A stretch of 64,000 bases of DNA, from the NCBI GenBank assembly GCA_020444175.1, contig JAHLLM010000008.1, positions 1 through 64,000 of the forward strand, written 5' to 3'. Below the pieces are notes generated by a model, which was not told the origin of the DNA, made no database searches, and worked only from the letters and a program-made list of their open reading frames with translations. The stretch's first letter is position 1. Each line of letters begins with the position of its first letter. The translations under genes and the position numbers were made by a program. The DNA comes from Desulfobulbaceae bacterium (GTDB taxonomy: Bacteria > Desulfobacterota > Desulfobulbia > Desulfobulbales > SURF-16). This document shows positions 1 to 64,000 of the stretch, in pieces.

Positions 1-310
1 TTTATTGAAAGAATTGAAAGGAAAGGAAATTTACAGAAAAGATGTTGCTTTATCTGGTTTTTTCTATCGTCAAACTATATTAATGTTTAAAGGTTTTTGT
101 GGGCACAATGTGATGGACGCGCCTCCAGTATTTAAGTGCTTTAAATTATTCAATTTTATTGAAGCGGAGCACCTTTTTTGGTGCTCCGTTTGTGCTTCAC
201 CTTTTGTCAACTTATTTGTCTGACTATAAAAAACCCTCAAGGCGTCAGAATCATTCATTTGTAGATACTTATAAAAAGCATCATTCGTGCTAATTTTTGC
301 GCCTCTCTGG
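1..310. other. Left-edge non-coding stretch, possible tail of an upstream gene
   Basis: One plus-strand frame is open from base 1 to a TAA near base 90 and could be the end of a gene entering from the left, but I recognise nothing in it. The rest shows no convincing gene. The only clear structure is the hairpin at 164-189, listed separately. Confidence 0.3.
164..189. terminator. Hairpin resembling a transcription terminator
   Basis: GCGGAGCACC (164-173) is followed by a run of T and then GGTGCTCCGT (180-189). The arms pair almost perfectly around a six-T loop. No long T tract follows the right arm, so it is a weaker terminator than those at 48357 or 63960, but it could end whatever gene enters from the left. 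Confidence 0.4.
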
Positions 311-314
311 AAAT

Positions 315-516
315 ATTATGGTCTTTTATGTGCAAACTGAGATTGGGAATCTCTTCCTTGTTTTATGTTCTAATCAAGATTGACGGTTTCGTAAAAACCC
401 CCTCAACCGCCGCCGACAAGTATGTAACTTGTTGATATTGCGTTGGCGGATGGTCAGCTTGAGAGCTTTTTGCGAGACCATCAAGATTGAAAGAGAAAAA
501 TTCAGCGTGAACTTCT
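315..516 (+). repeat. Left copy of a ~100-bp direct repeat, interrupted by a MITE
   Basis: Bases 315-383 plus 489-516 match 5960-6058 with only a few differences. They share the ATTATGGTCTTTTATGTGCA start, the palindrome GAGATTGGGAATCTC and the AAAGAGAAAAATTCAG end. In this copy the match is broken by the 101-bp element at 382-482, while the right copy is continuous. The two copies bracket the accessory island holding the IS, the HsdS remnant and the Fic gene. Confidence 0.75.
382..482. mobile_element. 101-bp MITE-like element, copy 1
   Basis: The ends are GACGGTTTCGTAAAAA (from 382) and TTTTTGCGAGACCATC (to 482), imperfect inverted repeats closely resembling the termini of the neighbouring IS (GATGGTCTCGTAAAAAG). 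AAGATT occurs directly on both sides (376-381 and 483-488) and only once in the uninterrupted copy of the same sequence near 6030, so this looks like a 6-bp target duplication. It has no coding capacity. A diverged copy in opposite orientation lies at 31715-31816. Confidence 0.75.
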
Positions 517-1813
517 GATGGTCTCGTAAAAAGTATAAAACATCGTTAAATTGTTGTTTTTCTGTGCTTATTATTGAAAAAGCAGTTGCTTTTCCTGTAG
601 AGGCGTGGTAAATTTAATGTGTAATTTCAAATTCTTACGGAAAACTTATGATACACATAAAAGACCACAAAACACCCTACTTATTCGATCCCTTTGAATT
701 TCTTGGCCCAAAACGCCGGAAGTTGTTGGACGATTCCTGGGCAGGGATTTTTCGAGATCATGTTCGACACATACTTCCAGTCGAATTGCTGGCTAAACAA
801 TTCAGTTCCAATAATGGTCGCCCCACGAAAGAACTCGTTGCAATGATGGGAGCAATGGTTCTTCAGCACATGCACGACCTTACGGACCTGGAAACTGCAG
901 AGCAATTCGCTTTTAATATACAGTGGCATTATGCCCTTGACATCACGGGCAGGTCCGATAACGCTGCCTATGTATCTCCAAAAAGCATCTGGTCAACACG
1001 ATACATCATGACCGAGCATAACCTTTACGACCCGGTCTTTGAGGCCATCGGCGATGAACTGTGCAAGGTGTTTGAGGTGGACAAGTCTTTGCAGCGCATC
1101 GACTCTGTGCATATTTTTTCCAACATGCGGCATCTGGGCCGCATTGGTATTTTCGTTGCCACCATCAAAAAATTCCTTTCCAATCTCAAGCGTCACCACG
1201 AGCGAGAATTTGACAACCTCGAACAGGAACTCAGAGATCGCTATCTTCGCAAACAGGAGGAGAGTGCCTTTTCCATGGTAAAGCCATCCGAATCGGCCAA
1301 AACGCTGGAAATGGTAGGCAATGACCTGTTCTTTTTCCTTGAGAAATTCCGTTCTGACGACAAAATTCCTGCCATGAAAAGTTACCAGCTCATGTTACGC
1401 GTTCTCAAGGAACAGTGCATTGTTGAGCAGGATGAAGCAACAGGTGAGAAACGGGTCATGATCAAGAACAATAAGGATGTGCCTTCGGATTCCCTGCAGA
1501 ATCCGTCAGATCCTGACGCCACCTATGACGGACATTAGGGCAAGGGCTATCAGGTGCAGGTTGCCGAGACTTACAGTAAGCGTGAAGATGAAAAGAACCC
1601 ACAACTTTCCTTAGGGCAAGTGCGTTAAGAAAACGACAAAATCAGGGCAAAAGGCCCGATATTTCACCTTTGGGAAGCACTGTTGAACTGATCCGAATTG
1701 TCAAAGAGCATTTTTTCGCCCTACTGGGCAATTTTGTCGGCAGCCAGCAGAAAATTTGCCGCTGTCTAAATTTTTAGGCCTCAAGTTGAGGCTGAGCTTT
1801 TTACGAGACCATC
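517..1813 (+). mobile_element. Internally deleted IS1182-like insertion sequence
   Basis: Perfect 17-bp terminal inverted repeats are visible: GATGGTCTCGTAAAAAG at 517-533 and CTTTTTACGAGACCATC at 1797-1813. Between them lies one broken transposase gene. The 1297-bp length is short for an element whose transposases usually run beyond 450 residues, so the 3' part of the gene is probably deleted. No target duplication is visible. The right end lies directly inside an HsdS reading frame (from 1814), so insertion or a later deletion truncated that gene. A small palindrome (GCCTCAAGTTGAGGC) sits just inside the right end. Confidence 0.85.
648..1628 (+). pseudogene. IS1182-family (DDE) transposase, broken
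   Basis: The frame encodes 296 residues and then meets TAG at 1536-1538, in the place where related transposases read ...DATYDGHKGQGYQVQV. After the stop the frame continues with GQGYQVQVAETYSKRED to a TAA at 1626, so a Lys codon has become TAG. The C-terminal catalytic part is missing. The N-terminal region contains the typical HMHDLTDLETAEQFAFN stretch of this transposase group. It is probably inactive, though an intact copy elsewhere could still move the IS through its perfect ends. Amber readthrough by pyrrolysine is not needed to explain the stop, since the 3' half is also lost. Confidence 0.85.
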
Positions 1814-2082
1814 AAATATTAAAAATACCTCATTTGCGCTGGCAGATTGAAAATAATCTTACAGGAGCATCACCAACGATGAAAAACATATCTAAACCGG
1901 CACTGATGGCTTTACTGTTTCCACTACCGCCCTTAAGCGTTCAAGAAAAGATAATCAAAGTCATTGAATCTAAAAGAATTGAGAGCAGGGCGTTGCTACA
2001 AAAAGCTTCTGGTAATCGAAATGCGTTAACGAAGAAAATAGAAAAACTCATCCTCGGCAATCTTTCAGTGGAGGAACTCTGA
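1814..2082 (+). pseudogene. hsdS: Type I restriction-modification specificity subunit (HsdS), C-terminal remnant
   Basis: From the IS edge an open frame reads about 90 residues including TGASPTMKNISK and FPLPPLSVQEKII, which is the hallmark of the second target-recognition domain and following conserved helix of HsdS proteins, and ends at a TGA. The N-terminal recognition domain and the hsdM/hsdR partners are not in the window. The gene has been cut by the IS, so no functional specificity subunit is made here. In the intact family HsdS would select the DNA site methylated and cleaved by a HsdM/HsdR complex. Confidence 0.8.
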
Positions 2083-2083
2083 T

Positions 2084-2349
2084 ATGTCACGCGCCCGCTA
2101 ATACATCCAGTTTGAAGGGTATTTTGCCGAAAACGTGCTGGGTATTTTCAGGGTGATTCGAGGCTTTGCCGATCTGCGTGATCTGGCGGCGGTGTCGGTC
2201 ATCAGCGGGAGCTGAATGAAAAGCATGCCCTGGACATCAAGAACTATCTGGAACAAAGCGACAACCGCTTTTTGACGGAAGTGGTGCTCTCCTGCCGGGT
2301 GCCGGTTCTTGCCATTGACCAGGAGCAACACACGGCTCAAGAATTTTAG
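2084..2349 (+). pseudogene. Decayed gene following hsdS, family unknown
   Basis: An ATG at 2084 directly follows the HsdS stop. Its frame has a TAA after five codons, continues with YIQFEGYFAENVLGIFRVIRG, then after a frame change reads ELNEKHALDIKNYLEQSDNRF to a TAG near 2349. Two coherent protein segments in different frames plus a nonsense codon indicate a decayed gene. The segments vaguely resemble the N-terminus of DGQHR/DndB-like proteins that accompany restriction loci, but this is only an impression. It was probably once part of the same defence operon. Confidence 0.55.
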
Positions 2350-2367
2350 ATTAAAGGAACGTTATCA

Positions 2368-3720
2368 TTGGGTAGTAACCGCAAACAAAAACTGATCGCC
2401 CTCGGTGCGGATGCTCTTGCAGATGTTCTGCTGGAGATTTCTGTGCATTCAGAGCAAGCGGATGACCTGATTGAACAGCTGATTGCCACCCCAAAGGAAA
2501 ATGTTCAACGGTTTAAAAAGAAACTTTCGGGCCTGAAACGTTCAAGACGATTTATTGACTGGCGGGGAGCCTCCAGTTTTGCCCGGGAGCTTGAAATGCT
2601 GCTGCAGGATCTGAAAGCCGGTGTAGATGATCCGCTCAGCGGCGTTGAACTCGTTGTAGCGTTTTATGAGGCCGACACTATCATTTTTGAGATGTGCGAT
2701 GACTCCAGCGGGAATATTGGTGATGTATTTCGCTATGATGCCAAAGAGCTGTTTGTTGACTATGCCTCCCGTTGTAACAATAAGGAAAAAATTGCGGACA
2801 TTATCCTGAAGGTGAATCAAAAGGATAGCTACGGCATTCGAGACATCTTGATTGATTGTGCCGGTGAATGCCTGCCTGAAGAGGTTATCCGCACCATGAT
2901 TGACACGCTTCAGAAATGGGCCGACAAAGAAAAAGATGAATACGGCAAGCGTCATCATTTACGATCCATTGAATCACTTGCCAGGCAAATCAAGGATGCC
3001 AATCTTTTTGAAAAGACTCGTATTGCTTCGTGGGGGAGACTGTCCGCTGCGGCGCTGATTGATATTGCCCGGGTCTATCTGGAAAGCGATGATGTTGAAA
3101 TGGCCCATTCATGGCTGAAGAAAATTCCAGAGGAAGAAAGCTTTCAGGCATATGAACGGGATAAGCTGCTGCTGGAAATTTATCAAAAACAGGGAGATTC
3201 TGAAAAACTGGCGGAGCTTCTGTATCAAAAATTCAGATCCTATCATTCCACTGACACCTTGCAGGCTCTTCTGGATGTCATTGGTCATGATAAACGGGAT
3301 GAGGTTATTGCAGATGAGGTCGTGCAGATTCTGAAGACCGACAGACTCCGAGAATCCGATGCTGAGTTCATGATTGAAATCGGGAAGATCGATGAAGCCG
3401 AAGCCTACCTTCTTAAACGGGCCGACCAGCTTGATGGCAACCATTACAGTAGTCTGCTCTCTTTAACCGAAGCTATGGAATCGGAAAATCGATATCTTGC
3501 AGCCAGTCTGATGTATCGCAGCCTGCTACTCTCAATTCTGGAACGCGGCTACACCAAGGCCTATCCCCATGGTATCCGTTATTTGAAGAAGCTGGACAAA
3601 CTTGCGGTAACCGTTTCCGAATGGAAAGAATTTAATCATCATGAAGCTTTCAAAGAACAGATCATTCAGGCCCATGGGCGAAAACGAAGCTTCTGGTCAA
3701 AATATGAGGTGAAGAGATGA
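2368..3720 (+). CDS. DUF6880-like alpha-helical protein
   Basis: The 450-residue protein starts at TTG with an AAGGA-type ribosome site about ten bases upstream. It is almost entirely helical, with repeated antiparallel helix pairs in the second half (for example LIDIARVYLESDDVEMAHSWLKK and EMIEIGKIDEAEAYLLKRA-like units), as in a TPR-like solenoid. It resembles the DUF6880 family of unknown function. There is no signal peptide or membrane segment, so it is cytoplasmic. The stop overlaps the ATG of the next gene by four bases, implying translational coupling. It is the first intact gene after the broken restriction genes. A defence or regulatory role is guessed from that context only. Confidence 0.75.
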   Translation: MGSNRKQKLIALGADALADVLLEISVHSEQADDLIEQLIATPKENVQRFKKKLSGLKRSRRFIDWRGASSFARELEMLLQDLKAGVDDPLSGVELVVAFYEADTIIFEMCDDSSGNIGDVFRYDAKELFVDYASRCNNKEKIADIILKVNQKDSYGIRDILIDCAGECLPEEVIRTMIDTLQKWADKEKDEYGKRHHLRSIESLARQIKDANLFEKTRIASWGRLSAAALIDIARVYLESDDVEMAHSWLKKIPEEESFQAYERDKLLLEIYQKQGDSEKLAELLYQKFRSYHSTDTLQALLDVIGHDKRDEVIADEVVQILKTDRLRESDAEFMIEIGKIDEAEAYLLKRADQLDGNHYSSLLSLTEAMESENRYLAASLMYRSLLLSILERGYTKAYPHGIRYLKKLDKLAVTVSEWKEFNHHEAFKEQIIQAHGRKRSFWSKYEVKR

Positions 3721-4307
3721 AAGAACGATTTTATCTGCTGGAAATTGAGTTGATTGACATCGAACCGTCAATCTGGCGTCGTTTTGTGGTACCTGCCGGT
3801 ATTACGTTGGACCGGTTGCACGATGTTATCCAGATTGTCATGGGCTGGACCGACAGCCATCTGCACGAATTTACCATTGGGAAAAAATGTTATACAGAAT
3901 ATCCGGAATCCAAAGAAGACGGGCTTGAATGCGGGAAATACCGACTTGGAGATCTGATCAAACAGAAAGGGGGTGAGTTTTTTTATCATTATGATTTTGG
4001 CGACGGATGGAAACACCGACTTGTTCTTGAAGAGAACCGGTATCCTGTTTCAACATCAGAAGCAGAGCTGATGTGTCTGGAAGGCGAACGGGCCTGTCCA
4101 CCCGAAGATGTGGGCGGCGTACCCGGCTACTTTGAATTCTGCAACGCCCTGAAAGACCCTAATCATGAAGAACACAAAAGCTTTATGGAATGGTCCGGTG
4201 GTGATTACGACAGTGAGCGGTTTGATTCCGAATCGGTCAACTGGGAATTGATGAAATACCTTCGCTGGTCCCGGGACAGGTATCAAAACCGGGGAGGCGT
4301 TGAATGA
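3717..4307 (+). CDS. Plasmid pRiA4b ORF-3 family protein
   Basis: A 196-residue protein with the family signatures near the N-terminus (ELIDIEPSIWRRFVVPAG, then LHDVIQIVMGWTDSHLHEF) and in the middle (FFYHYDFGDGWKHRLVLE, followed by CPPEDVGGVPGYFEF). The DFGDGW and PPEDVGG motifs are diagnostic for PF07929. Molecular function is not established; members occur on plasmids, in transposons and in islands. The start overlaps the preceding stop (ATGA), and the next ATG (4304) overlaps its own stop in the same way, so three frames are chained. Its pairing with a DUF6880 protein on a mobile-looking island is the main contextual clue. Confidence 0.9.
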   Translation: MKERFYLLEIELIDIEPSIWRRFVVPAGITLDRLHDVIQIVMGWTDSHLHEFTIGKKCYTEYPESKEDGLECGKYRLGDLIKQKGGEFFYHYDFGDGWKHRLVLEENRYPVSTSEAELMCLEGERACPPEDVGGVPGYFEFCNALKDPNHEEHKSFMEWSGGDYDSERFDSESVNWELMKYLRWSRDRYQNRGGVE

Positions 4308-4410
4308 AGAAGGTATTCTCCGGCAGCGAGCTCAAGAAAGATTCAGTTATCCGAAATTTCCGGATAACTGAATCTGATGGGAAAAATTACAACATCAAGC
4401 ACCGCAATAA
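4304..4410 (+). pseudogene. RhuM-like protein, N-terminal stub
   Basis: The frame starting with the ATGA overlap reads MKKVFSGSELKKDSVIRNF and then RITESDGKNYNIKH, matching the beginning of virulence protein RhuM-type proteins (typically D-S-V-V-R-N-F then DGK-YN). Beyond about residue 33 the similarity stops, and the frame runs on without recognisable content to a stop at 4537 that overlaps the Fic start. Full-length relatives exceed 300 residues, so this is a remnant left by a deletion. A 14-bp perfect inverted repeat (4340-4353 / 4361-4374) lies within it. Confidence 0.6.
4340..4374. repeat. 14-bp perfect inverted repeat inside the RhuM stub
   Basis: GATTCAGTTATCCG (4340-4353) and CGGATAACTGAATC (4361-4374) are exact reverse complements separated by seven bases. 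They lie within the codons for the conserved DSVIRNFRITES part of the stub. The spacing suits a protein-binding palindrome or recombination site, but it may also follow from the codons used. Confidence 0.7.
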
Positions 4411-4523
4411 AATGCAGGATTTTGGAAAAGGCGATGTAGCGCAAAAACCAACTGTTAAGAAATGCTTAATAGTTCAAGCTGCTAGCAACAGACGTGCTTG
4501 GCGTGAAGCTGAGGAGGTGTGGA

Positions 4524-5564
4524 GTGGCAGCGTTTAACCCAAAATTCACCATCACCAACAGGATGACCGCCGCCATCACGCAGATTGAACGTGCACGCGG
4601 CTTTCTGGAAGCGGCCCGATTATCCGATGACTGGGTGCGGGATATGGGAAACAAAGCCCTTATCAAAGAGGCACATCATACAACTCATATTGAAGGTACT
4701 CGATTAACTCTTGATCAGGCTGAGCGTCTGTGGAACGGTGAAGTGGTCCCTGAAGCCGACCCGAATGACACCCGGGAGCTGCTAAATTACCGTTCCGCCT
4801 TTGAATTTGTATCCGATTGTCTCGATAGTGGCGATCCGATCACCGAAGGGCTGATCCGGGAGATCCTCCGCAAACTGGTGGAAGGCGTGCGCGGTGGTAA
4901 AGCCGATCCCGGAAATTATCGCCGGATTCAGAACTATGTAGCCAATTCCTCCACCGGTGAAGTGATTTACACCCCGCCGTCTGCGGTGGAGGTGCCAATC
5001 ATGATGTCTGAAATGGTCAAGTGGCTCAACACTGACGTTGAAATACATCCGGTACTAATCAGCGGTATTGCCCAGTTCCAGCTGGTTCACATCCATCCAT
5101 TCCTTGATGGAAACGGCCGGACCTCACGCCTGCTGTCGACCCTCTGCCTTTACAAAGCCGGGTACGACTTCAAACGATTATTTACCATCAGCGAATACTA
5201 TGACCGTGACCGCCCGACCTTTTACAAAAAGATCCAGAGCGTCCGTGAAATCGGCATGGACTTGACCGGCTGGCTCGACTACTTCATCACCGGTCTGAAA
5301 ACCCAAATGATCGAGGTCAAGGAACGTGGAGAGCAAGTTATCCGTCGTGATGTTCTTGTGCAGAAATACGGCCTGAATGAACGTCAAGGCAAGGCTTTCG
5401 TCTTTTTACTGAAACATAAGCAGCTGACCATTCAGGACTTTGAGGAGCTTTGCCCTGATGTGAATCGACGTAGCCTGCAACGTGACCTCAAGGGAATGCT
5501 GGATAAGGAGCTGGTAAAATCTGAAGGAGCTACGAATCAGCTTGTCTATGTTCTTCGGGTTTGA
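4524..5564 (+). CDS. Fic family protein (probable AMP-transferase)
   Basis: The full active-site motif [12 protein letters not shown] lies near residue 190, with the catalytic His and the phosphate-binding DGNGR. An inhibitory motif of the (S/T)xxxE(G/N) type (TTHIEG) is near residue 52, so this is a self-inhibited class II-type Fic protein. The C-terminal 80 residues resemble a winged helix ([16 protein letters not shown]). Fic enzymes usually transfer AMP from ATP to a hydroxyl of a target protein; the target here is unknown. GTG at 4524 is chosen because GAGGAGG sits six bases upstream; an in-frame ATG at 4494 has no such site. It may be a solitary toxin-like or regulatory enzyme. Confidence 0.9.
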
Positions 5565-5959
5565 ACTTGCGACATCTTGTGACAAAAACTTACGACAAAC
5601 TCACGACAAAACTTGTGACACTGGTTCTTTCAGGCATTTTTTGTAAAATATACCGCCGGGTATTCGAGCGGGAATCTAACCCACGTCCGTTCTCTGTTTC
5701 GGGAAAATGTAGAGAATTAAATTTCTCTCGGAGGCCTGCAACCTGAAAGATTGGATGTTGCGCAAACTGCTGAACACTTTCTATTGTTAGAGTTTAGAAA
5801 ATAATACGTTTTTCCCTCTTTTTTCCAACAGGTGGCAGAGATGCTGAAAAATGTAGCGGGCAGAGGATTCAACACACGCCGCCGAACAGGGATTGATCTT
5901 TTATCGGATCTTTCCCCGTTTTTCGTTTGGAAGAGGAGGGTCGTTGGCTCGCTGAAAAA
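5565..5959. other. Intergenic remnant sequence after the Fic gene
   Basis: No gene is supported here. On the minus strand around 5655-5680 there is a T-arm-like stretch (GTGGG, TTAGATT, CCCGC), which could be a fragment of a tRNA or tmRNA gene used as an integration site, but there is no CCA end and the loop lacks the conserved C. I do not call an RNA gene. Confidence 0.35.
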
Positions 5960-6058
5960 ATTATGGTCTTTTATGTGCATTTACTGAGATTGGGAATCTC
6001 TTCCTTGTTTTTATGTTCTAATCAAGATTGAAAGAGAAAAATTCAGTGTGAAGTTCTG
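5960..6058 (+). repeat. Right copy of the ~100-bp direct repeat (empty site)
   Basis: This copy reads without interruption through TTCTAATCAAGATTGAAAGAG, whereas the left copy (315-516) has a 101-bp insertion at AAGATT. The repeat ends about 75 bases before the next gene. Together the copies define an island of about 5.5 kb. Confidence 0.75.
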
Positions 6059-6132
6059 GTATTTATGCCATTTCAACGGTAATCTTGGGGAAAATAGATG
6101 GACAAATAACTCTATGACCCGAGGAAAATGCC

Positions 6133-6942
6133 ATGACAGTCAAGCAACAACGGTCAAATCTTTTAAAAACGGATAATTCCTTCTTTACAGGGCTTCTGAT
6201 AAGTATTCTGCTTTGCATGCTTTATTTAAAGCTGGGTTATACGCCCCCTGCCTGGTTGCAACCTTTGAAAAATGTTCAGGATTTTTTGTCGGAAGTAGCG
6301 GTGAGTGTTTTCGTCAATGAACAGGATCTGCATGAAATTCAAAGGGAAATTGCCTTGGATTTCGGCTGGAATCCTCAAAAATATGTTGAACTGGATACTG
6401 CCCTTGATCACTTTATTTCGGAAGAATACTACTGGCAAGAACAGGGGCGGCACAGAATCATGCAGTTGCAGTCCACAATGAGAGAAATGAAAAAAAGGAA
6501 AGGAAAATATCCGGCCCTTGATGATTCTTTAGAGCGAGTGCTGTCCGGACTCCCGGAAGATGCCCGAAAAGAGCACTTATTTATTCGCAACTATCTGAAA
6601 GAGCGTTTCCCTCACCATACGGATGAAGAGATTATCAACAAGCTCACAACATATAATATAAATGAAATCCTCCAGCGACCTGGTGTAAATAGGTCTATCC
6701 ATTTTCAGCCACTCGTTTCTACCATGGTAAAAGTTGAAATTGTCGATGATTCAGGCAAGGTTGTCCGCCAATTGATCAATACGGAGCTGCCTGCCGGCCA
6801 GTATTGGGTTTACTGGGATAGAACGGATGATCGAGGCATAAAGACCTCCTCATCGAGAAAGTATTCCTATCGGGTACAATACAACGGCAAGCAAGTAATG
6901 AGCAGTGGTTTGGATCAGAAATTTAGTGAAAATAATAATTGA
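6133..6942 (+). CDS. Membrane-anchored protein with FlgD Ig-like C-terminal domain
   Basis: 269 residues with a basic N-terminus and one hydrophobic helix (about residues 19-33), then a charged helical region, and a C-terminal beta domain of about 55 residues (VKVEIVDDSGKVVRQL and PAGQYWVYWDRTDDRG), which is the pattern of the FlgD Ig-like domain found at the end of many exported proteins. It is probably anchored in the inner membrane facing the periplasm. The start has a GAGGAAA site nine bases upstream. The specific role is unknown. It is followed in the same direction by the YihY/BrkB gene after a gap of about 100 bases. Confidence 0.75.
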   Translation: MTVKQQRSNLLKTDNSFFTGLLISILLCMLYLKLGYTPPAWLQPLKNVQDFLSEVAVSVFVNEQDLHEIQREIALDFGWNPQKYVELDTALDHFISEEYYWQEQGRHRIMQLQSTMREMKKRKGKYPALDDSLERVLSGLPEDARKEHLFIRNYLKERFPHHTDEEIINKLTTYNINEILQRPGVNRSIHFQPLVSTMVKVEIVDDSGKVVRQLINTELPAGQYWVYWDRTDDRGIKTSSSRKYSYRVQYNGKQVMSSGLDQKFSENNN

Positions 6943-7043
6943 GGAATTGATATTGGAGCTAAATCAGCGTTATTCTATCTTTGCACTCCTGGATCAATAC
7001 GTGTTATCAATTTTCTGCCTGGCATGCCATAGGGTGAAAGATT

Positions 7044-8387
7044 ATGGATCAAACATATAAAGAGACATTTCGTCTCACCAATGAAGGGCAGTCCGTTTGG
7101 AGCCAGAATGATAGGAATATTCCTGTCTGGAAGAGGCCCTTACTGCAACTCGTCAGAATTTTTTTTATTGTCAGCCGCGCCCCTTTTAACAAAAAAATTC
7201 TCACCCAGGCTTCGGCTCTTTCTTTTACCTTTATTCTGTCGCTTATCCCGGTTCTGGCAATGATCTTTTCGATTGCAAAAGGATTTGGCATTCAGGACAG
7301 GGTTCAGCCCCTGTTGCTGCAAAAAGCGGTGGGGGGTGAAATTGCTTCAGATCTTATCCCGAAAATCATTGAATACGTCAACAATACCAATGTTGCCGCA
7401 CTTGGCTCTATTGGCTTGGTTTTTATTATTTATACAACGATTTCAATGCTTGGCCAGATAGAGGGTTCTTTCAACCAGATATGGTTTATAGACAAACCGC
7501 GCACTTTAGTAAGAAAAGCCAGTGATTATCTGTCCATCATGGTCATCGGGCCGATTTTTCTTGCCGTCACCATGGGTCTGCCGACAACCCTTCACAGTAA
7601 CGCAATGACGCAAAAATTGATGTCCATCGGCTTATTTGCCGGTGCATTCAAACTTTTTTTCTTTTTTCTGCCCTGGTTATCCAGCATACTCATTCTGACC
7701 CTGGTTTTTATTATCATTCCAAATACTCGAGTTCGTTTTCTGCCTGCCTTCTTTTCAGCCATACTCGCGGGCAGCCTCTGGCAGCTTACTCAGTTTCTTT
7801 TTATTGAATTTCAAATCGGGGTGGCCAGATACAATGCCATATACGGTACCTTTGCCTCGGTGCCGATTTTTATGATCTGGCTGCAGGTGAGCTGGATGAT
7901 TGTCCTTTTCGGTGGTGTTCTGAGCTTTGCTTTCCAGAATGTGAAGAAATTTCATCCACTTGAATATGAAAAAAATATTTCCTATGCCGGCAAAGAAAAG
8001 CTGAGCTTGGCTGTTCTGCTGAGTATCTGCTGGAATTTCGACAAGGGGAAAGGGCCTGTGAGCCCATCTGAAATCAGTGATCAGCTCGGGATTTCAGATA
8101 ATTTTGTACTGGCCGGTATTGCACGTTTGCTCAAGGTTGGGAAAATTCTCCCTGTGAGTGAGGGAGACAGTGAACGATACGTTCCCTTCATGCCCGGCTC
8201 TGAAATCAAAATTTCCGAATTTTTGAGTGATATCAAGGTGCCACAAACCGGTGGTCTTGAATTTAAGGATGCCCGTATAAACGAGACAATTCATGAAATT
8301 CTGACCCGCAATCAGAAGGCCCTGAATCGGAATCTAGGGGAGCATGGCATGAATGAGCATCCCTGGGAGAATGAAGAAGGCGATTAA
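7044..8387 (+). CDS. YihY/BrkB family inner-membrane protein
   Basis: 447 residues. The first 300 hold about six hydrophobic helices with family motifs (LTQASALSFTFILSLIPVLA near residue 55; YNAIYGTFASVPIFMIWLQVSW near residue 275). The family was once mis-annotated as RNase BN and is better described as a polytopic membrane protein, possibly a transporter. The last ~120 residues are soluble and look like a winged-helix region (VSPSEISDQLGISDNFVLAGIARLLKVGKI), as in the long variants of the family. The 3' end overlaps the convergent aminotransferase gene by four bases. Confidence 0.9.
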   Translation: MDQTYKETFRLTNEGQSVWSQNDRNIPVWKRPLLQLVRIFFIVSRAPFNKKILTQASALSFTFILSLIPVLAMIFSIAKGFGIQDRVQPLLLQKAVGGEIASDLIPKIIEYVNNTNVAALGSIGLVFIIYTTISMLGQIEGSFNQIWFIDKPRTLVRKASDYLSIMVIGPIFLAVTMGLPTTLHSNAMTQKLMSIGLFAGAFKLFFFFLPWLSSILILTLVFIIIPNTRVRFLPAFFSAILAGSLWQLTQFLFIEFQIGVARYNAIYGTFASVPIFMIWLQVSWMIVLFGGVLSFAFQNVKKFHPLEYEKNISYAGKEKLSLAVLLSICWNFDKGKGPVSPSEISDQLGISDNFVLAGIARLLKVGKILPVSEGDSERYVPFMPGSEIKISEFLSDIKVPQTGGLEFKDARINETIHEILTRNQKALNRNLGEHGMNEHPWENEEGD

Positions 8388-9544
8388 GCCTGTATCTGCT
8401 GCAGTCTTCGGCAGGCCTCCTCTAATTCCGGCATCTTTTTCGCAAAGCAGAAACGGGCCATGCCGGTCAAGTCATTGGAACGGTAAAAGGCACTTCCAGG
8501 CACAGAGGCCACACCGGTTTTTTCAAGTAAATTCATAACCTTTTCGAGGTCATTCTTTCCCGGTATGGGTGAAATGTCGGCCATAGCGTAATAGGCTCCA
8601 TCGGGAACCACGGGCGTAAGCCCAATTTTTTCCAGTACACCGCAGAAAAGGTCCCGTTTTTCCTCATGTTCGGCAGCCACCTGTTGGTAATAATCCATGC
8701 CAAGCTCCCGAAGTCCCTTGACAGCCCCGGCCTGGAGAGGTGCGGGAGGGCAGACATAAATCAGGTCGTTATACTTGACGGCCGCCTCCTTTATCCTGGC
8801 CGGAAGCAGGGCATAGCCCAGTCTCCAGCCGGTTATGCTGAAAATTTTGGAAAACCCGGAAACAATGATGGATCTTTTCTTAAGAGATGGCACGTCCAGT
8901 ACCGGGATATGTTTTTTTCCGCCGAAAACAAAGTGTTCGTATATTTCGTCGGAGATCAGGGCAATGTTGCTGCCGTCCAGCAGACGGCCAAGCTCGTCCA
9001 GTTCATCCCGGCTGAAAACCTTGCCGGATGGATTCAGGGGATTGTTTATGACCACGGCCTTTGTCTTTGGGGTTATGGCCTTTTCCAGTCCGCTGAAATC
9101 AATGTGATAATCCTTTAAAGAGATGTCCACGTACCTCACTCTGCATCCCAGGCTTTCAAGGGTGCTCCTGTGATAGCCGTAAAAGGGTTCAAAGAGAATC
9201 ACCTCATCGCCCGGGTCAATTAGAGCCAGCATGGTGGCATAAAAGGCGCCGGTGGCACCGGCACTCACCATGACCCCCTCTCCGGGATCTATGCTGATGC
9301 CGTAATGGTCGCTGTATTTTTTGGCAATGGCCTTTCTTAAAGAAGAAACTCCTTCAGCAGCTGTATAAATGTTGAAACCATCCAGAATAGCCTGTCGCGC
9401 GCCCTCTTCAACTTCCCTGGGAAGGTCGAGATCGCAGACGCCCTGGGCCATATTGATCCCTCCTGCCCTGGCACAGGCAATACTCATAAATCTGATAGCG
9501 GATTGGTGAAGGGCGCTCTGCTGTCTGCTGACTGTGATGCACAT
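8384..9544 (-). CDS. Class I/II PLP-dependent aminotransferase
   Basis: The protein has the fold-type I signatures: the pyridoxal-phosphate lysine in SGFSKIFSITGWRLGY (about residue 220), the substrate/cofactor motif NNPLNPSGKVF, DEIYEHFVF, and a C-terminal Arg (MARFCFAKK) expected to bind the substrate carboxylate. It probably transaminates an aromatic or related amino acid; the substrate cannot be read from sequence. I place the start at 9544 because GCGAGGT lies five bases upstream; an in-frame ATG 17 codons earlier lacks a site. It stands alone on this strand, convergent with BrkB. Confidence 0.92.
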   Translation of the reverse strand: MCITVSRQQSALHQSAIRFMSIACARAGGINMAQGVCDLDLPREVEEGARQAILDGFNIYTAAEGVSSLRKAIAKKYSDHYGISIDPGEGVMVSAGATGAFYATMLALIDPGDEVILFEPFYGYHRSTLESLGCRVRYVDISLKDYHIDFSGLEKAITPKTKAVVINNPLNPSGKVFSRDELDELGRLLDGSNIALISDEIYEHFVFGGKKHIPVLDVPSLKKRSIIVSGFSKIFSITGWRLGYALLPARIKEAAVKYNDLIYVCPPAPLQAGAVKGLRELGMDYYQQVAAEHEEKRDLFCGVLEKIGLTPVVPDGAYYAMADISPIPGKNDLEKVMNLLEKTGVASVPGSAFYRSNDLTGMARFCFAKKMPELEEACRRLQQIQA

Positions 9545-9635
9545 AAAGACCTCGCTGTATTTTTTTGAAAACAAAAATGGGAAAAGAGTCATCAAAATTA
9601 AATATGATTACCACTCATCTTCAGCCTTTTTATAC

Positions 9636-9707
9636 GTCATTCCCGCGAAAGCGGGAATCTAGGCGGACGAGCCAACTACTCTGGATTCCCGCTTTCGCGG
9701 GAATGAC
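9636..9707. repeat. REP-like inverted repeat
   Basis: Two perfect 24-bp arms, 9636-9659 and 9684-9707, each built on the core TCCCGCGAAAGCGGGAAT, are separated by 24 bases that begin TAGGCGG. Each arm is itself a palindrome. A related copy with a different core (GCCTCCGCGG) lies at 59021-59083 and carries the same TCTAGGCGG flank, so this is a dispersed family. It lies between two divergent genes. Confidence 0.85.
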
Positions 9708-10004
9708 TTTTGTGTAGACAGTATTTTTTGAATTATTAATGCATTACAGTACCTGCTGCAAGACTGGCTCAGTTTCAGCGGTAATCACAAAATAAAAAAA
9801 ACATGGTGCCGCTTTCTTCTGTTACCAATTATTCAGGATGATTACCAGACGATTTCATCGTTGAGGCATTGTATTGGTTGTCTGACTGGTCGATAGAGTG
9901 GTGTATCGTTTGACCCGCTGCCCGGCCTGATGTAAGGTTATTTATTGCATCGCGATTTGATATTAAAAATCCTCCTTGAGGAACTGGGAGAAAGGTGGAA
10001 ACCC

Positions 10005-10877
10005 ATGCAAGTATCCATGAAATATTTTTTAAAATCAACATGTTACGTGTTTGCGGTTTTCCTTATTCTTTCCCTTGCCGCCACTTCCTCCCTGGCCCAT
10101 ACAGTAGAACTGGCAACCGGCAAAACGGTTGCACTTGAGGAAATGGTGGATGATTTACAGCAGGCCCGGGTCATTTTCGTTGGAGAGGATCATCAGGAAG
10201 TGGGGCATCACAGGGCCCAGCTGCAGATTATCAAAGCTCTTGAAAAGGCTGGAAAAAAAGTTGCCATCGGACTTGAGATGTTTCGTACGGACAGTCAGCA
10301 GGCACTGGATGACTGGGTGGCTGGGAATATGATTACCCGGGATTTCCTGATAATATATAACCAGAACTGGAACATGTGGGGAATTTACGCTGATATTTAT
10401 TTCTACGCCCGGGACAGGAAAATTCCCATGGTCGGCCTTAACATTTCCCGCGACATCACACGGCTTGTTGCTCGTAAGGGGTTTGCCGCTCTTTCTGAAA
10501 AACAGTTAAAAAAACTGCCCTATGTCCAGTGTCGGGTTGATAAGGCGTATATGGATTTTATCCGGCGTGCCCTGGGTGGCCACAAGGGGCAGCATATTCA
10601 GTTTAAGAATTTTTGCGAGGCTCAGTTGCTCTGGGACAAGGTAATGGCAAAAAACTTAAGTGACTATCTGCTTAAAAATCCGGACAAAACAGTAGTTGTC
10701 CTGGCCGGCGGCACCCATTCCTGGAAATACGGCATCCCTGCCCAGCTTGCTGAAATCAGTGACGCTGCATACCGTGTCCTTCTGCCGGAAATGCCGGATA
10801 AGCTTGTCCGGGAAACTATTTCCGAGAAAGACGCCGACTATCTCATGATAGGCGTTGATAAGGCCCCTCTGCATTGA
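10005..10877 (+). CDS. ChaN family haem-uptake-like protein
   Basis: The protein opens with a signal peptide (MKYFLKSTCYVFAVFLILSL then AATSSLA) and continues with a ChaN/Tiki-type domain: VIFVGEDHQEVGHHRAQL, KKVAIGLEMFRTDSQQALDDW, YNQNWNMWGIYADI and VVVLAGGTHSWKYGIP. The GE.H and EMF motifs are diagnostic. ChaN-like proteins bind haem in some bacteria, and the superfamily includes metalloproteases; which activity applies here is open. The start at 10005 has AGGTGG seven bases upstream. There is no lipobox Cys, so it is probably periplasmic rather than a lipoprotein. Confidence 0.85.
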   Translation: MQVSMKYFLKSTCYVFAVFLILSLAATSSLAHTVELATGKTVALEEMVDDLQQARVIFVGEDHQEVGHHRAQLQIIKALEKAGKKVAIGLEMFRTDSQQALDDWVAGNMITRDFLIIYNQNWNMWGIYADIYFYARDRKIPMVGLNISRDITRLVARKGFAALSEKQLKKLPYVQCRVDKAYMDFIRRALGGHKGQHIQFKNFCEAQLLWDKVMAKNLSDYLLKNPDKTVVVLAGGTHSWKYGIPAQLAEISDAAYRVLLPEMPDKLVRETISEKDADYLMIGVDKAPLH

Positions 10878-11048
10878 GTGGAAGACGAAAATTCCTATTT
10901 GATTCTATATTTGCTGTATCTCGCACGATTTGCAGAGTTTGGCTTATTCATTAGCCAAAGCAGGGAAATGCATGTACACTGAGTGCCTCTGCGTAGCGAA
11001 TCAGTTGCGGTGAAAGCCGGCTGCGTTTCATGAAATTAAGAGGTATTT

Positions 11049-11699
11049 ATGCCTTCGTTGCGCGTTCGCTATCAAACCATTGAATTTGGTGATACAGATA
11101 TTCATGTCAGGACTTTACGGGACAGGCAGCAATATGCGGATGCTGAAGGTGTTGCCGAACAATTAGGCATATCATCCGCATCATGGCCGCTTTTTGGAGT
11201 CATCTGGGATTCGGGAAAACTTCTTGCCCATCTCATGTTTGACCATGAGGTGCAGGATCTGCGGATTTTAGAAGTGGGCTGCGGCATCGGATTGGCAAGT
11301 TTAGTCCTTAATCACCGCCTGGCGGATATTACCGCCACGGATTATCATCCGGAGGTGGAAGATTTTTTAATAAAAAATGTGAAGCTGAATAAGGATGCGG
11401 TCATACCATTCGTTCGCACGGGATGGGGCGATACAGACAGCGGCTTAGGTGAGTTTGATCTCATTATCGGCAGTGATCTTTTGTATGAAAGAGATCATGT
11501 TGCATTGCTGTCAGGTTTCATTGATCAGCATGCCCGGCCGCATTGCCAGGTAATCGTTGTTGATCCGGGACGGGGCCTGCATGCGCGTTTCAGCAAAATA
11601 ATGGTAAGCCTGGGCTATTCACACAGTCAGAGTAAGCCGGCAAATCAGGACTATATGACTCAGCCTTTCCGGGGGCAGATTCTGTACTATGATCGCTAG
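11049..11699 (+). CDS. Class I SAM-dependent methyltransferase
   Basis: A 216-residue protein with the SAM-binding motif I ILEVGCGIGLASLVL (about residue 74), acidic motif II ITATDYHPE, and FDLIIGSDLLYERDHVALL as the post-motif, the arrangement of the METTL/lysine-methyltransferase-like group. Substrate unknown; proteins are likely targets for this subgroup. AGAGGT lies six bases before the ATG. The stop codon TAG at 11697-11699 is followed immediately by a dispersed repeat. Confidence 0.85.
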   Translation: MPSLRVRYQTIEFGDTDIHVRTLRDRQQYADAEGVAEQLGISSASWPLFGVIWDSGKLLAHLMFDHEVQDLRILEVGCGIGLASLVLNHRLADITATDYHPEVEDFLIKNVKLNKDAVIPFVRTGWGDTDSGLGEFDLIIGSDLLYERDHVALLSGFIDQHARPHCQVIVVDPGRGLHARFSKIMVSLGYSHSQSKPANQDYMTQPFRGQILYYDR

Positions 11700-11700
11700 G

Positions 11701-11824
11701 AGGCTGTCCGAGAATACCCTTTTTCCCGATTTCAGCGTCGCTACGAAAATAAAAGTGCTCACATATAGCCCGTCTATGTGAGCAGGTCTGATCGTTCAAA
11801 GATGAGGTGCAGCTGAATAGTTAC
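11701..11824. repeat. Dispersed repeat element (GTAACTATTCAG family), copy 1
   Basis: The right part (11766-11824, GATCGTTCAAAGATGAGGTG then CAGCTGAATAGTTAC) is nearly identical to 36617-36675. The left part (GAGAATACCCTTTTTCCC and TGCTCACATA) matches 35719-35790. The segment contains a 10-bp inverted repeat, TGCTCACATA / TATGTGAGCA (11756-11765, 11775-11784). It begins directly after the methyltransferase stop codon. Confidence 0.75.
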
Positions 11825-11853
11825 GATATATGAAGCATACAAAGGAGAAATCC

Positions 11854-12081
11854 ATGACAAAAATTTCCGCTTTGAAAATAATCAACCCGATCCTTGCTGT
11901 TCTCCTGATCAGTCAAGTTCTGACAGCACTTTTACACGACTTGTTGCCCAAAGAGGCTTATGAAGTTTTACACGGCGGCGGTGGAATTGCCTTTAGCGCC
12001 GTGGCCACCCTGCATGTCATACTGAACTGGAACTGGGTCAAGGCGAATTTTCTGAACAAAAAATCGACCCAAAAGAGATAA
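11854..12081 (+). CDS. Small DUF4405-like membrane protein
   Basis: About 75 residues with two hydrophobic helices (IINPILAVLLISQVLTALLH and GIAFSAVATLHVILNW) joined by a short loop with HGGGG. The His residues in LLHD, VLHGGG and LHVILNWNW resemble the DUF4405 family, whose members look like small haem-binding cytochrome-type membrane proteins; His ligation here is only suggested. The ATG at 11854 has AAGGAGAAA upstream; an earlier ATG at 11830 lacks this. Function unknown. Confidence 0.7.
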   Translation: MTKISALKIINPILAVLLISQVLTALLHDLLPKEAYEVLHGGGGIAFSAVATLHVILNWNWVKANFLNKKSTQKR

Positions 12082-12103
12082 TGTGAAATAAATAAAGAAT
12101 CCC

Positions 12104-15100
12104 TTGGAAGCTTTTCTGAAGCAGTGTCTGCTCATTGATATCGAGATAAATGAGCGCAATACAATTTATTCCATTGGCGCAGCGTACGGCGATGATACCT
12201 TTCTGGTTGAAGTCGGCACAAAGATAGGAAAGGCGCAGGCTGCAGAGCTTGATGAGTTTGGCCGCCGGGCGGGTTATGTCATGGGGCATAACATTCTGGC
12301 CCATGATATCCCGCGACTGGTTGAGGCTTTCCCTTTTCTGAAAATTCTCGGCAAACCGGCCATAGACACGCTCTATCTGTCTCCCCTCGCCTTTCCTGAA
12401 AATCCGTACCATCGTCTGGTGAAAAATTACCAACTTGTGCGGGACAGCATGAACAATCCTGTTGCCGATGCCCTTCTTGCCGGGAGGGTCTTCCGCGAAC
12501 AGTGGCAGGCTTTTTCCGATCAATTGCAGGCAGGATCAACGGCTCCCTTGCTCTATCGCTATTTTCTGCAGGGAGATGCTCTGTACCAGGGAACGTCTCT
12601 TGCCCTGGCCGCTATGGGAGTTGGTCCGCTAGCGGAAAACAGGTTGCCTGAAATTTTGACCAGCCTTGTTCGGGACAAGGTCTGTTGCGAGGCCCTTGAT
12701 CGTTTACTGAAACAACTGGCCGGAGGTGGGATTTCCCTGCCGCCCCTGGCTTATGTAACGGCCTGGCTCACTGTTGCCGGGGGCAATTCCGTGTTGCCTC
12801 CCTGGGTCAGGCATCAATTCCCCCAGGTATCGGTTCTTCTTCATCAGTTGCGAGAACAGCCTTGCACGCACCCTGATTGCCGCTATTGCCGGGAGCACCA
12901 CGATCCCCGTTATTTTCTTCGTACTTTCTGGGGCTTTGAAAATTTTCGCTCCACGCCCAAGACCGATGACGGCTCCAGTTTGCAGGAAACCATTATCAGA
13001 ACGGGGGTGCGAAGCACTTCTCTATTTGCCATCCTGCCCACCGGCGGGGGTAAATCCCTCTGCTACCAGCTTCCGGCCTTGATGCGTTATCAGCGACGTA
13101 ATTTGCTGACCCTTGTCATATCGCCGCTGCAGGCCCTTATGAAGGATCAGGTGGATAATTTTACCAATCAGACCGGGACAACCATTGCCGGTGCTTTATA
13201 CGGCATGCTGACCCTGCCTGAGCGGGGGCAGCTCCGCGACCGGGTGCGGCTCGGCGATATCGGCATACTCTATGTGTCGCCGGAACAGCTTCGCAACCCT
13301 TCCTTTATCAAGTTGATCAGTCAGCGGGAGATAGGGGCCTGGGTTTTTGATGAGGCGCATTGCCTGTCCAAATGGGGGCATGATTTCCGGCCGGATTATC
13401 TCTATTCCATTCGCTTTATCCGGGAATGCGCCCAGCGGGAAAAAACGACCATCCCTCCGGTTCAATGTTTCACCGCCACCGCAAAAAAGGATGTTCGGGC
13501 GGAGATTATTGACATTGTTCAGAGTGAGCTGGGTCTGAAGGTCACAACCTTTGAAGGAGGACATGAGAGGACGAATCTGCACTATGAGGTCTGGCCGGTG
13601 GGTCCCCATGAAAAGAACGAGGCTGTGCTGCAGCTTCTGCAAAGCAGATACGACGGCGCAGGGGCTGTGGTCATCTACTGCGCCACCCGCAAAAATACGG
13701 AAAAGCTTGCTGAGTTTCTCGACCACCAAGGTTTTACGGCGGAGGCCTTCCATGCCGGGCTTGAGCCCATGGTCAAAAAAAGGATACAGGATGATTTTAT
13801 TGCCGGTGATATCCCGGTGATCTGCGCCACCAATGCCTTTGGCATGGGAATAGACAAGGATGATGTCCGGCTGGTGATCCACGCAGATATCCCCGGTTCC
13901 CTGGAAAACTATCTGCAGGAAGCAGGAAGAGCAGGGCGCGACCGCAACGAGGCTGATTGCATACTGGTCTATTCGGAACCGGACATCGAGGGCCAGTTTC
14001 GCATGAGCTGCATGTCCAGGCTGACCAGCCGGGAAATATCCCAGTTTCTTCGGGGCCTGCGCTATGCGGCCAGGGGGGAGGACGAAGTGGTGCTGACCAC
14101 AGGCGATCTTTTGCGTCTTGATGCGGTGGATGTTGAAGAGGACGCCGGGGGAAACCGGGACACCAGGGTGAGAACGGCTGTTTCCTGGCTGGAGCGGGCG
14201 GGATTTCTTGAAAGAAATGAAAACAACACCCGTGTTTTTCAAGGGAAACCGACCATAGCAAGCCTTGCGGAAGCGGAAAAAAGAATTCTTGAACTTGGTC
14301 TTTCCAAGCGCCAGCAGGAGCGCTGGATGGCCATACTGGAGAGATTAATGCAATCCAGGCCGGAGGAGCCCGGTTTCAGCGCTGATGACCTGGCGTTGCT
14401 GTCAAGTTTTGCCTCAACCCCGGATGATGTGGGGAGAGAAACTGAAACCCAGCGGGTGATTCGTACCTTGAATGACATGGCCCATGCCGGAATTCTTTCC
14501 AGGGAGACTACACTTAGCGCTTACGTGCGCTATAAGGTTCAGGGCAGCTCGGAAAAACGTCTTAAAGAGATATGCCGGGTTGAAAAGGAGTTTCTCAAAG
14601 TCCTGGCCGAAGAAGCACCGGACACCGAGGTGGAGACAGTGCTTCACCTTGACCTGCGGCAGGTCAATCAGCTCCTGCTCAACCAGGGGCTTGATTGCAG
14701 TTCTCCTTCAATGCTCCGCCTTATTCTTGATGGCTGGAGCCGCGACGGTAAGGGAATTGCCGCCAAAAAGGGCAGCATCAGTATCCGTTCCCGTGGAAAT
14801 AACGTCTTTTCAGTCATGCTGCATCGGGATTGGCAGACCCTTCGCGCCACTGTGGATATTCGCCGGCGGAGCGCCGAGATTGCCCTGGGGACAATTATCA
14901 GCAGTATTGCCCCGAACTGTCCGCCCGGCGCGGCAGTGCTTGCGGAATTTACCATGGAAAAAATTGTCGCAGGCCTTAAACATGACCTGATTCTTGTCCC
15001 CCTTTTGAAAGATCCCTTTGCCGCGGCAGAAAGGGCTCTCACCTTTTTGCATGAGCAGGGGGTTATCGCCCTGCAGCAGGGGCTTGCTGTTTTCCGGCAG

Positions 15101-17290
15101 GCCATGACCATCAGGCTGAATCCCGAGGCCAGGGGCAGGCGTTTTTTGAAAGATGATTTTGCCCCCCTTGCCACTCATTATCTGGAGAAAACATTTCAGA
15201 TCCATGTGATGAACGAATATGCCCGCAGTGCCCTGAAAAGAATCAGCGTGGCTATGAACCTTGTCACCTCCTATTTCAATGATGAGCGGGATGATTTTTT
15301 GAAACGTTTTTTTCCGGGCCGGGAAAAGCTGCTGGGCCGCGCCACCAGTGAGCAGTCCTATCAGCGTATTGTGGAAGATCTGGGCAACCGGATCCAGGAG
15401 AAAATCGTGGCAGCAGCTCTTGAAAAAAATATGCTGGTGCTGGCCGGACCCGGATCGGGAAAAACCAGGACCGTGGCTCACAGGGTCGCCTTTCTGCTCA
15501 GGGTGCAACGGGTGCGGCCGGAGGCCATTCTTGTTCTCTGTTTTAACCGCAGTGCCATAGTCAGTCTCAGGAAGAAAATACGTGACCTGGCGGGGGAAGA
15601 CATGGTCGGCGTCACCACCCTGACCTTCCACGGTCTTGCCCTGAGACTCACCGGGAGGTCACTTGTGGGAGGAAACAAGCATGAATTTGAGGAGACGCTG
15701 TTTGCTGATGTGATCAAGGAGGCGATCAGTCTCCTCAAGGGAGAAAAAAGCGTTCTCGGGCTAGGAGAGGGGCCGACAAGGGACGCTTTGATTGGCCGAT
15801 ACAGCCATATTCTGGTGGATGAATATCAGGATATAGATGAAGATCAGTATGAAATGATCTCCCTTCTGGCCGGTCGCAGCCTGGAAGAAAGTGAGCGCAA
15901 ACTCGCCATTCTGGCGGTTGGAGATGATGACCAGAATATCTACCGGTTCAGGGGGGCAAACATAGATTTTATCAGGCGTTTTCAGGAGGATTATCAGGCT
16001 GAGGTTCATTATCTGGTGGAGAATTACCGCTCAACCGCCCATATCATAGATGCTGCCAATGCCTTTATTTTCAATAATAAAGACAGAATGAAAACAGGTC
16101 ACCCCATCCGGATCAATAAGGCCAGGCAAACTCTGCCCCCGGGCGGCAACTGGCAACGCTCCGATCCAGACGGACTTGGAAGGGTGAGCTGCATCCGGGT
16201 GCAAAGCGGCATTGAGCAGGCAGCTGCACTTGTTAACGAGCTGCAGCGTCTGCGGTCTCTTCGTGATGACGTGGAACTGGGGTCATGCGCTGTTTTGGCC
16301 CGTGAATGGGGAGAACTTGATGCGGTCAGGAGTTTTTTTGAAAAGCGGAACGTTCCTGTCAGCCTCAATTGGGGACGCAACGCCTTTCCCCGCCTGACCA
16401 GGATTCGCGAATATGCCGATTTTCTTGATTTTCTGCAGAACAGAAAGGAGGAAAGTCTGACGGCTGATATGCTTTTTGACGCCTTGCCCGCTACAGGAAA
16501 TAAGGAGAGTATCTGGTTTGCCGATCTGCGACGCCTGCTTTTTGAATGGAAGGAAGAGACGGGCAATTTTTCCCAGCCAGTTCCGGTTATCCGGCAGTAT
16601 ATCCATGAAGCGCTTCAGGATCAATATCGTGCCGGAGGTGTACAGAACGGTGTTTTCCTGTCAACCGTCCACTCGGCCAAGGGGCTTGAATTTGACCATA
16701 TCTTTATCATTGACGGCGGCTGGCAGCGCAGAACAGGGGCGGATATGGAGGAGGAGCGCAGGCTGTATTATGTTGCCATGTCCAGGGCCCGGGAGACCCT
16801 CTGCCTCTTTGAGCGGGCCGATTGCGACAATCCCCATGCCAGCCTGCCAGATGGCCCTTTTCTGCTGAGAAGGGACGCCGGAGCCTGTGATATGAAAACC
16901 AGGGTACGGCATTACCATCTGCTTGGCATGCAGGATCTCTATCTTGACTTTGCCGGAATTTATCCCGGGCAGCATCCGATTCACCGGTCCCTTGCCGGGT
17001 TGGCAGCCGGAGACAGGCTGACTTTCTCGGCTAAGGGAGACCACCTCTTTTTCGTGGATAAGAAGGGTATCCAGGTGGCCCGATTGTCTCATGCCGCCTG
17101 CAGTATGTGGCGGCAACGGCTTGATTCCATTTGCGAAATAAGGGTCGTTGCCCTTGTCCGCCGCTGTCAAGCGGATATCAGGGAAGCGTCTTTCAAAGAA
17201 CGCTGTCGTGTTGAAAGCTGGGAAGTTCCCCTTGTTGAGTTCTGCTGTGAGAAAGATGCACATGTTACGCCTGGCAACAACAATTTTTGA
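12104..17290 (+). CDS. DEDD exonuclease-RecQ helicase-UvrD-type helicase fusion
   Basis: 1728 residues with three enzymatic parts. Residues about 5-140 look like a DnaQ/RNase T exonuclease: LLIDIEINE (the D and E of motif I), MGHNILAHDIPRL (motif II) and NPVADALLAGRVF (motif III Asp), although the usual general-base His before the last Asp appears to be Asn. A Cys/His cluster (CTHPDCRYCREHHD, about 255) precedes a RecQ-type SF2 helicase with Walker A TGGGKSLCYQ (about 312), DEAH (about 415) and QEAGRAGRD. From about 1110 follows a UvrD-like SF1 helicase (AGPGSGKTRT, VDEYQDIDEDQ, STVHSAKGLEFDHIF). It probably unwinds and trims DNA in repair or recombination. The TTG start is the best candidate but has no clear ribosome site. 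Confidence 0.88.
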   Translation: MEAFLKQCLLIDIEINERNTIYSIGAAYGDDTFLVEVGTKIGKAQAAELDEFGRRAGYVMGHNILAHDIPRLVEAFPFLKILGKPAIDTLYLSPLAFPENPYHRLVKNYQLVRDSMNNPVADALLAGRVFREQWQAFSDQLQAGSTAPLLYRYFLQGDALYQGTSLALAAMGVGPLAENRLPEILTSLVRDKVCCEALDRLLKQLAGGGISLPPLAYVTAWLTVAGGNSVLPPWVRHQFPQVSVLLHQLREQPCTHPDCRYCREHHDPRYFLRTFWGFENFRSTPKTDDGSSLQETIIRTGVRSTSLFAILPTGGGKSLCYQLPALMRYQRRNLLTLVISPLQALMKDQVDNFTNQTGTTIAGALYGMLTLPERGQLRDRVRLGDIGILYVSPEQLRNPSFIKLISQREIGAWVFDEAHCLSKWGHDFRPDYLYSIRFIRECAQREKTTIPPVQCFTATAKKDVRAEIIDIVQSELGLKVTTFEGGHERTNLHYEVWPVGPHEKNEAVLQLLQSRYDGAGAVVIYCATRKNTEKLAEFLDHQGFTAEAFHAGLEPMVKKRIQDDFIAGDIPVICATNAFGMGIDKDDVRLVIHADIPGSLENYLQEAGRAGRDRNEADCILVYSEPDIEGQFRMSCMSRLTSREISQFLRGLRYAARGEDEVVLTTGDLLRLDAVDVEEDAGGNRDTRVRTAVSWLERAGFLERNENNTRVFQGKPTIASLAEAEKRILELGLSKRQQERWMAILERLMQSRPEEPGFSADDLALLSSFASTPDDVGRETETQRVIRTLNDMAHAGILSRETTLSAYVRYKVQGSSEKRLKEICRVEKEFLKVLAEEAPDTEVETVLHLDLRQVNQLLLNQGLDCSSPSMLRLILDGWSRDGKGIAAKKGSISIRSRGNNVFSVMLHRDWQTLRATVDIRRRSAEIALGTIISSIAPNCPPGAAVLAEFTMEKIVAGLKHDLILVPLLKDPFAAAERALTFLHEQGVIALQQGLAVFRQAMTIRLNPEARGRRFLKDDFAPLATHYLEKTFQIHVMNEYARSALKRISVAMNLVTSYFNDERDDFLKRFFPGREKLLGRATSEQSYQRIVEDLGNRIQEKIVAAALEKNMLVLAGPGSGKTRTVAHRVAFLLRVQRVRPEAILVLCFNRSAIVSLRKKIRDLAGEDMVGVTTLTFHGLALRLTGRSLVGGNKHEFEETLFADVIKEAISLLKGEKSVLGLGEGPTRDALIGRYSHILVDEYQDIDEDQYEMISLLAGRSLEESERKLAILAVGDDDQNIYRFRGANIDFIRRFQEDYQAEVHYLVENYRSTAHIIDAANAFIFNNKDRMKTGHPIRINKARQTLPPGGNWQRSDPDGLGRVSCIRVQSGIEQAAALVNELQRLRSLRDDVELGSCAVLAREWGELDAVRSFFEKRNVPVSLNWGRNAFPRLTRIREYADFLDFLQNRKEESLTADMLFDALPATGNKESIWFADLRRLLFEWKEETGNFSQPVPVIRQYIHEALQDQYRAGGVQNGVFLSTVHSAKGLEFDHIFIIDGGWQRRTGADMEEERRLYYVAMSRARETLCLFERADCDNPHASLPDGPFLLRRDAGACDMKTRVRHYHLLGMQDLYLDFAGIYPGQHPIHRSLAGLAAGDRLTFSAKGDHLFFVDKKGIQVARLSHAACSMWRQRLDSICEIRVVALVRRCQADIREASFKERCRVESWEVPLVEFCCEKDAHVTPGNNNF

Positions 17291-17330
17291 CCCATCAAAG
17301 CCAAAAGCGCCGCTCCCCGGCGGTAATAAA

Positions 17331-18107
17331 TCACAGATTCACATACAGCTTTCGTGTATTTTCCCGAACCGCCTCCTGCACCTCCTCGGAGCTGATATCT
17401 TTTATTTCCGCAATGGTCTCCACTGCGATAAGCACATTGGCCGGTTCGTTTCGAAGGGCGGGATCAGGACCGAGAACCGGGCTGTCGCTTTCCACCAGCA
17501 GGCAGGAAAGCGGCAGGTGTTTGACGAGTTTCTGCTTCTGGCGTGAACGAACAATGGAGGGCGGCACGGAAAAGGAGTAGCCTGCCTCCACGGCCGGCAG
17601 GGCGGCGGAAAATTTGCCGTCAAATGCGTGCATCTGCACACGCTTTGCCCCGTTTTCAAGCAGCATGGCAACGGCATGGCGGCCGGCGGAACGGGAGTGG
17701 ACATTAAGCGGCAGGTCAAGCTCCCCGGCAAGCTCTATAAACTTTTGAAAAACAATACGCTGCATTTCCCTGGCTGCCTCCTCCTTGGCTACCCAGAAAT
17801 CAAGCCCAACTTCTCCGATGGCGTAAAATTTTTCCGGCTGCTGCCTGATCAGGCCGATCAACCGCTCCGCCTCCTCGATATCGGCATATTCGGGATACAG
17901 GCCGGCCGCCGGTTTCAGGCATGGATATTGTCCGGCCAGTTCCAGGTTGCGCAGGGCGTCCTCCAGGGTTTCGCCGACAATCACGATTGCCCCGACCCCG
18001 GCTTGCCGGGCTCTGGTGATCACCTCATGCCGGTCCGGATCAAAGGACTTGTCACAGAGATGGGCATGGGTGTCATTGATAAAGATCTCACTCCTGTCCA
18101 TGGTCAT
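17331..18107 (-). CDS. TatD family metal-dependent hydrolase
   Basis: A 258-residue TIM-barrel protein with the metal-ligand motifs in order: NDTHAHLCD near the N-terminus, GEVGLDF (about residue 95), LNVHSRSAGR (about 135), QMHAFDG (about 160) and ESDSPVLGP (about 205). These are the His/Glu/Asp ligands of TatD-type DNases and deoxyribonuclease-like hydrolases. Members act on DNA ends or related phosphoesters; the physiological substrate is not known here. It lies 40 bases from the convergent helicase gene and just downstream of the Cache gene on the same strand. Confidence 0.9.
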   Translation of the reverse strand: MTMDRSEIFINDTHAHLCDKSFDPDRHEVITRARQAGVGAIVIVGETLEDALRNLELAGQYPCLKPAAGLYPEYADIEEAERLIGLIRQQPEKFYAIGEVGLDFWVAKEEAAREMQRIVFQKFIELAGELDLPLNVHSRSAGRHAVAMLLENGAKRVQMHAFDGKFSAALPAVEAGYSFSVPPSIVRSRQKQKLVKHLPLSCLLVESDSPVLGPDPALRNEPANVLIAVETIAEIKDISSEEVQEAVRENTRKLYVNL

Positions 18108-18121
18108 TGCGGCATTCCACC

Positions 18122-19237
18122 TTATTCTTCAGGATAATGCTTCTTCATGCAGGATGGACATATGGAATGGCTGAACCGGGCGTCGGTATGTTTTGCCACA
18201 TATGCCTCGACCTGATTCCAATAACCCTTGTCGTCTCTTATTTGTTTACAGTACGAGCATATGGGTACAATGCCCCGCAGTGTTTCTATTCTTTTCTGGT
18301 AACTGGCCACGGATAAATTGATAAGAAACAGAACGATAAGAGTGATAATGAGGCAAATGACAAGATTAATGACAAGGGTTGTGTAAATCTGTTTGATTGC
18401 TTCCTGTTCCGACTGTTCAACCACGAGATACCAGTCAAGCTCTTTGATATAGCGAATATTTGTGTGTACCAGGTAGCCGGCTTTTTTGTAGGCAAAGGAA
18501 CTCTCCGATTGTGTGCCGATCTTGTCAGCAAACAGGGAATGTTCTTGAAACTGGGAAATGTTTGTGACGCTCCTGTCAAAGTCTGACCCGGCCAGTTTAA
18601 TTTCTCCATTTGGGGCGATAAAATAAATAGTACGGTTGTATTTCTTCTGATAGTTTTCTATTAAATTTTTGACTGATTTCACCGCCAGGCCAACACCTGT
18701 GGCGCCTATATAGTTTTTGTCGTAATCGAAAACGCGATAATTTATGAAAATTGTCATTGCGTCTTTATTGGCCAGATCTTGGTCAACATTGATTTCGTAG
18801 TTTTCCGCCATATCTCTGACCCGGAAATACCAATCATCTCGTTTTTCATCAGGGGATACTTTTTTAAGTATGCCGTCAGCGTGATAGTAACGCCTTGTTT
18901 TTTCGGAAACAAAAAAACTTGTGAAGGTATTGTATTTTGTCTGGATTTCTTTGAGGTATTTGGTTATTTGCTGTTCTCCTGCTTCGCCGGCGATTACCCA
19001 GTCCCGTAAAAAGGTATCGCTTGCCATAAGGGAAGAGATGAAAATCGGCCGCAGTAAATCGTGCTGAATTTCCGAATAAATATTGTCACTTGTCAACGGC
19101 AGTTCGTTGAGGGATATCTCGGAGCGCAGTGAGGCCCTGGACACAAAATAACTGGCAAGGCTTGTCATCAAAAAACCTGTAATCAACAGAAAACTGATTA
19201 CAGGAACGAGTTTTATTTTTTCATTATTCCAAAGCAT
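18122..19237 (-). CDS. Cache-domain membrane sensor with C-terminal Cys cluster
   Basis: An N-terminal helix (about residues 9-30), an extracytoplasmic region of about 250 residues with dCache features (WYFRVRDMAENYEINVDQD, YDKNYIGATGVGLAVKSV), a second helix (about 300-325), then about 50 residues reading GIVPICSYCKQIRDDKGYW and later FSHSICPSCMKKHYPEE. The CxxC...CxxC tail occurs after PAS, GGDEF and receiver modules in related bacteria and probably binds a metal. No kinase, GGDEF or chemotaxis output domain is present, so it may signal through a partner or be truncated. The start at 19237 is preferred because AGGA lies seven bases upstream. Confidence 0.82.
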   Translation of the reverse strand: MLWNNEKIKLVPVISFLLITGFLMTSLASYFVSRASLRSEISLNELPLTSDNIYSEIQHDLLRPIFISSLMASDTFLRDWVIAGEAGEQQITKYLKEIQTKYNTFTSFFVSEKTRRYYHADGILKKVSPDEKRDDWYFRVRDMAENYEINVDQDLANKDAMTIFINYRVFDYDKNYIGATGVGLAVKSVKNLIENYQKKYNRTIYFIAPNGEIKLAGSDFDRSVTNISQFQEHSLFADKIGTQSESSFAYKKAGYLVHTNIRYIKELDWYLVVEQSEQEAIKQIYTTLVINLVICLIITLIVLFLINLSVASYQKRIETLRGIVPICSYCKQIRDDKGYWNQVEAYVAKHTDARFSHSICPSCMKKHYPEE

Positions 19238-19616
19238 ATTTTTTCCTGGGTTTATGAATCCGTCACCTACTGAGATAATAACTATAATCGACAATTACCA
19301 GATATGTCTCATTTCACCACACCTTTTTTGTGACTCGTGCCAGGAGGGTGGTTAAGGGAACAAGCCTGCTATTTCAATTGTCACGGAAAAAGCTGGTTCA
19401 CACATGACCATAGAGGTGATATTATTGCGGTTCCTTCTTTTTTCGCTGTTTTTTTATAAATAAATGACAAAAATATGAACTTGCACAAGACAATAGCAGC
19501 ACGTTTTGCAGATGTGGCGGCAGGTGAGCAAGTTTTAGTTTTATCACCGGCATGGGTTTCGATGGGCATAAATGAGAATCCGGAAAAAATGCATCATGCA
19601 TCGAACGATTAATTAA
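19238..19616. other. Intergenic region between divergent genes
   Basis: I see no gene here. The stretch is mixed in composition, with A/T-rich runs near 19430-19460 and a short palindromic patch around ATGCATCATGCAT near 19590. It presumably holds the promoters of the minus-strand Cache gene and the plus-strand phosphatidyltransferase gene, but no clear -35/-10 pair stands out. Confidence 0.3.
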
Positions 19617-19631
19617 GTGGTGAGGCAAGGC

Positions 19632-20168
19632 ATGCGATTTGTACCAAATCTTTTATCCCTCTTCCGTCTCGGCCTGGCCGTAATTTTTCCATTCTGTCCC
19701 GAGAAAATATGGATATGGCTTATTGTCGGCAGCGGCTGCAGCGACTTTCTCGACGGCTGGATTGCCAGGCGCTGGCAGGTGGCAAGCTGGCAGGGCGGGC
19801 TGCTTGATGCTGTTGCCGATAAGACCTTTGTACTGGTTGCCCTGATTACTTTTGTAACTGCCGGTAAATTTTCAGTCTGGTGGATTCCGGCAGTCATTGC
19901 CCGTGATTTACTTGTCGCCTCTGCTGCAGCTTACGCCACATATTGCAAAGCATGGGAGGCCTTCAGTCGAATGGAGGCCAGATGGTCCGGAAAACTGGCT
20001 ACAGCCGGGCAGTTTCTTCTCTTCTTAATTGTTGCCCTTGATAGCGATCTGATTCCCATTGTTCTCTGTATCACCGTTATCTTCAGTGTCGTCTCGGCAA
20101 TTGACTACGGCGTTTTGTTTGTTCGGGAGCTCAACCGGAGGGCAGAGGAAAAATCCTCTGCCCCCTGA
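19632..20168 (+). CDS. CDP-alcohol phosphatidyltransferase
   Basis: The protein has the diagnostic motif DG-x2-AR-x8-G-x3-D-x3-D, seen as DFLDGWIARRWQVASW followed by QGGLLDAVADK (about residues 38-62), and four to five hydrophobic helices. Family members exchange CMP from a CDP-activated lipid (CDP-diacylglycerol) for an alcohol such as glycerol phosphate, serine or inositol at the inner membrane; the alcohol cannot be deduced. ATG at 19632 has GAGGCAAGG upstream; a GTG five codons earlier is also possible. The gene ends three bases from the convergent end of the giant gene. Confidence 0.88.
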   Translation: MRFVPNLLSLFRLGLAVIFPFCPEKIWIWLIVGSGCSDFLDGWIARRWQVASWQGGLLDAVADKTFVLVALITFVTAGKFSVWWIPAVIARDLLVASAAAYATYCKAWEAFSRMEARWSGKLATAGQFLLFLIVALDSDLIPIVLCITVIFSVVSAIDYGVLFVRELNRRAEEKSSAP

Positions 20169-20171
20169 TCC

Positions 20172-23100
20172 TTACGGCCAGGACTGAATAGGTGTGCTTT
20201 GGGTTTGGCCTCCCTGACCAGCCTGCCCTGTTCCGGGTTGACCCGAAGCCTGTTGATTTTGGGGGGGTGCCGTGCCCTTGATGACATAAATCGAGGCAGA
20301 TTGTCCTGTTTTTAATCCCCAGTGCTGGAGTTCCGGTGTACAGCCTCCCTCAACCTTCAGGGATGCAGTATTTGGTGAAGCCGTGCCTTCATTATGGGCT
20401 GTTACCGTTATCGGAACCTTGGTGCCGGCCGGCAGTGGCAGGCCCATAAAGCCGCAGGGCGGTCCCATCGGTTCCGTGCCGCCGCAACCCGGAATTTTAT
20501 TATCCGAGTCACCCATATTAAAACCGCCGAGTACTGTATTGCCGCCCATGGTCAGGGTGACAACATCTCCATCCTGGGCGCCGTGGTCCCAGACCTTGAT
20601 ACTGACGGTGTCTCCCGTGCAGGTGACGTTCTGCAGGCCGCCCTGGCCTGCTCCTCCAGAGGTCTGTTTTTCAGCCAGTTTTATGCGGACGATTTCACGA
20701 TCCTGTCTCTTGCCTTCGTCGTCAAAAAGAGTGACGGTAAAGGTGTGGCTGCGGGCATCGAGCTTCCCTGTGTTAATCTGGAAGGATTTGGCAACTCTTT
20801 CATCTCCCTGCATGTCAAAGTTTTCGGCAAGCACGGTTTTCCCACGGTATTCAAGCTGCAGCATACGCGTGCCGTCCTTTCCTTCGGCTGCTTTAACCAC
20901 GGCATTGACAAAGAGCTGGTCGCCCTGGGTAAAATTTTTCCCTGACGATTGCGAACCAGAAGCCGCTGCCGCACCGGCTGAAACAATGCTGTCTTTGGCT
21001 TCCTTGAGGAACAGTTTTCCTATCCCCGTCCCTGTTGCAGCAGGATCAATGTTGATAAGATCAGCACGGATGTCAACCTTGCCCTTGGTAAGTCCCTTGG
21101 TGTCAAGAATTGCCGAGTGTTGAAAAGGAGCTCCTTCGCTTACAACCACATCTTCCCGGAAAAATTCAGAGCCGCCGGCGTAATAAATAATGAGTCTTTG
21201 GCTGCCGTTTTCTTCAGCAATAAGCCAACTGCCCGTAACGCTGATCTGTTCGCCAATAACAAACTGGGTGCCGACTTTACCTTTTTTAACACTGGCATAA
21301 CGAAAACCCTTGAACTCATCAGCCATTTCCCAGGAAAAAGCCAGGAGTTCCCGTGCCTCGTGGTCAATCTCGTCAGAGACTCTCAGTTCAATAACATCAT
21401 CTTTGAGACGAACTCCCCGGGGCAGCGCCGGCATATCGGAAGGGGCAGTGAAAGTCTGTCCCTTGTTGATAAAGGCTATGAACTTCCTGTCCGTAAAACT
21501 GTCGGATAAACGGTGCCACTCGGTAAGCAACGGGCCCTCATAATCTCCCACTGTAACCACGGCAGAGGCCTTCATGGGCTTACCCATAACAGGGTTTCCC
21601 GCACCTGTGTGGGAAACGGCTTTCATGTCAGTTATGGAGACAAAGTCCTTTTTCTGCTTACTCTGCACTGTCAGGGTCCCGATATTGACCAGAGATTTTT
21701 CAGTAACAGGAGCGTCTTTTGAGCCTTCATACAAAACAGGGTCACCGCTGCGCTGAGATTTACCGCTCATGGTTATAGTGTCGCCAACTTTAAACGGTCC
21801 CTGGCAGGTAATGTGAAATGGGGCTTCAAGATCAAACCACTCATTGGCACCCGGAGGTGGACAGCTGATTTTTATTTTTTCAGGTTTTTTCTTGCCTTGA
21901 GGTAAAAGTATGGCACTGACTCCTTCAATATCCAGGGCAAGCTGCACTGGTAGAGTAACAGTAAGAGGTGCCGGAGGTTTGGGGTTGACCAGCAGGTTGA
22001 ACTGGTCGCTTGACAGGGTCACACTGTTTGGGGCATTGGAGACAGTTCTGCCGTCCGGCAGGGTGAGTTCTGCCCGAATACCAACACGTTCCCCTTTTCG
22101 TTTAATAATCCAGGAGCCGACAAAGACTCCATTTTTCCAGCTGGCGGCATCATTGCCGATAAAGACTTTCAGATTGCTTTCCGGCAGAGCTCTGCCGCTT
22201 TCATCCTCCACGCGGATGGTAATGGGATCAATTTTTACCTCATAGGGTTCTACTTCAATTGTACCGACATTGAGCAGCTCTCCTTCTTTGAGAGCAGTTG
22301 TGAAAGCGCCTCCTTTTGGCTTAAACATACGCTTGTCGTCACTATAGAGCAGACCATAAATCGTCAGAGGGCGTGAGAGCAGGACGGCACTGTCATTGGT
22401 AAATTTAAATGAGCCATCAGCACCCACAGGTTGTTCCTGGGAAAAGTTGGAGCGCATGGAGCCGTCTGTCAAAACAGGTTTGGGGTCAATGCCGGCAGCA
22501 GGTACAAACTGACCTTCCACCGTGAGATTGCCTGTCTCAAAAAAAGGCAGCTTTATATCAAAACTCATCTCTGTCTGCATGGTGGCATAGTCAAAAAGTA
22601 CCTCCTTGCTTTTGTCGGAAACAGCAGGATCGGTGCGTTTTGCCATGACCCAGACTGGATCTTGATCCATGAGTCTCAGGATCAGGTTGTTTGGTGTTGA
22701 CACAGACTGCATTTTACTGTGAGCACTGATATCAGCCGTGACTTCCTTGCCGCTGCTGTCGGTTACATTGACATTGATGGTCACCGTGGTGGGCAGGGTA
22801 ATTTCAAGAGGCTTATCCAGTTTAAATATGCTTCCTGATAAGGTGATCGGGGATTTTTTGGCGACCACACTGGGACTGGGCGTATAGGTCATGCCGTAGG
22901 TGCGGACCATGGACATCTGGTTCACCTGGTAAATGATTTGACCGCCTGCCATAAACGGTTTTATTTTCTCCCCATCCTTTGGGGGATCAAAGAGCTTGTC
23001 GTTGATCCGTTTTACTTCAAGGCTGAAAATGCCAGCCTTATCAACTGTGCCGACAACGTGCTCAAGAGCAGGGTCTTTGCCGAATTCCACTGTAAATGGC

Positions 23101-26100
23101 GGGATTCCGGAAAAATCACCATGCACGATGAGCTCACCTGTCAGCGTGGCCGGGTCTGCAGTAATTGGATCAGTCTCTTTAATACTTAAGGGAAGATTAT
23201 CCTTGCCAAGGATCTGCACCTTTATTTTCTGCTTGCCTGCTGCAGACAGATGATGTTTCCAGGTTTTTTCCTTGATAACCTGATCAACGATCAGGTCCCC
23301 TTCGCTGACACCCGGTTCAAGGCCGTAAATTTCATAGCGATAGCCGGTAATCTGCTTGGCAAGGTCTCCTGATCCAACACTCTGCAGTTTCGGGGTGGCA
23401 GTGACGGAGACGGCAATCTCGCCGGCCAGGTGATAGCCCGCAGTGGGGCTGACGTCAAGCTGCACATTGAACAGTTCGCTGACAAGCTTTAAGAGATCCT
23501 GGTAGTCCTCTTCCATGTCGGTAATGAGTTTTTCAATCTGTGGTCCTCGATCAGCAGGGGTGGCTCCTGGTTTTACATCAACCGGCACATCTTTGAGCGT
23601 ATCATTACCCTTGTCGTCCTTTTGCACCTCTTTGAAGACCATCTGCTTGATTGGTTTGGAAAATTCGTCTTTTGAAACTTCGCCGACCTTGGCCTTCATA
23701 TTCTGCAGTTTATGGATCTGCAGGCGCAGCTGCAGGCAATCGCCATACAGTGGATGGTCCGGAACAATATTGAGGTCTCCCTGGGATGAGGAATACCAGT
23801 TGTAGAGCTGGCCTGTTATTTTTCTGATGGGATCAGTCCAGTCATAGGCGGAATCCGGTATCTTCGGAGGTTTGAATCCCATCTTTATAAGTATGGCCGA
23901 AATGTCGGCGCTCACCCGGTTCTGTTCGGATTTCCACTTGTCCTGCCAGTCTTCGGCAACGCTGCCAACTGCGTTAGGATCTGAGATATTCTCACTGCCG
24001 TCCGAAGGAAGGGCTTGACCGGTCAGCCATGAGACAGGGAGCGGTTTGAGATGCACGTGAAAGGGCTCAATATCCAGGGAACCCTTTTTCTTAACCAGTT
24101 TCTGGGTGGAATCAAGAATTTTCAGGGTGTTGTCATAGGTCTTTTCATACTCAAGGAGCACGTCGGTGATCTGGCCAATATTAAGCTTTGCAAGTTTGTG
24201 CACATCATCTTTGGTTTTTACGACAACGTCATAGCCAAGAGCACTTTTAATCTGATAATAGGCCTTGATAATGTTCAAGTAGGGTTCAGGAAACTCAACA
24301 GTTGGGTCAGCATCCTTATTGTTTTCGTTTTTTTCAATCCATGTCACGCATTTTTCCAGGGTTTCCCGTAACGGCTTGATGTTTTCCCACCAGTGATCAG
24401 TAATGGGTATATCCGTTTCCGGATTATATTTGGGCCCGATAAATGGGTCGGCAGAGCGGGCGATCTTGCCCCACACCTTTTTATCCAGCTCAATCATACG
24501 TTTTTTGAGTTTATCCAGCTCATCCATGTAGTCATCAGTACCAGCGTTCTGGACATCCTCTTTCATTTTCTGTTTGGCAGCCTCTTTGAGGATTTCCGGC
24601 AGCACGACTTTTTCAAGCAGAAGCTGGCGCTTGACCCAGAAATCCTGCATCAGGTACCCTAAGGTTTTCAACGTGCCGAAACGCACTCCGTCAACCCAGC
24701 TTGCTGCCCATGTTCCCCAACCCTGTTGGGAGCCGCTGGCAATCTGCACCCAGCGCTCTTTTTTCTTGGCATGGCCCTTGGGGGCAAGCTTGGTGGCGTC
24801 TTCCCGGGTGGGAACGAGTATGCCGTAGGTTGATTCCAGCCACTCCTTTGTCCAGTAACTGCTGCCAAAGGTGATGATGGGCAGGCTGATAATTGAAGGC
24901 AGATTGGTGACCGACCAACCTCCAAAAACACCGGTGATTGCCTTGGTGTCGATGTCGATCATCTTATCTTTGTCCACATAACCGCTTTTATAAGCAATAT
25001 CCATCAGGGACAGGCGGGGATTGACTTTGGTTTTGCTCTTTTTGAGCATAATGCCGTTTGGGGCTTTTTCAGGCAACAGCTTGGCCAGCTGCTTTAAGTC
25101 TTTCTCCATATATTTGTTGCTTTCTCCGTCCCAGACTTCATAGCCCACAAGTTTTGGATCTTTTGCCGGGTCACGTTTCTTGGGGTCTTTGGTCTCCTTG
25201 CCGTCTTTGTCAAAGTAGACCCAGTCACCATTTTCAAGGAGAAGTTTAAAGATTTCACCTTTTGAAGCAGACAGAGAGTACTTGTTCCACCCCCAGCTCG
25301 CGATACCATGGGCTGCGTAGGCATAGGCCAGATAGGGCTGGTAAGCCACTGTCAGGTCGTTGAGAAGTACCTTGCCAAGCTCTGTGTACAGGTTGTCGTC
25401 CATGAAACTATTGCCTGACAGGGTCGCCATGGTTGCCAGATAGCTGCCAGCCGGCAGATTGACATTGGCATACTCGGAAAGATTGATGGCATTGGCAAGA
25501 ATCTGGGACTGGATAATGGCAAGCTCCTTGGGATCCATACCCGCCTTGGAGGTCAGCTTTTTCAGGTTTTCAAAAAGTGCCTTGCCGTCAGCGGCATCAC
25601 CCCATATTTTCCAACCAGCCAAGGTCGCTTTAAAGCCCAGAAAAGCAGCATTCATTCCCGCCCGAGCACCTTTTTGAAACTGGGTGGTGTGAAGCTCTTT
25701 TGTCACCGTATTTCCATCAGCATCGGTGTAGGTGATGATGACTGGTTTTGCGGACTGCACTTCGCCCATTTCACGGATGAGCATGACCATGCGGACGGCA
25801 AGGCCCGGATCACCAGCTTCAAAGTATTCTTTTGCCCTGGTGGCCAGTGGAGCTTCCTCCCAGACAAAGAGCCGGGAAAAGGACTCAAGCATGCGCATGT
25901 CATCGGCAACATCCTTTGGCGTCAGTTGACGCTTGGCAACACGCGGCCGCCAGCCGTCCCATTCAATGCGCAGTTGTTTGTCGGAAAAATCACCCATGGC
26001 AACCTTGAGAAGATATTCATCCAGGTTGAGCCGTTTGTTGATATCGGTAATATGGTCATTGATCTGTTTATCCAGCTCTGTACGCAGATAGGTAAAGGCA

Positions 26101-27698
26101 TCGGTATGGGTGCGGCTTGTTGCTGCAGAGGTCTTGGCAACCTCAAGGGTTTGCAGAAGAAATGTGGATAAATGGGCATCATATTGGCTCTGGGGGGTTT
26201 CCGGATCCGCCTGTTTGAGGGTTTTACCGATTTCAATCTCAAGCTCCTGAACCATGTCCGGACTGATATTGGTGTAAGCAACAGCCAGGGAGTTAACGGC
26301 TTTGCGTAATTCCGGATCACTGCCGAGCAGGGTGTGGATATCAAAGGACTCAAAGTTCAGTCCCTGGGCTGTGGGACGGTTGGCACTGCGGGCCTGGATT
26401 GCCTTGGTTAGCCGATCCCTGATCAGGCCAAAATTCTGTTCATGGGCACTTATAATCAGGGTTTTGTTATATTTTTGCAGCTGATCTAAAGCATCTGCCG
26501 GGGGGCTGTAATCCTTTGAGGGAGGGTTATAGATTTTTTCAGCCATATCGTACATGGCTGAAAAGCCACCAGGCGGCGTCAACCCGAGGGTCTGCCAGGC
26601 TGCGATCATCCTGGTTGTGTACTTGGCAAGGCTCTTTAAGTCCCCTGAATGTACTTCAAATATCTGGCGGTGGTTATTGGCCATCCAGGCCATGAGTCCC
26701 TCTGAGGAAAATCCCCTGGGGGCATTTGGGTCTTTGCTGGTGTTGGCATAGTGGGCAAAGGAGATGGTGGAGCCTTCCGGGTTATTGACATCGGTTGTGA
26801 TCATTCCTTTGTCAACAGCCCATTTGTGCAACTGCTCAACAGCAAAGAGACCATTGTATTTCTCCTGGTCCGAGCTCGTCCACTCGTTCATGAAAGTGGG
26901 TTTCACAGGAATAAATTCACTCGGATGCTTGGTGCGCAGGATATCAAAGGCCTTGGTGGGAGAGAGAAATTCAATCTGTACAAGTTTTGGGTCGAGGCCG
27001 TCTGTAAAACCTAAATCCCTGGACGCCTGGATAAACTCTTCGGCAGCGGTTTTGCCGTTTAACAGCTCGGACAGCACGGGATTTTTTTCTTCAGCCCCAG
27101 GTTTGGGGAAATTGGTGACATCATCGTCGCTTGAAAACTGCTTATTGGAGTCCAGTGAAGGCATGGACTCCATATCCCTTGTTTTTGCCCAGTCAAGCCA
27201 CTCTTTATGACGGGCTGCTGTTGAGCCGACCCGCAGGGCGCTGCCAACTCCTCCCTGGTCTTTAAATCTTTCTGCCAGCCTTTTCTGGGTCCGCATGACC
27301 ACTTCATATTTCATGGCGTCAACGGTTTGAAAAAGTTGTTTGTCCTTGGCAAAACAGGCCTCGCGCATTTTTTTATACTTTGTGGCCTGGTTTTTATCGC
27401 CGGCAAAATCATTGTAATGCTGCAGCACGCCAAGGGCCGTTGCAGGGCTTGGGTTGGTGGCATATTGATGGACAGCTTCAGCAGCCCGCTGGGAAAGGCC
27501 GAGATCGGTCCACTCTTTAACAGTACTGGTGGATCTTGCGGGAATGGGTTCAAAGACGATAAAAGAATCTGCTGCAGCATGTGTCAGACTGATGAACAAA
27601 TAAAAAAGGACCGCAACCAAAGTCGCGATCCTTTTTGTATAAACGGATTTATGCCAAGAAGAAACAGGTGGTGTTCCCTGCCACAGACTCGCCATCAT
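20172..27698 (-). CDS. Giant exported protein (2508 residues) of unknown function
   Basis: The N-terminus carries a signal peptide (KRIATLVAVLFYLFISLTHA, cleavage near AAAD). Residues about 45-1400 are mainly helical, with moderately hydrophobic stretches near 785-808 and 931-948 and a coiled-coil segment (MDELDKLKKRMIELDKK, about 1055). From about 1410 the protein turns into a string of beta-sandwich-like repeats. A Cys-containing domain near 2355 (VTCTGDTVSIKVWDHG) is followed by CGG...PPCG and GGC, suggesting disulfides, and the tail is rich in Gln, Gly and Pro. No catalytic motif is recognised. AGGAG precedes the tandem ATG ATG start. It is the last gene of a five-gene operon with four lipoproteins related to CsgG/LpoB, so secretion, surface display or an envelope scaffold is likely. 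Confidence 0.85.
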   Translation of the reverse strand: MMASLWQGTPPVSSWHKSVYTKRIATLVAVLFYLFISLTHAAADSFIVFEPIPARSTSTVKEWTDLGLSQRAAEAVHQYATNPSPATALGVLQHYNDFAGDKNQATKYKKMREACFAKDKQLFQTVDAMKYEVVMRTQKRLAERFKDQGGVGSALRVGSTAARHKEWLDWAKTRDMESMPSLDSNKQFSSDDDVTNFPKPGAEEKNPVLSELLNGKTAAEEFIQASRDLGFTDGLDPKLVQIEFLSPTKAFDILRTKHPSEFIPVKPTFMNEWTSSDQEKYNGLFAVEQLHKWAVDKGMITTDVNNPEGSTISFAHYANTSKDPNAPRGFSSEGLMAWMANNHRQIFEVHSGDLKSLAKYTTRMIAAWQTLGLTPPGGFSAMYDMAEKIYNPPSKDYSPPADALDQLQKYNKTLIISAHEQNFGLIRDRLTKAIQARSANRPTAQGLNFESFDIHTLLGSDPELRKAVNSLAVAYTNISPDMVQELEIEIGKTLKQADPETPQSQYDAHLSTFLLQTLEVAKTSAATSRTHTDAFTYLRTELDKQINDHITDINKRLNLDEYLLKVAMGDFSDKQLRIEWDGWRPRVAKRQLTPKDVADDMRMLESFSRLFVWEEAPLATRAKEYFEAGDPGLAVRMVMLIREMGEVQSAKPVIITYTDADGNTVTKELHTTQFQKGARAGMNAAFLGFKATLAGWKIWGDAADGKALFENLKKLTSKAGMDPKELAIIQSQILANAINLSEYANVNLPAGSYLATMATLSGNSFMDDNLYTELGKVLLNDLTVAYQPYLAYAYAAHGIASWGWNKYSLSASKGEIFKLLLENGDWVYFDKDGKETKDPKKRDPAKDPKLVGYEVWDGESNKYMEKDLKQLAKLLPEKAPNGIMLKKSKTKVNPRLSLMDIAYKSGYVDKDKMIDIDTKAITGVFGGWSVTNLPSIISLPIITFGSSYWTKEWLESTYGILVPTREDATKLAPKGHAKKKERWVQIASGSQQGWGTWAASWVDGVRFGTLKTLGYLMQDFWVKRQLLLEKVVLPEILKEAAKQKMKEDVQNAGTDDYMDELDKLKKRMIELDKKVWGKIARSADPFIGPKYNPETDIPITDHWWENIKPLRETLEKCVTWIEKNENNKDADPTVEFPEPYLNIIKAYYQIKSALGYDVVVKTKDDVHKLAKLNIGQITDVLLEYEKTYDNTLKILDSTQKLVKKKGSLDIEPFHVHLKPLPVSWLTGQALPSDGSENISDPNAVGSVAEDWQDKWKSEQNRVSADISAILIKMGFKPPKIPDSAYDWTDPIRKITGQLYNWYSSSQGDLNIVPDHPLYGDCLQLRLQIHKLQNMKAKVGEVSKDEFSKPIKQMVFKEVQKDDKGNDTLKDVPVDVKPGATPADRGPQIEKLITDMEEDYQDLLKLVSELFNVQLDVSPTAGYHLAGEIAVSVTATPKLQSVGSGDLAKQITGYRYEIYGLEPGVSEGDLIVDQVIKEKTWKHHLSAAGKQKIKVQILGKDNLPLSIKETDPITADPATLTGELIVHGDFSGIPPFTVEFGKDPALEHVVGTVDKAGIFSLEVKRINDKLFDPPKDGEKIKPFMAGGQIIYQVNQMSMVRTYGMTYTPSPSVVAKKSPITLSGSIFKLDKPLEITLPTTVTINVNVTDSSGKEVTADISAHSKMQSVSTPNNLILRLMDQDPVWVMAKRTDPAVSDKSKEVLFDYATMQTEMSFDIKLPFFETGNLTVEGQFVPAAGIDPKPVLTDGSMRSNFSQEQPVGADGSFKFTNDSAVLLSRPLTIYGLLYSDDKRMFKPKGGAFTTALKEGELLNVGTIEVEPYEVKIDPITIRVEDESGRALPESNLKVFIGNDAASWKNGVFVGSWIIKRKGERVGIRAELTLPDGRTVSNAPNSVTLSSDQFNLLVNPKPPAPLTVTLPVQLALDIEGVSAILLPQGKKKPEKIKISCPPPGANEWFDLEAPFHITCQGPFKVGDTITMSGKSQRSGDPVLYEGSKDAPVTEKSLVNIGTLTVQSKQKKDFVSITDMKAVSHTGAGNPVMGKPMKASAVVTVGDYEGPLLTEWHRLSDSFTDRKFIAFINKGQTFTAPSDMPALPRGVRLKDDVIELRVSDEIDHEARELLAFSWEMADEFKGFRYASVKKGKVGTQFVIGEQISVTGSWLIAEENGSQRLIIYYAGGSEFFREDVVVSEGAPFQHSAILDTKGLTKGKVDIRADLINIDPAATGTGIGKLFLKEAKDSIVSAGAAAASGSQSSGKNFTQGDQLFVNAVVKAAEGKDGTRMLQLEYRGKTVLAENFDMQGDERVAKSFQINTGKLDARSHTFTVTLFDDEGKRQDREIVRIKLAEKQTSGGAGQGGLQNVTCTGDTVSIKVWDHGAQDGDVVTLTMGGNTVLGGFNMGDSDNKIPGCGGTEPMGPPCGFMGLPLPAGTKVPITVTAHNEGTASPNTASLKVEGGCTPELQHWGLKTGQSASIYVIKGTAPPQNQQASGQPGTGQAGQGGQTQSTPIQSWP

Positions 27699-27716
27699 CT
27701 CTCTCCTGTTAAAGAA

Positions 27717-28718
27717 TTATTTCTGAAACTGCTGAATAATAGGAACGAGCTGCTGTTGCAGTTGCTGCATCTGTTGAATGGAGTTCTGCTGGGGAACAGC
27801 CTGTTGCTGGGTGCCCGTTTGTGGAATCTGGCCAGGGACCGTGCCGGGCTGGGTCTGCTGCATTCCAGGCTGGTTGATCTGTACTGCCGGCCAGCCTGCC
27901 GGAGCCTGGCCGCCCGGGGCATTGGGGTTGTTGCCTGCCGGAGCCTGCTGCTGTGGGGCAAGCATATATTCGCCCGCCATTTTACTGGACAGCATTTTTT
28001 CCCAGACAATGAGACCGCTTCTGGCATCAACAACCCGAAATTGATATTGAAAATAGCTCATACCGCTGTTTTTCTTGGTCATATCGCGCTCATTGACCTG
28101 GAAAATGATGCCCCGCATGAAGTAATCCGCGGCCGCAACTTTTGATTTTACCGAAGCGGTCTGACTCATATCCATGGCGCTTTCTTCTTCAATATTGCTC
28201 GTAGTTTCACCGGTACCGCCGGCACCGCTGAGGGAGCCGCTTTCAAACTCTCGTTCGCGAACGCGGTCATGGGTTTTTGTTTCCAGCACCGTATCCGTCA
28301 GGGTGACAGTGAGCTCCTCATTGCTCTGCCGTACCCGTTCCTGGATAATATCTTTATAGGAAACATCATCCCTGAACAGCATAAGACCGCCGGCGTTTTC
28401 CATCAGTTTGCCGCGGATGGTTTCCTGGAAAATCTGTTCGTCAATATAGATGCCTGTCTTATTCTGAATTTTCCGGACTGTGACTATGGGCGGCCTGGCT
28501 GCTCTTACCACAAAGGGCTGCCTCACCAGATCCCGTGCCATCATGTCACAAACATAACGAAACTGGGCAACCGTAATGGTATCTGCGGCAACGGCAGCGG
28601 GCAGCGCCTCCACCGGGCGTACCTGGTTGGCGGCCTGGGGAACGGTTTTTGTCGTGCCGCCACAACCGGCAAGCAGGAAAATTGGCAGCAGAGCTGTTAA
28701 ATAATAGAGTTTTCTCAT
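27717..28718 (-). CDS. LpoB-like lipoprotein with Gln-rich C-terminal tail
   Basis: A lipoprotein signal peptide (LTALLPIFLLAGC, Cys19) is followed by an LpoB/PF13036-like domain (VTVRKIQNKTGIYIDEQIF, then ETIRGKLMENAGGLMLFRDD and a YFMRGIIFQVN strand). Residues from about 255 on are low-complexity Gln/Pro/Gly. In E. coli, LpoB is an outer-membrane activator of penicillin-binding protein 1b and its flexible linker is N-terminal; here the flexible part is at the other end. The start overlaps the preceding stop by one base (TAATG), and the giant gene begins 18 bases downstream. It may serve as an assembly or export partner for the giant protein rather than a cell-wall regulator. Confidence 0.82.
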   Translation of the reverse strand: MRKLYYLTALLPIFLLAGCGGTTKTVPQAANQVRPVEALPAAVAADTITVAQFRYVCDMMARDLVRQPFVVRAARPPIVTVRKIQNKTGIYIDEQIFQETIRGKLMENAGGLMLFRDDVSYKDIIQERVRQSNEELTVTLTDTVLETKTHDRVREREFESGSLSGAGGTGETTSNIEEESAMDMSQTASVKSKVAAADYFMRGIIFQVNERDMTKKNSGMSYFQYQFRVVDARSGLIVWEKMLSSKMAGEYMLAPQQQAPAGNNPNAPGGQAPAGWPAVQINQPGMQQTQPGTVPGQIPQTGTQQQAVPQQNSIQQMQQLQQQLVPIIQQFQK

Positions 28719-29362
28719 TACTTCACACCTGTAATTTTTTGCAGTAAATGCTCGGCAGCCTGCGCTGCAGCCTGGTCCCGTGACTGATGCCGCGCCGAAG
28801 AAACCATGGCAACCTTACCGGTCATGGTATTGACTGCTCGCAGAAACACTGTTGTCTCTCCTGAATCCGAGCTGGAGCTTGCCACTCCCTTGAGCACAAA
28901 TTTTACACCCTTTCGTGCCAGATCAGGCCGTGGGGAATCATCAATAAACCGTTCCTCCGGGGCATCGAAAAGGGTGATATCGCTGTTTGATGTTAATTTC
29001 TGGCTGATTATCTCGCGGATACTCTGCCCGGCATCGGCAGAAACTTCCTCCGCATCGATCACTCTTTCAGCATTGACCGGGCCGAGAACGACAGTTGTGC
29101 CGGCCATTGTGCCGCCCTGGGCTGTCATGCCGCCGCCTGCCATATTATCGCCTCCGGCAGGGATCATGGAACCGCCATGATTTTCCGAGGCCTGACGGAG
29201 CACATCTTCAGGCAGCTGGCCGCCCTGGTCGCTTGTCGGAGTGAAAACATCCGGTGGAGGTGTATCGAGTGCCGCTTCCTCATGGGCACAACCGCAGAAA
29301 AAAGCGCTTATCAACAGGACGAAAAAGAGATGTTTTGTAAACTGTTTCATAGGATTTCTCAT
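28718..29362 (-). CDS. CsgG/LpoB-like small lipoprotein
   Basis: Reading from the ATG that overlaps the previous stop (ATGA at 29362-29359), the protein has a short lipoprotein signal (FFVLLISAFFCGC), a Gly/Met-rich linker (MIPAGGDNMAGGGMTAQGGT), and an alpha/beta domain (REIISQKLTSNSDITLFDA, GVKFVLKGVASSSSDSGETT, VFLRAVNTMTGKVAMVSSA) resembling the CsgG/LpoB fold, in which a nascent strand set packs against helices. An alternative ATG at 29350 is equally plausible. It is located in the periplasm, tethered by lipid. The tight overlaps on both sides indicate co-translation with its neighbours. Confidence 0.75.
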   Translation of the reverse strand: MRNPMKQFTKHLFFVLLISAFFCGCAHEEAALDTPPPDVFTPTSDQGGQLPEDVLRQASENHGGSMIPAGGDNMAGGGMTAQGGTMAGTTVVLGPVNAERVIDAEEVSADAGQSIREIISQKLTSNSDITLFDAPEERFIDDSPRPDLARKGVKFVLKGVASSSSDSGETTVFLRAVNTMTGKVAMVSSARHQSRDQAAAQAAEHLLQKITGVK

Positions 29363-29751
29363 TTTGCAGGAGTACGGATCAAAAAACGGAAGGTATTGAT
29401 ATCTCGTCGTATGCTGCCGACCTGGAGCGTTTTCACTGTTTGCGGAGAAAGATGCTCGGTATGCCATTCGCTTTCCTCAACAGCGATGTTGCGGCTGTCG
29501 AAGAAAGTGACCTTCCAGTCTATCCAGATAGGTTTCTTTTCTTCTCTGCTTATGCAGCGCAGCATGACATCGACGTGGCCGGAAGGAAGGCGTTCCGCGT
29601 GGTGATCCAGCAGCTTCAGGTTCTTTACAATCTTATTGTCCAGAAAATCAACTGGATACCCCTCTTTGTGCATGGCGTCACTGCCCGGGTCTGTCGGAGC
29701 ACAGGCAAAGGAAAATAAAAGTGTCATCAAAATAAGGGCATATCTGACCAT
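29359..29751 (-). CDS. YcfL-like (DUF1425) lipoprotein
   Basis: About 130 residues: a signal peptide with lipobox (LMTLLFSFAC), then a beta-rich domain with a conserved-looking core (VDVMLRCISREEKKPIWIDWKVTF and SEWHTEHLSPQTVKTLQ), matching the YcfL/DUF1425 family. In enterobacteria ycfL lies directly upstream of lpoB, and the same pairing is seen here two genes apart, which supports both calls. The ATG at 29751 has GGGAG eight bases upstream. Function is unknown in the family; the fixed neighbourhood suggests it belongs to a lipoprotein complex with LpoB-type proteins. Confidence 0.75.
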   Translation of the reverse strand: MVRYALILMTLLFSFACAPTDPGSDAMHKEGYPVDFLDNKIVKNLKLLDHHAERLPSGHVDVMLRCISREEKKPIWIDWKVTFFDSRNIAVEESEWHTEHLSPQTVKTLQVGSIRRDINTFRFLIRTPAK

Positions 29752-29785
29752 ATGGGGTTCTCCCTTAAGCAATTCGAAAAAGAAC

Positions 29786-31591
29786 TTATAAATAATTGGT
29801 TTCGGTTAGCTCGATAATTTTATCCCTGATTTCGGTAAAATCAGGATCATTGAACGCTACTTTGGCCTTCACGCAGTAGAGAAAGCCGCGGGCCAGCTCA
29901 TCAATGGCAATCTCTTTTTCCCTTCTGCTCAGATGATAGCGGGCGCTTTCCAGGAAATCCTTTTCTCTTTTTTCAAACTGTTTCTGGACAACGTCTGCCA
30001 GCTGTTTGACAATCTGGGTCCGCAGTTTTTCCCGGACTTCCGTATCCGTGGGCAGGGTAAGCGGGTCACCTTCAATGCCTGCCAGTTCAAGGGCATCCTG
30101 GTAGTCGTCCTCGGCCTGGTAGTTGGCATTGAATTCCTGGGCATAGGTGATGCGTCCTTTGCTTGTGTCAAAAATCCGCACCGCAACATTGGCGAAACCT
30201 TTGATCACGCTTCTTCCCTTGTTGATGGTAAAATTGCCATACTCAGGAATTTTAATGGTCTTGGGCGGGGCCTGGGACATGTTCTGGCCGTTACTGGTTT
30301 GCAGGAAGAGCTCATATTCCGGATTGATTCCCATTTTTTCTCCAACAGGAACACGTACCGTGCTCTGTCGCTCATTGTTCTGCTGATCAATATTGAGCAG
30401 TGAGACATTGCCGGTGACGATAAGATCGACATTGAGGATATTGGCTACCTCCGTGTACTCCCTTTTGTGCTCTTCAATCAGGATATCTATTTTACCGCGC
30501 TCAACAATATTGATGCCATAGGGCAGGATGCGGAACAGATAACTGATCAGGGCATCGGAGAACTGGGTGCCCACATCAGGACTGTCTTTGGGGGAATCAA
30601 AGGCCGGGATGGCAATATAACGCTGCACCTTTTCAAGCACCTCATCTCTGGTATCCCGATGTATTTCAAAGATGCCGGGAAGGTCCGGATTAAGCTCAAA
30701 GCCCTTGACAGCTTCAAGATAGGCGCGATTCAAATCGTTTCTGTCGAGTCTTTTCCGGGCCTGGTTCAGATAAAACCGGGCACCGTTACGGCGGATTGTA
30801 TCCAGCATATCCGACATGTCATCCTTATACTGACTCTGGTTCAGTTCAAGAAAGGCTTTGTAGTACTGCTGCTTTCCTGTGAGCTCCCTGTTCTTTTTCT
30901 TGAGAATAGCAATCTCCTGTTTTTTAACTTCCGCCTGAAATCGGCTCTGTTCAGCCGGCGGAAAACCAAGGTCCAGCCACTGCTGCATAGCTGCCTGGGC
31001 ATCTTTGACCTTGCCCGCCTGGTAGGCGCTGATGATCACATCTTCCAGAAAGCTGCCGTAGCTTTGGGTGAATTCGTTTTTAAGGAGCGGAAGATCGGCA
31101 AAGTCGGGATCTGTCTGGCTGATTGCATCAAGAGATTTTTTGGCGTCGACAAACTGCCTGGCGGCCAGCAGATCGCGCACCTGCTGGGCACGGCTGCGGT
31201 TGGCATCGTCAAGCTGTGCAAGGCTGCTCTGGTATTTCCTGATATCGCTGCCAAGCAGAGAGCCGTCCGGGTCGAATTCAGAGGCCCTCTGCAGTCTGGC
31301 AAGACTTGCCCGCAGAAGAGGAGCAGTCACCACATTTGAACTCTGCATATTGGCGGCAGCCTCTTGCCTCGCCTTTTCGGCCAGTTGCGGTCTGATCTGG
31401 TTCAGTGCATCCATGGCCGTCTTGTTGGAAGGATTTTCCCGCAGAATGTTGACATAATGCCTGTGGGCGGTCTCTAGATCGCCGCTCATCATTGCATCCT
31501 GGGCAAGCTTCAGGTCCGGGGATGGGACACAGGCGACAAGAAAGAGAAAGAGGAAGGCGCAGGGCCAGATGCAAAGTTTAAAGCTTCTCAT
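29786..31591 (-). CDS. TPR lipoprotein with CsgG-like domain
   Basis: The first gene of the operon encodes about 600 residues: a lipobox (CAFLFLFLVAC), TPR-like helices in the first 330 residues (DAMMSGDLETAHRHYVNIL, RNDLNRAYLEAVKGFELNP), then a CsgG-like domain (YIAIPAFDSPKDSPDVGTQF, NIVERGKIDILIEEHKREYT, LNVDLIVTGNVSLL) and a helical C-terminus. CsgG forms the outer-membrane pore for curli subunits; the extra TPR part is absent there and could bind a client. The ATG at 31591 is preferred over TTG at 31597 because GGAGA sits nine bases upstream. It resembles COG3014-type proteins that neighbour LpoB and YcfL homologues in other genomes. Confidence 0.78.
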   Translation of the reverse strand: MRSFKLCIWPCAFLFLFLVACVPSPDLKLAQDAMMSGDLETAHRHYVNILRENPSNKTAMDALNQIRPQLAEKARQEAAANMQSSNVVTAPLLRASLARLQRASEFDPDGSLLGSDIRKYQSSLAQLDDANRSRAQQVRDLLAARQFVDAKKSLDAISQTDPDFADLPLLKNEFTQSYGSFLEDVIISAYQAGKVKDAQAAMQQWLDLGFPPAEQSRFQAEVKKQEIAILKKKNRELTGKQQYYKAFLELNQSQYKDDMSDMLDTIRRNGARFYLNQARKRLDRNDLNRAYLEAVKGFELNPDLPGIFEIHRDTRDEVLEKVQRYIAIPAFDSPKDSPDVGTQFSDALISYLFRILPYGINIVERGKIDILIEEHKREYTEVANILNVDLIVTGNVSLLNIDQQNNERQSTVRVPVGEKMGINPEYELFLQTSNGQNMSQAPPKTIKIPEYGNFTINKGRSVIKGFANVAVRIFDTSKGRITYAQEFNANYQAEDDYQDALELAGIEGDPLTLPTDTEVREKLRTQIVKQLADVVQKQFEKREKDFLESARYHLSRREKEIAIDELARGFLYCVKAKVAFNDPDFTEIRDKIIELTETNYL

Positions 31592-31597
31592 TGACAA

Positions 31598-32278
31598 TTT
31601 TCTCCATTTTTGCAGAAACCATTTCTGGAACCGCTTTGAAAGGGGAAACCATTTTTTTCAGAAAGGCCGGAAAAATACAGGTTGGATTTAAGCAGTTTTT
31701 TCTCCTGGGTGTTTGATGGAGTCGAAAAGGGTCAAAAACTGACGAGCAGTCGTATGTAATATCAACAAGCTAAATTTGCCTCGGCAGTGGTTGAGCGGGT
31801 CTTTACGAAACCGTCAATATTTCATTCTGTTTGAGAAAAAAAATACTCCGTAATATCTGTTTATCAGTATATTTAATTTAGAGCCACTATGAACCAATAT
31901 ATAGAAATTGTTACTTATTTTCCATAGAGCTGTCAATGCTAAATAAATTTTTAATTTTATAACACGAAGATCTGCCCTATTCACATCACCCCCAAGATGT
32001 TCTTTTTAGGGAACCAAACAAATACATGGATAGCAATTTTTTCTAAAGAAAAAAGAGTCGCAATGGTATAGATATCATGCAGAACTGAAATTTTTTCCCT
32101 GCAATACATGCAGGGACTCTGATTCGCCTCCTCTGAAGCGACCGGAAATGGCATCATCCTGCTGGCGGGCCCTCTTAAGGAAAAGAGAGGAAATTTTTGC
32201 TATCTCATACATGTTTGGAAGATCCGGACTGGGGTAAAAGGAGGTCAGACAACATTTTGGGCAACAAAATCGTATTTC
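31598..32278. other. Long A/T-rich intergenic region between divergent genes
   Basis: About 680 bases separate the giant-protein operon from RecD2. It holds a MITE copy (31715-31816, listed separately) and otherwise A/T-rich DNA. A GGAGG at about 32241 lies too far from the RecD2 ATG to serve it. A minus-strand frame with CCPKCC covers 32075-32332, but I do not call it. The operon promoter must lie in the first 120 bases or across the MITE. Confidence 0.4.
31715..31816. mobile_element. MITE-like element, copy 2 (inverted relative to copy 1)
   Basis: The minus strand reads GACGGTTTCGTAAAGACCCG then CTCAACCACTGCCGA, and further on CTTGTTGATATT, aligning along its length with 382-482. The other end (GATGGAGTCGAAAA) is more degenerate. 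No target duplication is visible, so this copy is older. It lies about 125 bases upstream of the five-gene lipoprotein/giant operon. Confidence 0.7.
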
Positions 32279-34762
32279 ATGAACCTTATCACTGAAACAC
32301 TGCGCTGCATCGTCCAGCGGGTCACCTATCATAATCCGGAGAGCGGCTGGTCTGTTCTCCGGGTTCAGTCATTTGACAGCCCGGAAAAACAGGAGACCGT
32401 CACGGTTCACCAGACCAAGGTCTTTGCCGGAGCAACCATGGAGTTCCGTGGCGCCTGGACCGTGCATCCGCAGTTTGGGCGTCAGTTCAAGGCCGTTGAA
32501 GCCATTGAAAAAAAACCGGCAACCGCTGCTGCCCTGGAAAAATATCTGGGGTCCGGCCTGATCAAGGGCGTTGGCCCGAAAACCGCAAAGAAAATCGTCA
32601 GCCATTTTAAAGACAAGACCCTGGAGATCTTTGAACAGGAGATCGAGCGCCTTACAGAGGTGCCGGGCATTGCCCGGAAAAAACTGATTATGATCGAAGA
32701 GGCCTGGCGAGAGCACCGAGCCATCCGCGAGGTCATGATGTTTCTGCAGGGGCACGGCATCTCCACCCTCTTTGCCGTGCGCATCTACAAGGAGTATGGC
32801 GACAGAGCTGTGGCCATGGTGACGGAAGATCCCTACCGGCTGGCCCAGGATTTTTACGGCATCGGCTTTTTTTCGGCGGACAAGGTAGCCCTGTCCATAG
32901 GCCTCGCCAGGGACAGCCGGCAGCGCATCATTGCTGCGATTCGCCATGTTCTTGCCGCCAGCCGCGAACAGGGGCACTGTTATCTCACAGCCAACCAGAT
33001 TGCCCGGGAGACGCAAAAACTGCTGGACATGGAGCTTGGTGATCTGCTTGATCTGTATCTTGAGACAATGCGGCAGGAGAACCAGCTCAAGGTGCGTCTG
33101 CTGGCCGGTTCTACAGGGAATGAGCAGCTTTGCTATTACTCCAAGTCCCTCTTCTATGATGAGGAAACGGTTGCCGCCAAAATTCTGGGCATGGGCGGGA
33201 TGGTCACACTTGACGATAAACGGGTGGCGGACTGGATCGAGCACTATTGTCGCAAAAAGGAATTATCCTTAAGCCCGGAGCAGGCAGAGGCCGTGGGAGG
33301 CGTTGTCCGGTACCGCTGTGCCGTTCTCACCGGAGGGCCAGGCTGCGGCAAGACCACCACCACCCTGGTCATAGTGAGATTGCTTGAGGCTATGGGAAAA
33401 GAGGTGTTGCTGGCCGCTCCCACAGGTCGGGCTGCCCAGCGCATGAGTGAGGTCATTGAGCGTGAGGCCAAGACCCTGCACCGCTTGCTGGAATGGCAGC
33501 GTGATCGGTTTAAGAAAAATGAGGAAGATCAGCTTTCAGCCGATTTTCTCATTGTCGATGAATGCTCCATGCTCGATATCAGTCTCACGGCTTCACTCCT
33601 CAAGGCCGTGCCGTCAGGATGTCAGCTGCTTTTTATCGGTGATGCGGATCAGCTTCCCTCGGTGGGAGCCGGGAATGTTTTAAAGGACATTATTGCCTCC
33701 GGGCTTGTCCCCTGTTTCCGGCTCAATCAAATCTTCCGGCAGGCCAGGGAATCTTTGATTATCAAATATGCCCATAAGGTGAACAGCGGCGTGACGCCGG
33801 AAATCGAATCCCCCTTCAAGAAACCGGAAATATGGCAGGACGGCAGCGATTGCCTGTTTATCGATTCCGATGAGGCCACCAACGAGCAGATAAGTTTTAT
33901 TCATCGGGTGAAAAGGACATTTGACTGGCAGCTTCCCCAGCTTGAAGGGTTGTCCGGGCAAGAAAGTCCTTATCGATTCAGAACGGAAGAAGCCATAACA
34001 TCGGCCTATGAACATGATTTTGTCGTACCCGACAAATTCAGGCATGTGAACCTTGAAGAGGTGAAACAGGCGGAAACAAAGGTTAAGGAATTGAAGGCGG
34101 TTCTGAAAAAAGTGCATCCCTGGTCATCGCTTCACTACGGACTTGCCGCCGTCGCCATTGTCAGTAGGCTCTATACGGAATGGATTCCAAAGTATCTTGG
34201 CCAGAACAGTGAAATCCAGGTTCTTTCTCCCATGACCCGCGGAACGCTGGGTACGGCCAACCTCAATAGAATCCTGCAGCAGGCGGCCAACCCGCCGGTG
34301 GAGGGAAAGCGTCAGATGCAGCTGGGCGAGCGGATTTTCCGGGAGGGGGACAGGGTTATCCATCGCCGCAATAACTATGACCTTGAGGTTTTTAATGGGG
34401 ATATAGGGCGTATCATCTCCATTGATAATGAAAATGTAACCTGCGTGGTCGCCTTTTTTCCGGATGGCAGGGAGGTTCTGTATAGGCGGGAGGATATTGT
34501 TGAGCTTGACCTTGCCTACGCCATCACCATTCATAAGTCACAGGGCAGTGAGTTCAAGGCTGTTATCATTCCCATTCTGACCCAGCATTTCAAAATGCTC
34601 TATCGCAACCTCATCTATACAGGTCTGACCAGGGCTCGGGAGCTTGCCGTTTTTGTCGGCACCCGCAAGGCCCTTGCCATGGCCATCCGCCAGCAGGACA
34701 CGAGCCTGCGACAGACCGCCTTGGAATTTCTGCTGCGTCAGGGTGAAAAGAAAAATCAATAA
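32279..34762 (+). CDS. recD2: ATP-dependent RecD2-type DNA helicase
   Basis: 827 residues with the RecD2 layout: an N-terminal OB-like part, helix-hairpin-helix repeats (GLIKGVGPKTAKKIV and LTEVPGIARKKLI, residues about 93-140), Walker A GGPGCGKTTTT (about 357), Walker B VDECSMLD (about 424), and the SF1 motifs FRLNQIFRQ and AYAITIHKSQGSEF near the end. It is a 5'-3' helicase involved in repair, acting without RecB/RecC. About 75-100 residues inserted between FIHRVKRTF and the motif QVLSPMTRGTLGT (residues about 540-615) are unusual for the family. The ATG has no good ribosome site nearby. Confidence 0.92.
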   Translation: MNLITETLRCIVQRVTYHNPESGWSVLRVQSFDSPEKQETVTVHQTKVFAGATMEFRGAWTVHPQFGRQFKAVEAIEKKPATAAALEKYLGSGLIKGVGPKTAKKIVSHFKDKTLEIFEQEIERLTEVPGIARKKLIMIEEAWREHRAIREVMMFLQGHGISTLFAVRIYKEYGDRAVAMVTEDPYRLAQDFYGIGFFSADKVALSIGLARDSRQRIIAAIRHVLAASREQGHCYLTANQIARETQKLLDMELGDLLDLYLETMRQENQLKVRLLAGSTGNEQLCYYSKSLFYDEETVAAKILGMGGMVTLDDKRVADWIEHYCRKKELSLSPEQAEAVGGVVRYRCAVLTGGPGCGKTTTTLVIVRLLEAMGKEVLLAAPTGRAAQRMSEVIEREAKTLHRLLEWQRDRFKKNEEDQLSADFLIVDECSMLDISLTASLLKAVPSGCQLLFIGDADQLPSVGAGNVLKDIIASGLVPCFRLNQIFRQARESLIIKYAHKVNSGVTPEIESPFKKPEIWQDGSDCLFIDSDEATNEQISFIHRVKRTFDWQLPQLEGLSGQESPYRFRTEEAITSAYEHDFVVPDKFRHVNLEEVKQAETKVKELKAVLKKVHPWSSLHYGLAAVAIVSRLYTEWIPKYLGQNSEIQVLSPMTRGTLGTANLNRILQQAANPPVEGKRQMQLGERIFREGDRVIHRRNNYDLEVFNGDIGRIISIDNENVTCVVAFFPDGREVLYRREDIVELDLAYAITIHKSQGSEFKAVIIPILTQHFKMLYRNLIYTGLTRARELAVFVGTRKALAMAIRQQDTSLRQTALEFLLRQGEKKNQ

Positions 34763-34825
34763 AGGAGTTTGTGGCCAGGTTGTGCAGAATACGCTCTTTT
34801 CAAGGCCTCTGATTGCTTTTTTACC

Positions 34826-35095
34826 TTAATCCTGTTTACCATCTTTATCCTTTTCCACCTTTCCGACAATTTCCACAATAGTATCAATTCTCGACTTGGG
34901 CGGTTCAAAGATAGAGTGCTGTTCTTCCTTTGAATAGTTTTCTGCTATAAACTGCTGGATGGGAATCATTTCAAACCAGCAGTCGAGGATTTTTCCACAG
35001 GGGAGCCCTTCTTTCATGGTGCGGCAATAGTGGAAGGGAAGAAAATGTCCAAGCATGCGGCAATAGCCTTCTCTTTTATCATATTTTTTTTTCAT
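34826..35095 (-). CDS. Small Cys-containing conserved protein
   Basis: 89 residues with four Cys in the first 40 (CRMLGHFLPFHYCR, GLPCGKILDCWFEMIPIQ) and a charged C-terminus. The spacing C-x12-C-x9-C-x5-C suggests a metal site or Fe-S cluster. I recall similar small proteins in sulfate-reducing Desulfobacterota, without known function. The protein is soluble with no signal peptide. It lies convergent with RecD2, 64 bases away. Confidence 0.65.
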   Translation of the reverse strand: MKKKYDKREGYCRMLGHFLPFHYCRTMKEGLPCGKILDCWFEMIPIQQFIAENYSKEEQHSIFEPPKSRIDTIVEIVGKVEKDKDGKQD

Positions 35096-35257
35096 CTGGC
35101 TGCCTGCTCAAAAGCCGTTTCAAAAAGAAATGGGACTGGCTCTTGTTTCTGGGTTTTGCGGGGAAGTTTCCGAGTCATTTTCGTTGCCGAGCGCATTTCG
35201 TATTATGACGCTATATTAACGTGTTACAAAATAAATTTTGCTGGATGAATAAATTGT

Positions 35258-35286
35258 TTGACAACAAATTTTTTTTCCCGTATTAG
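35258..35286 (+). promoter_or_regulatory. Sigma-70-type promoter for the acidic zinc-ribbon gene
   Basis: TTGACA at 35258-35263 and TATTAG at 35281-35286 are separated by exactly 17 bases. It lies about 145 bases upstream of the ATG at 35431, implying a long leader. Confidence 0.5.
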
Positions 35287-35430
35287 CAGAAATTAATACA
35301 TGATATTTTTTATTTTTGACACTGTTTTCTCTGTTCCGGCAAAGACCGGGAGCCTCAATCTGACGGCAACTCGTGTACTTCACATGTTATCTTAAAAGAA
35401 AACAGTCTTCAGCAGGGGAGGATTTCCAAT

Positions 35431-35718
35431 ATGGAGTCATTTGAATTTGAAGATGATGCAAATGAAATTGATGATGAAGAATCAATTGAGCTGGAGTCTT
35501 TTAGTGAGGAAGATGTGTTCGATGAAGATGAAGAGGATGACGTCATTGATGATGACGAGTGTTTTTGCTTTAATTGTGAACAGACAGTGGACCCGGAAGA
35601 AGATTTGAAGGAATGCGAGAACTGTGGCGTCTACTTTTATGTCTGTACAGCGTGCAACGAGGAAATACTCGCGGATGAGAACATGTGCTTCCACTGCCAG
35701 GAAGAAGAATTTCTCTAG
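35431..35718 (+). CDS. Acidic protein with double zinc ribbon
   Basis: 95 residues. The first 45 are extremely acidic (EDDANEIDDEESIELE, FDEDEEDDVIDDDE). The rest contains four CxxC-type knuckles (CFNC, CENC, CTAC, CFHC), spaced like two zinc ribbons side by side. GGGGAGG precedes the ATG. Zinc-ribbon domains of this size bind nucleic acid or partner proteins. The acidic tail would disfavour DNA binding on its own, so a protein-interaction or DNA-mimic role is possible. It appears to be a single-gene unit. The stop TAG is followed at once by a dispersed repeat. Confidence 0.75.
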   Translation: MESFEFEDDANEIDDEESIELESFSEEDVFDEDEEDDVIDDDECFCFNCEQTVDPEEDLKECENCGVYFYVCTACNEEILADENMCFHCQEEEFL

Positions 35719-35800
35719 GAGCTTTTCTGAGAACTCCCTTTTTCCCCAATTTTTACGGTACTCCTCGGGTAGTAAAAATGCTCACATATGATCTATCTTC
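35719..35800. repeat. Dispersed repeat element, partial copy
   Basis: This segment (GAGAACTCCCTTTTTCCCC then AAAAATGCTCACATATG) matches the left half of the copy at 11701-11824 at many positions. Like that copy it begins immediately after a TAG stop codon, with AGGAGCTT here and AGGAGGCT there. The right half with GAATAGTTAC is missing. Confidence 0.55.
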
Positions 35801-35880
35801 TACGCGTTCTGTTTTTTCTGTTCCTTGAGCTGGAAAAAATGTCTCTTCATGGACAACTTTCTGGAAAAAAGCATTGGGCT

Positions 35881-36435
35881 TTAAAATTTCGGCAGAAAAT
35901 CCTGTTTTTCCGCCTGTCGCCAGTGAGCCTTGATCAACAGCCATTCGTTGTCTTCCCGCTTCAGTTTCATTTCAAAACGATAGAGATCTGCCTGCAAATC
36001 AAGCAACGTGTCCACGGTTTTTACCGGCAGGTCAGCCATGGCAACCAGGACGATTACATCTGCCTCATCTTCTTGGAGCAAGGTGAACTTTTCAATGCGG
36101 GTTAAAAGGTGAATATTGTCATGCCTCAGAAAATAACCGGCCGCCACCCGAACAAGATCCTGTTTGCTTCGCCTCTGCTCATCCCCGTAATTATCAGATA
36201 TTAATTTTCGTATTCCCCCCAAATCCCTTTTTTCTGCAGCCTCTTCTCCTGCTGCTACAAAGAGCCTGATCTGTTCTTCCGGGGTTCCTTTCGGGCCGCA
36301 GCCCGGCATTGCGCTGAGAAGAAAAATAAGAAACAGGAAACAGGCAATCTTGATGGATTTCTGCTTTTTCAAAGAGGAAAATGTGCGAATGTCATTCATA
36401 AATGCGGGACCGTGAATACTTTTTTTCCAGTTCAT
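35881..36435 (-). CDS. Lipoprotein with NTF2-like domain
   Basis: 184 residues with a lipoprotein signal (CFLFLIFLLSAMPGC) after a basic leader and a compact alpha/beta domain (EEQIRLFVAAGEEAAEKRDL, DADVIVLVAMADLPVKTVD, EWLLIKAHWRQAE) of the NTF2/SnoaL type. Such domains bind small ligands or act as accessory modules. It is probably attached to a membrane in the periplasm. No ribosome site is evident before the ATG at 36435; an ATG at 36399 is an alternative. Two copies of the palindrome AGAATATTCT lie just upstream of the gene. Confidence 0.72.
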   Translation of the reverse strand: MNWKKSIHGPAFMNDIRTFSSLKKQKSIKIACFLFLIFLLSAMPGCGPKGTPEEQIRLFVAAGEEAAEKRDLGGIRKLISDNYGDEQRRSKQDLVRVAAGYFLRHDNIHLLTRIEKFTLLQEDEADVIVLVAMADLPVKTVDTLLDLQADLYRFEMKLKREDNEWLLIKAHWRQAEKQDFLPKF

Positions 36436-36448
36436 CGGGGCAGCTTAA

Positions 36449-36480
36449 AGAATATTCTTAACTTTACTGTAGAATATTCT
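36449..36480. promoter_or_regulatory. Tandem palindromic operator-like sites
   Basis: AGAATATTCT occurs at 36449-36458 and again at 36471-36480, each a perfect palindrome, 22 bases apart start to start, which is about two helical turns. They sit 14-45 bases upstream of the lipoprotein gene at 36435. This geometry fits two dimers of one regulator on the same face of DNA. Confidence 0.45.
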
Positions 36481-36555
36481 CCAATAAAACCAAAGAAAAA
36501 GTAATTTTGTTGTATCTATTCAGCGAGGGCTCGCAATGGTCCTCAACTCCGGGCC

Positions 36556-36675
36556 GTAACTATTCAGATGTGCCTTAGATTTGGACAAGCAGGTAAGCGA
36601 GCTTGCGAGACTCCGATAGCCCATCTATGTGAGCAGGCTTGATCGTTCAAAGATGAGGTGCAGCTGAATAGTTAC
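36556..36675. mobile_element. 120-bp MITE-like element (GTAACTATTCAG family), complete copy
   Basis: GTAACTATTCAGATG (36556-36570) and CAGCTGAATAGTTAC (36661-36675) are inverted repeats with one mismatch. The interior contains GGACAAGCAGGTAAGCGAGC and GATCGTTCAAAGATGAGGTG, both found again elsewhere (11785-11811; 40881-40906; 63666-63693). No open reading frame exists. No target duplication is obvious. Confidence 0.7.
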
Positions 36676-36698
36676 TCATTTTTATCAGTTTTGTTTTC

Positions 36699-36733
36699 AA
36701 GGAGTGGCTGGTTGAGCCACTCCTTTTTTTTCC
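36699..36733 (+). terminator. Strong rho-independent terminator with no gene directly upstream
   Basis: AAGGAGTGGCT (36699-36709) and AGCCACTCCTT (36715-36725) form an 11-bp perfect stem with a five-base loop, followed by a run of eight T on the plus strand. The nearest plus-strand gene upstream ends at 35718. It may end a short untranslated transcript or insulate the response-regulator gene downstream. Confidence 0.75.
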
Positions 36734-36735
36734 TC

Positions 36736-37064
36736 GTTGTCCCTCATTTTCCTTTAAATCATCTTTTTCGAATATCACTCTTTCCTGTAAAGATTATCCT
36801 GTCAGTCTGACCTTTTGTCATTTTCCTTGCACCTTTTTGTGCTATAAGGATATGATAACTATAACCGTATTTGAAGTTGTGCTAAGATGTCTTTAAGTAT
36901 TGAATTTTTTAGGTAAATGAGAAATATTGTTTCCAGGGGCTTCCTTGGAAACCAGAATGAGCCTGGCATCTGCTGACAGTCCGAAAACGTAAGTGGCCTG
37001 AGTCGCTGCCCATCTTTTTTAAACGCGTATTAATTGATTATACCCGCGGTTTTTGGGATTTTTT
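36736..37064. other. Leader region before the receiver-TPR gene
   Basis: No gene is visible. A hairpin GTTTCCA / TGGAAAC (36929-36935, 36946-36952) and the following CAGAATGAGCCTGGC stretch could be a structured leader, but I do not recognise a riboswitch class. Confidence 0.3.
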
Positions 37065-38237
37065 GTGAAAAACAGCGAAGAAAAAATACTGATAGTTGAA
37101 GATAATCAAGCTATGAGAAAGATCCTGGAGACGCTTCTCCTTGATCTTGGCTATAACAACCTCACAACGGCAGTCAATGGACTGAAGGCCTGGGAGAGAG
37201 TTCAGGACGGAGATATTGATCTTGTCCTCAGTGACTATCTCATGCCGGAAGTAAACGGACTTGAGCTGCTCCGCCTTATTCGTAAATCTCGAAAGTTCTA
37301 TAACCTTCCCTTTATCATGGTTACCGGTGTTGATATGCGCGGTGACTTTATGCGTTGCCTTCAGGCAGAGGTGGACCATTACATTATTAAGCCTCCCAAT
37401 ATGAACCATTTGGGGAACCTGGTAAAACTGGCGCTTGTTGCCCGAAAGTATCCAAGCCCGTATTTAAGATGCATGGCAACGGGGAAATTTTTCTTTTTAA
37501 ACGAAAAGTATGAAGAGGCTCTGGAAAATTTTGAGTTGGCCAGCCAGGAAAGAAACGATCTTGCGCTCCCCTATTATTATATGGCCATGACCTATCAGCA
37601 GCTCGGCGATGAGAAAAGTTGCGAATTAAACTTCAAAAAATCTCTTATTATAGAAAACCAGTTTATCAGCTCCATTCTGGCTCTTGCTGAAATTTACGAA
37701 GCTCGGGGAGACGATGAAAACCTTGCCCATTACCTGAAACTGGCGACAGAAGTTCTGCCTGATACATTTGACGTTCATGTCGGTCTTGCCAGAGCCTGCT
37801 CCCGCACCGGGGATGTAAAAAAAGCCAAAAAACACCTTGATGAGGCTGCCCGACTGGCAAAAAGCAATCTTGAGCAGAACAAGGAGGTTGTGGAAGGATA
37901 TCTGGAGGCCGGCTTTGTTGACAAGGCGGATGAAATTTTCGGCAGGAGGGTACAGGACGACAACAATGAAAAAACAATTCATTTTTTAAACAGGCTCGGT
38001 CTGCGCTCCAAGAAAAGTGAACAATACAATAAGGCAAAGCATTATTATTTAAGCGCATTAAAGCTGGACCCGCAGCACAAGGTCGTGAATTACAATCTGG
38101 CAAGCCTTCTTGCCGGGCAAAAAGAAATTGAGGCTGCCGAGTCCTATCTCAAAAAAGTTCTCCGTCTTTATCCCGATTTCAAGGAGGCGGTCGAACTTCT
38201 GGAGGCGGTGAAAAAAGTCGCTACGTCAACGGTCTGA
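37065..38237 (+). CDS. Receiver-TPR response regulator
   Basis: Residues 1-125 form a CheY-like receiver: ILIVEDNQAMRK (acidic pocket), VLSDYLMPEVNGLELL (phospho-acceptor Asp), FIMVTGVD (Thr) and HYIIKPPN (Lys). The rest, about 260 residues, is a series of TPR helices (FLNEKYEEALENFELAS, YKAKHYYLSALKLDPQHK-like, GQKEIEAAESYLKKVLRLYP). There is no DNA-binding or enzymatic output, so signalling is by protein-protein contact, as in other receiver-TPR proteins of this group. The GTG at 37065 follows GGGA; a TTG four codons earlier is possible. The convergent hybrid kinase next door may be its partner. Confidence 0.85.
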   Translation: MKNSEEKILIVEDNQAMRKILETLLLDLGYNNLTTAVNGLKAWERVQDGDIDLVLSDYLMPEVNGLELLRLIRKSRKFYNLPFIMVTGVDMRGDFMRCLQAEVDHYIIKPPNMNHLGNLVKLALVARKYPSPYLRCMATGKFFFLNEKYEEALENFELASQERNDLALPYYYMAMTYQQLGDEKSCELNFKKSLIIENQFISSILALAEIYEARGDDENLAHYLKLATEVLPDTFDVHVGLARACSRTGDVKKAKKHLDEAARLAKSNLEQNKEVVEGYLEAGFVDKADEIFGRRVQDDNNEKTIHFLNRLGLRSKKSEQYNKAKHYYLSALKLDPQHKVVNYNLASLLAGQKEIEAAESYLKKVLRLYPDFKEAVELLEAVKKVATSTV

Positions 38238-38357
38238 CTTGGTTGCCGGGAATGAGCCCTTTTATAGGGAATGTCATTTCTGCACCAAAGAATGGTATTT
38301 TGAGCAAAAGAGGGGGATTGTTCTCAATCGGGCTGAAAAGGGGGCCGTTTCGCTGGA

Positions 38358-40625
38358 TCAGGCGTACTGTTTCAGAAGGTTTGTAAGGGAATCCAGAGTA
38401 TAGGGCTTTTCCAGGGATGCCAGGAACCCGTATTCTTCAAAGTTGGACACAACAATGTCATCCGCGTAACCGCTTGCCACTATTGCCTTGATTTTCGGAT
38501 CAATCTCCCGCAAATGCCGCATGGTTTCTCTGCCGCCCATTCCTCCATGAATTGTCAGATCAAGGAGGACGATATCAAAAGGAGCATCTGAAAGAAAAGC
38601 CTTTTGGTAGAGCTCCACTGCATTTCTGCCGTCTTCAACAATTTCAAATTCATAACCAAGGCGTTTGAGCATCCTGCCCACAACTTGACTGACCTCCTTT
38701 TCGTCTTCAAGGACCAGAATTCGACGACCCGTGGCTTGGGGCGTTTTTTGTTTTGTCGTGCTTTTGTCAGATTTTTCGGCATCGTGCTGAGAGGCCGGAA
38801 TGAGGATCGTAAAAGTCGTTCCTTTTCCGGGCGTCGACTCTGCTGAAATCCGGCCTTTATGTTTTGTGATTATGGAAAGACAAACGGCAAGCCCCAGTCC
38901 TGTACCTTTGTCTGCACCTTTTGTCTTTGTAGAAAAATATGGGTCAAATACTTTGGGCAGGATATCAGGGGCAATACCGCGACCCTCATCCTGAACAGTA
39001 ATTTTAACGTATTTTCCCGGGGCAAGGGGAGAGCCGTTTTCTTCTATTTCGCAGTTTTCCCCATATATAAAGAAATTTCCTCCATCCGGCATAGCCTCTT
39101 TAGCGTTGGTGAATAAGTTGTACAAGACCTGATTCATCTGCTTCTGGTCAATGGAAACAAGCCAGAGATCATCAGAAAAAGTCAGGGTTGTTTTTATGTT
39201 TGGCTCTTTTAGAATATTTTTTTCAGCCTCTTCTATGAGGTCCTTGAAAGACGTTGCCTGGATGACCGGAGCCCCTCCCCTGGCAAAGGTGAGGAGTTGC
39301 CCTGTTAATTTTTTTGCTTTATCCAAAGATCGTAAAGAGGCACGTAAAAATTGAGATTCGATGCTTGACGGAGACAACGTATCTCCGGCCATTTCAATGT
39401 TTCCAAAAATTGCCATAAGCAGGTTGTTAAAGTCGTGGGCAATACCACCGGCAAATGTCCCCAGGGACTCAATGTTTTTAATTTTTTGGAGCTCTTCCTT
39501 TATCCTTTTTTGTTCTGTTATGTCCGCGATAACTCCATCAAGCCAGAGAGGGTTGCCATTGGAGTCATATTTTGCCTGGCCTCTTTCGTGGACCCAGCGA
39601 AGAGTGCCATCTTGATGTACAATTCGATAATCAATGACATAGGGCTTGTGGTTGGCAACGCTCGCATCGACCTCTTTTGCTACAAAATCAAGATCTTCAG
39701 GGTGAACAAGGTCTGCATAAACAAGTTTCCCATCCATGAACTCCCCGGCCCTGTAACCGGTGAACGGAAAAATATTTTCACTCATATGATGAACGCGCCA
39801 GGGAATCTTTAACTCGCAGCGGTAGATTGCCTCTGGAATATTTTCAATAATCGTCCGAAATTGTTCTCTTTTATCAAAAAGCTCCTTTTCAGCATTTTTA
39901 CGTTCCTCTATTTCTTCCCTCAGTTCTTTATTTGTTTTTGTAAGCTCAACTGTTCGTGCCCGTACCTGTTGTTCAAGTTCATTTTTGTGCTGCCGTAACT
40001 GCTCTTCAACTTTTAAGGCCTGCTCGATCTCGCGGTCTTTTTCGAAGTCATATTGCAGGGATTTGCATGATTTGGCAAACATTTGAAGAGAAATTGAAAT
40101 GCTGGAAATAAGAAAAATAAGAGCCATGACTCCCATGGCAACATGGATTTCATTGCCGTAATAAAGGAAGCTGATAGATATCGGCAGGAGAGCCGGCAGG
40201 CTGAAACAATAAAAGGCATATTGCATTGCAGATGTCGAGGCAATGGAGCCGGCGACATTACCGCCAAGGACAAAGGCAATAAACATCTGATGGGGAACCG
40301 AATCAGTGAGAAAGATGAAAAATCCCGCACTTCCCCAGATTACTCCGGACGAAAGTAATCCCCCGAAATAGAGAAAGGTCCATGTGGTTAAAGAGGTCTT
40401 GGTGTCTTGCGATTTTATATAAAAATAACGGCTGGTTATTCTGAAAAAAAAGAGAAGAAGGTGTGCTGCGATCCAGGTGAGCAAAATTTCTGAATTGATT
40501 TTTCCCCAGAGAATGTAAAGCAGGATAAGTGAGTTGATGAGGGAGGCGGACAAAGAAACCGAAAGGTGGGAATAGGACTGGTCCAGTTGTTTAGGGAAAA
40601 ATTTGTGACATTCTGGATTTTTCAT
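38358..40625 (-). CDS. Membrane hybrid histidine kinase (PAS-HisKA-HATPase-REC)
   Basis: An N-terminal membrane domain with about six helices (about residues 25-190, for example LINSLILLYILWG and FGGLLSSGVIWGSAGFFIFL) resembles MASE-type sensors. A coiled coil (EQLRQHKNELEQQVRART) leads to a PAS domain, then HisKA with [14 protein letters not shown] (phospho-acceptor His), HATPase with NLFTNAKEAM and GKGTTFTILIP, and a C-terminal receiver (ILVLEDEKEVS, IVLLDLTIHGGMGG). The HDFNN form defines the HK4-like group common in this phylum. The ATG at 40625 is chosen as a conservative start; the frame is open to 40736. Membrane-perceived input is unknown. Confidence 0.88.
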   Translation of the reverse strand: MKNPECHKFFPKQLDQSYSHLSVSLSASLINSLILLYILWGKINSEILLTWIAAHLLLFFFRITSRYFYIKSQDTKTSLTTWTFLYFGGLLSSGVIWGSAGFFIFLTDSVPHQMFIAFVLGGNVAGSIASTSAMQYAFYCFSLPALLPISISFLYYGNEIHVAMGVMALIFLISSISISLQMFAKSCKSLQYDFEKDREIEQALKVEEQLRQHKNELEQQVRARTVELTKTNKELREEIEERKNAEKELFDKREQFRTIIENIPEAIYRCELKIPWRVHHMSENIFPFTGYRAGEFMDGKLVYADLVHPEDLDFVAKEVDASVANHKPYVIDYRIVHQDGTLRWVHERGQAKYDSNGNPLWLDGVIADITEQKRIKEELQKIKNIESLGTFAGGIAHDFNNLLMAIFGNIEMAGDTLSPSSIESQFLRASLRSLDKAKKLTGQLLTFARGGAPVIQATSFKDLIEEAEKNILKEPNIKTTLTFSDDLWLVSIDQKQMNQVLYNLFTNAKEAMPDGGNFFIYGENCEIEENGSPLAPGKYVKITVQDEGRGIAPDILPKVFDPYFSTKTKGADKGTGLGLAVCLSIITKHKGRISAESTPGKGTTFTILIPASQHDAEKSDKSTTKQKTPQATGRRILVLEDEKEVSQVVGRMLKRLGYEFEIVEDGRNAVELYQKAFLSDAPFDIVLLDLTIHGGMGGRETMRHLREIDPKIKAIVASGYADDIVVSNFEEYGFLASLEKPYTLDSLTNLLKQYA

Positions 40626-40854
40626 GAGCAAAAGATGCTCCCGGATAATTTTGTCATGGCTGGAAGAGATCGCCTCTCCCTTTCCAAAAATGATGACCCA
40701 AGAGACAGTCAAAGTCAAGAGAGGGTTAGATGGCATGCCTGTATGGCAATGTTTTAAAGATATGCGACAATGGACACAAGATAGATATTGAGTATTGCAG
40801 GGCTTTATGTGTATCCTTGAAGAGTGTTAAGCTGTATCCAAATGATAATAAATT

Positions 40855-40926
40855 GCTAACTATTCAGCTGCACCCAACGGAGTCTGCGCTTACCTGTCCA
40901 AATCCGAGGCCCACCTGAACAGTTGC
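40855..40926. repeat. Short variant of the GTAACTATTCAG repeat family
   Basis: CTAACTATTCAGCTGCACCC on the left and GGCCCACCTGAACAGTTGC on the right form imperfect inverted ends. Between them GGAGTCTGCGCTTACCTGTC matches, in reverse, the interior of 36556-36675. It is therefore an internally shortened copy of the same family. It lies between the divergent histidine kinase and antiporter genes. Confidence 0.6.
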
Positions 40927-40993
40927 GGCCTGGAGTTGATGCCAATTCGAGCCCTTGCTGAAAAGTTACATAAATTGATAAATTGTAATCGTT

Positions 40994-41515
40994 ATGGCAG
41001 ATAACAACACAACTCGTCAATCGCCTCTCGTCAGACGTGTTCTCCGGCGTTTTCTTTTTTTAGCTCTGATCTGGCTGGTGCTTTGCGGTTCCGAGCAGGC
41101 AAGTTGGATTCTCGGCCTGCCGGCAGTGCTGATCGCTGTTCTTATCAGTCTCATGCTGGCACCATATTCAGAGTTTTCTTTCAGTTTTTCCGGCCTCTGC
41201 AGTTTCATCCCTTTTTTTCTTCGCCAGTCCTCGTTAAGCGGCTTTGACGTCATGAGACGGGCCCTTGCTGTGCAGCCTGATATTAATCCTGGTCTTGTGC
41301 CCTATACCACTTTTCTTCCCCAAGGGGCGCCGCGCATTTTTTTTGTCAATACGATCAGTCTGTTGCCTGGGACATTGAGTGCGGAACTTCATGGAAATGA
41401 AGTCACTGTCCACACCATTGATAAGGATCTGGCCATCTGGGCCACTATTCAAAATCTGGAGTTGCGTATCGCCTATTTATTCCGGATAGGACCGCCAGTG
41501 GAGGTAAAAAAATGA
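40994..41515 (+). CDS. mrpE: Na+/H+ antiporter subunit E (MrpE/MnhE-like)
   Basis: 173 residues with two or three hydrophobic helices near the N-terminus (FLFLALIWLVLCGSEQASW and VLIAVLISLMLAPYSEF) and the conserved family tail (FVNTISLLPGTLSAELHGNE, then VTVHTIDKD), which is diagnostic for MrpE. In Mrp antiporters this subunit joins the small-subunit module and is needed for assembly or activity. First gene of the operon; its TGA overlaps the start of the next gene (ATGA). No clear ribosome site is visible before the ATG. Confidence 0.92.
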   Translation: MADNNTTRQSPLVRRVLRRFLFLALIWLVLCGSEQASWILGLPAVLIAVLISLMLAPYSEFSFSFSGLCSFIPFFLRQSSLSGFDVMRRALAVQPDINPGLVPYTTFLPQGAPRIFFVNTISLLPGTLSAELHGNEVTVHTIDKDLAIWATIQNLELRIAYLFRIGPPVEVKK

Positions 41516-41760
41516 GCCTTGTCCATATTCTTTTTGCCCTTATTCTGCTTCTGGCAGTTGCTGTCGGCATGATCCGTATACATTTCGGCCCCACTGCTGC
41601 AGACAGAATGATGGCTGCCCAGCTTTTCGGAACATGCGGCGTTGCTATCCTGCTGCTGCTGGCATGGGGCCTGAACACTCCGGTGCTGCTTGATATTGCC
41701 CTTGTTTTTGCCCTGCTGGCGGCCCTGACGACAATGACCTTTGTTCGCCGCGCCTGGTAG
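41512..41760 (+). CDS. mrpF: Antiporter subunit F (MrpF/MnhF-like)
   Basis: 82 residues with three transmembrane helices and the typical MrpF core (RIHFGPTAADRMMAAQLFGT, then CGVAILLLL). Translation is coupled to mrpE by a four-base overlap. MrpF lies with MrpE and MrpG at the membrane end of the complex. A gap of 195 bases follows before mrpG, an unusual break within this otherwise overlapping operon; it contains no gene and has a small palindromic patch around CTTCACGAAGCCCACGAAGG. Confidence 0.9.
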   Translation: MSLVHILFALILLLAVAVGMIRIHFGPTAADRMMAAQLFGTCGVAILLLLAWGLNTPVLLDIALVFALLAALTTMTFVRRAW

Positions 41761-41955
41761 GGATTGTTATGAACATGGCAAAAATAATGAGGATAATTGA
41801 CTGAATAAAGGAAATTATCCTTCACGAAGCCCACGAAGGAAAAATATAATTTTTTATTTTTAGTCCATCTTGTTGTTCATCGCGGGTTTTATGATGAAAA
41901 AAATGTATGGGTGACATTCATAGGTCTCTACAGAATTAGTGGAAGGAGAAAGTAG

Positions 41956-42258
41956 ATGGATTTTCTAGATAAAATTGGCATTTTTCTCATCACTCTGGGG
42001 TTGCCGTTTTTTCTTTCCGGCACAGTGGGACTTCTTCGCTTTCCCGACATCTATACCCGACTGCATGCCCTTACCAAGGCGGATAATGTGGGATTGGGGC
42101 TGATTATCCTCGGTCTTGCCTTTCAGGCCGACAGCTGGCTTATTGTAGCCAGATTGCTGCTCATCTGGCTCCTGGTGCTCATTGCAAGCTCCGCCTCCTG
42201 CCATCTTGTGGCCAGCAGGGCCATGCAAAACAAGATTAAACCCTGGTCCAGCCCATGA
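41956..42258 (+). CDS. mrpG: Antiporter subunit G (MrpG/MnhG-like)
   Basis: 100 residues and three helices, with the MrpG signature LLRFPDIYTRLHALTKADNV (about residues 25-45) in which the LRxPDxYxRLHAxxK pattern is highly conserved. AAGGAGAAAG lies just before the ATG. The last four bases overlap the next gene. Confidence 0.92.
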   Translation: MDFLDKIGIFLITLGLPFFLSGTVGLLRFPDIYTRLHALTKADNVGLGLIILGLAFQADSWLIVARLLLIWLLVLIASSASCHLVASRAMQNKIKPWSSP

Positions 42259-42566
42259 ATTTAATTATATCCCTTTTTGATATTGTTCTTGTCATAACCC
42301 TGCTCTGGCTGGCCTGGAGCATGTTGTCCACCGAGGATATCTTCAAAGCAGTTGTCCTGTTTATTTCCTTCGGGCTGCTGATGGCCCTGGCCTGGGTCAG
42401 AATGCGCGCGCCGGATGTGGCCCTGGCCGAGGCAGCTCTTGGTACCGGTCTGACAGGGCCACTGTTTTTTTCCGCTTTGCGGCGTATGGAGCGCCTTCGC
42501 CAAGACGAACGAAGGCTTGATACCAGTGAGGATAGAGATGCCGATACTGACTCGGAACAGGAATAA
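42255..42566 (+). CDS. MbhD-like subunit (DUF4040)
   Basis: 103 residues: three helices (LIISLFDIVLVITLLWLAW, AVVLFISFGLLMALAWVRM, DVALAEAALGTGLTGPLFF) and a charged tail. The APDVALAEAALG motif is the hallmark of the MbhD/DUF4040 family, equivalent to part of the C-terminal half of MrpA. In Mrp-type complexes this segment sits between the large pump subunits and the small subunits. The gene overlaps mrpG (ATGA) and runs into the next start near 42538. Confidence 0.88.
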   Translation: MNLIISLFDIVLVITLLWLAWSMLSTEDIFKAVVLFISFGLLMALAWVRMRAPDVALAEAALGTGLTGPLFFSALRRMERLRQDERRLDTSEDRDADTDSEQE

Positions 42567-43281
42567 CAGAAAGAGGCTTGATCCTTATCTGCTTCTGCTT
42601 TTTTTCTTTGTTGCCTGCCTCGTCTTATGGCTGGGAGCAATTCTCTGCTCACTGCCCATGGGCGTGCCCGGCCTGGGTAAGGAAGTTGCAAGCCTCCAGC
42701 AGAGGAGCGGGGTGCAGAGTCCGGTAACGGCAGTACTTCTCAATTTCCGTGGCTATGACACTTTTCTTGAAGTCCTGGTTCTCCTGCTGGCGGTTATCGG
42801 TGTCTGGTCCATGACCCTGGCTCCTTTTCCTTCAGGAGAAGTGGAGAAAAGTCCGGTGCAGCTTGGTGTGGTGAGACTGCTGACACCGCTTATGGTCCTG
42901 GTTGGCGCCTATCTCGTCTGGCAGGGCAGTCATCTTGCCGGCGGAGCCTTTCAGGGTGGAGCCGTACTTGGCGGTGCCGGCGTACTCCTGCTGGTTGCGG
43001 AACTCCCCTGGCTGCGTTCCGTACCGTCGCTGCCCCTTCGCATAGCTCTGCTGGCAGGGCCTCTTGTCTTTTTCAGCGTTGCTCTCTACTGTCTGCTTAG
43101 ACAAGGAAAATTCCTTGCCTATCCCCAGGATACGGCAGGAGCTTTCCTGTTAATTATAGAAACAGCCTGCGCTCTTTCCATAGGGGTTACCCTTGCCTCC
43201 CTTTTTGCCGGCGGGCGACCTGATGACGACCTTCCCGAAACGGGAACTCCTTCAGACCCGCAGGGAGGTCGCACAGAATGA
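42538..43281 (+). CDS. MbhE-MrpB fused antiporter subunit
   Basis: About 247 residues. The first part (LLLLFFFVACLVLWLGAI) resembles MbhE, followed by an MrpB domain (TAVLLNFRGYDTFLEVLVLL, VRLLTPLMVLVGAYLVWQG, LAGGAFQGGAVLGGAGVLL). The NFRGYDT and HLAGGAFQGG motifs identify MrpB. Fusing the two is seen in membrane-bound hydrogenase and Mrp relatives. The ATG at 42538 follows GAGGATAGAG; the frame is open seven codons further upstream. It overlaps the next start by four bases. Confidence 0.88.
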   Translation: MPILTRNRNNRKRLDPYLLLLFFFVACLVLWLGAILCSLPMGVPGLGKEVASLQQRSGVQSPVTAVLLNFRGYDTFLEVLVLLLAVIGVWSMTLAPFPSGEVEKSPVQLGVVRLLTPLMVLVGAYLVWQGSHLAGGAFQGGAVLGGAGVLLLVAELPWLRSVPSLPLRIALLAGPLVFFSVALYCLLRQGKFLAYPQDTAGAFLLIIETACALSIGVTLASLFAGGRPDDDLPETGTPSDPQGGRTE

Positions 43282-43610
43282 TTACCAATTTTCTCTACAG
43301 TTTCTGCGGCCTGTTTGTTTTTTTCATGGGTTTTTTTGCCCTTATCGCCTGTTCGCATCCCCTGCGGAAAATCCTGGCTGTCAATGTCATGTCCACCGGA
43401 GTTTTTCTGATCCTGGTGGCCGGGGCCTATCGCCCTGCCTCTGTCGGTGATATTGATCCCGTTCCCCACGCCATGGTTTTGACCGGAATTGTGGTGTCGG
43501 TGAGTGTCACGGCTCTTGCCCTTATTCTGGCCTGCCGGGTGCAGGAAACATCGAATCTGTCTCTTTTGAGGCCAAAATCGATAAATGGCCGGGAGGAGTC
43601 CGAAGACTGA
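43278..43610 (+). CDS. mrpC: Antiporter subunit C (MrpC/NuoK-like)
   Basis: 110 residues with three helices, the middle and third carrying the NuoK-like core (LRKILAVNVMSTGVFLILVA and PVPHAMVLTGIVVSVSVTAL). The DPVPHAMVLTGIVV sequence is typical for MrpC. It is homologous to complex I subunit NuoK, which lies beside the antiporter-like subunits. Its TGA overlaps the ATG of the following gene (TGATG). Confidence 0.92.
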   Translation: MITNFLYSFCGLFVFFMGFFALIACSHPLRKILAVNVMSTGVFLILVAGAYRPASVGDIDPVPHAMVLTGIVVSVSVTALALILACRVQETSNLSLLRPKSINGREESED

Positions 43611-45118
43611 TGCTCTTTGACTCTTCCTCATGGATAATCGCACCAATTGTTCTGCCGTTAATGGCCGGCCTCTTCTGTTTTCTTTTCACGCGCGGCACAT
43701 TTGCCATATCGGTAGTTGCTTCCATAGCTAATTTAGTGACTGTCGTTGTCCTGCACCGGCAGTTGATTTCTTTTGGTCCCACGAGGTATGTTGTGGGTGG
43801 CTGGCGTGTTCCTCTGGGAATTACCCTGCGAACGGATGGCCCTGCTCTTCTTATGCTGCTCATGGCCGCTGTTACCGGTGTTGCCATTACTTTTTACGCC
43901 AGAGGGTATTTTTCTTTCCGTATAGCCGAGCCTAAGCGCGAAGGCCGCCATGAAAGGCAGCAGCGATTTTTCTGGCCCCTGTGGATGATGCTTCTCGGCT
44001 CTTTAAATGCGCTCTTTCTGTCGTCTGATATTTTCAATCTTTACGTTACGCTGGAGCTTGTCAGCGTATCCGCGGCGGCCCTTGCCGCCCTTTCCGGCAA
44101 ACCCGCCTCCCAGATAGCAGCTTTCCGTTATCTGCTCGTCAGCCTCCTGGGTTCCTTGAGTTATCTGCTTGGCGTGGTCTTTATTTATAAAATCCATGGA
44201 GTGCTTGACCTGGATATGCTGCGCATGGCGGCATCAGGAGGTCCGGCCCTGGGTGCGGCTCTGGCACTCATGACTGTGGGGTTGCTGCTCAAAACCGCTC
44301 TGTTTCCCCTGCATTTCTGGCTGCCGCCCGCCCATGCCAATGCCCTTGCTCCGGTGAGCGCCATTCTTTCTGGCCTGGTCGTAAAGGGCTCCTTTTATCT
44401 GCTTTTTCGTCTTTGGTTTGATGTATTTCCCGGAGTTATCGCCACCCCTGCCCTGAACCTGATGGGACTCCTCGGGGCCGGGGCCATTCTCTGGGGGTCG
44501 GTTCAGGCCATCCGCCAGCAGCGCTTAAAGCTTCTTGTTGCCTATTCTACCGTGTCCCAGCTTGGCTACCTGTTTGTTGCCTTTCCCTTGGCCCGTCTTG
44601 AAAACGGGGCCGGGGTATGGACTGCGGTGACCTTCATGGCTCTGGCCCATGCCTGTGCCAAGGCGGCCATGTTCATGGCCGCCGGAGCCATTTTTCTCCA
44701 GGTGGGGCACGACCGCATCAGGGACCTGGCCGGAGTCCGGGCTTGCCTGCCTGTTGCTTCCCTGGCCTATGCCGTTGCCGGGGTGAATCTCATGGGACTG
44801 CCTCCCTCGGGGGGCTTTATGGCCAAATGGCTGCTTCTCACTTCTTCTCTTGCATCCTGCCGGTGGTGGTGGGGACTTGTTATCATGGCCGGAAGTCTGC
44901 TCGCGGCAATTTATGTGTTCCGCGTTGTCTCCCGGCTTTTCGTCATTCCTGCCGGAGAACCCCTTCGGGCCTGTTATCCCCATTCGATACTTCTTGAATG
45001 GCCGGCCCTGATTCTTGCCCTTATTTCCCTTCTGCTTGGCTTTGCGGCGCCGTATCCGCTGCAGCTTCTTGATACGGCACAGAGTGCCATGGCTCTGTTT
45101 TACGGAGGGTTGCCATGA
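43610..45118 (+). CDS. mrpD: Proton-conducting antiporter subunit, MrpD/NuoN-like (first)
   Basis: 502 residues with about fourteen hydrophobic helices. Key residues for ion translocation are present: the TM5 Glu in LYVTLELVSVS, and the two Lys in LLKTALFPLHFWLPPAHA and GLVVKGSFYLL. HFWLPPAHANALAPVSAILS is the family signature. It should contribute one H+/Na+ pathway. One-base and four-base overlaps join it to mrpC upstream and the next gene downstream. Confidence 0.92.
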   Translation: MLFDSSSWIIAPIVLPLMAGLFCFLFTRGTFAISVVASIANLVTVVVLHRQLISFGPTRYVVGGWRVPLGITLRTDGPALLMLLMAAVTGVAITFYARGYFSFRIAEPKREGRHERQQRFFWPLWMMLLGSLNALFLSSDIFNLYVTLELVSVSAAALAALSGKPASQIAAFRYLLVSLLGSLSYLLGVVFIYKIHGVLDLDMLRMAASGGPALGAALALMTVGLLLKTALFPLHFWLPPAHANALAPVSAILSGLVVKGSFYLLFRLWFDVFPGVIATPALNLMGLLGAGAILWGSVQAIRQQRLKLLVAYSTVSQLGYLFVAFPLARLENGAGVWTAVTFMALAHACAKAAMFMAAGAIFLQVGHDRIRDLAGVRACLPVASLAYAVAGVNLMGLPPSGGFMAKWLLLTSSLASCRWWWGLVIMAGSLLAAIYVFRVVSRLFVIPAGEPLRACYPHSILLEWPALILALISLLLGFAAPYPLQLLDTAQSAMALFYGGLP

Positions 45119-46611
45119 CGTGGCAGGGATGGCTTCTGGTCAGCATACTCCTCAGTTCGTTCCTGCCGGGTATAATCATCTTTTCCCTGCCTGAAGAAAA
45201 AACCGGACTGCGCACCACGCTCAATCTTCTGGGATCCGGGACCAAGATTGTCCTTGTCCTGATTATGAATATAGGCATCTATCTTGGCTACAGCTATGAA
45301 ATACGGCTGCCCCTTGTGCCGGGGGTGGAGATTTTGTTAAATGCCGATCCCCTTTCATCGCTTTTTGCCACGCTGTCCAGTGTCCTCTGGTTCCTGACCA
45401 CAATTTATGCGGTGGGCTATTTGGAGGATTCGCCTAACCGCAGTCATTTTTTCGGATATTTCAGCCTGTGCGTGACGGTCACAATCGGTATTTCCCTGGC
45501 CGGTAATCTTGTCACCTTCCTGCTTTTTTACGAGATGCTGACCCTGACAACCTATCCGCTTATTATTCACCGCGGTACCGCCCAGGCCCTGCGGGCAGGA
45601 GGCAATTATCTTATTTACACCCTGGGGGGAGGCAGTGTCTTTCTGTTTGCCGTTGTGTGGCTGCAGACAATTACCGGGCCCTCTGATTTTGCTGCAACAG
45701 GATTTGCTCCACACCTGCTCCAAACCCATGCTTTTTCCTTGAAAATCATATTCCTGCTGTTGATCATGGGCGTTGGCGTCAAGGCCGCCCTGGTTCCTCT
45801 GCATGGCTGGTTGCCCCAGGCCATGGTCGCCCCTGCCCCTGTAAGTGCCCTGCTTCATGCCGTTGCCGTGGTCAAGGCGGGAGCCTTTGGTATTATACGC
45901 ATCATTCTCGATGTGTATGGCATCGAAAATCTGACGAACCTCGGACTTTTCCCCTTTCTGACGGCCATTGCTTCGGTCACTGTTCTCTGGGGATCAATCC
46001 GTGCCCTGCAACAGGATGACCTGAAGCGGCGTCTGGCCTTTTCAACCGTCAGCCAGGTTTCCTATATTGCCCTGGGAATGAGCCTGGCTGACCAGAGTCT
46101 TGCTGTCATGGGCGGGCTTGTTCATCTTGTGCATCAGGGACTCATGAAGATTACTTTGTTTTTCTGTGCCGGAAACATTGCGGAAACCCTTGGAATTCAC
46201 AGGATCAGCCAGATGAAAGGCGTGGCCCGCCGTATGCCTCTGACCATGGCGGCTTTTACTGTGGGCGCGCTTGGTATGATCGGCATTCCTCCCACGATCG
46301 GCTTTGTCAGCAAGTGGTATCTCGGTCTCGGCTGCCTTGATGCCGGCAACTGGTGGCTGGTGACGGTTCTTGCCGTAAGCAGCCTGCTCAATGCCGGCTA
46401 TTTTCTGCCCATAATCATCACAGCCTGGTTTAGAAGGCAGGATGCTCCATGGCCTGAGGAGCATCAATTCGGGCGCTATGAAACGCGCCTTATGCTGCTT
46501 GTTCCGCCGTTAATAACCGCCTTTGTTGTTCTGTTCATGGGGGCATTGGCCAATGCCAGGTTCAGTCCCCTTGCCTGGGTCCGTTTTATTGTCAAGGGGT
46601 ATGGCTTATGA
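45115..46611 (+). CDS. Proton-conducting antiporter subunit (second)
   Basis: 498 residues, fourteen or so helices, related to NuoM/MrpD. The TM5 Glu (FLLFYEMLTLTTYPLI) and both channel Lys (GVKAALVPLHGWLPQA; AVAVVKAGAFGI) are all present, so it should be competent for ion movement. It carries the PLHGWLPQAMVAPAPVSALL motif and the downstream FSTVSQVSYIALG loop. Translation is coupled at both ends (ATGA overlaps). It probably forms the middle pump unit of the complex. Confidence 0.9.
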   Translation: MTWQGWLLVSILLSSFLPGIIIFSLPEEKTGLRTTLNLLGSGTKIVLVLIMNIGIYLGYSYEIRLPLVPGVEILLNADPLSSLFATLSSVLWFLTTIYAVGYLEDSPNRSHFFGYFSLCVTVTIGISLAGNLVTFLLFYEMLTLTTYPLIIHRGTAQALRAGGNYLIYTLGGGSVFLFAVVWLQTITGPSDFAATGFAPHLLQTHAFSLKIIFLLLIMGVGVKAALVPLHGWLPQAMVAPAPVSALLHAVAVVKAGAFGIIRIILDVYGIENLTNLGLFPFLTAIASVTVLWGSIRALQQDDLKRRLAFSTVSQVSYIALGMSLADQSLAVMGGLVHLVHQGLMKITLFFCAGNIAETLGIHRISQMKGVARRMPLTMAAFTVGALGMIGIPPTIGFVSKWYLGLGCLDAGNWWLVTVLAVSSLLNAGYFLPIIITAWFRRQDAPWPEEHQFGRYETRLMLLVPPLITAFVVLFMGALANARFSPLAWVRFIVKGYGL

Positions 46612-48326
46612 TGAACAGCTCAAATCTGTACCATATTTTCTGTACTTTTATGCTTTCTCTTGTGGCGGGCTGGCCGCTGTTTTTTTCTTTTGCCTGTTTT
46701 ATTCCCGCCTTTCGTTCAAAGGCCTGCTTTCTCCTGCCATGGGCTGCTGTCCCAGCCTTTGTTGCCGTTTTTTTGGTTCCGGTTGGGGAGGTGGTTGAAG
46801 TGCCCTGGTTTTTTATGGGAGGCCGCATGGGGCTTGATGAAACAGGTCGCATCTTTTTATGCCTGAGTGCTTTTATCTGGTTTCTTGCCGGAATGAGCAG
46901 TGTGCATCTCAGCGGCCGCGAGCGCTACAGCGTTTTTTTTCTGGCAGCCATGGCCGGTAACTTCGGCCTTATTCTGGCCCAGGACGCACTTGGTTATTAT
47001 GTCTTTTTTGCTTTGATGAGTTTTTCTGCCGTTGGCCTTGTGGTGCACAGGGGGACTCCTGATACCCGCAAAGCGGGGGGTGTCTATTTGCTGCTGGTCA
47101 TGATTGGAGAAATGGCTCTTTTTGTTTCGCTTCTCATGCTCGCTGGAAACACCGAAAGTATGGCCATAGCAGATATTACCGACGATTCATCATACAACCT
47201 GGGAATACTCCTTCTTCTGTTTATCGGCTTTGGGGTGAAAGTAGGAGTACTGCCTGTGCATGGCTGGATGCCGCTGGCCTATCAGGCTGCTCCTGTCCCT
47301 GCCGCTGCTGCCCTTTCCGGGGCAATGGTCAACGCCGGCCTTCTCGGCTGGTTGCGCTTTCTGCCTCTCGGTCGGATCGACAGTCCCCGGGGAGCGCTGC
47401 TGTTCATAACTGCCGGAGGAGTGGCTGCCCTGTACGGCGTTGTCGCCGGGCTGGGGCAAAGAAAGCCGGGAGCCGTTCTTGGTTACTCCAGTATCAGTCA
47501 GATGGGTTTGATGACTCTTGTTGTCGGCCTCGGTCTCAGCAGTCCTGCCGCGGGTGAGCAGGCAGCGGCTGTTCTTGTCCTCTACGCTGTGCACCACAGT
47601 TTATCAAAAAGCTGCCTCTTTTTCGGATATGATGTCATGACAAGCCGTCAAGGACAACTGTCTGGCTGGAGCGTTGCCGCTCTTCTCCTTCCCGCTTTGT
47701 CTCTGGCCGGTCTGCCTTTTACCAGTGGAGCTGTTGCCAAGACAGGACTCAAAGAACTTTTTCATGCTGTTGGTGAGCCATGGAGCAGTGCAGCCAGTTA
47801 TTTTTTACCACTGACAGCTTTGGGCACCACCCTTCTTGTTCTTCATTTTGTCCAGAGAGCTTGTGTCCGGAAATCCGCCCCTGCTTCCCGTGCCGTTCTG
47901 GTGACAAAAATACTGGTATTGATTGCCAGCCTTGGCGCTGTGGCTTTTGCTGTCTGGCTCTGGCCGCAAGCCAAACTGCAGGCCAGGCATTCCCTGGCTA
48001 TATCAAAAATTATTCATGCCCTGTGGCCCGTTGTACTCGGCTCTGGGATTATTTTTTTCTGGAGGCGGAGCGAGGACAAACAAGAGGTGTATGACGATGG
48101 TTATTTAGCCTGTGAATCCAGGTCGCATTTGAATAGTTTGTATATGCAGGTTTCAAAATCGTGGGAGATGCGCCTGGCAAGGCTGTCTAAATTCTTTTTT
48201 GCAATGCTGGAGTTGCTTCTTAAGATGCTGCAACTTCGAAAAATCGAGAAAATTCTGGGAAGATGGACCATGGTTGGAGTGTCGTATCTGGTGCTCTGTC
48301 TCCTTCTGCTCCTTCTGCTCCGCTAG
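46608..48326 (+). CDS. Antiporter-like membrane subunit with altered ion-path residues (third)
   Basis: 572 residues and a hydrophobic antiporter fold, with VLPVHGWMPLAYQAAPVPAA as the signature. Compared with its two neighbours the TM5 Glu is replaced (YYVFFALMSFSAVGL reads Ala) and the second Lys is Asn (SGAMVNAGLLGW), while the first Lys (GVKVGVLP) is kept. It may thus be structural, or move ions differently. The C-terminal stretch (EVYDDGYLACESRSHLNSLY) resembles the end of HyfB/HycC-like subunits. It is the last gene of the operon and is followed by a strong terminator. Confidence 0.85.
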   Translation: MMNSSNLYHIFCTFMLSLVAGWPLFFSFACFIPAFRSKACFLLPWAAVPAFVAVFLVPVGEVVEVPWFFMGGRMGLDETGRIFLCLSAFIWFLAGMSSVHLSGRERYSVFFLAAMAGNFGLILAQDALGYYVFFALMSFSAVGLVVHRGTPDTRKAGGVYLLLVMIGEMALFVSLLMLAGNTESMAIADITDDSSYNLGILLLLFIGFGVKVGVLPVHGWMPLAYQAAPVPAAAALSGAMVNAGLLGWLRFLPLGRIDSPRGALLFITAGGVAALYGVVAGLGQRKPGAVLGYSSISQMGLMTLVVGLGLSSPAAGEQAAAVLVLYAVHHSLSKSCLFFGYDVMTSRQGQLSGWSVAALLLPALSLAGLPFTSGAVAKTGLKELFHAVGEPWSSAASYFLPLTALGTTLLVLHFVQRACVRKSAPASRAVLVTKILVLIASLGAVAFAVWLWPQAKLQARHSLAISKIIHALWPVVLGSGIIFFWRRSEDKQEVYDDGYLACESRSHLNSLYMQVSKSWEMRLARLSKFFFAMLELLLKMLQLRKIEKILGRWTMVGVSYLVLCLLLLLLLR

Positions 48327-48356
48327 CAGACGTTGCCCCCATTCTCTGCATGGAAA

Positions 48357-48398
48357 GAGACCCTTTGTTACTTTTCGGTAACAGAGGGTCTCTTTTTT
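48357..48398 (+). terminator. Rho-independent terminator of the antiporter operon
   Basis: GAGACCCTTTGTTAC (48357-48371) pairs with GTAACAGAGGGTCTC (48378-48392) with one wobble and a short loop, followed by six T. It lies 30 bases after the last antiporter stop codon. Confidence 0.9.
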
Positions 48399-48687
48399 GT
48401 GCTACCGAGGGGTAACTCAGGCATGATGTTCGTGTCTTAAAATATCAAAATAGCGGTACTTTTATTGATGGCAAAGTTCTTGCTTTTCTTTATTTTGCAG
48501 ATCTTGCAGAAGGTCATCTTCCTCTGTGCGGCAGTAGAAAAGAATCATCACGTCCTAACTTTATTTTCATTTTATGCAGTGTTTCTTTTTGGTTTTTTAA
48601 GCAGCTGCCCTCCGGATATTTTGGGGGAAGTGATCCGAGAGCAGCTTTCCTTGCTCAGAAAATATCGGCAGCCAGGCTGGAGAAAGT

Positions 48688-49065
48688 ATGACAAAGGCGA
48701 CAATTCTTCTTGCCGAAGATGATGAAATAATGCGGGTTACTTTAACTGATTTTTTGGCCAAAAACGGCTGGAGTGTCGATGAGGTTTCAGATGGCCGGGA
48801 GGCTCGAGAAAAACTTCGCCAAAATTGCTATCAGCTCGTTGTTTCCGATATCCGGATGCCGGGGGGAGGCGGTTTTGACCTGCTTGACGAGATCAGGCTG
48901 AAAAAAATACCTCCGCCGATAATCTTTATGACCGCATACGGCAGCGACAGCGAAAAAATTTTATGTATGCAAAAAGGTGCTGCCGCATATCTGTTGAAAC
49001 CTTTTGAAATGGATGAACTTTTATATCAAGTTAGAAAACTTCTCAGTCCGCATCTTGCGCCATAA
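48688..49065 (+). CDS. Single-domain response regulator
   Basis: 125 residues forming a complete CheY-like receiver and nothing else: ILLAEDDEIMRVTL (acidic pocket), LVVSDIRMPGGGGFDLL (phospho-acceptor Asp near residue 53), IIFMTAYGS (Thr) and AYLLKPFEM (Lys). The form is typical of receivers from NtrC-type regulators, but the AAA+ and DNA-binding parts are absent. GGAGAAAG precedes the ATG. Its kinase may be one of the hybrid kinases in the window or elsewhere. The 290 bases upstream hold no recognisable gene. Confidence 0.88.
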   Translation: MTKATILLAEDDEIMRVTLTDFLAKNGWSVDEVSDGREAREKLRQNCYQLVVSDIRMPGGGGFDLLDEIRLKKIPPPIIFMTAYGSDSEKILCMQKGAAAYLLKPFEMDELLYQVRKLLSPHLAP

Positions 49066-49167
49066 AAATGTTCCCTGATTTTGTCGTGCAGTCGGCAAAA
49101 ATCTTTTTTTAATCAATGAGTCAGGCGATTCGGCTGTTTTGTGTAGGTTGAGAATGAATAATGCACC

Positions 49168-49197
49168 TTGACCCTGACAGGTATTAAGCTATACAAT
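49168..49197 (+). promoter_or_regulatory. Sigma-70-like promoter of the chemoreceptor gene
   Basis: TTGACC (49168-49173) and TATACA (49190-49195, spacer 16) or TACAAT (49192-49197, spacer 18) lie about 105 bases upstream of the ATG at 49301. Confidence 0.45.
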
Positions 49198-49300
49198 TTT
49201 TTTGAGGAGGGCAAAGTAGTATAAACTCATAATATGGGTGATGAATCAGATAAAAATTTTCCGCCCTTTATTTTTGTATAAATTATTTTTAGGGAACGAA

Positions 49301-51304
49301 ATGAGCTGGAAAAACCTGACCATTGGCAAAAAAATAGTTGTCGGCTACAGCGTTGTTTTATGTCTTCTTGCTTTATTGGCAATTCTTAACTACCTGGGTA
49401 TCCAACGCATGAAGCATGATGCGGAAGAGGTTATTGACGGCAATAAGCTGGTCGCTATGCTTCATCAGAAAGAGGTAGACCATCTTAATTGGGTGGCAAA
49501 TGTCTCTTCTCTCCTTAACAATGAAGATGTTTCCAGCTTGAGTGTTGAAACGGACGACCATAAATGCGGATTCGGAAAATGGCTTTATGGCAGTGATCGG
49601 AAAAAAGCCGAACAACTTGTACCCAGCCTCGCTCCTCTCATAAAAAAAATAGAAAAACCGCACTATCTCCTTCATCAGTCTGCCATACAGATCAATAATG
49701 TTTTCCAACAGGCCGATATCACCCTGCCAACCAAGATTCTGGAATTTGAATCAGTACACCATGCCTGGGCCGGAAGGATAAAGGACAGCCTTATCACCGG
49801 AGCTTCCACAGTGAGTAATGTGGAAACGGACCCTGAGAAATGTGTGTTAGGGGAATGGCTTAAATCGGTTCAGGCCAAGAATGCCTATAAAAACGGCGAT
49901 GAAGATTTTAAAAAGACATGGGATTCCATTCAGCCCATACACGTTGCTCTGCATGAATCAGCAAACCGCCTCAAAAAAGCATTGGCGGATGATGATCTTA
50001 TGGTTGCCTTGCGGATTTTCGATGAAGAGGCACGACCCGCTCTCAACGGCCTGATAAAATTGCTGGATACGCTCCGCAAAGAGGCAATACATCAGCTACA
50101 GGGCATGCAGGAGGCGAATGACGTTTATTCTTATCAGACAATACCCGCCTTGCATAAAATACAGAAGCTGCTGGCTCAAATTAATGCTGAAACACATAAA
50201 AATATCATGAGTGATGATTTCATGCTGAAATCCATTGATAAAACAGTTTTTCAGGTTTCAATCCTTGCTGCAGTCGCCCTTGTTGCGGGAATACTGATCG
50301 CCTTTTTCACTGGCAGGGGACTTGTCAATCTGCTTACCTCGGTTGTGGGGCAGCTGAGTCAAAGTTCAAGTGAAGTTACTTCTGCCTCTGAGCAGATCGC
50401 CTCTTCAAGTCATAGTCTGGCCGGGGGAACCTCTGAGCAGGCTGTTACCCTGGAAGAGACATCCGCCTCCCTTGAACAGATATCTTCTCTGACCCTTCAC
50501 AATGATGAAAACAGCAAAAAGGCTGACAATATTATGCGTGAGACCCAGGAGGCTATTAATACAGCTGATGGGGCAATGAAAAAATTGACCGTTTCCATGG
50601 AAGAAATTTCAATAGCCAGTTCTGAAATAAAGAACATTGTTAAGAGCATTGACGAGATTGCTTTTCAGACAAACCTTCTTGCCTTAAATGCGGCAGTGGA
50701 AGCTGCCAGAGCAGGAGAGGCCGGTGCCGGCTTTGCAGTCGTGGCCGATGAGGTGAGAAATCTGGCCATGCGGTCGGCAGAATCGGCAAAAAACACCTCC
50801 GTTCTTATTGACTCCACGGTGGAGAAAGTGACTGCAGGCGCCGCGCAGCTTAAAATAACCACGGAATCCTTTGAAATTGCGGCACAATCCTCTTCCAAGG
50901 TCAGCACTCTGGTAAGTGAAGTTGCCACTGCTTCCTCTGAGCAGTCCCAGGGGATAGAACAGATAAACAAGGCAATTTCAGAAATCGATAAAGTCACCCA
51001 GAGTAATGCCGCCGCAGCTGAACAATCGGCTTCCACGGCGGAAGAACTGAGCGCTCAGGCAGCAGCCATGGATGATATAGTCCATGACCTGCAACAAATG
51101 GTCGGTGGTCGAAGGCTAAAGGGAAATATGGACGTAGATGGTATAAACGGTGCGCATCACCTTGAAGAAACAGCACGGAAAGAGAAAAAGCTTGATTCTC
51201 CCCCACTGTCAGCGGACAAAAGAACAACCCATGATAGGCAGACTGTTTTTAAATCGGCTTCGGAAAAAATGATCTCCCTTGGTGATGATTTTGAGGAATT
51301 TTAG
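49301..51304 (+). CDS. Methyl-accepting chemotaxis protein with tandem CZB-type domains
   Basis: About 667 residues. TM1 ([20 protein letters not shown]) is followed by about 300 extracytoplasmic residues and TM2 ([18 protein letters not shown]). The outer region holds two copies of a CZB-like pattern: [12 protein letters not shown] / [11 protein letters not shown] / HYLLHQSA, and [12 protein letters not shown] / [11 protein letters not shown] / HVALHESA, giving His-Cys-His-His sets fit for zinc. The cytoplasmic part has the invariant receptor tip ([20 protein letters not shown], then [18 protein letters not shown]). The ATG at 49301 has AGGGAAC upstream. The C-terminus ends GDDFEEF, which might be an adaptor tether. 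It probably controls motility in response to zinc, redox or hypochlorous stress. Confidence 0.9.
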
Positions 51305-51456
51305 TGCGTTACTCCTGCAATGTTCTAGATTCTCTTCCTCTTGAGTGGGTTCGATAAAAAAAGTGGCAGAGTGTTTCTCCTCACTTTGCCTCCCTCTCCT
51401 TTTACTTCAGATATTTTCCCCTAACAGAGAGTTTCAGGCAGGCAAAAGAGGAAGAC

Positions 51457-51514
51457 TTGACAAAAAGCTCCTCGGTAATTAAATATATGAATAAATGCTC
51501 ATATATTTAATTAC
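51457..51514 (+). promoter_or_regulatory. Promoter overlapped by a perfect 16-bp palindromic operator
   Basis: TTGACA at 51457-51462 and TAAATA at 51480-51485 (17-base spacer) form a promoter. GTAATTAAATATATGA (51475-51490) and TCATATATTTAATTAC (51499-51514) are exact reverse complements, eight bases apart, covering the -10 region. ATATGA-N8-TCATAT is the usual form of an ArsR/SmtB operator, and the ArsR gene starts 22 bases later. Confidence 0.82.
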
Positions 51515-51535
51515 TATCTGCCGACAGGAAGAAAT

Positions 51536-51892
51536 ATGCCCAATAGTGAAGACCGGTGCCAGTGCCGAATGATCCATGAAGAACGCGTTGACGGGGCGCG
51601 GCAAAAGGCGCTTGCTGCTGAAGAGATAGAAAATCTTGCCCAGCTGTTTAAAGCCCTGGCAGACCCTAATCGTTTGCGTATTATTTTTGCCCTGGAACAG
51701 GACGAAATGTGTGTTTGCGACCTTGCCGCCTTCCTTGAGGTGACGGAGTCGGCTGTCAGCCATCAGCTTCGTCTTCTCAGGCAGCTGAATTTTGTTACCA
51801 ATCGTCGTCAGGGACCAATTCTTTATTATCGCCTTACTGACAGTCACATCAGCAGGCTTGCCGGATTGGCTCTGGATCATTTACGTGAATAA
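51536..51892 (+). CDS. ArsR/SmtB-family metal-responsive repressor
   Basis: 118 residues with the winged helix LFKALADPNRLRIIFALEQD, then MCVCDLAAFLEVTESAVSHQLRLL as recognition helix region and a wing. The Cys pair in the CVCD motif at the start of the alpha-3 helix is the classic metal-binding site for arsenite, cadmium or similar soft metals. CQC near the N-terminus could add ligands. Metal binding would release the protein from the palindrome at 51475-51514, turning on itself and the permease gene 13 bases downstream. The ATG has an AGGAAG site just before it. Confidence 0.92.
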   Translation: MPNSEDRCQCRMIHEERVDGARQKALAAEEIENLAQLFKALADPNRLRIIFALEQDEMCVCDLAAFLEVTESAVSHQLRLLRQLNFVTNRRQGPILYYRLTDSHISRLAGLALDHLRE

Positions 51893-51905
51893 GGCGGTGC
51901 AACCT

Positions 51906-53060
51906 ATGGAAATACTTTCATTTATACAGGCCGTGCTTGGTGAGTCCTGGGAAATGCTGAGCGAAGCCTCGATTTATATTCTTTTCGGTCTTCTTGTGGG
52001 CGGACTTCTCAAGATGTTTCTCTCCGCCTCCTATGTCGCTCACCATCTTGGTCGGGGGCGATTTAAGTCAGTACTGAAGGCCGCGCTTTTCGGAATTCCT
52101 ATTCCTCTTTGCTCCTGCGGGGTTTTGCCTGCTGCTGCATCACTCAAAAAGCAGGGGGCAAACAATGGCGCAACCACCGCCTTTCTCATCTCAACCCCTG
52201 AATCCGGAGTTGACTCCATTTCCATCAGTTACGCCCTTCTTGATCCTCTTTTGACCGTTGCCAGGCCCCTTGCCGCCTTTCTTACGGCTTTTGTGGCCGG
52301 CGTTCTTGAGAATCTTGTAAATCCGCCGAAATCAAAGGGCCCGATCAAGGCCGATCTCAGCTGCCCGGTTGATAACTGCTGCAGCGGCGATGATTGTTCG
52401 CCGGAAGAACATGCCAAACATCATACCTTTTTTGAAAAGATTGTCGGCGGACTGAAATATGCGAAAAATGAATTGTGGGGGGATCTGGCTGGCTGGTTTT
52501 TTGTGGGACTGCTGGTGGCCGGAGTTATAACCGTGCTGGTACCCGATGATGTCATCAGTACCTATCTGGGCGGCGGTATTTCATCCATGCTGCTCATGCT
52601 TTTATTCGGCATTCCGCTCTATATCTGCGCCACCTCGTCAACCCCCATTGCTGCGGCCCTGATTCTTAAAGGAGTCAGTCCCGGCGCAGCCCTGGTTTTT
52701 CTCCTTGTCGGCCCGGCAACAAATATTACCTCCATGTCCGTTTTGCTGGGCATACTGGGAAAACGGGCAACTGCTCTCTATCTTGCCTCCATTGCCGTTG
52801 TCAGTGTGCTCTGCGGATTGCTTGTGGATTTTACTTACAACCAGCTGGGAATTTCGGCCCAGGCCGTGGTGGGTCAGGCCTCTGAGCTTCTTCCTTTTTG
52901 GGTGAAGATTGCCGGTGCCGTTATTGTTCTTCTGCTCTCGATCAAACCTCTGTGGGCTAGCCTGAAAAATCTCTTCAGCAAAAAACACGGACATGACTGC
53001 GGTTGCAACGGCAGCTGTTCCTCAACTGGTCTCAGTTCTTTTCCGCAAATAAAAAAGTAA
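51906..53060 (+). CDS. SO_0444/YraQ-type metal permease
   Basis: 384 residues with two sets of membrane helices and the family motif FGIPIPLCSCGVLPAAASLKKQGA (about residues 60-83), plus the matching FGIPLYICATSSTPIAAALI in the second half. A Cys-rich loop (CPVDNCCSGDDCSPEEHAKHH, about 155-175) and a His/Cys tail (HGHDCGCNGSCSS) are likely metal-capturing segments. The family is annotated as copper/zinc or arsenic-type efflux permease. It is co-transcribed with the ArsR-type repressor. ATG at 51906 is chosen; upstream in-frame sequence overlaps the repressor gene. Confidence 0.9.
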   Translation: MEILSFIQAVLGESWEMLSEASIYILFGLLVGGLLKMFLSASYVAHHLGRGRFKSVLKAALFGIPIPLCSCGVLPAAASLKKQGANNGATTAFLISTPESGVDSISISYALLDPLLTVARPLAAFLTAFVAGVLENLVNPPKSKGPIKADLSCPVDNCCSGDDCSPEEHAKHHTFFEKIVGGLKYAKNELWGDLAGWFFVGLLVAGVITVLVPDDVISTYLGGGISSMLLMLLFGIPLYICATSSTPIAAALILKGVSPGAALVFLLVGPATNITSMSVLLGILGKRATALYLASIAVVSVLCGLLVDFTYNQLGISAQAVVGQASELLPFWVKIAGAVIVLLLSIKPLWASLKNLFSKKHGHDCGCNGSCSSTGLSSFPQIKK

Positions 53061-53115
53061 ACAGCCCGGCACGCATAGATAGGGATTTTTTTTGAGGATT
53101 TTTTTGTGTCAGATT

Positions 53116-53255
53116 AGTGTCATGTCAGGCTTCAATTGTCGTGTAGGTCGCCATACCCATGGCGACTCTTCAGTGTCGGGAAGGGATCGAAGTCTCTCCT
53201 TGTTCGCTATCTCCCGACCTACAGCATGCGTCAAAAGGCATTTGACATGACACCA
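53116..53255. repeat. Nested inverted-repeat element
   Basis: AGTGTCATGTCA (53116-53127) and TGACATGACAC (53243-53253) form outer arms, and GTAGGTCG (53143-53150) and CGACCTAC (53215-53222) inner arms. No reading frame exists. It looks like a MITE or REP-type unit between convergent genes. Confidence 0.55.
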
Positions 53256-53325
53256 CTTACTGTATAAGGGCAAGTGAAAGAGCCGAGACTCCTATAAGGA
53301 CTCTGATATGAGTCTTTTTGCTGTT

Positions 53326-56300
53326 TTATGGCCGTCCGTCCAGAATGGCGCGGACGGTGCGAGCGATTTTTTTTCTACTCACCGGTTTGTGCAGGAATTT
53401 TTTTATACCGACTGCCAGGGCTTCCTTTTTATTAACAACAGAACTGAAACCGGTACAGAGAATAATGGGCATTGCCGGTTGAATGTGCAGGATTTCCCGG
53501 GCCAGTTCAATTCCCGACAGTTTGGGCATAGTCTGGTCAGTGATAATCAGGTCAAACCGGTTTGGATTTCTGCGCACCTTGTCAAGGGCATCCTGGCTGT
53601 CAGTTGTCATCATGACGGAGTATCCAAGACGTTCCAGTACCTGTTTGTGAATGCCGGCTATGAGATTCTCGTCGTCAACGACCAGAATCCGTTCATTTCC
53701 AGTGGGAAGAGGCTCTGCTGTTTCTGTTTTCTCATCTTGAGCGTGAATTTCCTCCTTCAGGGCTGGAATGTGGACGCGGAAGGTGGTTCCCTGAGCTGGT
53801 TTGCTTTCCACTTCGATGAAGCCTTTATAGTCTTTGACGATACCGTTAATGACAGCCAGTCCGAGACCCGTGCCTTTGCCGACCTCTTTTGTGGTAAAGT
53901 AGGGATCGAAAATGCGTTCCATGGTCTCATTATCCATGCCGCAGCCTGTGTCGCTCACTGATAAAACAGTAAAGGAGCCCGGTAAGGCGCCGTTGGCGCT
54001 GGGAATTTCATCAGCTCTCACCTCGCGGCGACAGAGGCTGACGTTCAGGGTTCCTTTTTCATCCTGCATGGCATGCAGAGAGTTGGTGCAGAGATTTGCA
54101 AGTATTTGGTGGAGTTGTGTCGGGTCTGCCAGGATGGTACCGCTTGCAGTGTCGATATCTTCCTCAATGGTGATTGTCGAGGGCAACGATGAGCGTAGCA
54201 TCTTCAAGGATTCTTTAATAAATATGTGGGGAGACAGAGGCCGCAGTTGATGTTTTGACTTACGACTGAAGGTAAGAATCTGCTTCACCAGTTCGGAGGC
54301 CCTCTGTGCGGCTGCCAGCACTTGATCGATATCTTGTTCGGGATAACCTCCATTCCGGAACTCATCCTTTGCCAACTCCGAATAGCCTATGATGGCGGAC
54401 AGAATATTGTTGAAGTCGTGGGCTATACCACCGGCCAGAGTGCCTATTGCTTCCATTTTCTGGGCCTGTGAAAGTTCTTCTTCGAGTTTTTTCTGTTGGG
54501 TGATGTCCTTCGCTACATGAACGATATACTCCGGTTCGTTGTTGCGGTTCAAGATCGGGGAAGAGGTGACAAGAAAGATTTTTTCAAGATTCTTATGCTC
54601 AATGATTTCTATATGGCCGGTTTTATCTGCGATGGTTTTCGTTTCGGGGCAATCAGGGCAGGCCTTTGAATCTCCCCGGATTACCTCGTAGCATTTCCGG
54701 CCAATGACATCACTTTCCTGCAAGGCCATGCACTCAATGGTCGCCTTGTTTGCCCTGATAATGCGCATTTCCATGTCCTGGATCGTAATGAGATCGGGAA
54801 TGGAATCAAAGGTTGCTTCCCATTGTTCCTTGGCATGGACAACATCATCTTCAGCCTTTTTGCGTGTCGTCACGTCGTCATATATGGCCACCAGCTCTCC
54901 GGAAGGCAGTCGGTACACATAATTTTCAACCCAAAGGCTGATTCGTTCGTCCTGATAAAAGGAGCAGGGAAATTTTTCCGGTTTTCCGCTGCGCCAGACT
55001 CGTTGAAATACCGTAAACAAGCCCATTTTTTCAATAGCTGGAAAGATCTGTCGGACACCGGAGCCAATCACTTTATCGTATTCAAGTCGGCAGATCTCAA
55101 GGCCGGCCTGGTTGATGTCTTTTAAATTAAAATCCTTTCCGTTGCTTACGGATTCATAAATGGCCACGCAACTGCTCATGTTGTTGAAAAGTTCCCTGTA
55201 GCGTTTTTCATTGTCCTGCAGAAGTTTTTCGGCAGCTTTTCGCCTGCTGATATTTTGATGAGTTCCCGTCGCTCTGATTGGTGTCCCGTCTTCCGCACAT
55301 TCAACTACTTTACCGCTGCCCAGAATCCACAGGAATTTTTCGTCTGCGGCCTTCAGGCGAAATTCAATACTCCACTGAGGCTGTTTTGCATGTAAAGAGG
55401 AAAAAATGGTCTTCATAACCTGCTTCGCATCATCCGGGTGCAGGAGTTTTTCAAAGGTGTCTACGGCGTGCGGAAGTTCATCGTCTTTATACCCAAGCAT
55501 GGAAAAATAGCGGCTGCTGAAGTGGGTTTCTCCGCTTTGAATGTCCCAATCCCACAATCCCAGATCAGCGCCCTCCATTGCCAGTTGCAAGCGTTCCTCG
55601 TTTTCCCTCAGGGCTCTTTCCACACGCTTTCTTTCGCTAATCTCCCGGCGCAGGTCAATGGTTCTTCTGCGGACTTCCCGTCGCATGGAGAGAACAGCGC
55701 CCAGAGCCAGGAGAAGCAGGGTTGGTATCAGAAAGGGTGCGGTTTTTTTGAGGAGTAATACAGGAGTTATTTGTGGAGGCGGCAGGATAGGGCCGAACCA
55801 TTTTTCATAAAGTCGGTCATAGGTGCCGTTGGCAACCACAATCGCCATTCCCTCGTTCAATTGAGCCAGTAAGCCGGAATTGCCTTCAGTCACGGCAAAG
55901 CAGAATTTTTGCTGGAAGCCGAAAACCGGTTTTTCGTTGGGGCGGGCGATTATCTCTCCGCGAACATCTTCCAGGGCGACGATATTGGTAATATTAAGCC
56001 TTTTCATCAGCTCAAGTCCGACAAGATGCTGAACAGCAATGGCATCGTGGTGGCCCTGGGCAAGTTTGGTAAACGCCTCTGCATAGGTCTCGGTAAGTAT
56101 CAATTGTGCCCCGAGATCTTCATGTCGAGCCCATTCATAGGCTGTGTCTCCATTCATGACCAGAAGTTCCTTGCCGCGCAGATCTTCTCTGTTGTGGATC
56201 GACTTCTCATCCTTGCGGATAAAAATCGTGCCATGCATGTAAAGATAGGGGGCGGTGAAGTCAAGGACTCTGTCCCGCTCCACGGAATAGGACACCAGGG

Positions 56301-56595
56301 GCAGCACATCGAGACGGTCCTCAATCAGTTCCTGCTTTATTTCATGCCATGGCCCAACTTTGATGTTGATTTCTTGTCCCATTATGTCGACAACCGATTT
56401 CAGCAGTTCCACTGAAAAACCATCCGCATTACCATCCGAATCGACTATGGCAAAAGGCGGATAGCTCAATTCGCTGGCGGATTGCAGAACAGGGCGTTCA
56501 GTTGACCGGCAGGTGGTGCAATGGACAAAGAGCTGCACCGGCACCAGAGCAGAAAAAAGCAGAATGATAAGGAGGGTTTTTGAGGGAAATCGCAT
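53326..56595 (-). CDS. Hybrid histidine kinase with periplasmic solute-binding sensor
   Basis: About 1089 residues. A signal/anchor helix ([19 protein letters not shown]) leads to a bacterial extracellular solute-binding (SBP_bac_3) domain ([52 protein letters not shown]), a transmembrane helix ([19 protein letters not shown], about residue 290), three PAS-type domains, HisKA ([18 protein letters not shown], phospho-His near 735), HATPase ([15 protein letters not shown]) and a receiver ([27 protein letters not shown]). It probably binds an amino-acid-like ligand in the periplasm and phosphorylates its own receiver. The ATG at 56595 precedes the hydrophobic helix; the frame is open to 56691. 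Confidence 0.9.
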
Positions 56596-56647
56596 CCTTT
56601 TAGTATGGATTAATTTGCAGGCACGGGTATACCCTATATTTACGCAC

Positions 56648-56674
56648 ATTATACGTATAAAAAATACGTATAAT
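56648..56674. promoter_or_regulatory. Palindromic operator/promoter site upstream of the hybrid kinase
   Basis: ATTATACGTAT (56648-56658) and ATACGTATAAT (56664-56674) are perfect inverted repeats around AAAAA. On the minus strand TATAAT-type -10 hexamers lie in the arms, about 55-75 bases before the kinase ATG. It suits a dimeric regulator binding at the promoter. Confidence 0.5.
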
Positions 56675-56748
56675 GGCGAAAGCGATTGCAATGCAGGATA
56701 TGAATAAAACTCCAGAGAAGCAGACCCTTAAGTCATTTTTGACGCTCG

Positions 56749-56933
56749 TGGCCGGTTAAGAAGTTGCAGTAAGAAATATGACCTTCCTGTGGCGTATTGT
56801 TCCTCGTTCCCACGGTCCACCGTGGGAATGCATATCAATTTGCCCCTGGAGATTCATATATGGGTTCCCACGGAGACCATGGGAACCAGAAGTTTAAACT
56901 CCTGAAATGCTGCTGCAAAATTCTAACCGGACA
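56749..56933 (+). repeat. 185-bp repeat with terminal inverted repeats, copy A
   Basis: The left end reads TGGCCGGTTAAGAAGTTGCA and the right end TGCAAAATTCTAACCGGACA; these are imperfect inverted repeats. The interior has two hairpins, TTCCCACGGTCCACCGTGGG and GGTTCCCACGG / CCATGGGAACC. The copy at 58745-58929 has the same length and nearly the same sequence in the same direction. Confidence 0.85.
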
Positions 56934-57028
56934 TTGCTGCATTTTTGAGGTGAAAATGAGTTTTTTTTCAGGCAATTGGAGGATTTTCGTACAGAACTCA
57001 GGTGGCTGAATTTTCCTCAAAGCCGTTA

Positions 57029-58648
57029 TTACAGTTCAAGTGATGCAAGCAGAGTCCTGAGATTGATTTTTGAATTGGTCAGCCCGCATTTTTTGCGGAT
57101 ATTGCGACGATGTTTTTCCGCTGTGCGATGGGAAATGTGGAGGAATTCACCGATCTCTTTGGAGGTCAATCCTTTTGCTACCATACTGGCCACCTGAAGT
57201 TCGACCACCGTCAACTTGAACTTCAATGCCGCTGCCGCCCTGAGATTCGGTGCCGTGATATCTTTGATGTTTGCTTCGAGAATATGCAGATATTTTTTTT
57301 GTTTTTCTGTTAGGCCACTATTGCTCAGCTTGGCGAGATATGGATAAACAAGAGCGGTGATATCGGCGGCAATAGCCTTCTGCTGCTCCTTTTTTTCATT
57401 TTCCAGGTTACGCAGAAGGTATTCAAGGGTTGTGTTTGTTTTCTTAAAATTGTCTCTTTGCCTGGCAAGCTCAGCCTGGCTTGCGCGCAGTTGATTTTCG
57501 GTGCGTTTGAGGTCGGAGATATCAATATTTGTGCCGACATAGCCGTATATAGTCCCGCCTGCGTCTTTAAGGGGAGAAGCTGTTCCGTAAACCCATATGG
57601 TGTGCCCGTTTTTGTGCTGAAAACGGAACTTCAGGGCAAAATAACTCTGCTCCTGAACAATTTTACGCCAGATATTTTTTACATATACTTTGTCATCAGG
57701 GTGAAGACTGGTCATCCAGCCTGACCCCATGGCCTCTGCCGCGGAAATTCCGGATATTTCAGACCAGCGCTTGTTGGTGTAGAGACAAGAGCCCTGTTCA
57801 TCGGCAACAAAAATGCCCACAGGGGCGTGCAGAGTCAGCATACGGAAACGCTCTTCACTTGCCTGCAATGCCACTTCGGCTTTTTTTTGATTTGTAACAT
57901 CCAGCACAACAGAGAGAAGATAGGGGTGATTGTTGATGGTGATGGTATTGGTAACGAAATCAGAATACACCGGGGTGCCGTCAGGCTTCAGGTATTCCAG
58001 GGTGTCGGAGCCGCCTGAACCGATGTGGGACACTTCAAAAAATGTTCTTTTTGCCTCTTCCACTTTTTCCGGAGGCCGGATATCCCAGATATGAAGTTCA
58101 CGGAGCTCTGCGAGTGTTCGACCTGTTATTTTTTCAAATGCCTCGTTACAGTCAACAATGTATCCTGTCTGCTGGTCGATAAGAACATTACCGGTCCTGG
58201 AATTTTCAAAAAGGATACGGTATTTTTGTTCACTCTCCACGAGTTTTTCTTCCACAAGCTTACGTTTAGTGACATCGGAAAAAATGGTGACCAAACGACC
58301 CGGCTCGGGAGAAAAGGCAAAAACGTCAAAATAACGACCTAGCTCTCTGGCAAAATTCTCACATCGTGCCGGAATTCCATTTTCAGCCACTGTGGCATAG
58401 GTTGAAATCCAGTATGATTCGGTTTGCGGCATGATTTCTAATACCGTGCGGCCGATTATTGATTTCGCCTCAAGGCCAAGAAGTTTTTCAAAAGCCGCGT
58501 TGACGTGTAGGTATCTATAATCACAAGGAGTTCCTCCTTCGTCATAAAGGATTTCGTGCAAGGCACTGGGATACGGTAGCTGTGTCGGATTTATGACAAA
58601 AGGCGCATCAGCGTCATGGCCTGTTTCCCTATATTCATTTTTTTTCAC
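57029..58648 (-). CDS. Multi-PAS LuxR-type transcription regulator
   Basis: Up to about 540 residues with three or four PAS domains (YLHVNAAFEKLLGLEAKSII, YIVDCNEAFEKITGRTLAEL, YTNKRWSEISGISAAEAMGS), a coiled-coil segment (NLENEKKEQQKAIAADITAL) and a C-terminal LuxR helix-turn-helix (LTVVELQVASMVAKGLTSKE, IGEFLHISHRTAEKHRRNIRKK-type). PAS domains may bind haem, flavin or small ligands. The frame is open to 58834, but that stretch lies in a repeat copy (58745-58929). GTG at 58648 is a better start, though without a strong ribosome site. It is one of the commonest regulator designs in this phylum. Confidence 0.82.
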   Translation of the reverse strand: MKKNEYRETGHDADAPFVINPTQLPYPSALHEILYDEGGTPCDYRYLHVNAAFEKLLGLEAKSIIGRTVLEIMPQTESYWISTYATVAENGIPARCENFARELGRYFDVFAFSPEPGRLVTIFSDVTKRKLVEEKLVESEQKYRILFENSRTGNVLIDQQTGYIVDCNEAFEKITGRTLAELRELHIWDIRPPEKVEEAKRTFFEVSHIGSGGSDTLEYLKPDGTPVYSDFVTNTITINNHPYLLSVVLDVTNQKKAEVALQASEERFRMLTLHAPVGIFVADEQGSCLYTNKRWSEISGISAAEAMGSGWMTSLHPDDKVYVKNIWRKIVQEQSYFALKFRFQHKNGHTIWVYGTASPLKDAGGTIYGYVGTNIDISDLKRTENQLRASQAELARQRDNFKKTNTTLEYLLRNLENEKKEQQKAIAADITALVYPYLAKLSNSGLTEKQKKYLHILEANIKDITAPNLRAAAALKFKLTVVELQVASMVAKGLTSKEIGEFLHISHRTAEKHRRNIRKKCGLTNSKINLRTLLASLEL

Positions 58649-58744
58649 AATGAAATGTCCATCATAGGCAGTAAAGATTGCCGATCTCGCAAAAGCGGTG
58701 GAATGAGAAGGAGTGTTCTTTTTTGAATAAATACGAATCACTCG

Positions 58745-58929
58745 TGTCCGGTTAAGAAATTGCAGTAAAAAATGTGACCTTCCTGTGGCATATTGTCCCT
58801 CGTTCCCACGGTCCACCGTGGGAATGCATATCAATCTACCCCTGGAGATTCATGTATGGGTTCCCACGGAGACCATGGGAACCAGAAGTTTAAACTCCAG
58901 AGATACTGATGCAAAATTCTACCCGGACA
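58745..58929 (+). repeat. 185-bp repeat, copy B
   Basis: It starts TGTCCGGTTAAGAAATTGCA and ends with TACCCGGACA, and matches copy A along its length with few differences. It lies 1996 bp from copy A in direct orientation, just upstream of the PAS-LuxR gene, so recombination between copies would delete that gene. Confidence 0.85.
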
Positions 58930-58968
58930 TTGCTGAATACGAATAGTATATCAAAAATATGCTTATAA

Positions 58969-59107
58969 ACAATTCTCAGTTAAAAATTGCCACTTTCCTG
59001 TTGCCAAGTTTCCAATACTGGATTCCCGCCTCCGCGGGAATGACATAACCAAGCCCGCCGTCACTCCCGCGGAGGCGGGAGTCTAGGCGGTGGCTACTGA
59101 GAATTGT
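58969..59107. repeat. 139-bp inverted-repeat element containing a REP unit
   Basis: Outer arms ACAATTCTCAGT (58969-58980) and ACTGAGAATTGT (59096-59107) are perfect inverted repeats. Inside is the REP pair 59021-59044 and 59060-59083, built on CCCGCCTCCGCGGG, followed by TCTAGGCGG as at 9658-9666. There is no reading frame. Confidence 0.8.
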
Positions 59108-59203
59108 ATAGAGGCAAAATCAAAAATATGTGATGTTGGTCCCAGGTATTATATCTTTCTATGATATATGGTGAATGGAAAACAAGGTTGTTTCGGTTCT
59201 TTT

Positions 59204-59416
59204 TCAACTTGAATTTATGTCCTTATCGGCACAGTAAAGTTTTTTTGCTTCAAGACGCAGCTGGCAGGCATTATCAAGAGCAATACCAAAAAATCTGAGA
59301 CGCTTTTCATCGACATCTTTTAAGGCATAATTTTGAGTCAGTTCTACGAGCAGTTCAGAGAGGTTTAAGAACTGGCGAATGGTATTGGCATTTCTATTTT
59401 CGTTTCGCATCCCCAA
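59204..59416 (-). CDS. Small hypothetical protein
   Basis: About 70 residues, mainly helical (TIRQFLNLSELLVELTQNYA, ALDNACQLRLEAKKLYCADK), with no signal peptide or membrane segment. The start is either TTG at 59416, which has AAGGCGG five to six bases upstream, or ATG at 59410. The gene has even amino-acid composition and no overlap with others, and a structured leader precedes it, but I recognise no family. It might be the end of a larger decayed gene. Confidence 0.45.
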   Translation of the reverse strand: MGMRNENRNANTIRQFLNLSELLVELTQNYALKDVDEKRLRFFGIALDNACQLRLEAKKLYCADKDINSS

Positions 59417-59499
59417 TCCAACCGCCTTATCTAAATATTAAACCCCGAAAAAGCCGGGATGTGCTTTGCGAATCAGCCGGCATCTTCCGGGATTTGTCG
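59411..59499 (-). promoter_or_regulatory. Structured leader resembling a c-di-GMP-I (GEMM) riboswitch
   Basis: On the minus strand: CAAATCC (59496-59490) can pair with GGATTG (59419-59414) to close the structure. Inside are a CCGG/CCGG hairpin, the conserved octamer CGCAAAGC (59470-59463), a CCCGG...CGGGG hairpin and TAAGGCGG (59429-59422). The order and the octamer recall GEMM, but the usual GACGCAAAGCC and GCAAACC are imperfect. The closing stem overlaps the likely ribosome site of the small gene. Confidence 0.3.
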
Positions 59500-59962
59500 T
59501 TTTTCTCGCATGAATTTGGCCTTAACTTGGGAGACACAATTTTATTGTGTGCTACGAAGTGGTGTTGCAGGGTGCGTGCCAATAAATTTTTCTTGCGCTT
59601 GTTTCTTCTAACTGAATGATATTGTTGATTTTGTGTGAGTTCCAGTTTGGTTGGAGATCATCAGTTTTGATTTGCAGAAAAGAAAATGCAGGATGTGGGA
59701 TTGAGAGGGATTAATGTGTGCTGAAAAGTTAACAGGCTAAAATGACTTGATTTTTTATTGATGAGTACTAGGAGGAAGATAGGGTGAGGGTATATCAATT
59801 GCGGCAGAGAGGGCAAATGAGACAAATGAGACAGTCATGAGACGTTTTAGACACTCGTGATACAAAATTGACTATGCACACGATAAGGAAAAACAGATCA
59901 AATGAAAATATACCCTGCGACCTTCATAAGTCCCTATTCGATGTTCAATAGTTATTGAATAA
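59500..59962. other. Intergenic stretch without recognisable genes
   Basis: About 460 bases, A/T-rich, with a short inverted repeat CACAATTTTATTGTG near 59540. No reading frame, RNA gene or repeat copy stands out. Confidence 0.35.
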
Positions 59963-60012
59963 TAAAAAACCGTGCCAAACCGCTCGCTATGGTTGAAAGA
60001 GCGCTCTGGCAC
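59963..60012 (-). terminator. Rho-independent terminator of the thioredoxin-like gene
   Basis: On the minus strand GTGCCAGAGCGCTC and GAGCGGTTTGGCAC pair at their outer and middle parts, followed by GG and six T, 37 bases after the stop codon at 60050. Confidence 0.75.
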
Positions 60013-60049
60013 AGTCGTCTCTCTGCACAGATACAAAATTTCAGACTTG

Positions 60050-60517
60050 CTACTGCATTATCTGTTCTATTCCGGCAATCAGTTCACTGGGCTTCATTTT
60101 GCCTCGTATGCGCTTGGTAATTTTGCCTTCTCGGGATAAAAAAATAATTTCAGGAATGGTTCGAACCCTGAGTTTTCTGGCCATACTTTTTGCCTTCCCG
60201 ACCGGGAATGTGAGATGTGACTGCTCGGCGAATTTTTTGATCGCATCACTTTGACTCATATAAAATGATCCAAGGACGAGAAGCCCTTTGTCTTTGTATA
60301 ACATATAGGCCTTTTGCAATTCGGGAGCGGTAACGTTACACGTGCCTCACAAGGTCGAGCCCACCGATATCACCACCGGTGTACCCCGTAAGCTGTTGGC
60401 CGTATAGTTTTTTCCTTCAAGATCCTTGAAACGAAAATCTGGCTGACAAGGCTTTGCCTGGGCAAGACTACTGACAAAAAGAAGCAGCAGAAGGAGCAGT
60501 GTGGTTTTCTTTTTCAT
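60050..60517 (-). CDS. Probable selenoprotein: thioredoxin-fold exported protein with UGTC active site
   Basis: From the ATG at 60517 (GAGG eight bases upstream) the frame encodes a signal peptide (KKKTTLLLLLLLFVSSLAQA) and a TlpA/thioredoxin-like domain: FRFKDLEGKNYTANSLRG, VVISVGSTL, then TGA at 60349-60347, GTC, NVTAPELQKAYMLYKDKG, LLVLGSFYMSQ and the cis-Pro segment RVRTIPEIIFLSREGK, ending at TAA 60050. The TGA falls exactly at the first active-site Cys, with Cys60 as its partner (UxxC). The frame is otherwise intact (155 sense codons including position 57). A selenocysteine reading is likely; a nonsense mutation in a Cys codon is the alternative. It is probably a periplasmic thiol oxidoreductase. 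Confidence 0.75.
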
Positions 60518-60549
60518 TTGGGTTCCTCATTTGGTTGCAGAAATTATTT

Positions 60550-60558
60550 ATTATACCA
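60550..60558 (-). promoter_or_regulatory. Extended -10 promoter of the thioredoxin-like gene
   Basis: On the minus strand TGGTATAAT (60558-60550) is an extended -10 element with a perfect TATAAT, 32 bases before the ATG at 60517. A clear -35 is not seen, as is usual with this class. Confidence 0.5.
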
Positions 60559-60689
60559 ACTTTAAATGTGTACCACAGGGTGGTCTTTTTGGCAATGGGT
60601 TTTCTCTACAAAAAAATACATCAAAAGGGAAAGAAATCAATGGAAGGGGACGTTGCGGTGGCCGGAGGAAATTTTCAGTAAGTAAGCCT

Positions 60690-61520
60690 CTACTCTTGCG
60701 GGAAAAGATGCACATCCCGCTGGGGAAAGGGAATGGTGATGCCGCCGTTCTTCAGTGCTTTGTGGATGGCCAGGTTTACCTTGTATTTGAGCTGGAAATA
60801 CTGCTTGGTCGGCACCCAGAATCTCACTCCGATTGAAATGGCGGAATCAGCAAATTCTTCAATACCTATCTGCGGGCTGGGCTCTTTGGAAATATCGTCA
60901 ATGCCGGCCAGTGTTTTTTGAATCAGATCTATTGCTTTTTCCGGGTCATCACTATAGTTGATGCCTACAGAGGCCTCCACAATGCGGTTGCCAAAGGAGT
61001 TGAGGGTAATTTCTCCGACAATATGTTTGTTTGGAATAATTATTTCTTCGTCGTCTTCGGTGGTGAGGATTGTTGCCGCAAGGCGTATTTCTTCGACCAC
61101 GCCGTTTACTCCTTTCACCGTGATGGTATTGCCTACCACAAAGGGACGGGAGAGAATAATGGCAAGACCGGCTCCGTAGTTGGAAAGCGGTCCCTGCAGG
61201 GCAAAACTGCTGCCAAAGGCAAGGGCTCCGAGAGCGGCTATGAATGGAGCAATAGTGATGCCGAATTTGCCAATGGCAATGATGATAACAAAGGTGAGAA
61301 CCAGAATTCTTGCAACATTGCCGATAAAGCGGGAAAGGGTTACGTCAATATTATGTTTTTCACAAAGCCTGGTTGTCAGAACCGACAACCAGGAGGCCAC
61401 TTTGAAGCCGATAATAAGGATGATAAAGGCGCCCAGGATCTGAAAACTGTAATTGATCAGAAACTCGGCAACAACCTTAAAAATGTCTTCAAGGACAGCA
61501 AGTTCTTTTTGCAGCTCCAT
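60690..61520 (-). CDS. MscS-family mechanosensitive channel (small form)
   Basis: 276 residues with three N-terminal helices; the pore helix reads PFIAALGALAFGSSFALQGP (Gly/Ala-rich, about residues 90-110), followed by the beta domain LSRPFVVGNTITVKGVNGVV, EEIIIPNKHIVGEI and the C-terminal FPQRDVHLFPQE. This is the E. coli MscS layout in full. It opens under membrane tension to release solutes after hypo-osmotic shock. A second MscS gene lies 2 kb upstream on the same strand, with the OmpA-like lipoprotein between. Confidence 0.93.
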   Translation of the reverse strand: MELQKELAVLEDIFKVVAEFLINYSFQILGAFIILIIGFKVASWLSVLTTRLCEKHNIDVTLSRFIGNVARILVLTFVIIIAIGKFGITIAPFIAALGALAFGSSFALQGPLSNYGAGLAIILSRPFVVGNTITVKGVNGVVEEIRLAATILTTEDDEEIIIPNKHIVGEITLNSFGNRIVEASVGINYSDDPEKAIDLIQKTLAGIDDISKEPSPQIGIEEFADSAISIGVRFWVPTKQYFQLKYKVNLAIHKALKNGGITIPFPQRDVHLFPQE

Positions 61521-61595
61521 GGCGGGATTACCTCATAGGAAGCCCGGAACGCACGGTCTGTACGTTCCGGGCGATACGAAACAATGGTTTATTTT

Positions 61596-62741
61596 TTACT
61601 TCTTTACTGATGTGGAAATCGCGGCTTCAACGCGGCGGTTTTTCTGGCGGCCGCTGTCGGTTTTATTCGTTGCTATGGGGCGGGAATAGCCGAAGCCCTT
61701 GGTGCTGAGTCGGGATGGGGCGATATTAAATTTTGAGACCAGGTATTTTTTTACGCTTTTTGCCCGACGCTTGGAAAGGCCCATATTGTATTCTTTGGTG
61801 CCGTAATTATCTGTGTGTCCTTCGAGTACGGCATTGGTCTGCGGGTATTTTTTGAGGAAAGCGCCGAATTCATCAAGCTGGTCAGCTTCGCGTGGCCGTA
61901 TTGTTGTTTTGTCAAAATCAAATTCGACAAGCAGGTTGATTGTTACTGTTTCATATTGGGCCGGAGGTGCTGCAGGAACGGTTGTCGGTGCCACGACAGG
62001 CTTAGGCTTGGCAACAGCCTGCTCTTTTTGCAGAAAGACCTTTTCAACGAAATCAGCCATCCCCTGCCCTGTTGCCACAGCCGCTTCGGTTGTGGCAAAT
62101 CCGCACTGGCCTGCCTGGGCAATGTCCTCAAGATTTTTTTTGCCCATGGGGTTGTCGCCGATCAAAATTGTATAAATACAGATTCTGTCTCCATATGCTT
62201 TTTTAAGTCTTTCCGCTGCCGCAACAGGTGATTGTTTCTTGGTGTCGATTCCGTCGCTGACAAGAATAACGGCAATTTTGCCGCTTGACTCTTGCAGGTC
62301 ACCAACAGCATCCTCAAGGGGCTGGGCAAGCGGGGTCAGGCCGCCTACCTTGACCTTGTTGACGGCATCGCGCAGACCATCCTGCGTGTATGTGGTCATT
62401 CCGTACACGAGTTTGCTGTCCTTCATGTTTGGCCCCTGGGTGGGGCCAAAGACGCGTAATCCAGCCTGTACATCCTGCAGGCCGGTCTGAATATTAAGGA
62501 CGGGGAGCGTCTCGTTCATGTGCAGGATGACTTCTTTGGCACGCACACATTTTTGTTTGTTTTGGTACTTGTCAAACATGGAGGAGGAGGCATCGTGGAG
62601 AATCAGGAAATTATCAATTTTTTTCTTGTACCCCTTACCGGAAAAATCAAAGGCCTGAAACGGCGTTTCCGCTACTTTGGGGGCACAGGCGGCAAGCAGC
62701 CCGATGATGGCAAGAATCCAGACAAATTGGAATTTTTTCAT
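61596..62741 (-). CDS. Lipoprotein with VWA and OmpA domains
   Basis: About 381 residues: lipobox VWILAIIGLLAACAPK, then a von Willebrand A domain (NFLILHDASSSMFDKYQNKQ with the DxSxS metal site, VILVSDGIDTKKQSP), a Pro/Val linker and a C-terminal OmpA peptidoglycan-binding domain (VEFDFDKTTIRPREADQLDE, AVLEGHTDNYGTKEYNMGLS, RAKSVKKYLV). The start at 62741 follows GGAGG with good spacing. It would tie the outer membrane to the cell wall while the VWA part binds a partner, possibly a channel or envelope protein next door. Confidence 0.93.
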   Translation of the reverse strand: MKKFQFVWILAIIGLLAACAPKVAETPFQAFDFSGKGYKKKIDNFLILHDASSSMFDKYQNKQKCVRAKEVILHMNETLPVLNIQTGLQDVQAGLRVFGPTQGPNMKDSKLVYGMTTYTQDGLRDAVNKVKVGGLTPLAQPLEDAVGDLQESSGKIAVILVSDGIDTKKQSPVAAAERLKKAYGDRICIYTILIGDNPMGKKNLEDIAQAGQCGFATTEAAVATGQGMADFVEKVFLQKEQAVAKPKPVVAPTTVPAAPPAQYETVTINLLVEFDFDKTTIRPREADQLDEFGAFLKKYPQTNAVLEGHTDNYGTKEYNMGLSKRRAKSVKKYLVSKFNIAPSRLSTKGFGYSRPIATNKTDSGRQKNRRVEAAISTSVKK

Positions 62742-62786
62742 TTTCAACCTCCTTAGGTCATTTAATTTCAAAAATGTAATGAGAAA

Positions 62787-63605
62787 TTACTCTTTTTCCT
62801 GATACAAATGCACATCTCTTTGGGGATACGGAATGCTAATATCTTGCTCGTCAAACGTTCTTTTGACTTTTTCAGTAACTTCAAAAAAGACATTCCAGTA
62901 GTCATCTGTATTAACCCAGGGGCGCACAACAAAGTTGACGCTGCTGTCGGCCAGTTCGGAAAGAGCCACTGTTGGGGCGGGATCCTTGAGGACACGCGGG
63001 TCAGAAGCAATTATGTCATTTAAAAGGCCTTTTGCCTTGCCGATATCATCGTCATAACTGATACCGAAAACCATATCCACCCTGCGGGTAGGGTTGTCAT
63101 TGATATTGGTTATCACGTCAGAGGTAATGCTGCTGTTCGGAATGATTACTTTTTTGTTGTCCAGGGAGTTGATCGTGGTGTGAAAAATGTTGATGGCGGC
63201 TATGCGGCCGGTGACTCCCACAGTTGTAACCAGGTCCCCGAGTTTAAAGGGCCGCAGGAAAATTATCATGACTCCTGAGGCTATATTTGACAAAGAATCC
63301 TTGAGGGCAAGGCCAATGGCAAGACCGGCAGCACCTATTATTGTCAGAAAGGAGGTTGTGTTGATACCAAGCTGTCCGGCGGCTGCGACAATGACCAGCA
63401 CCAGCAAGGTATAATAGACGACGTTTTCCAGAAAGTGAATCAGGGTGGCTTCAACCTTATTTTTCTCAAGGAGCCTGACAACAAGACGGGAAACATGGCC
63501 GGCAAGCCATTTCCCGATTATGAAAACAACAAGAGCAGCAATTAATTTCATTGAATAGGTCGTTAACCAATAGGAGATCGTGTCATACATTTTTTCAATA
63601 TCCAT
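62787..63605 (-). CDS. MscS-family mechanosensitive channel (second)
   Basis: 272 residues with the same architecture as the other MscS gene: three helices, pore helix FLTIIGAAGLAIGLALKDSL (about 85-105), beta domain LRPFKLGDLVTTVGVTGRI, NKKVIIPNSSITSD and the ending YPQRDVHLYQEKE. The two proteins are clearly related but diverged. It lies 46 bases upstream of the OmpA-like gene on the same strand, so the two are probably co-transcribed, perhaps together with the other MscS gene. Confidence 0.93.
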   Translation of the reverse strand: MDIEKMYDTISYWLTTYSMKLIAALVVFIIGKWLAGHVSRLVVRLLEKNKVEATLIHFLENVVYYTLLVLVIVAAAGQLGINTTSFLTIIGAAGLAIGLALKDSLSNIASGVMIIFLRPFKLGDLVTTVGVTGRIAAINIFHTTINSLDNKKVIIPNSSITSDVITNINDNPTRRVDMVFGISYDDDIGKAKGLLNDIIASDPRVLKDPAPTVALSELADSSVNFVVRPWVNTDDYWNVFFEVTEKVKRTFDEQDISIPYPQRDVHLYQEKE

Positions 63606-63635
63606 AGCTGCCTCACTTTTTTCATTTTTGTTTAA

Positions 63636-63712
63636 CTAGTGCCCGTCCATAAATAGTCCTTTCGGAGTCTCGCGGACTCGCTTACCTGCCCGATATCTGC
63701 GTCATGCTTAAA
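63636..63712. repeat. Partial copy of the GTAACTATTCAG repeat family
   Basis: GGAGTCTCGC...TCGCTTACCTGC (about 63666-63691) matches the interior of 36556-36675 in reverse. The ends are not recognisable, so this is a degenerate remnant upstream of the MscS gene. Confidence 0.55.
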
Positions 63713-63959
63713 AAATTATCCTCGGAATATTAAATATATGCCTCTTGTAATTTTTTGTGCAATCCTTGATCTCGAACAAAATGATCTATTTCTGGACAGT
63801 CACTAACTACCTAATAACAGTATAAATTATTGATTAGTATTTTTGTATAATGATGGGCGTCAGGGTGTCAAGGGAAATTCTGCAAAGAAGAAAATTAGGG
63901 GGCAAGTTTGCTAGGCGACGGAGTGGTACAGAGGACAGAACAGCCAGTAGAGTCAGGGA
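63713..63959. other. Right-edge intergenic region
   Basis: A/T-rich DNA with no supported gene. It presumably includes the promoter of the MscS/OmpA-like cluster, but no clear pair of hexamers is seen. Confidence 0.3.
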
Positions 63960-63999
63960 ACAGGGTAAGGGTATTTTTTTAACCCTTACCCTGTTTTTC
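63960..63999. terminator. Strong hairpin terminator at the right edge
   Basis: ACAGGGTAAGGGT (63960-63972) and ACCCTTACCCTGT (63982-63994) are perfect 13-bp arms with a T-rich loop and a following run of T. It could end a plus-strand or flanking transcript. Confidence 0.75.
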
Positions 64000-64000
64000 T

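Follow-up and report, generated by a model that had tools for sequence, protein, structure and literature searches.

ResA of Bacillus, an exported protein with a CxxC motif, serves cytochrome c maturation. Published lists of selenoproteins include several UxxC proteins, namely, a Prx-like thiol:disulfide oxidoreductase (PF00578, UxxC/UxxU), a Redoxin family protein (PF08534), and a thiol-disulfide isomerase-like protein (cd02966) (PMC13188914, PMC9312934, PMC1088965). A further system, Tso, is a three-selenoprotein operon that was described recently and of which a brief account is available (PMC13188914). Genes of the UGA-containing selenoprotein class are commonly truncated by gene callers. 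Here, we analyzed such a gene in a stretch of 64,000 nucleotides from a Desulfobulbaceae bacterium, referred to as the window. Its product is very likely an exported ResA/TlpA-like thiol-disulfide oxidoreductase in which the first active-site residue is selenocysteine (U57-G-T-C60), and the gene, despite the stop codon that seems to interrupt it, is almost certainly intact, with its UGA read as selenocysteine (Sec).

Read directly from the sequence, the gene (60517-60050, minus strand) is a single frame of 155 codons when TGA is translated as Sec, and homologues align across residues 1-155. The frame starts with ATG (60517-60515), which is preceded by a Shine-Dalgarno-like GAGGA (60524-60528), and ends with TAG (60052-60050). 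Inspection by eye revealed a probable signal peptide covering residues 1-21 (60455-60517; MKKKTTLLLLLLLFVSSLAQA, boundary AQA/KPC), and the N terminus is hydrophobic in the homologues too. The otherwise intact and conserved frame contains a single in-frame TGA (60349-60347), which the translation, the homologue alignments, and the ResA alignment place as Sec57 at the first Cys of the CxxC motif. The resolving Cys60 of the resulting UGTC motif is at positions 60338-60340, and the cis-Pro position, P122 of TIPE, is at 60152-60154, in an alignment column that is nearly invariant and matches LPT of ResA. Among the Pfam families, the 155-residue protein matched Redoxin (2.8e-13) and AhpC-TSA (1.8e-12), both across the TGA, as well as Thioredoxin (4.2e-7). 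Sequence and Pfam matches thus bear out the sequence-only reading of this DNA, which had described one frame with a ribosome site, a signal peptide, a TlpA-type domain, and a cis-Pro motif. As it had also foreseen, the only open reading frame under translation table 11 is the 89-residue tail (60050-60319), so that standard gene calling reduces the gene to a fragment that lacks the active site. The presence of this open reading frame would fit termination at the UGA, with the two halves as separate products and the tail starting at TTG 60319. However, a ribosome site is not evident 5' of this TTG, termination would split the thioredoxin fold at its active site, and the Cys homologues are one continuous protein, which makes two products very improbable.

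The assignment to the ResA-like proteins is based on a profile of 17 aligned sequences. Its best matches among solved structures were ResA entries (4nmu, 6e-26 over positions 21-152; 1st9, 1e-20), and both its Sec column and its cis-Pro were aligned to their counterparts in ResA, the former to the first Cys of CxxC. ResA and StoA were also the closest NCBIfam models for the window protein, both below their cut-offs; with 64.6 bits against a curated cut-off of 170 for the ResA model NF002854, the protein is ResA-like rather than ResA. The confidence of an AlphaFold model computed from the single sequence was low (pLDDT of 49), too low for the model to be used. The top Pfam matches, Redoxin and AhpC-TSA, together with a weak match to GSHPx, would also suit a true selenoprotein that acts as a peroxiredoxin-like peroxidase and not as a disulfide reductase. 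We consider this unlikely, since the motif, UxxC together with a cis-Pro, matches the arrangement in ResA and is neither TxxU nor UxxT, and since ResA provides the best solved relatives and, with StoA, the best NCBIfam models.

The genome from which the window derives (5.4 Mb, estimated to be 100% complete) contains selA, selB (367.8 bits; NCBIfam cut-off, 242), a tRNA-Sec (67.2 bits; Rfam cut-off, 47), and selD (379 bits), which itself has an in-frame TGA within its GUAAK motif. In three formate dehydrogenase-like genes of the same genome, the ARI/LUH motif contains an in-frame TGA at the usual Sec position. Because the machinery is complete and selD and these three genes carry TGA, this genome very probably uses UGA for Sec. 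The search for selA, selB, selC, and selD that the sequence-only reading had proposed thus retrieved all four, and the lack of Sec machinery that it had regarded as incompatible with its claim does not apply. Several other frames of this genome also contain TGA. On another contig (L123, G000:C3:12000-28000), a TsoA selenoprotein frame (6981-8380; LULAEC, one TGA) is fused in frame to an ArsR-type domain, and the next gene is DsrE-like with an in-frame TGA (UGVC). A frame of the AhpC/TSA type whose RHLGULPC segment includes an in-frame TGA (L124, G000:C50:82789-83088, minus strand) is likely a further selenoprotein.

Homologues were searched in 58 near relatives, 258 genomes of the class, and 395 genomes of the phylum. 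Fifteen homologues of the subfamily have exactly one TGA, in every case at codon 57 of the window gene, and three close homologues are of the Cys type, with TGT (L062 and L071) or TGC (L068) at this codon; more distant relatives have TGC. All sequences of the 17-member alignment (17/17) have either U or C at position 57 and C at position 60. Since 15 homologues share the TGA and the Cys homologues have TGT or TGC in its place, its location is not due to chance. That the Cys codons are one base away could be explained by a sequencing or assembly error in the third base, but 15 further genes from other genomes would each have had to acquire such an error on their own, and we regard it as extremely improbable. 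The proteins of L062 (TGT) and L063 (TGA) are 90% identical overall, and their amino acid identity rises to 94% after the active-site codon. For the segment 3' of this codon, dN was 0.032 and dS 0.475 (dN/dS of about 0.07), as compared to a dN of 0.070 and a dS of 0.430 for the 5' segment. The segment past codon 57 is thus under purifying selection, which argues that the frame is not decaying. The sequence-only reading had advised inspecting position 57 in homologues and had considered its claim untenable if these lacked Cys or Sec and the frame was in decay; the close homologues all have one of the two residues, and selection maintains the frame. Together with the Sec machinery, the 15 Sec and 3 Cys homologues and this selection support its proposal of a UxxC oxidoreductase with Sec at the TGA.

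On the phylogenetic tree, the Sec/Cys trait needs three changes, which is consistent with a single gain of Sec followed by two apparent Sec-to-Cys reversions. The nearest homologue of the window gene shares 53% identity. Other families of the order have homologues, whereas the sampled genomes of the window's own family, including a congener, had no subfamily-level match at the search threshold; the distribution is therefore patchy, which may reflect loss or transfer. A search of the genome contigs with the single protein retrieved only a distant Bartonella match. This patchiness, the solitary position of the gene, and a SECIS element that is not demonstrable would be compatible with a decaying pseudogene in which the Cys codon (TGT/TGC) had mutated to TGA. 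Three observations stand against it: (i) the TGA is at the same codon in 15 diverged homologues, (ii) the gene has no other stop or frameshift, and (iii) the segment 3' of the codon is more conserved than that 5' of it. A pseudogene is accordingly very unlikely.

As a SECIS element, we considered a hairpin that directly follows the UGA and has a small apical loop about 16 to 37 nucleotides away. A candidate can be drawn at positions 60297-60340 (minus strand; stem TGTAACGT/ATGTTATA, apical loop of 14 nucleotides), without statistical support. The loop of the best hairpin in the window gene starts 21 nucleotides past the UGA, and its stability of -5.5 kcal/mol was equaled or exceeded in 54 of 100 synonymous shuffles. 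We ran the same test on six other Sec genes of this genome (FDH1, FDH2, FDH3, SelD, TsoA, and DsrE). It detected FDH2, FDH3, and SelD (1, 2, and 5 of 100 shuffles as stable, respectively), DsrE was borderline, and FDH1 (68/100) and TsoA (82/100) were missed, so that the negative result for the window gene has limited weight. RNAalifold found no consensus structure among 14 TGA sequences, including that of the window gene, and an Rfam scan around the gene returned chance-level matches only. A hairpin, GCUCCUGAGUUACAGAGAGC, is common to several homologues and absent from the window gene. The caution of the sequence-only reading as to SECIS support was hence well placed, given the shuffles and the RNAalifold result.

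The frame, the Sec machinery, the conservation of Sec or Cys, the purifying selection past the codon, the homology to ResA, and a single DsbD_TM gene in the genome were all computed here; we infer the actual insertion of Sec, the periplasmic location, the reductase direction, and the electron donor. The SelA, SelB, tRNA-Sec, and SelD of this genome would insert Sec at the UGA. In the exported protein, the Sec selenolate would attack a substrate disulfide or another oxidized sulfur species, Cys60 would resolve the mixed selenosulfide, and a membrane transporter of the DsbD/CcdA type may then re-reduce the protein.

The window gene stands alone; by eye, its neighbors were named as an MscS-type channel gene on one side and a PAS protein gene on the other. 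On the same strand, the window contains two genes for MscS-type mechanosensitive channels (60690-61520 and 62787-63605, by eye), and the gene between them (61596-62771, by eye) encodes a VWA/OmpA-like protein. The resemblance to the Tso system lies in the homologous loci and in the genome. An ArsR-type gene is near 8 of the 18 homologous loci (L064, L065, L066, L067, L073, L053, L060, and L061); in L066 and L067, a gene for a small WGG-rich membrane protein is located between it and the homologue. DUF5714 genes, which are related to the selenoprotein MbdU, occur at 5 of the 18 loci; the one tested scored 359 bits against the MbdU cut-off of 600. An intact TsoA-like frame with LULAEC and its own TGA is present at 3 of the 18, and a TsoA-like C-terminal part at others. 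Matches to the TsoR and TsoA models were below the cut-offs in the homologue loci tested, and TsoA exceeded its cut-off in the window's genome, on a contig other than that of the window gene. In contrast to a Tso gene, the window gene is kept at a locus separate from TsoA, no tso genes adjoin it in the window, and its protein exceeded the cut-off of none of the Tso models. Because 8 of 18 loci are near an ArsR-type (TsoR-like) gene and several have TsoA-like or MbdU-like genes, it is conceivable, though rather doubtful, that the gene belongs to a separate subfamily of ResA-like proteins with Sec, which would serve as exported thiol partners of the Tso/MbdU selenoprotein system. We take the Tso-like neighbors as a lead on the function, and on the poorly understood Tso system itself, not as proof.

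Comparison with the described proteins supports a placement among known redox selenoproteins. (i) ResA of Bacillus (PDB 1st9 and 4nmu) is homologous over the whole domain, its CxxC aligns with UxxC, and it shares the cis-Pro and the export. It differs in having Cys at the Sec position and WC before the motif, where the window protein has LU, and Thr63 of the latter is at the position of a Glu in the ResA chain. (ii) The model NF041054 (ResA-like WAxxUGC motif protein) likewise describes a ResA-like protein containing Sec; however, the window protein, at 25.8 bits, is below its cut-off of 300, and the motif of the model is UGC, as opposed to UGTC. (iii) The listed UxxC selenoproteins share the domain class, the UxxC motif, Sec in place of the first Cys, and widespread Cys homologues. 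The PF00578, PF08534, and cd02966 proteins are likened to the window gene by their description in these lists, and it may belong to one of their subfamilies. Since reviews already list UxxC redoxin/TlpA-like selenoproteins, the window gene adds to a known selenoprotein class, and readthrough of its UGA extends the known UxxC redoxin selenoproteins by a coherent subfamily, which comprises at least 16 sequences with Sec and has apparently reverted from Sec to Cys twice.
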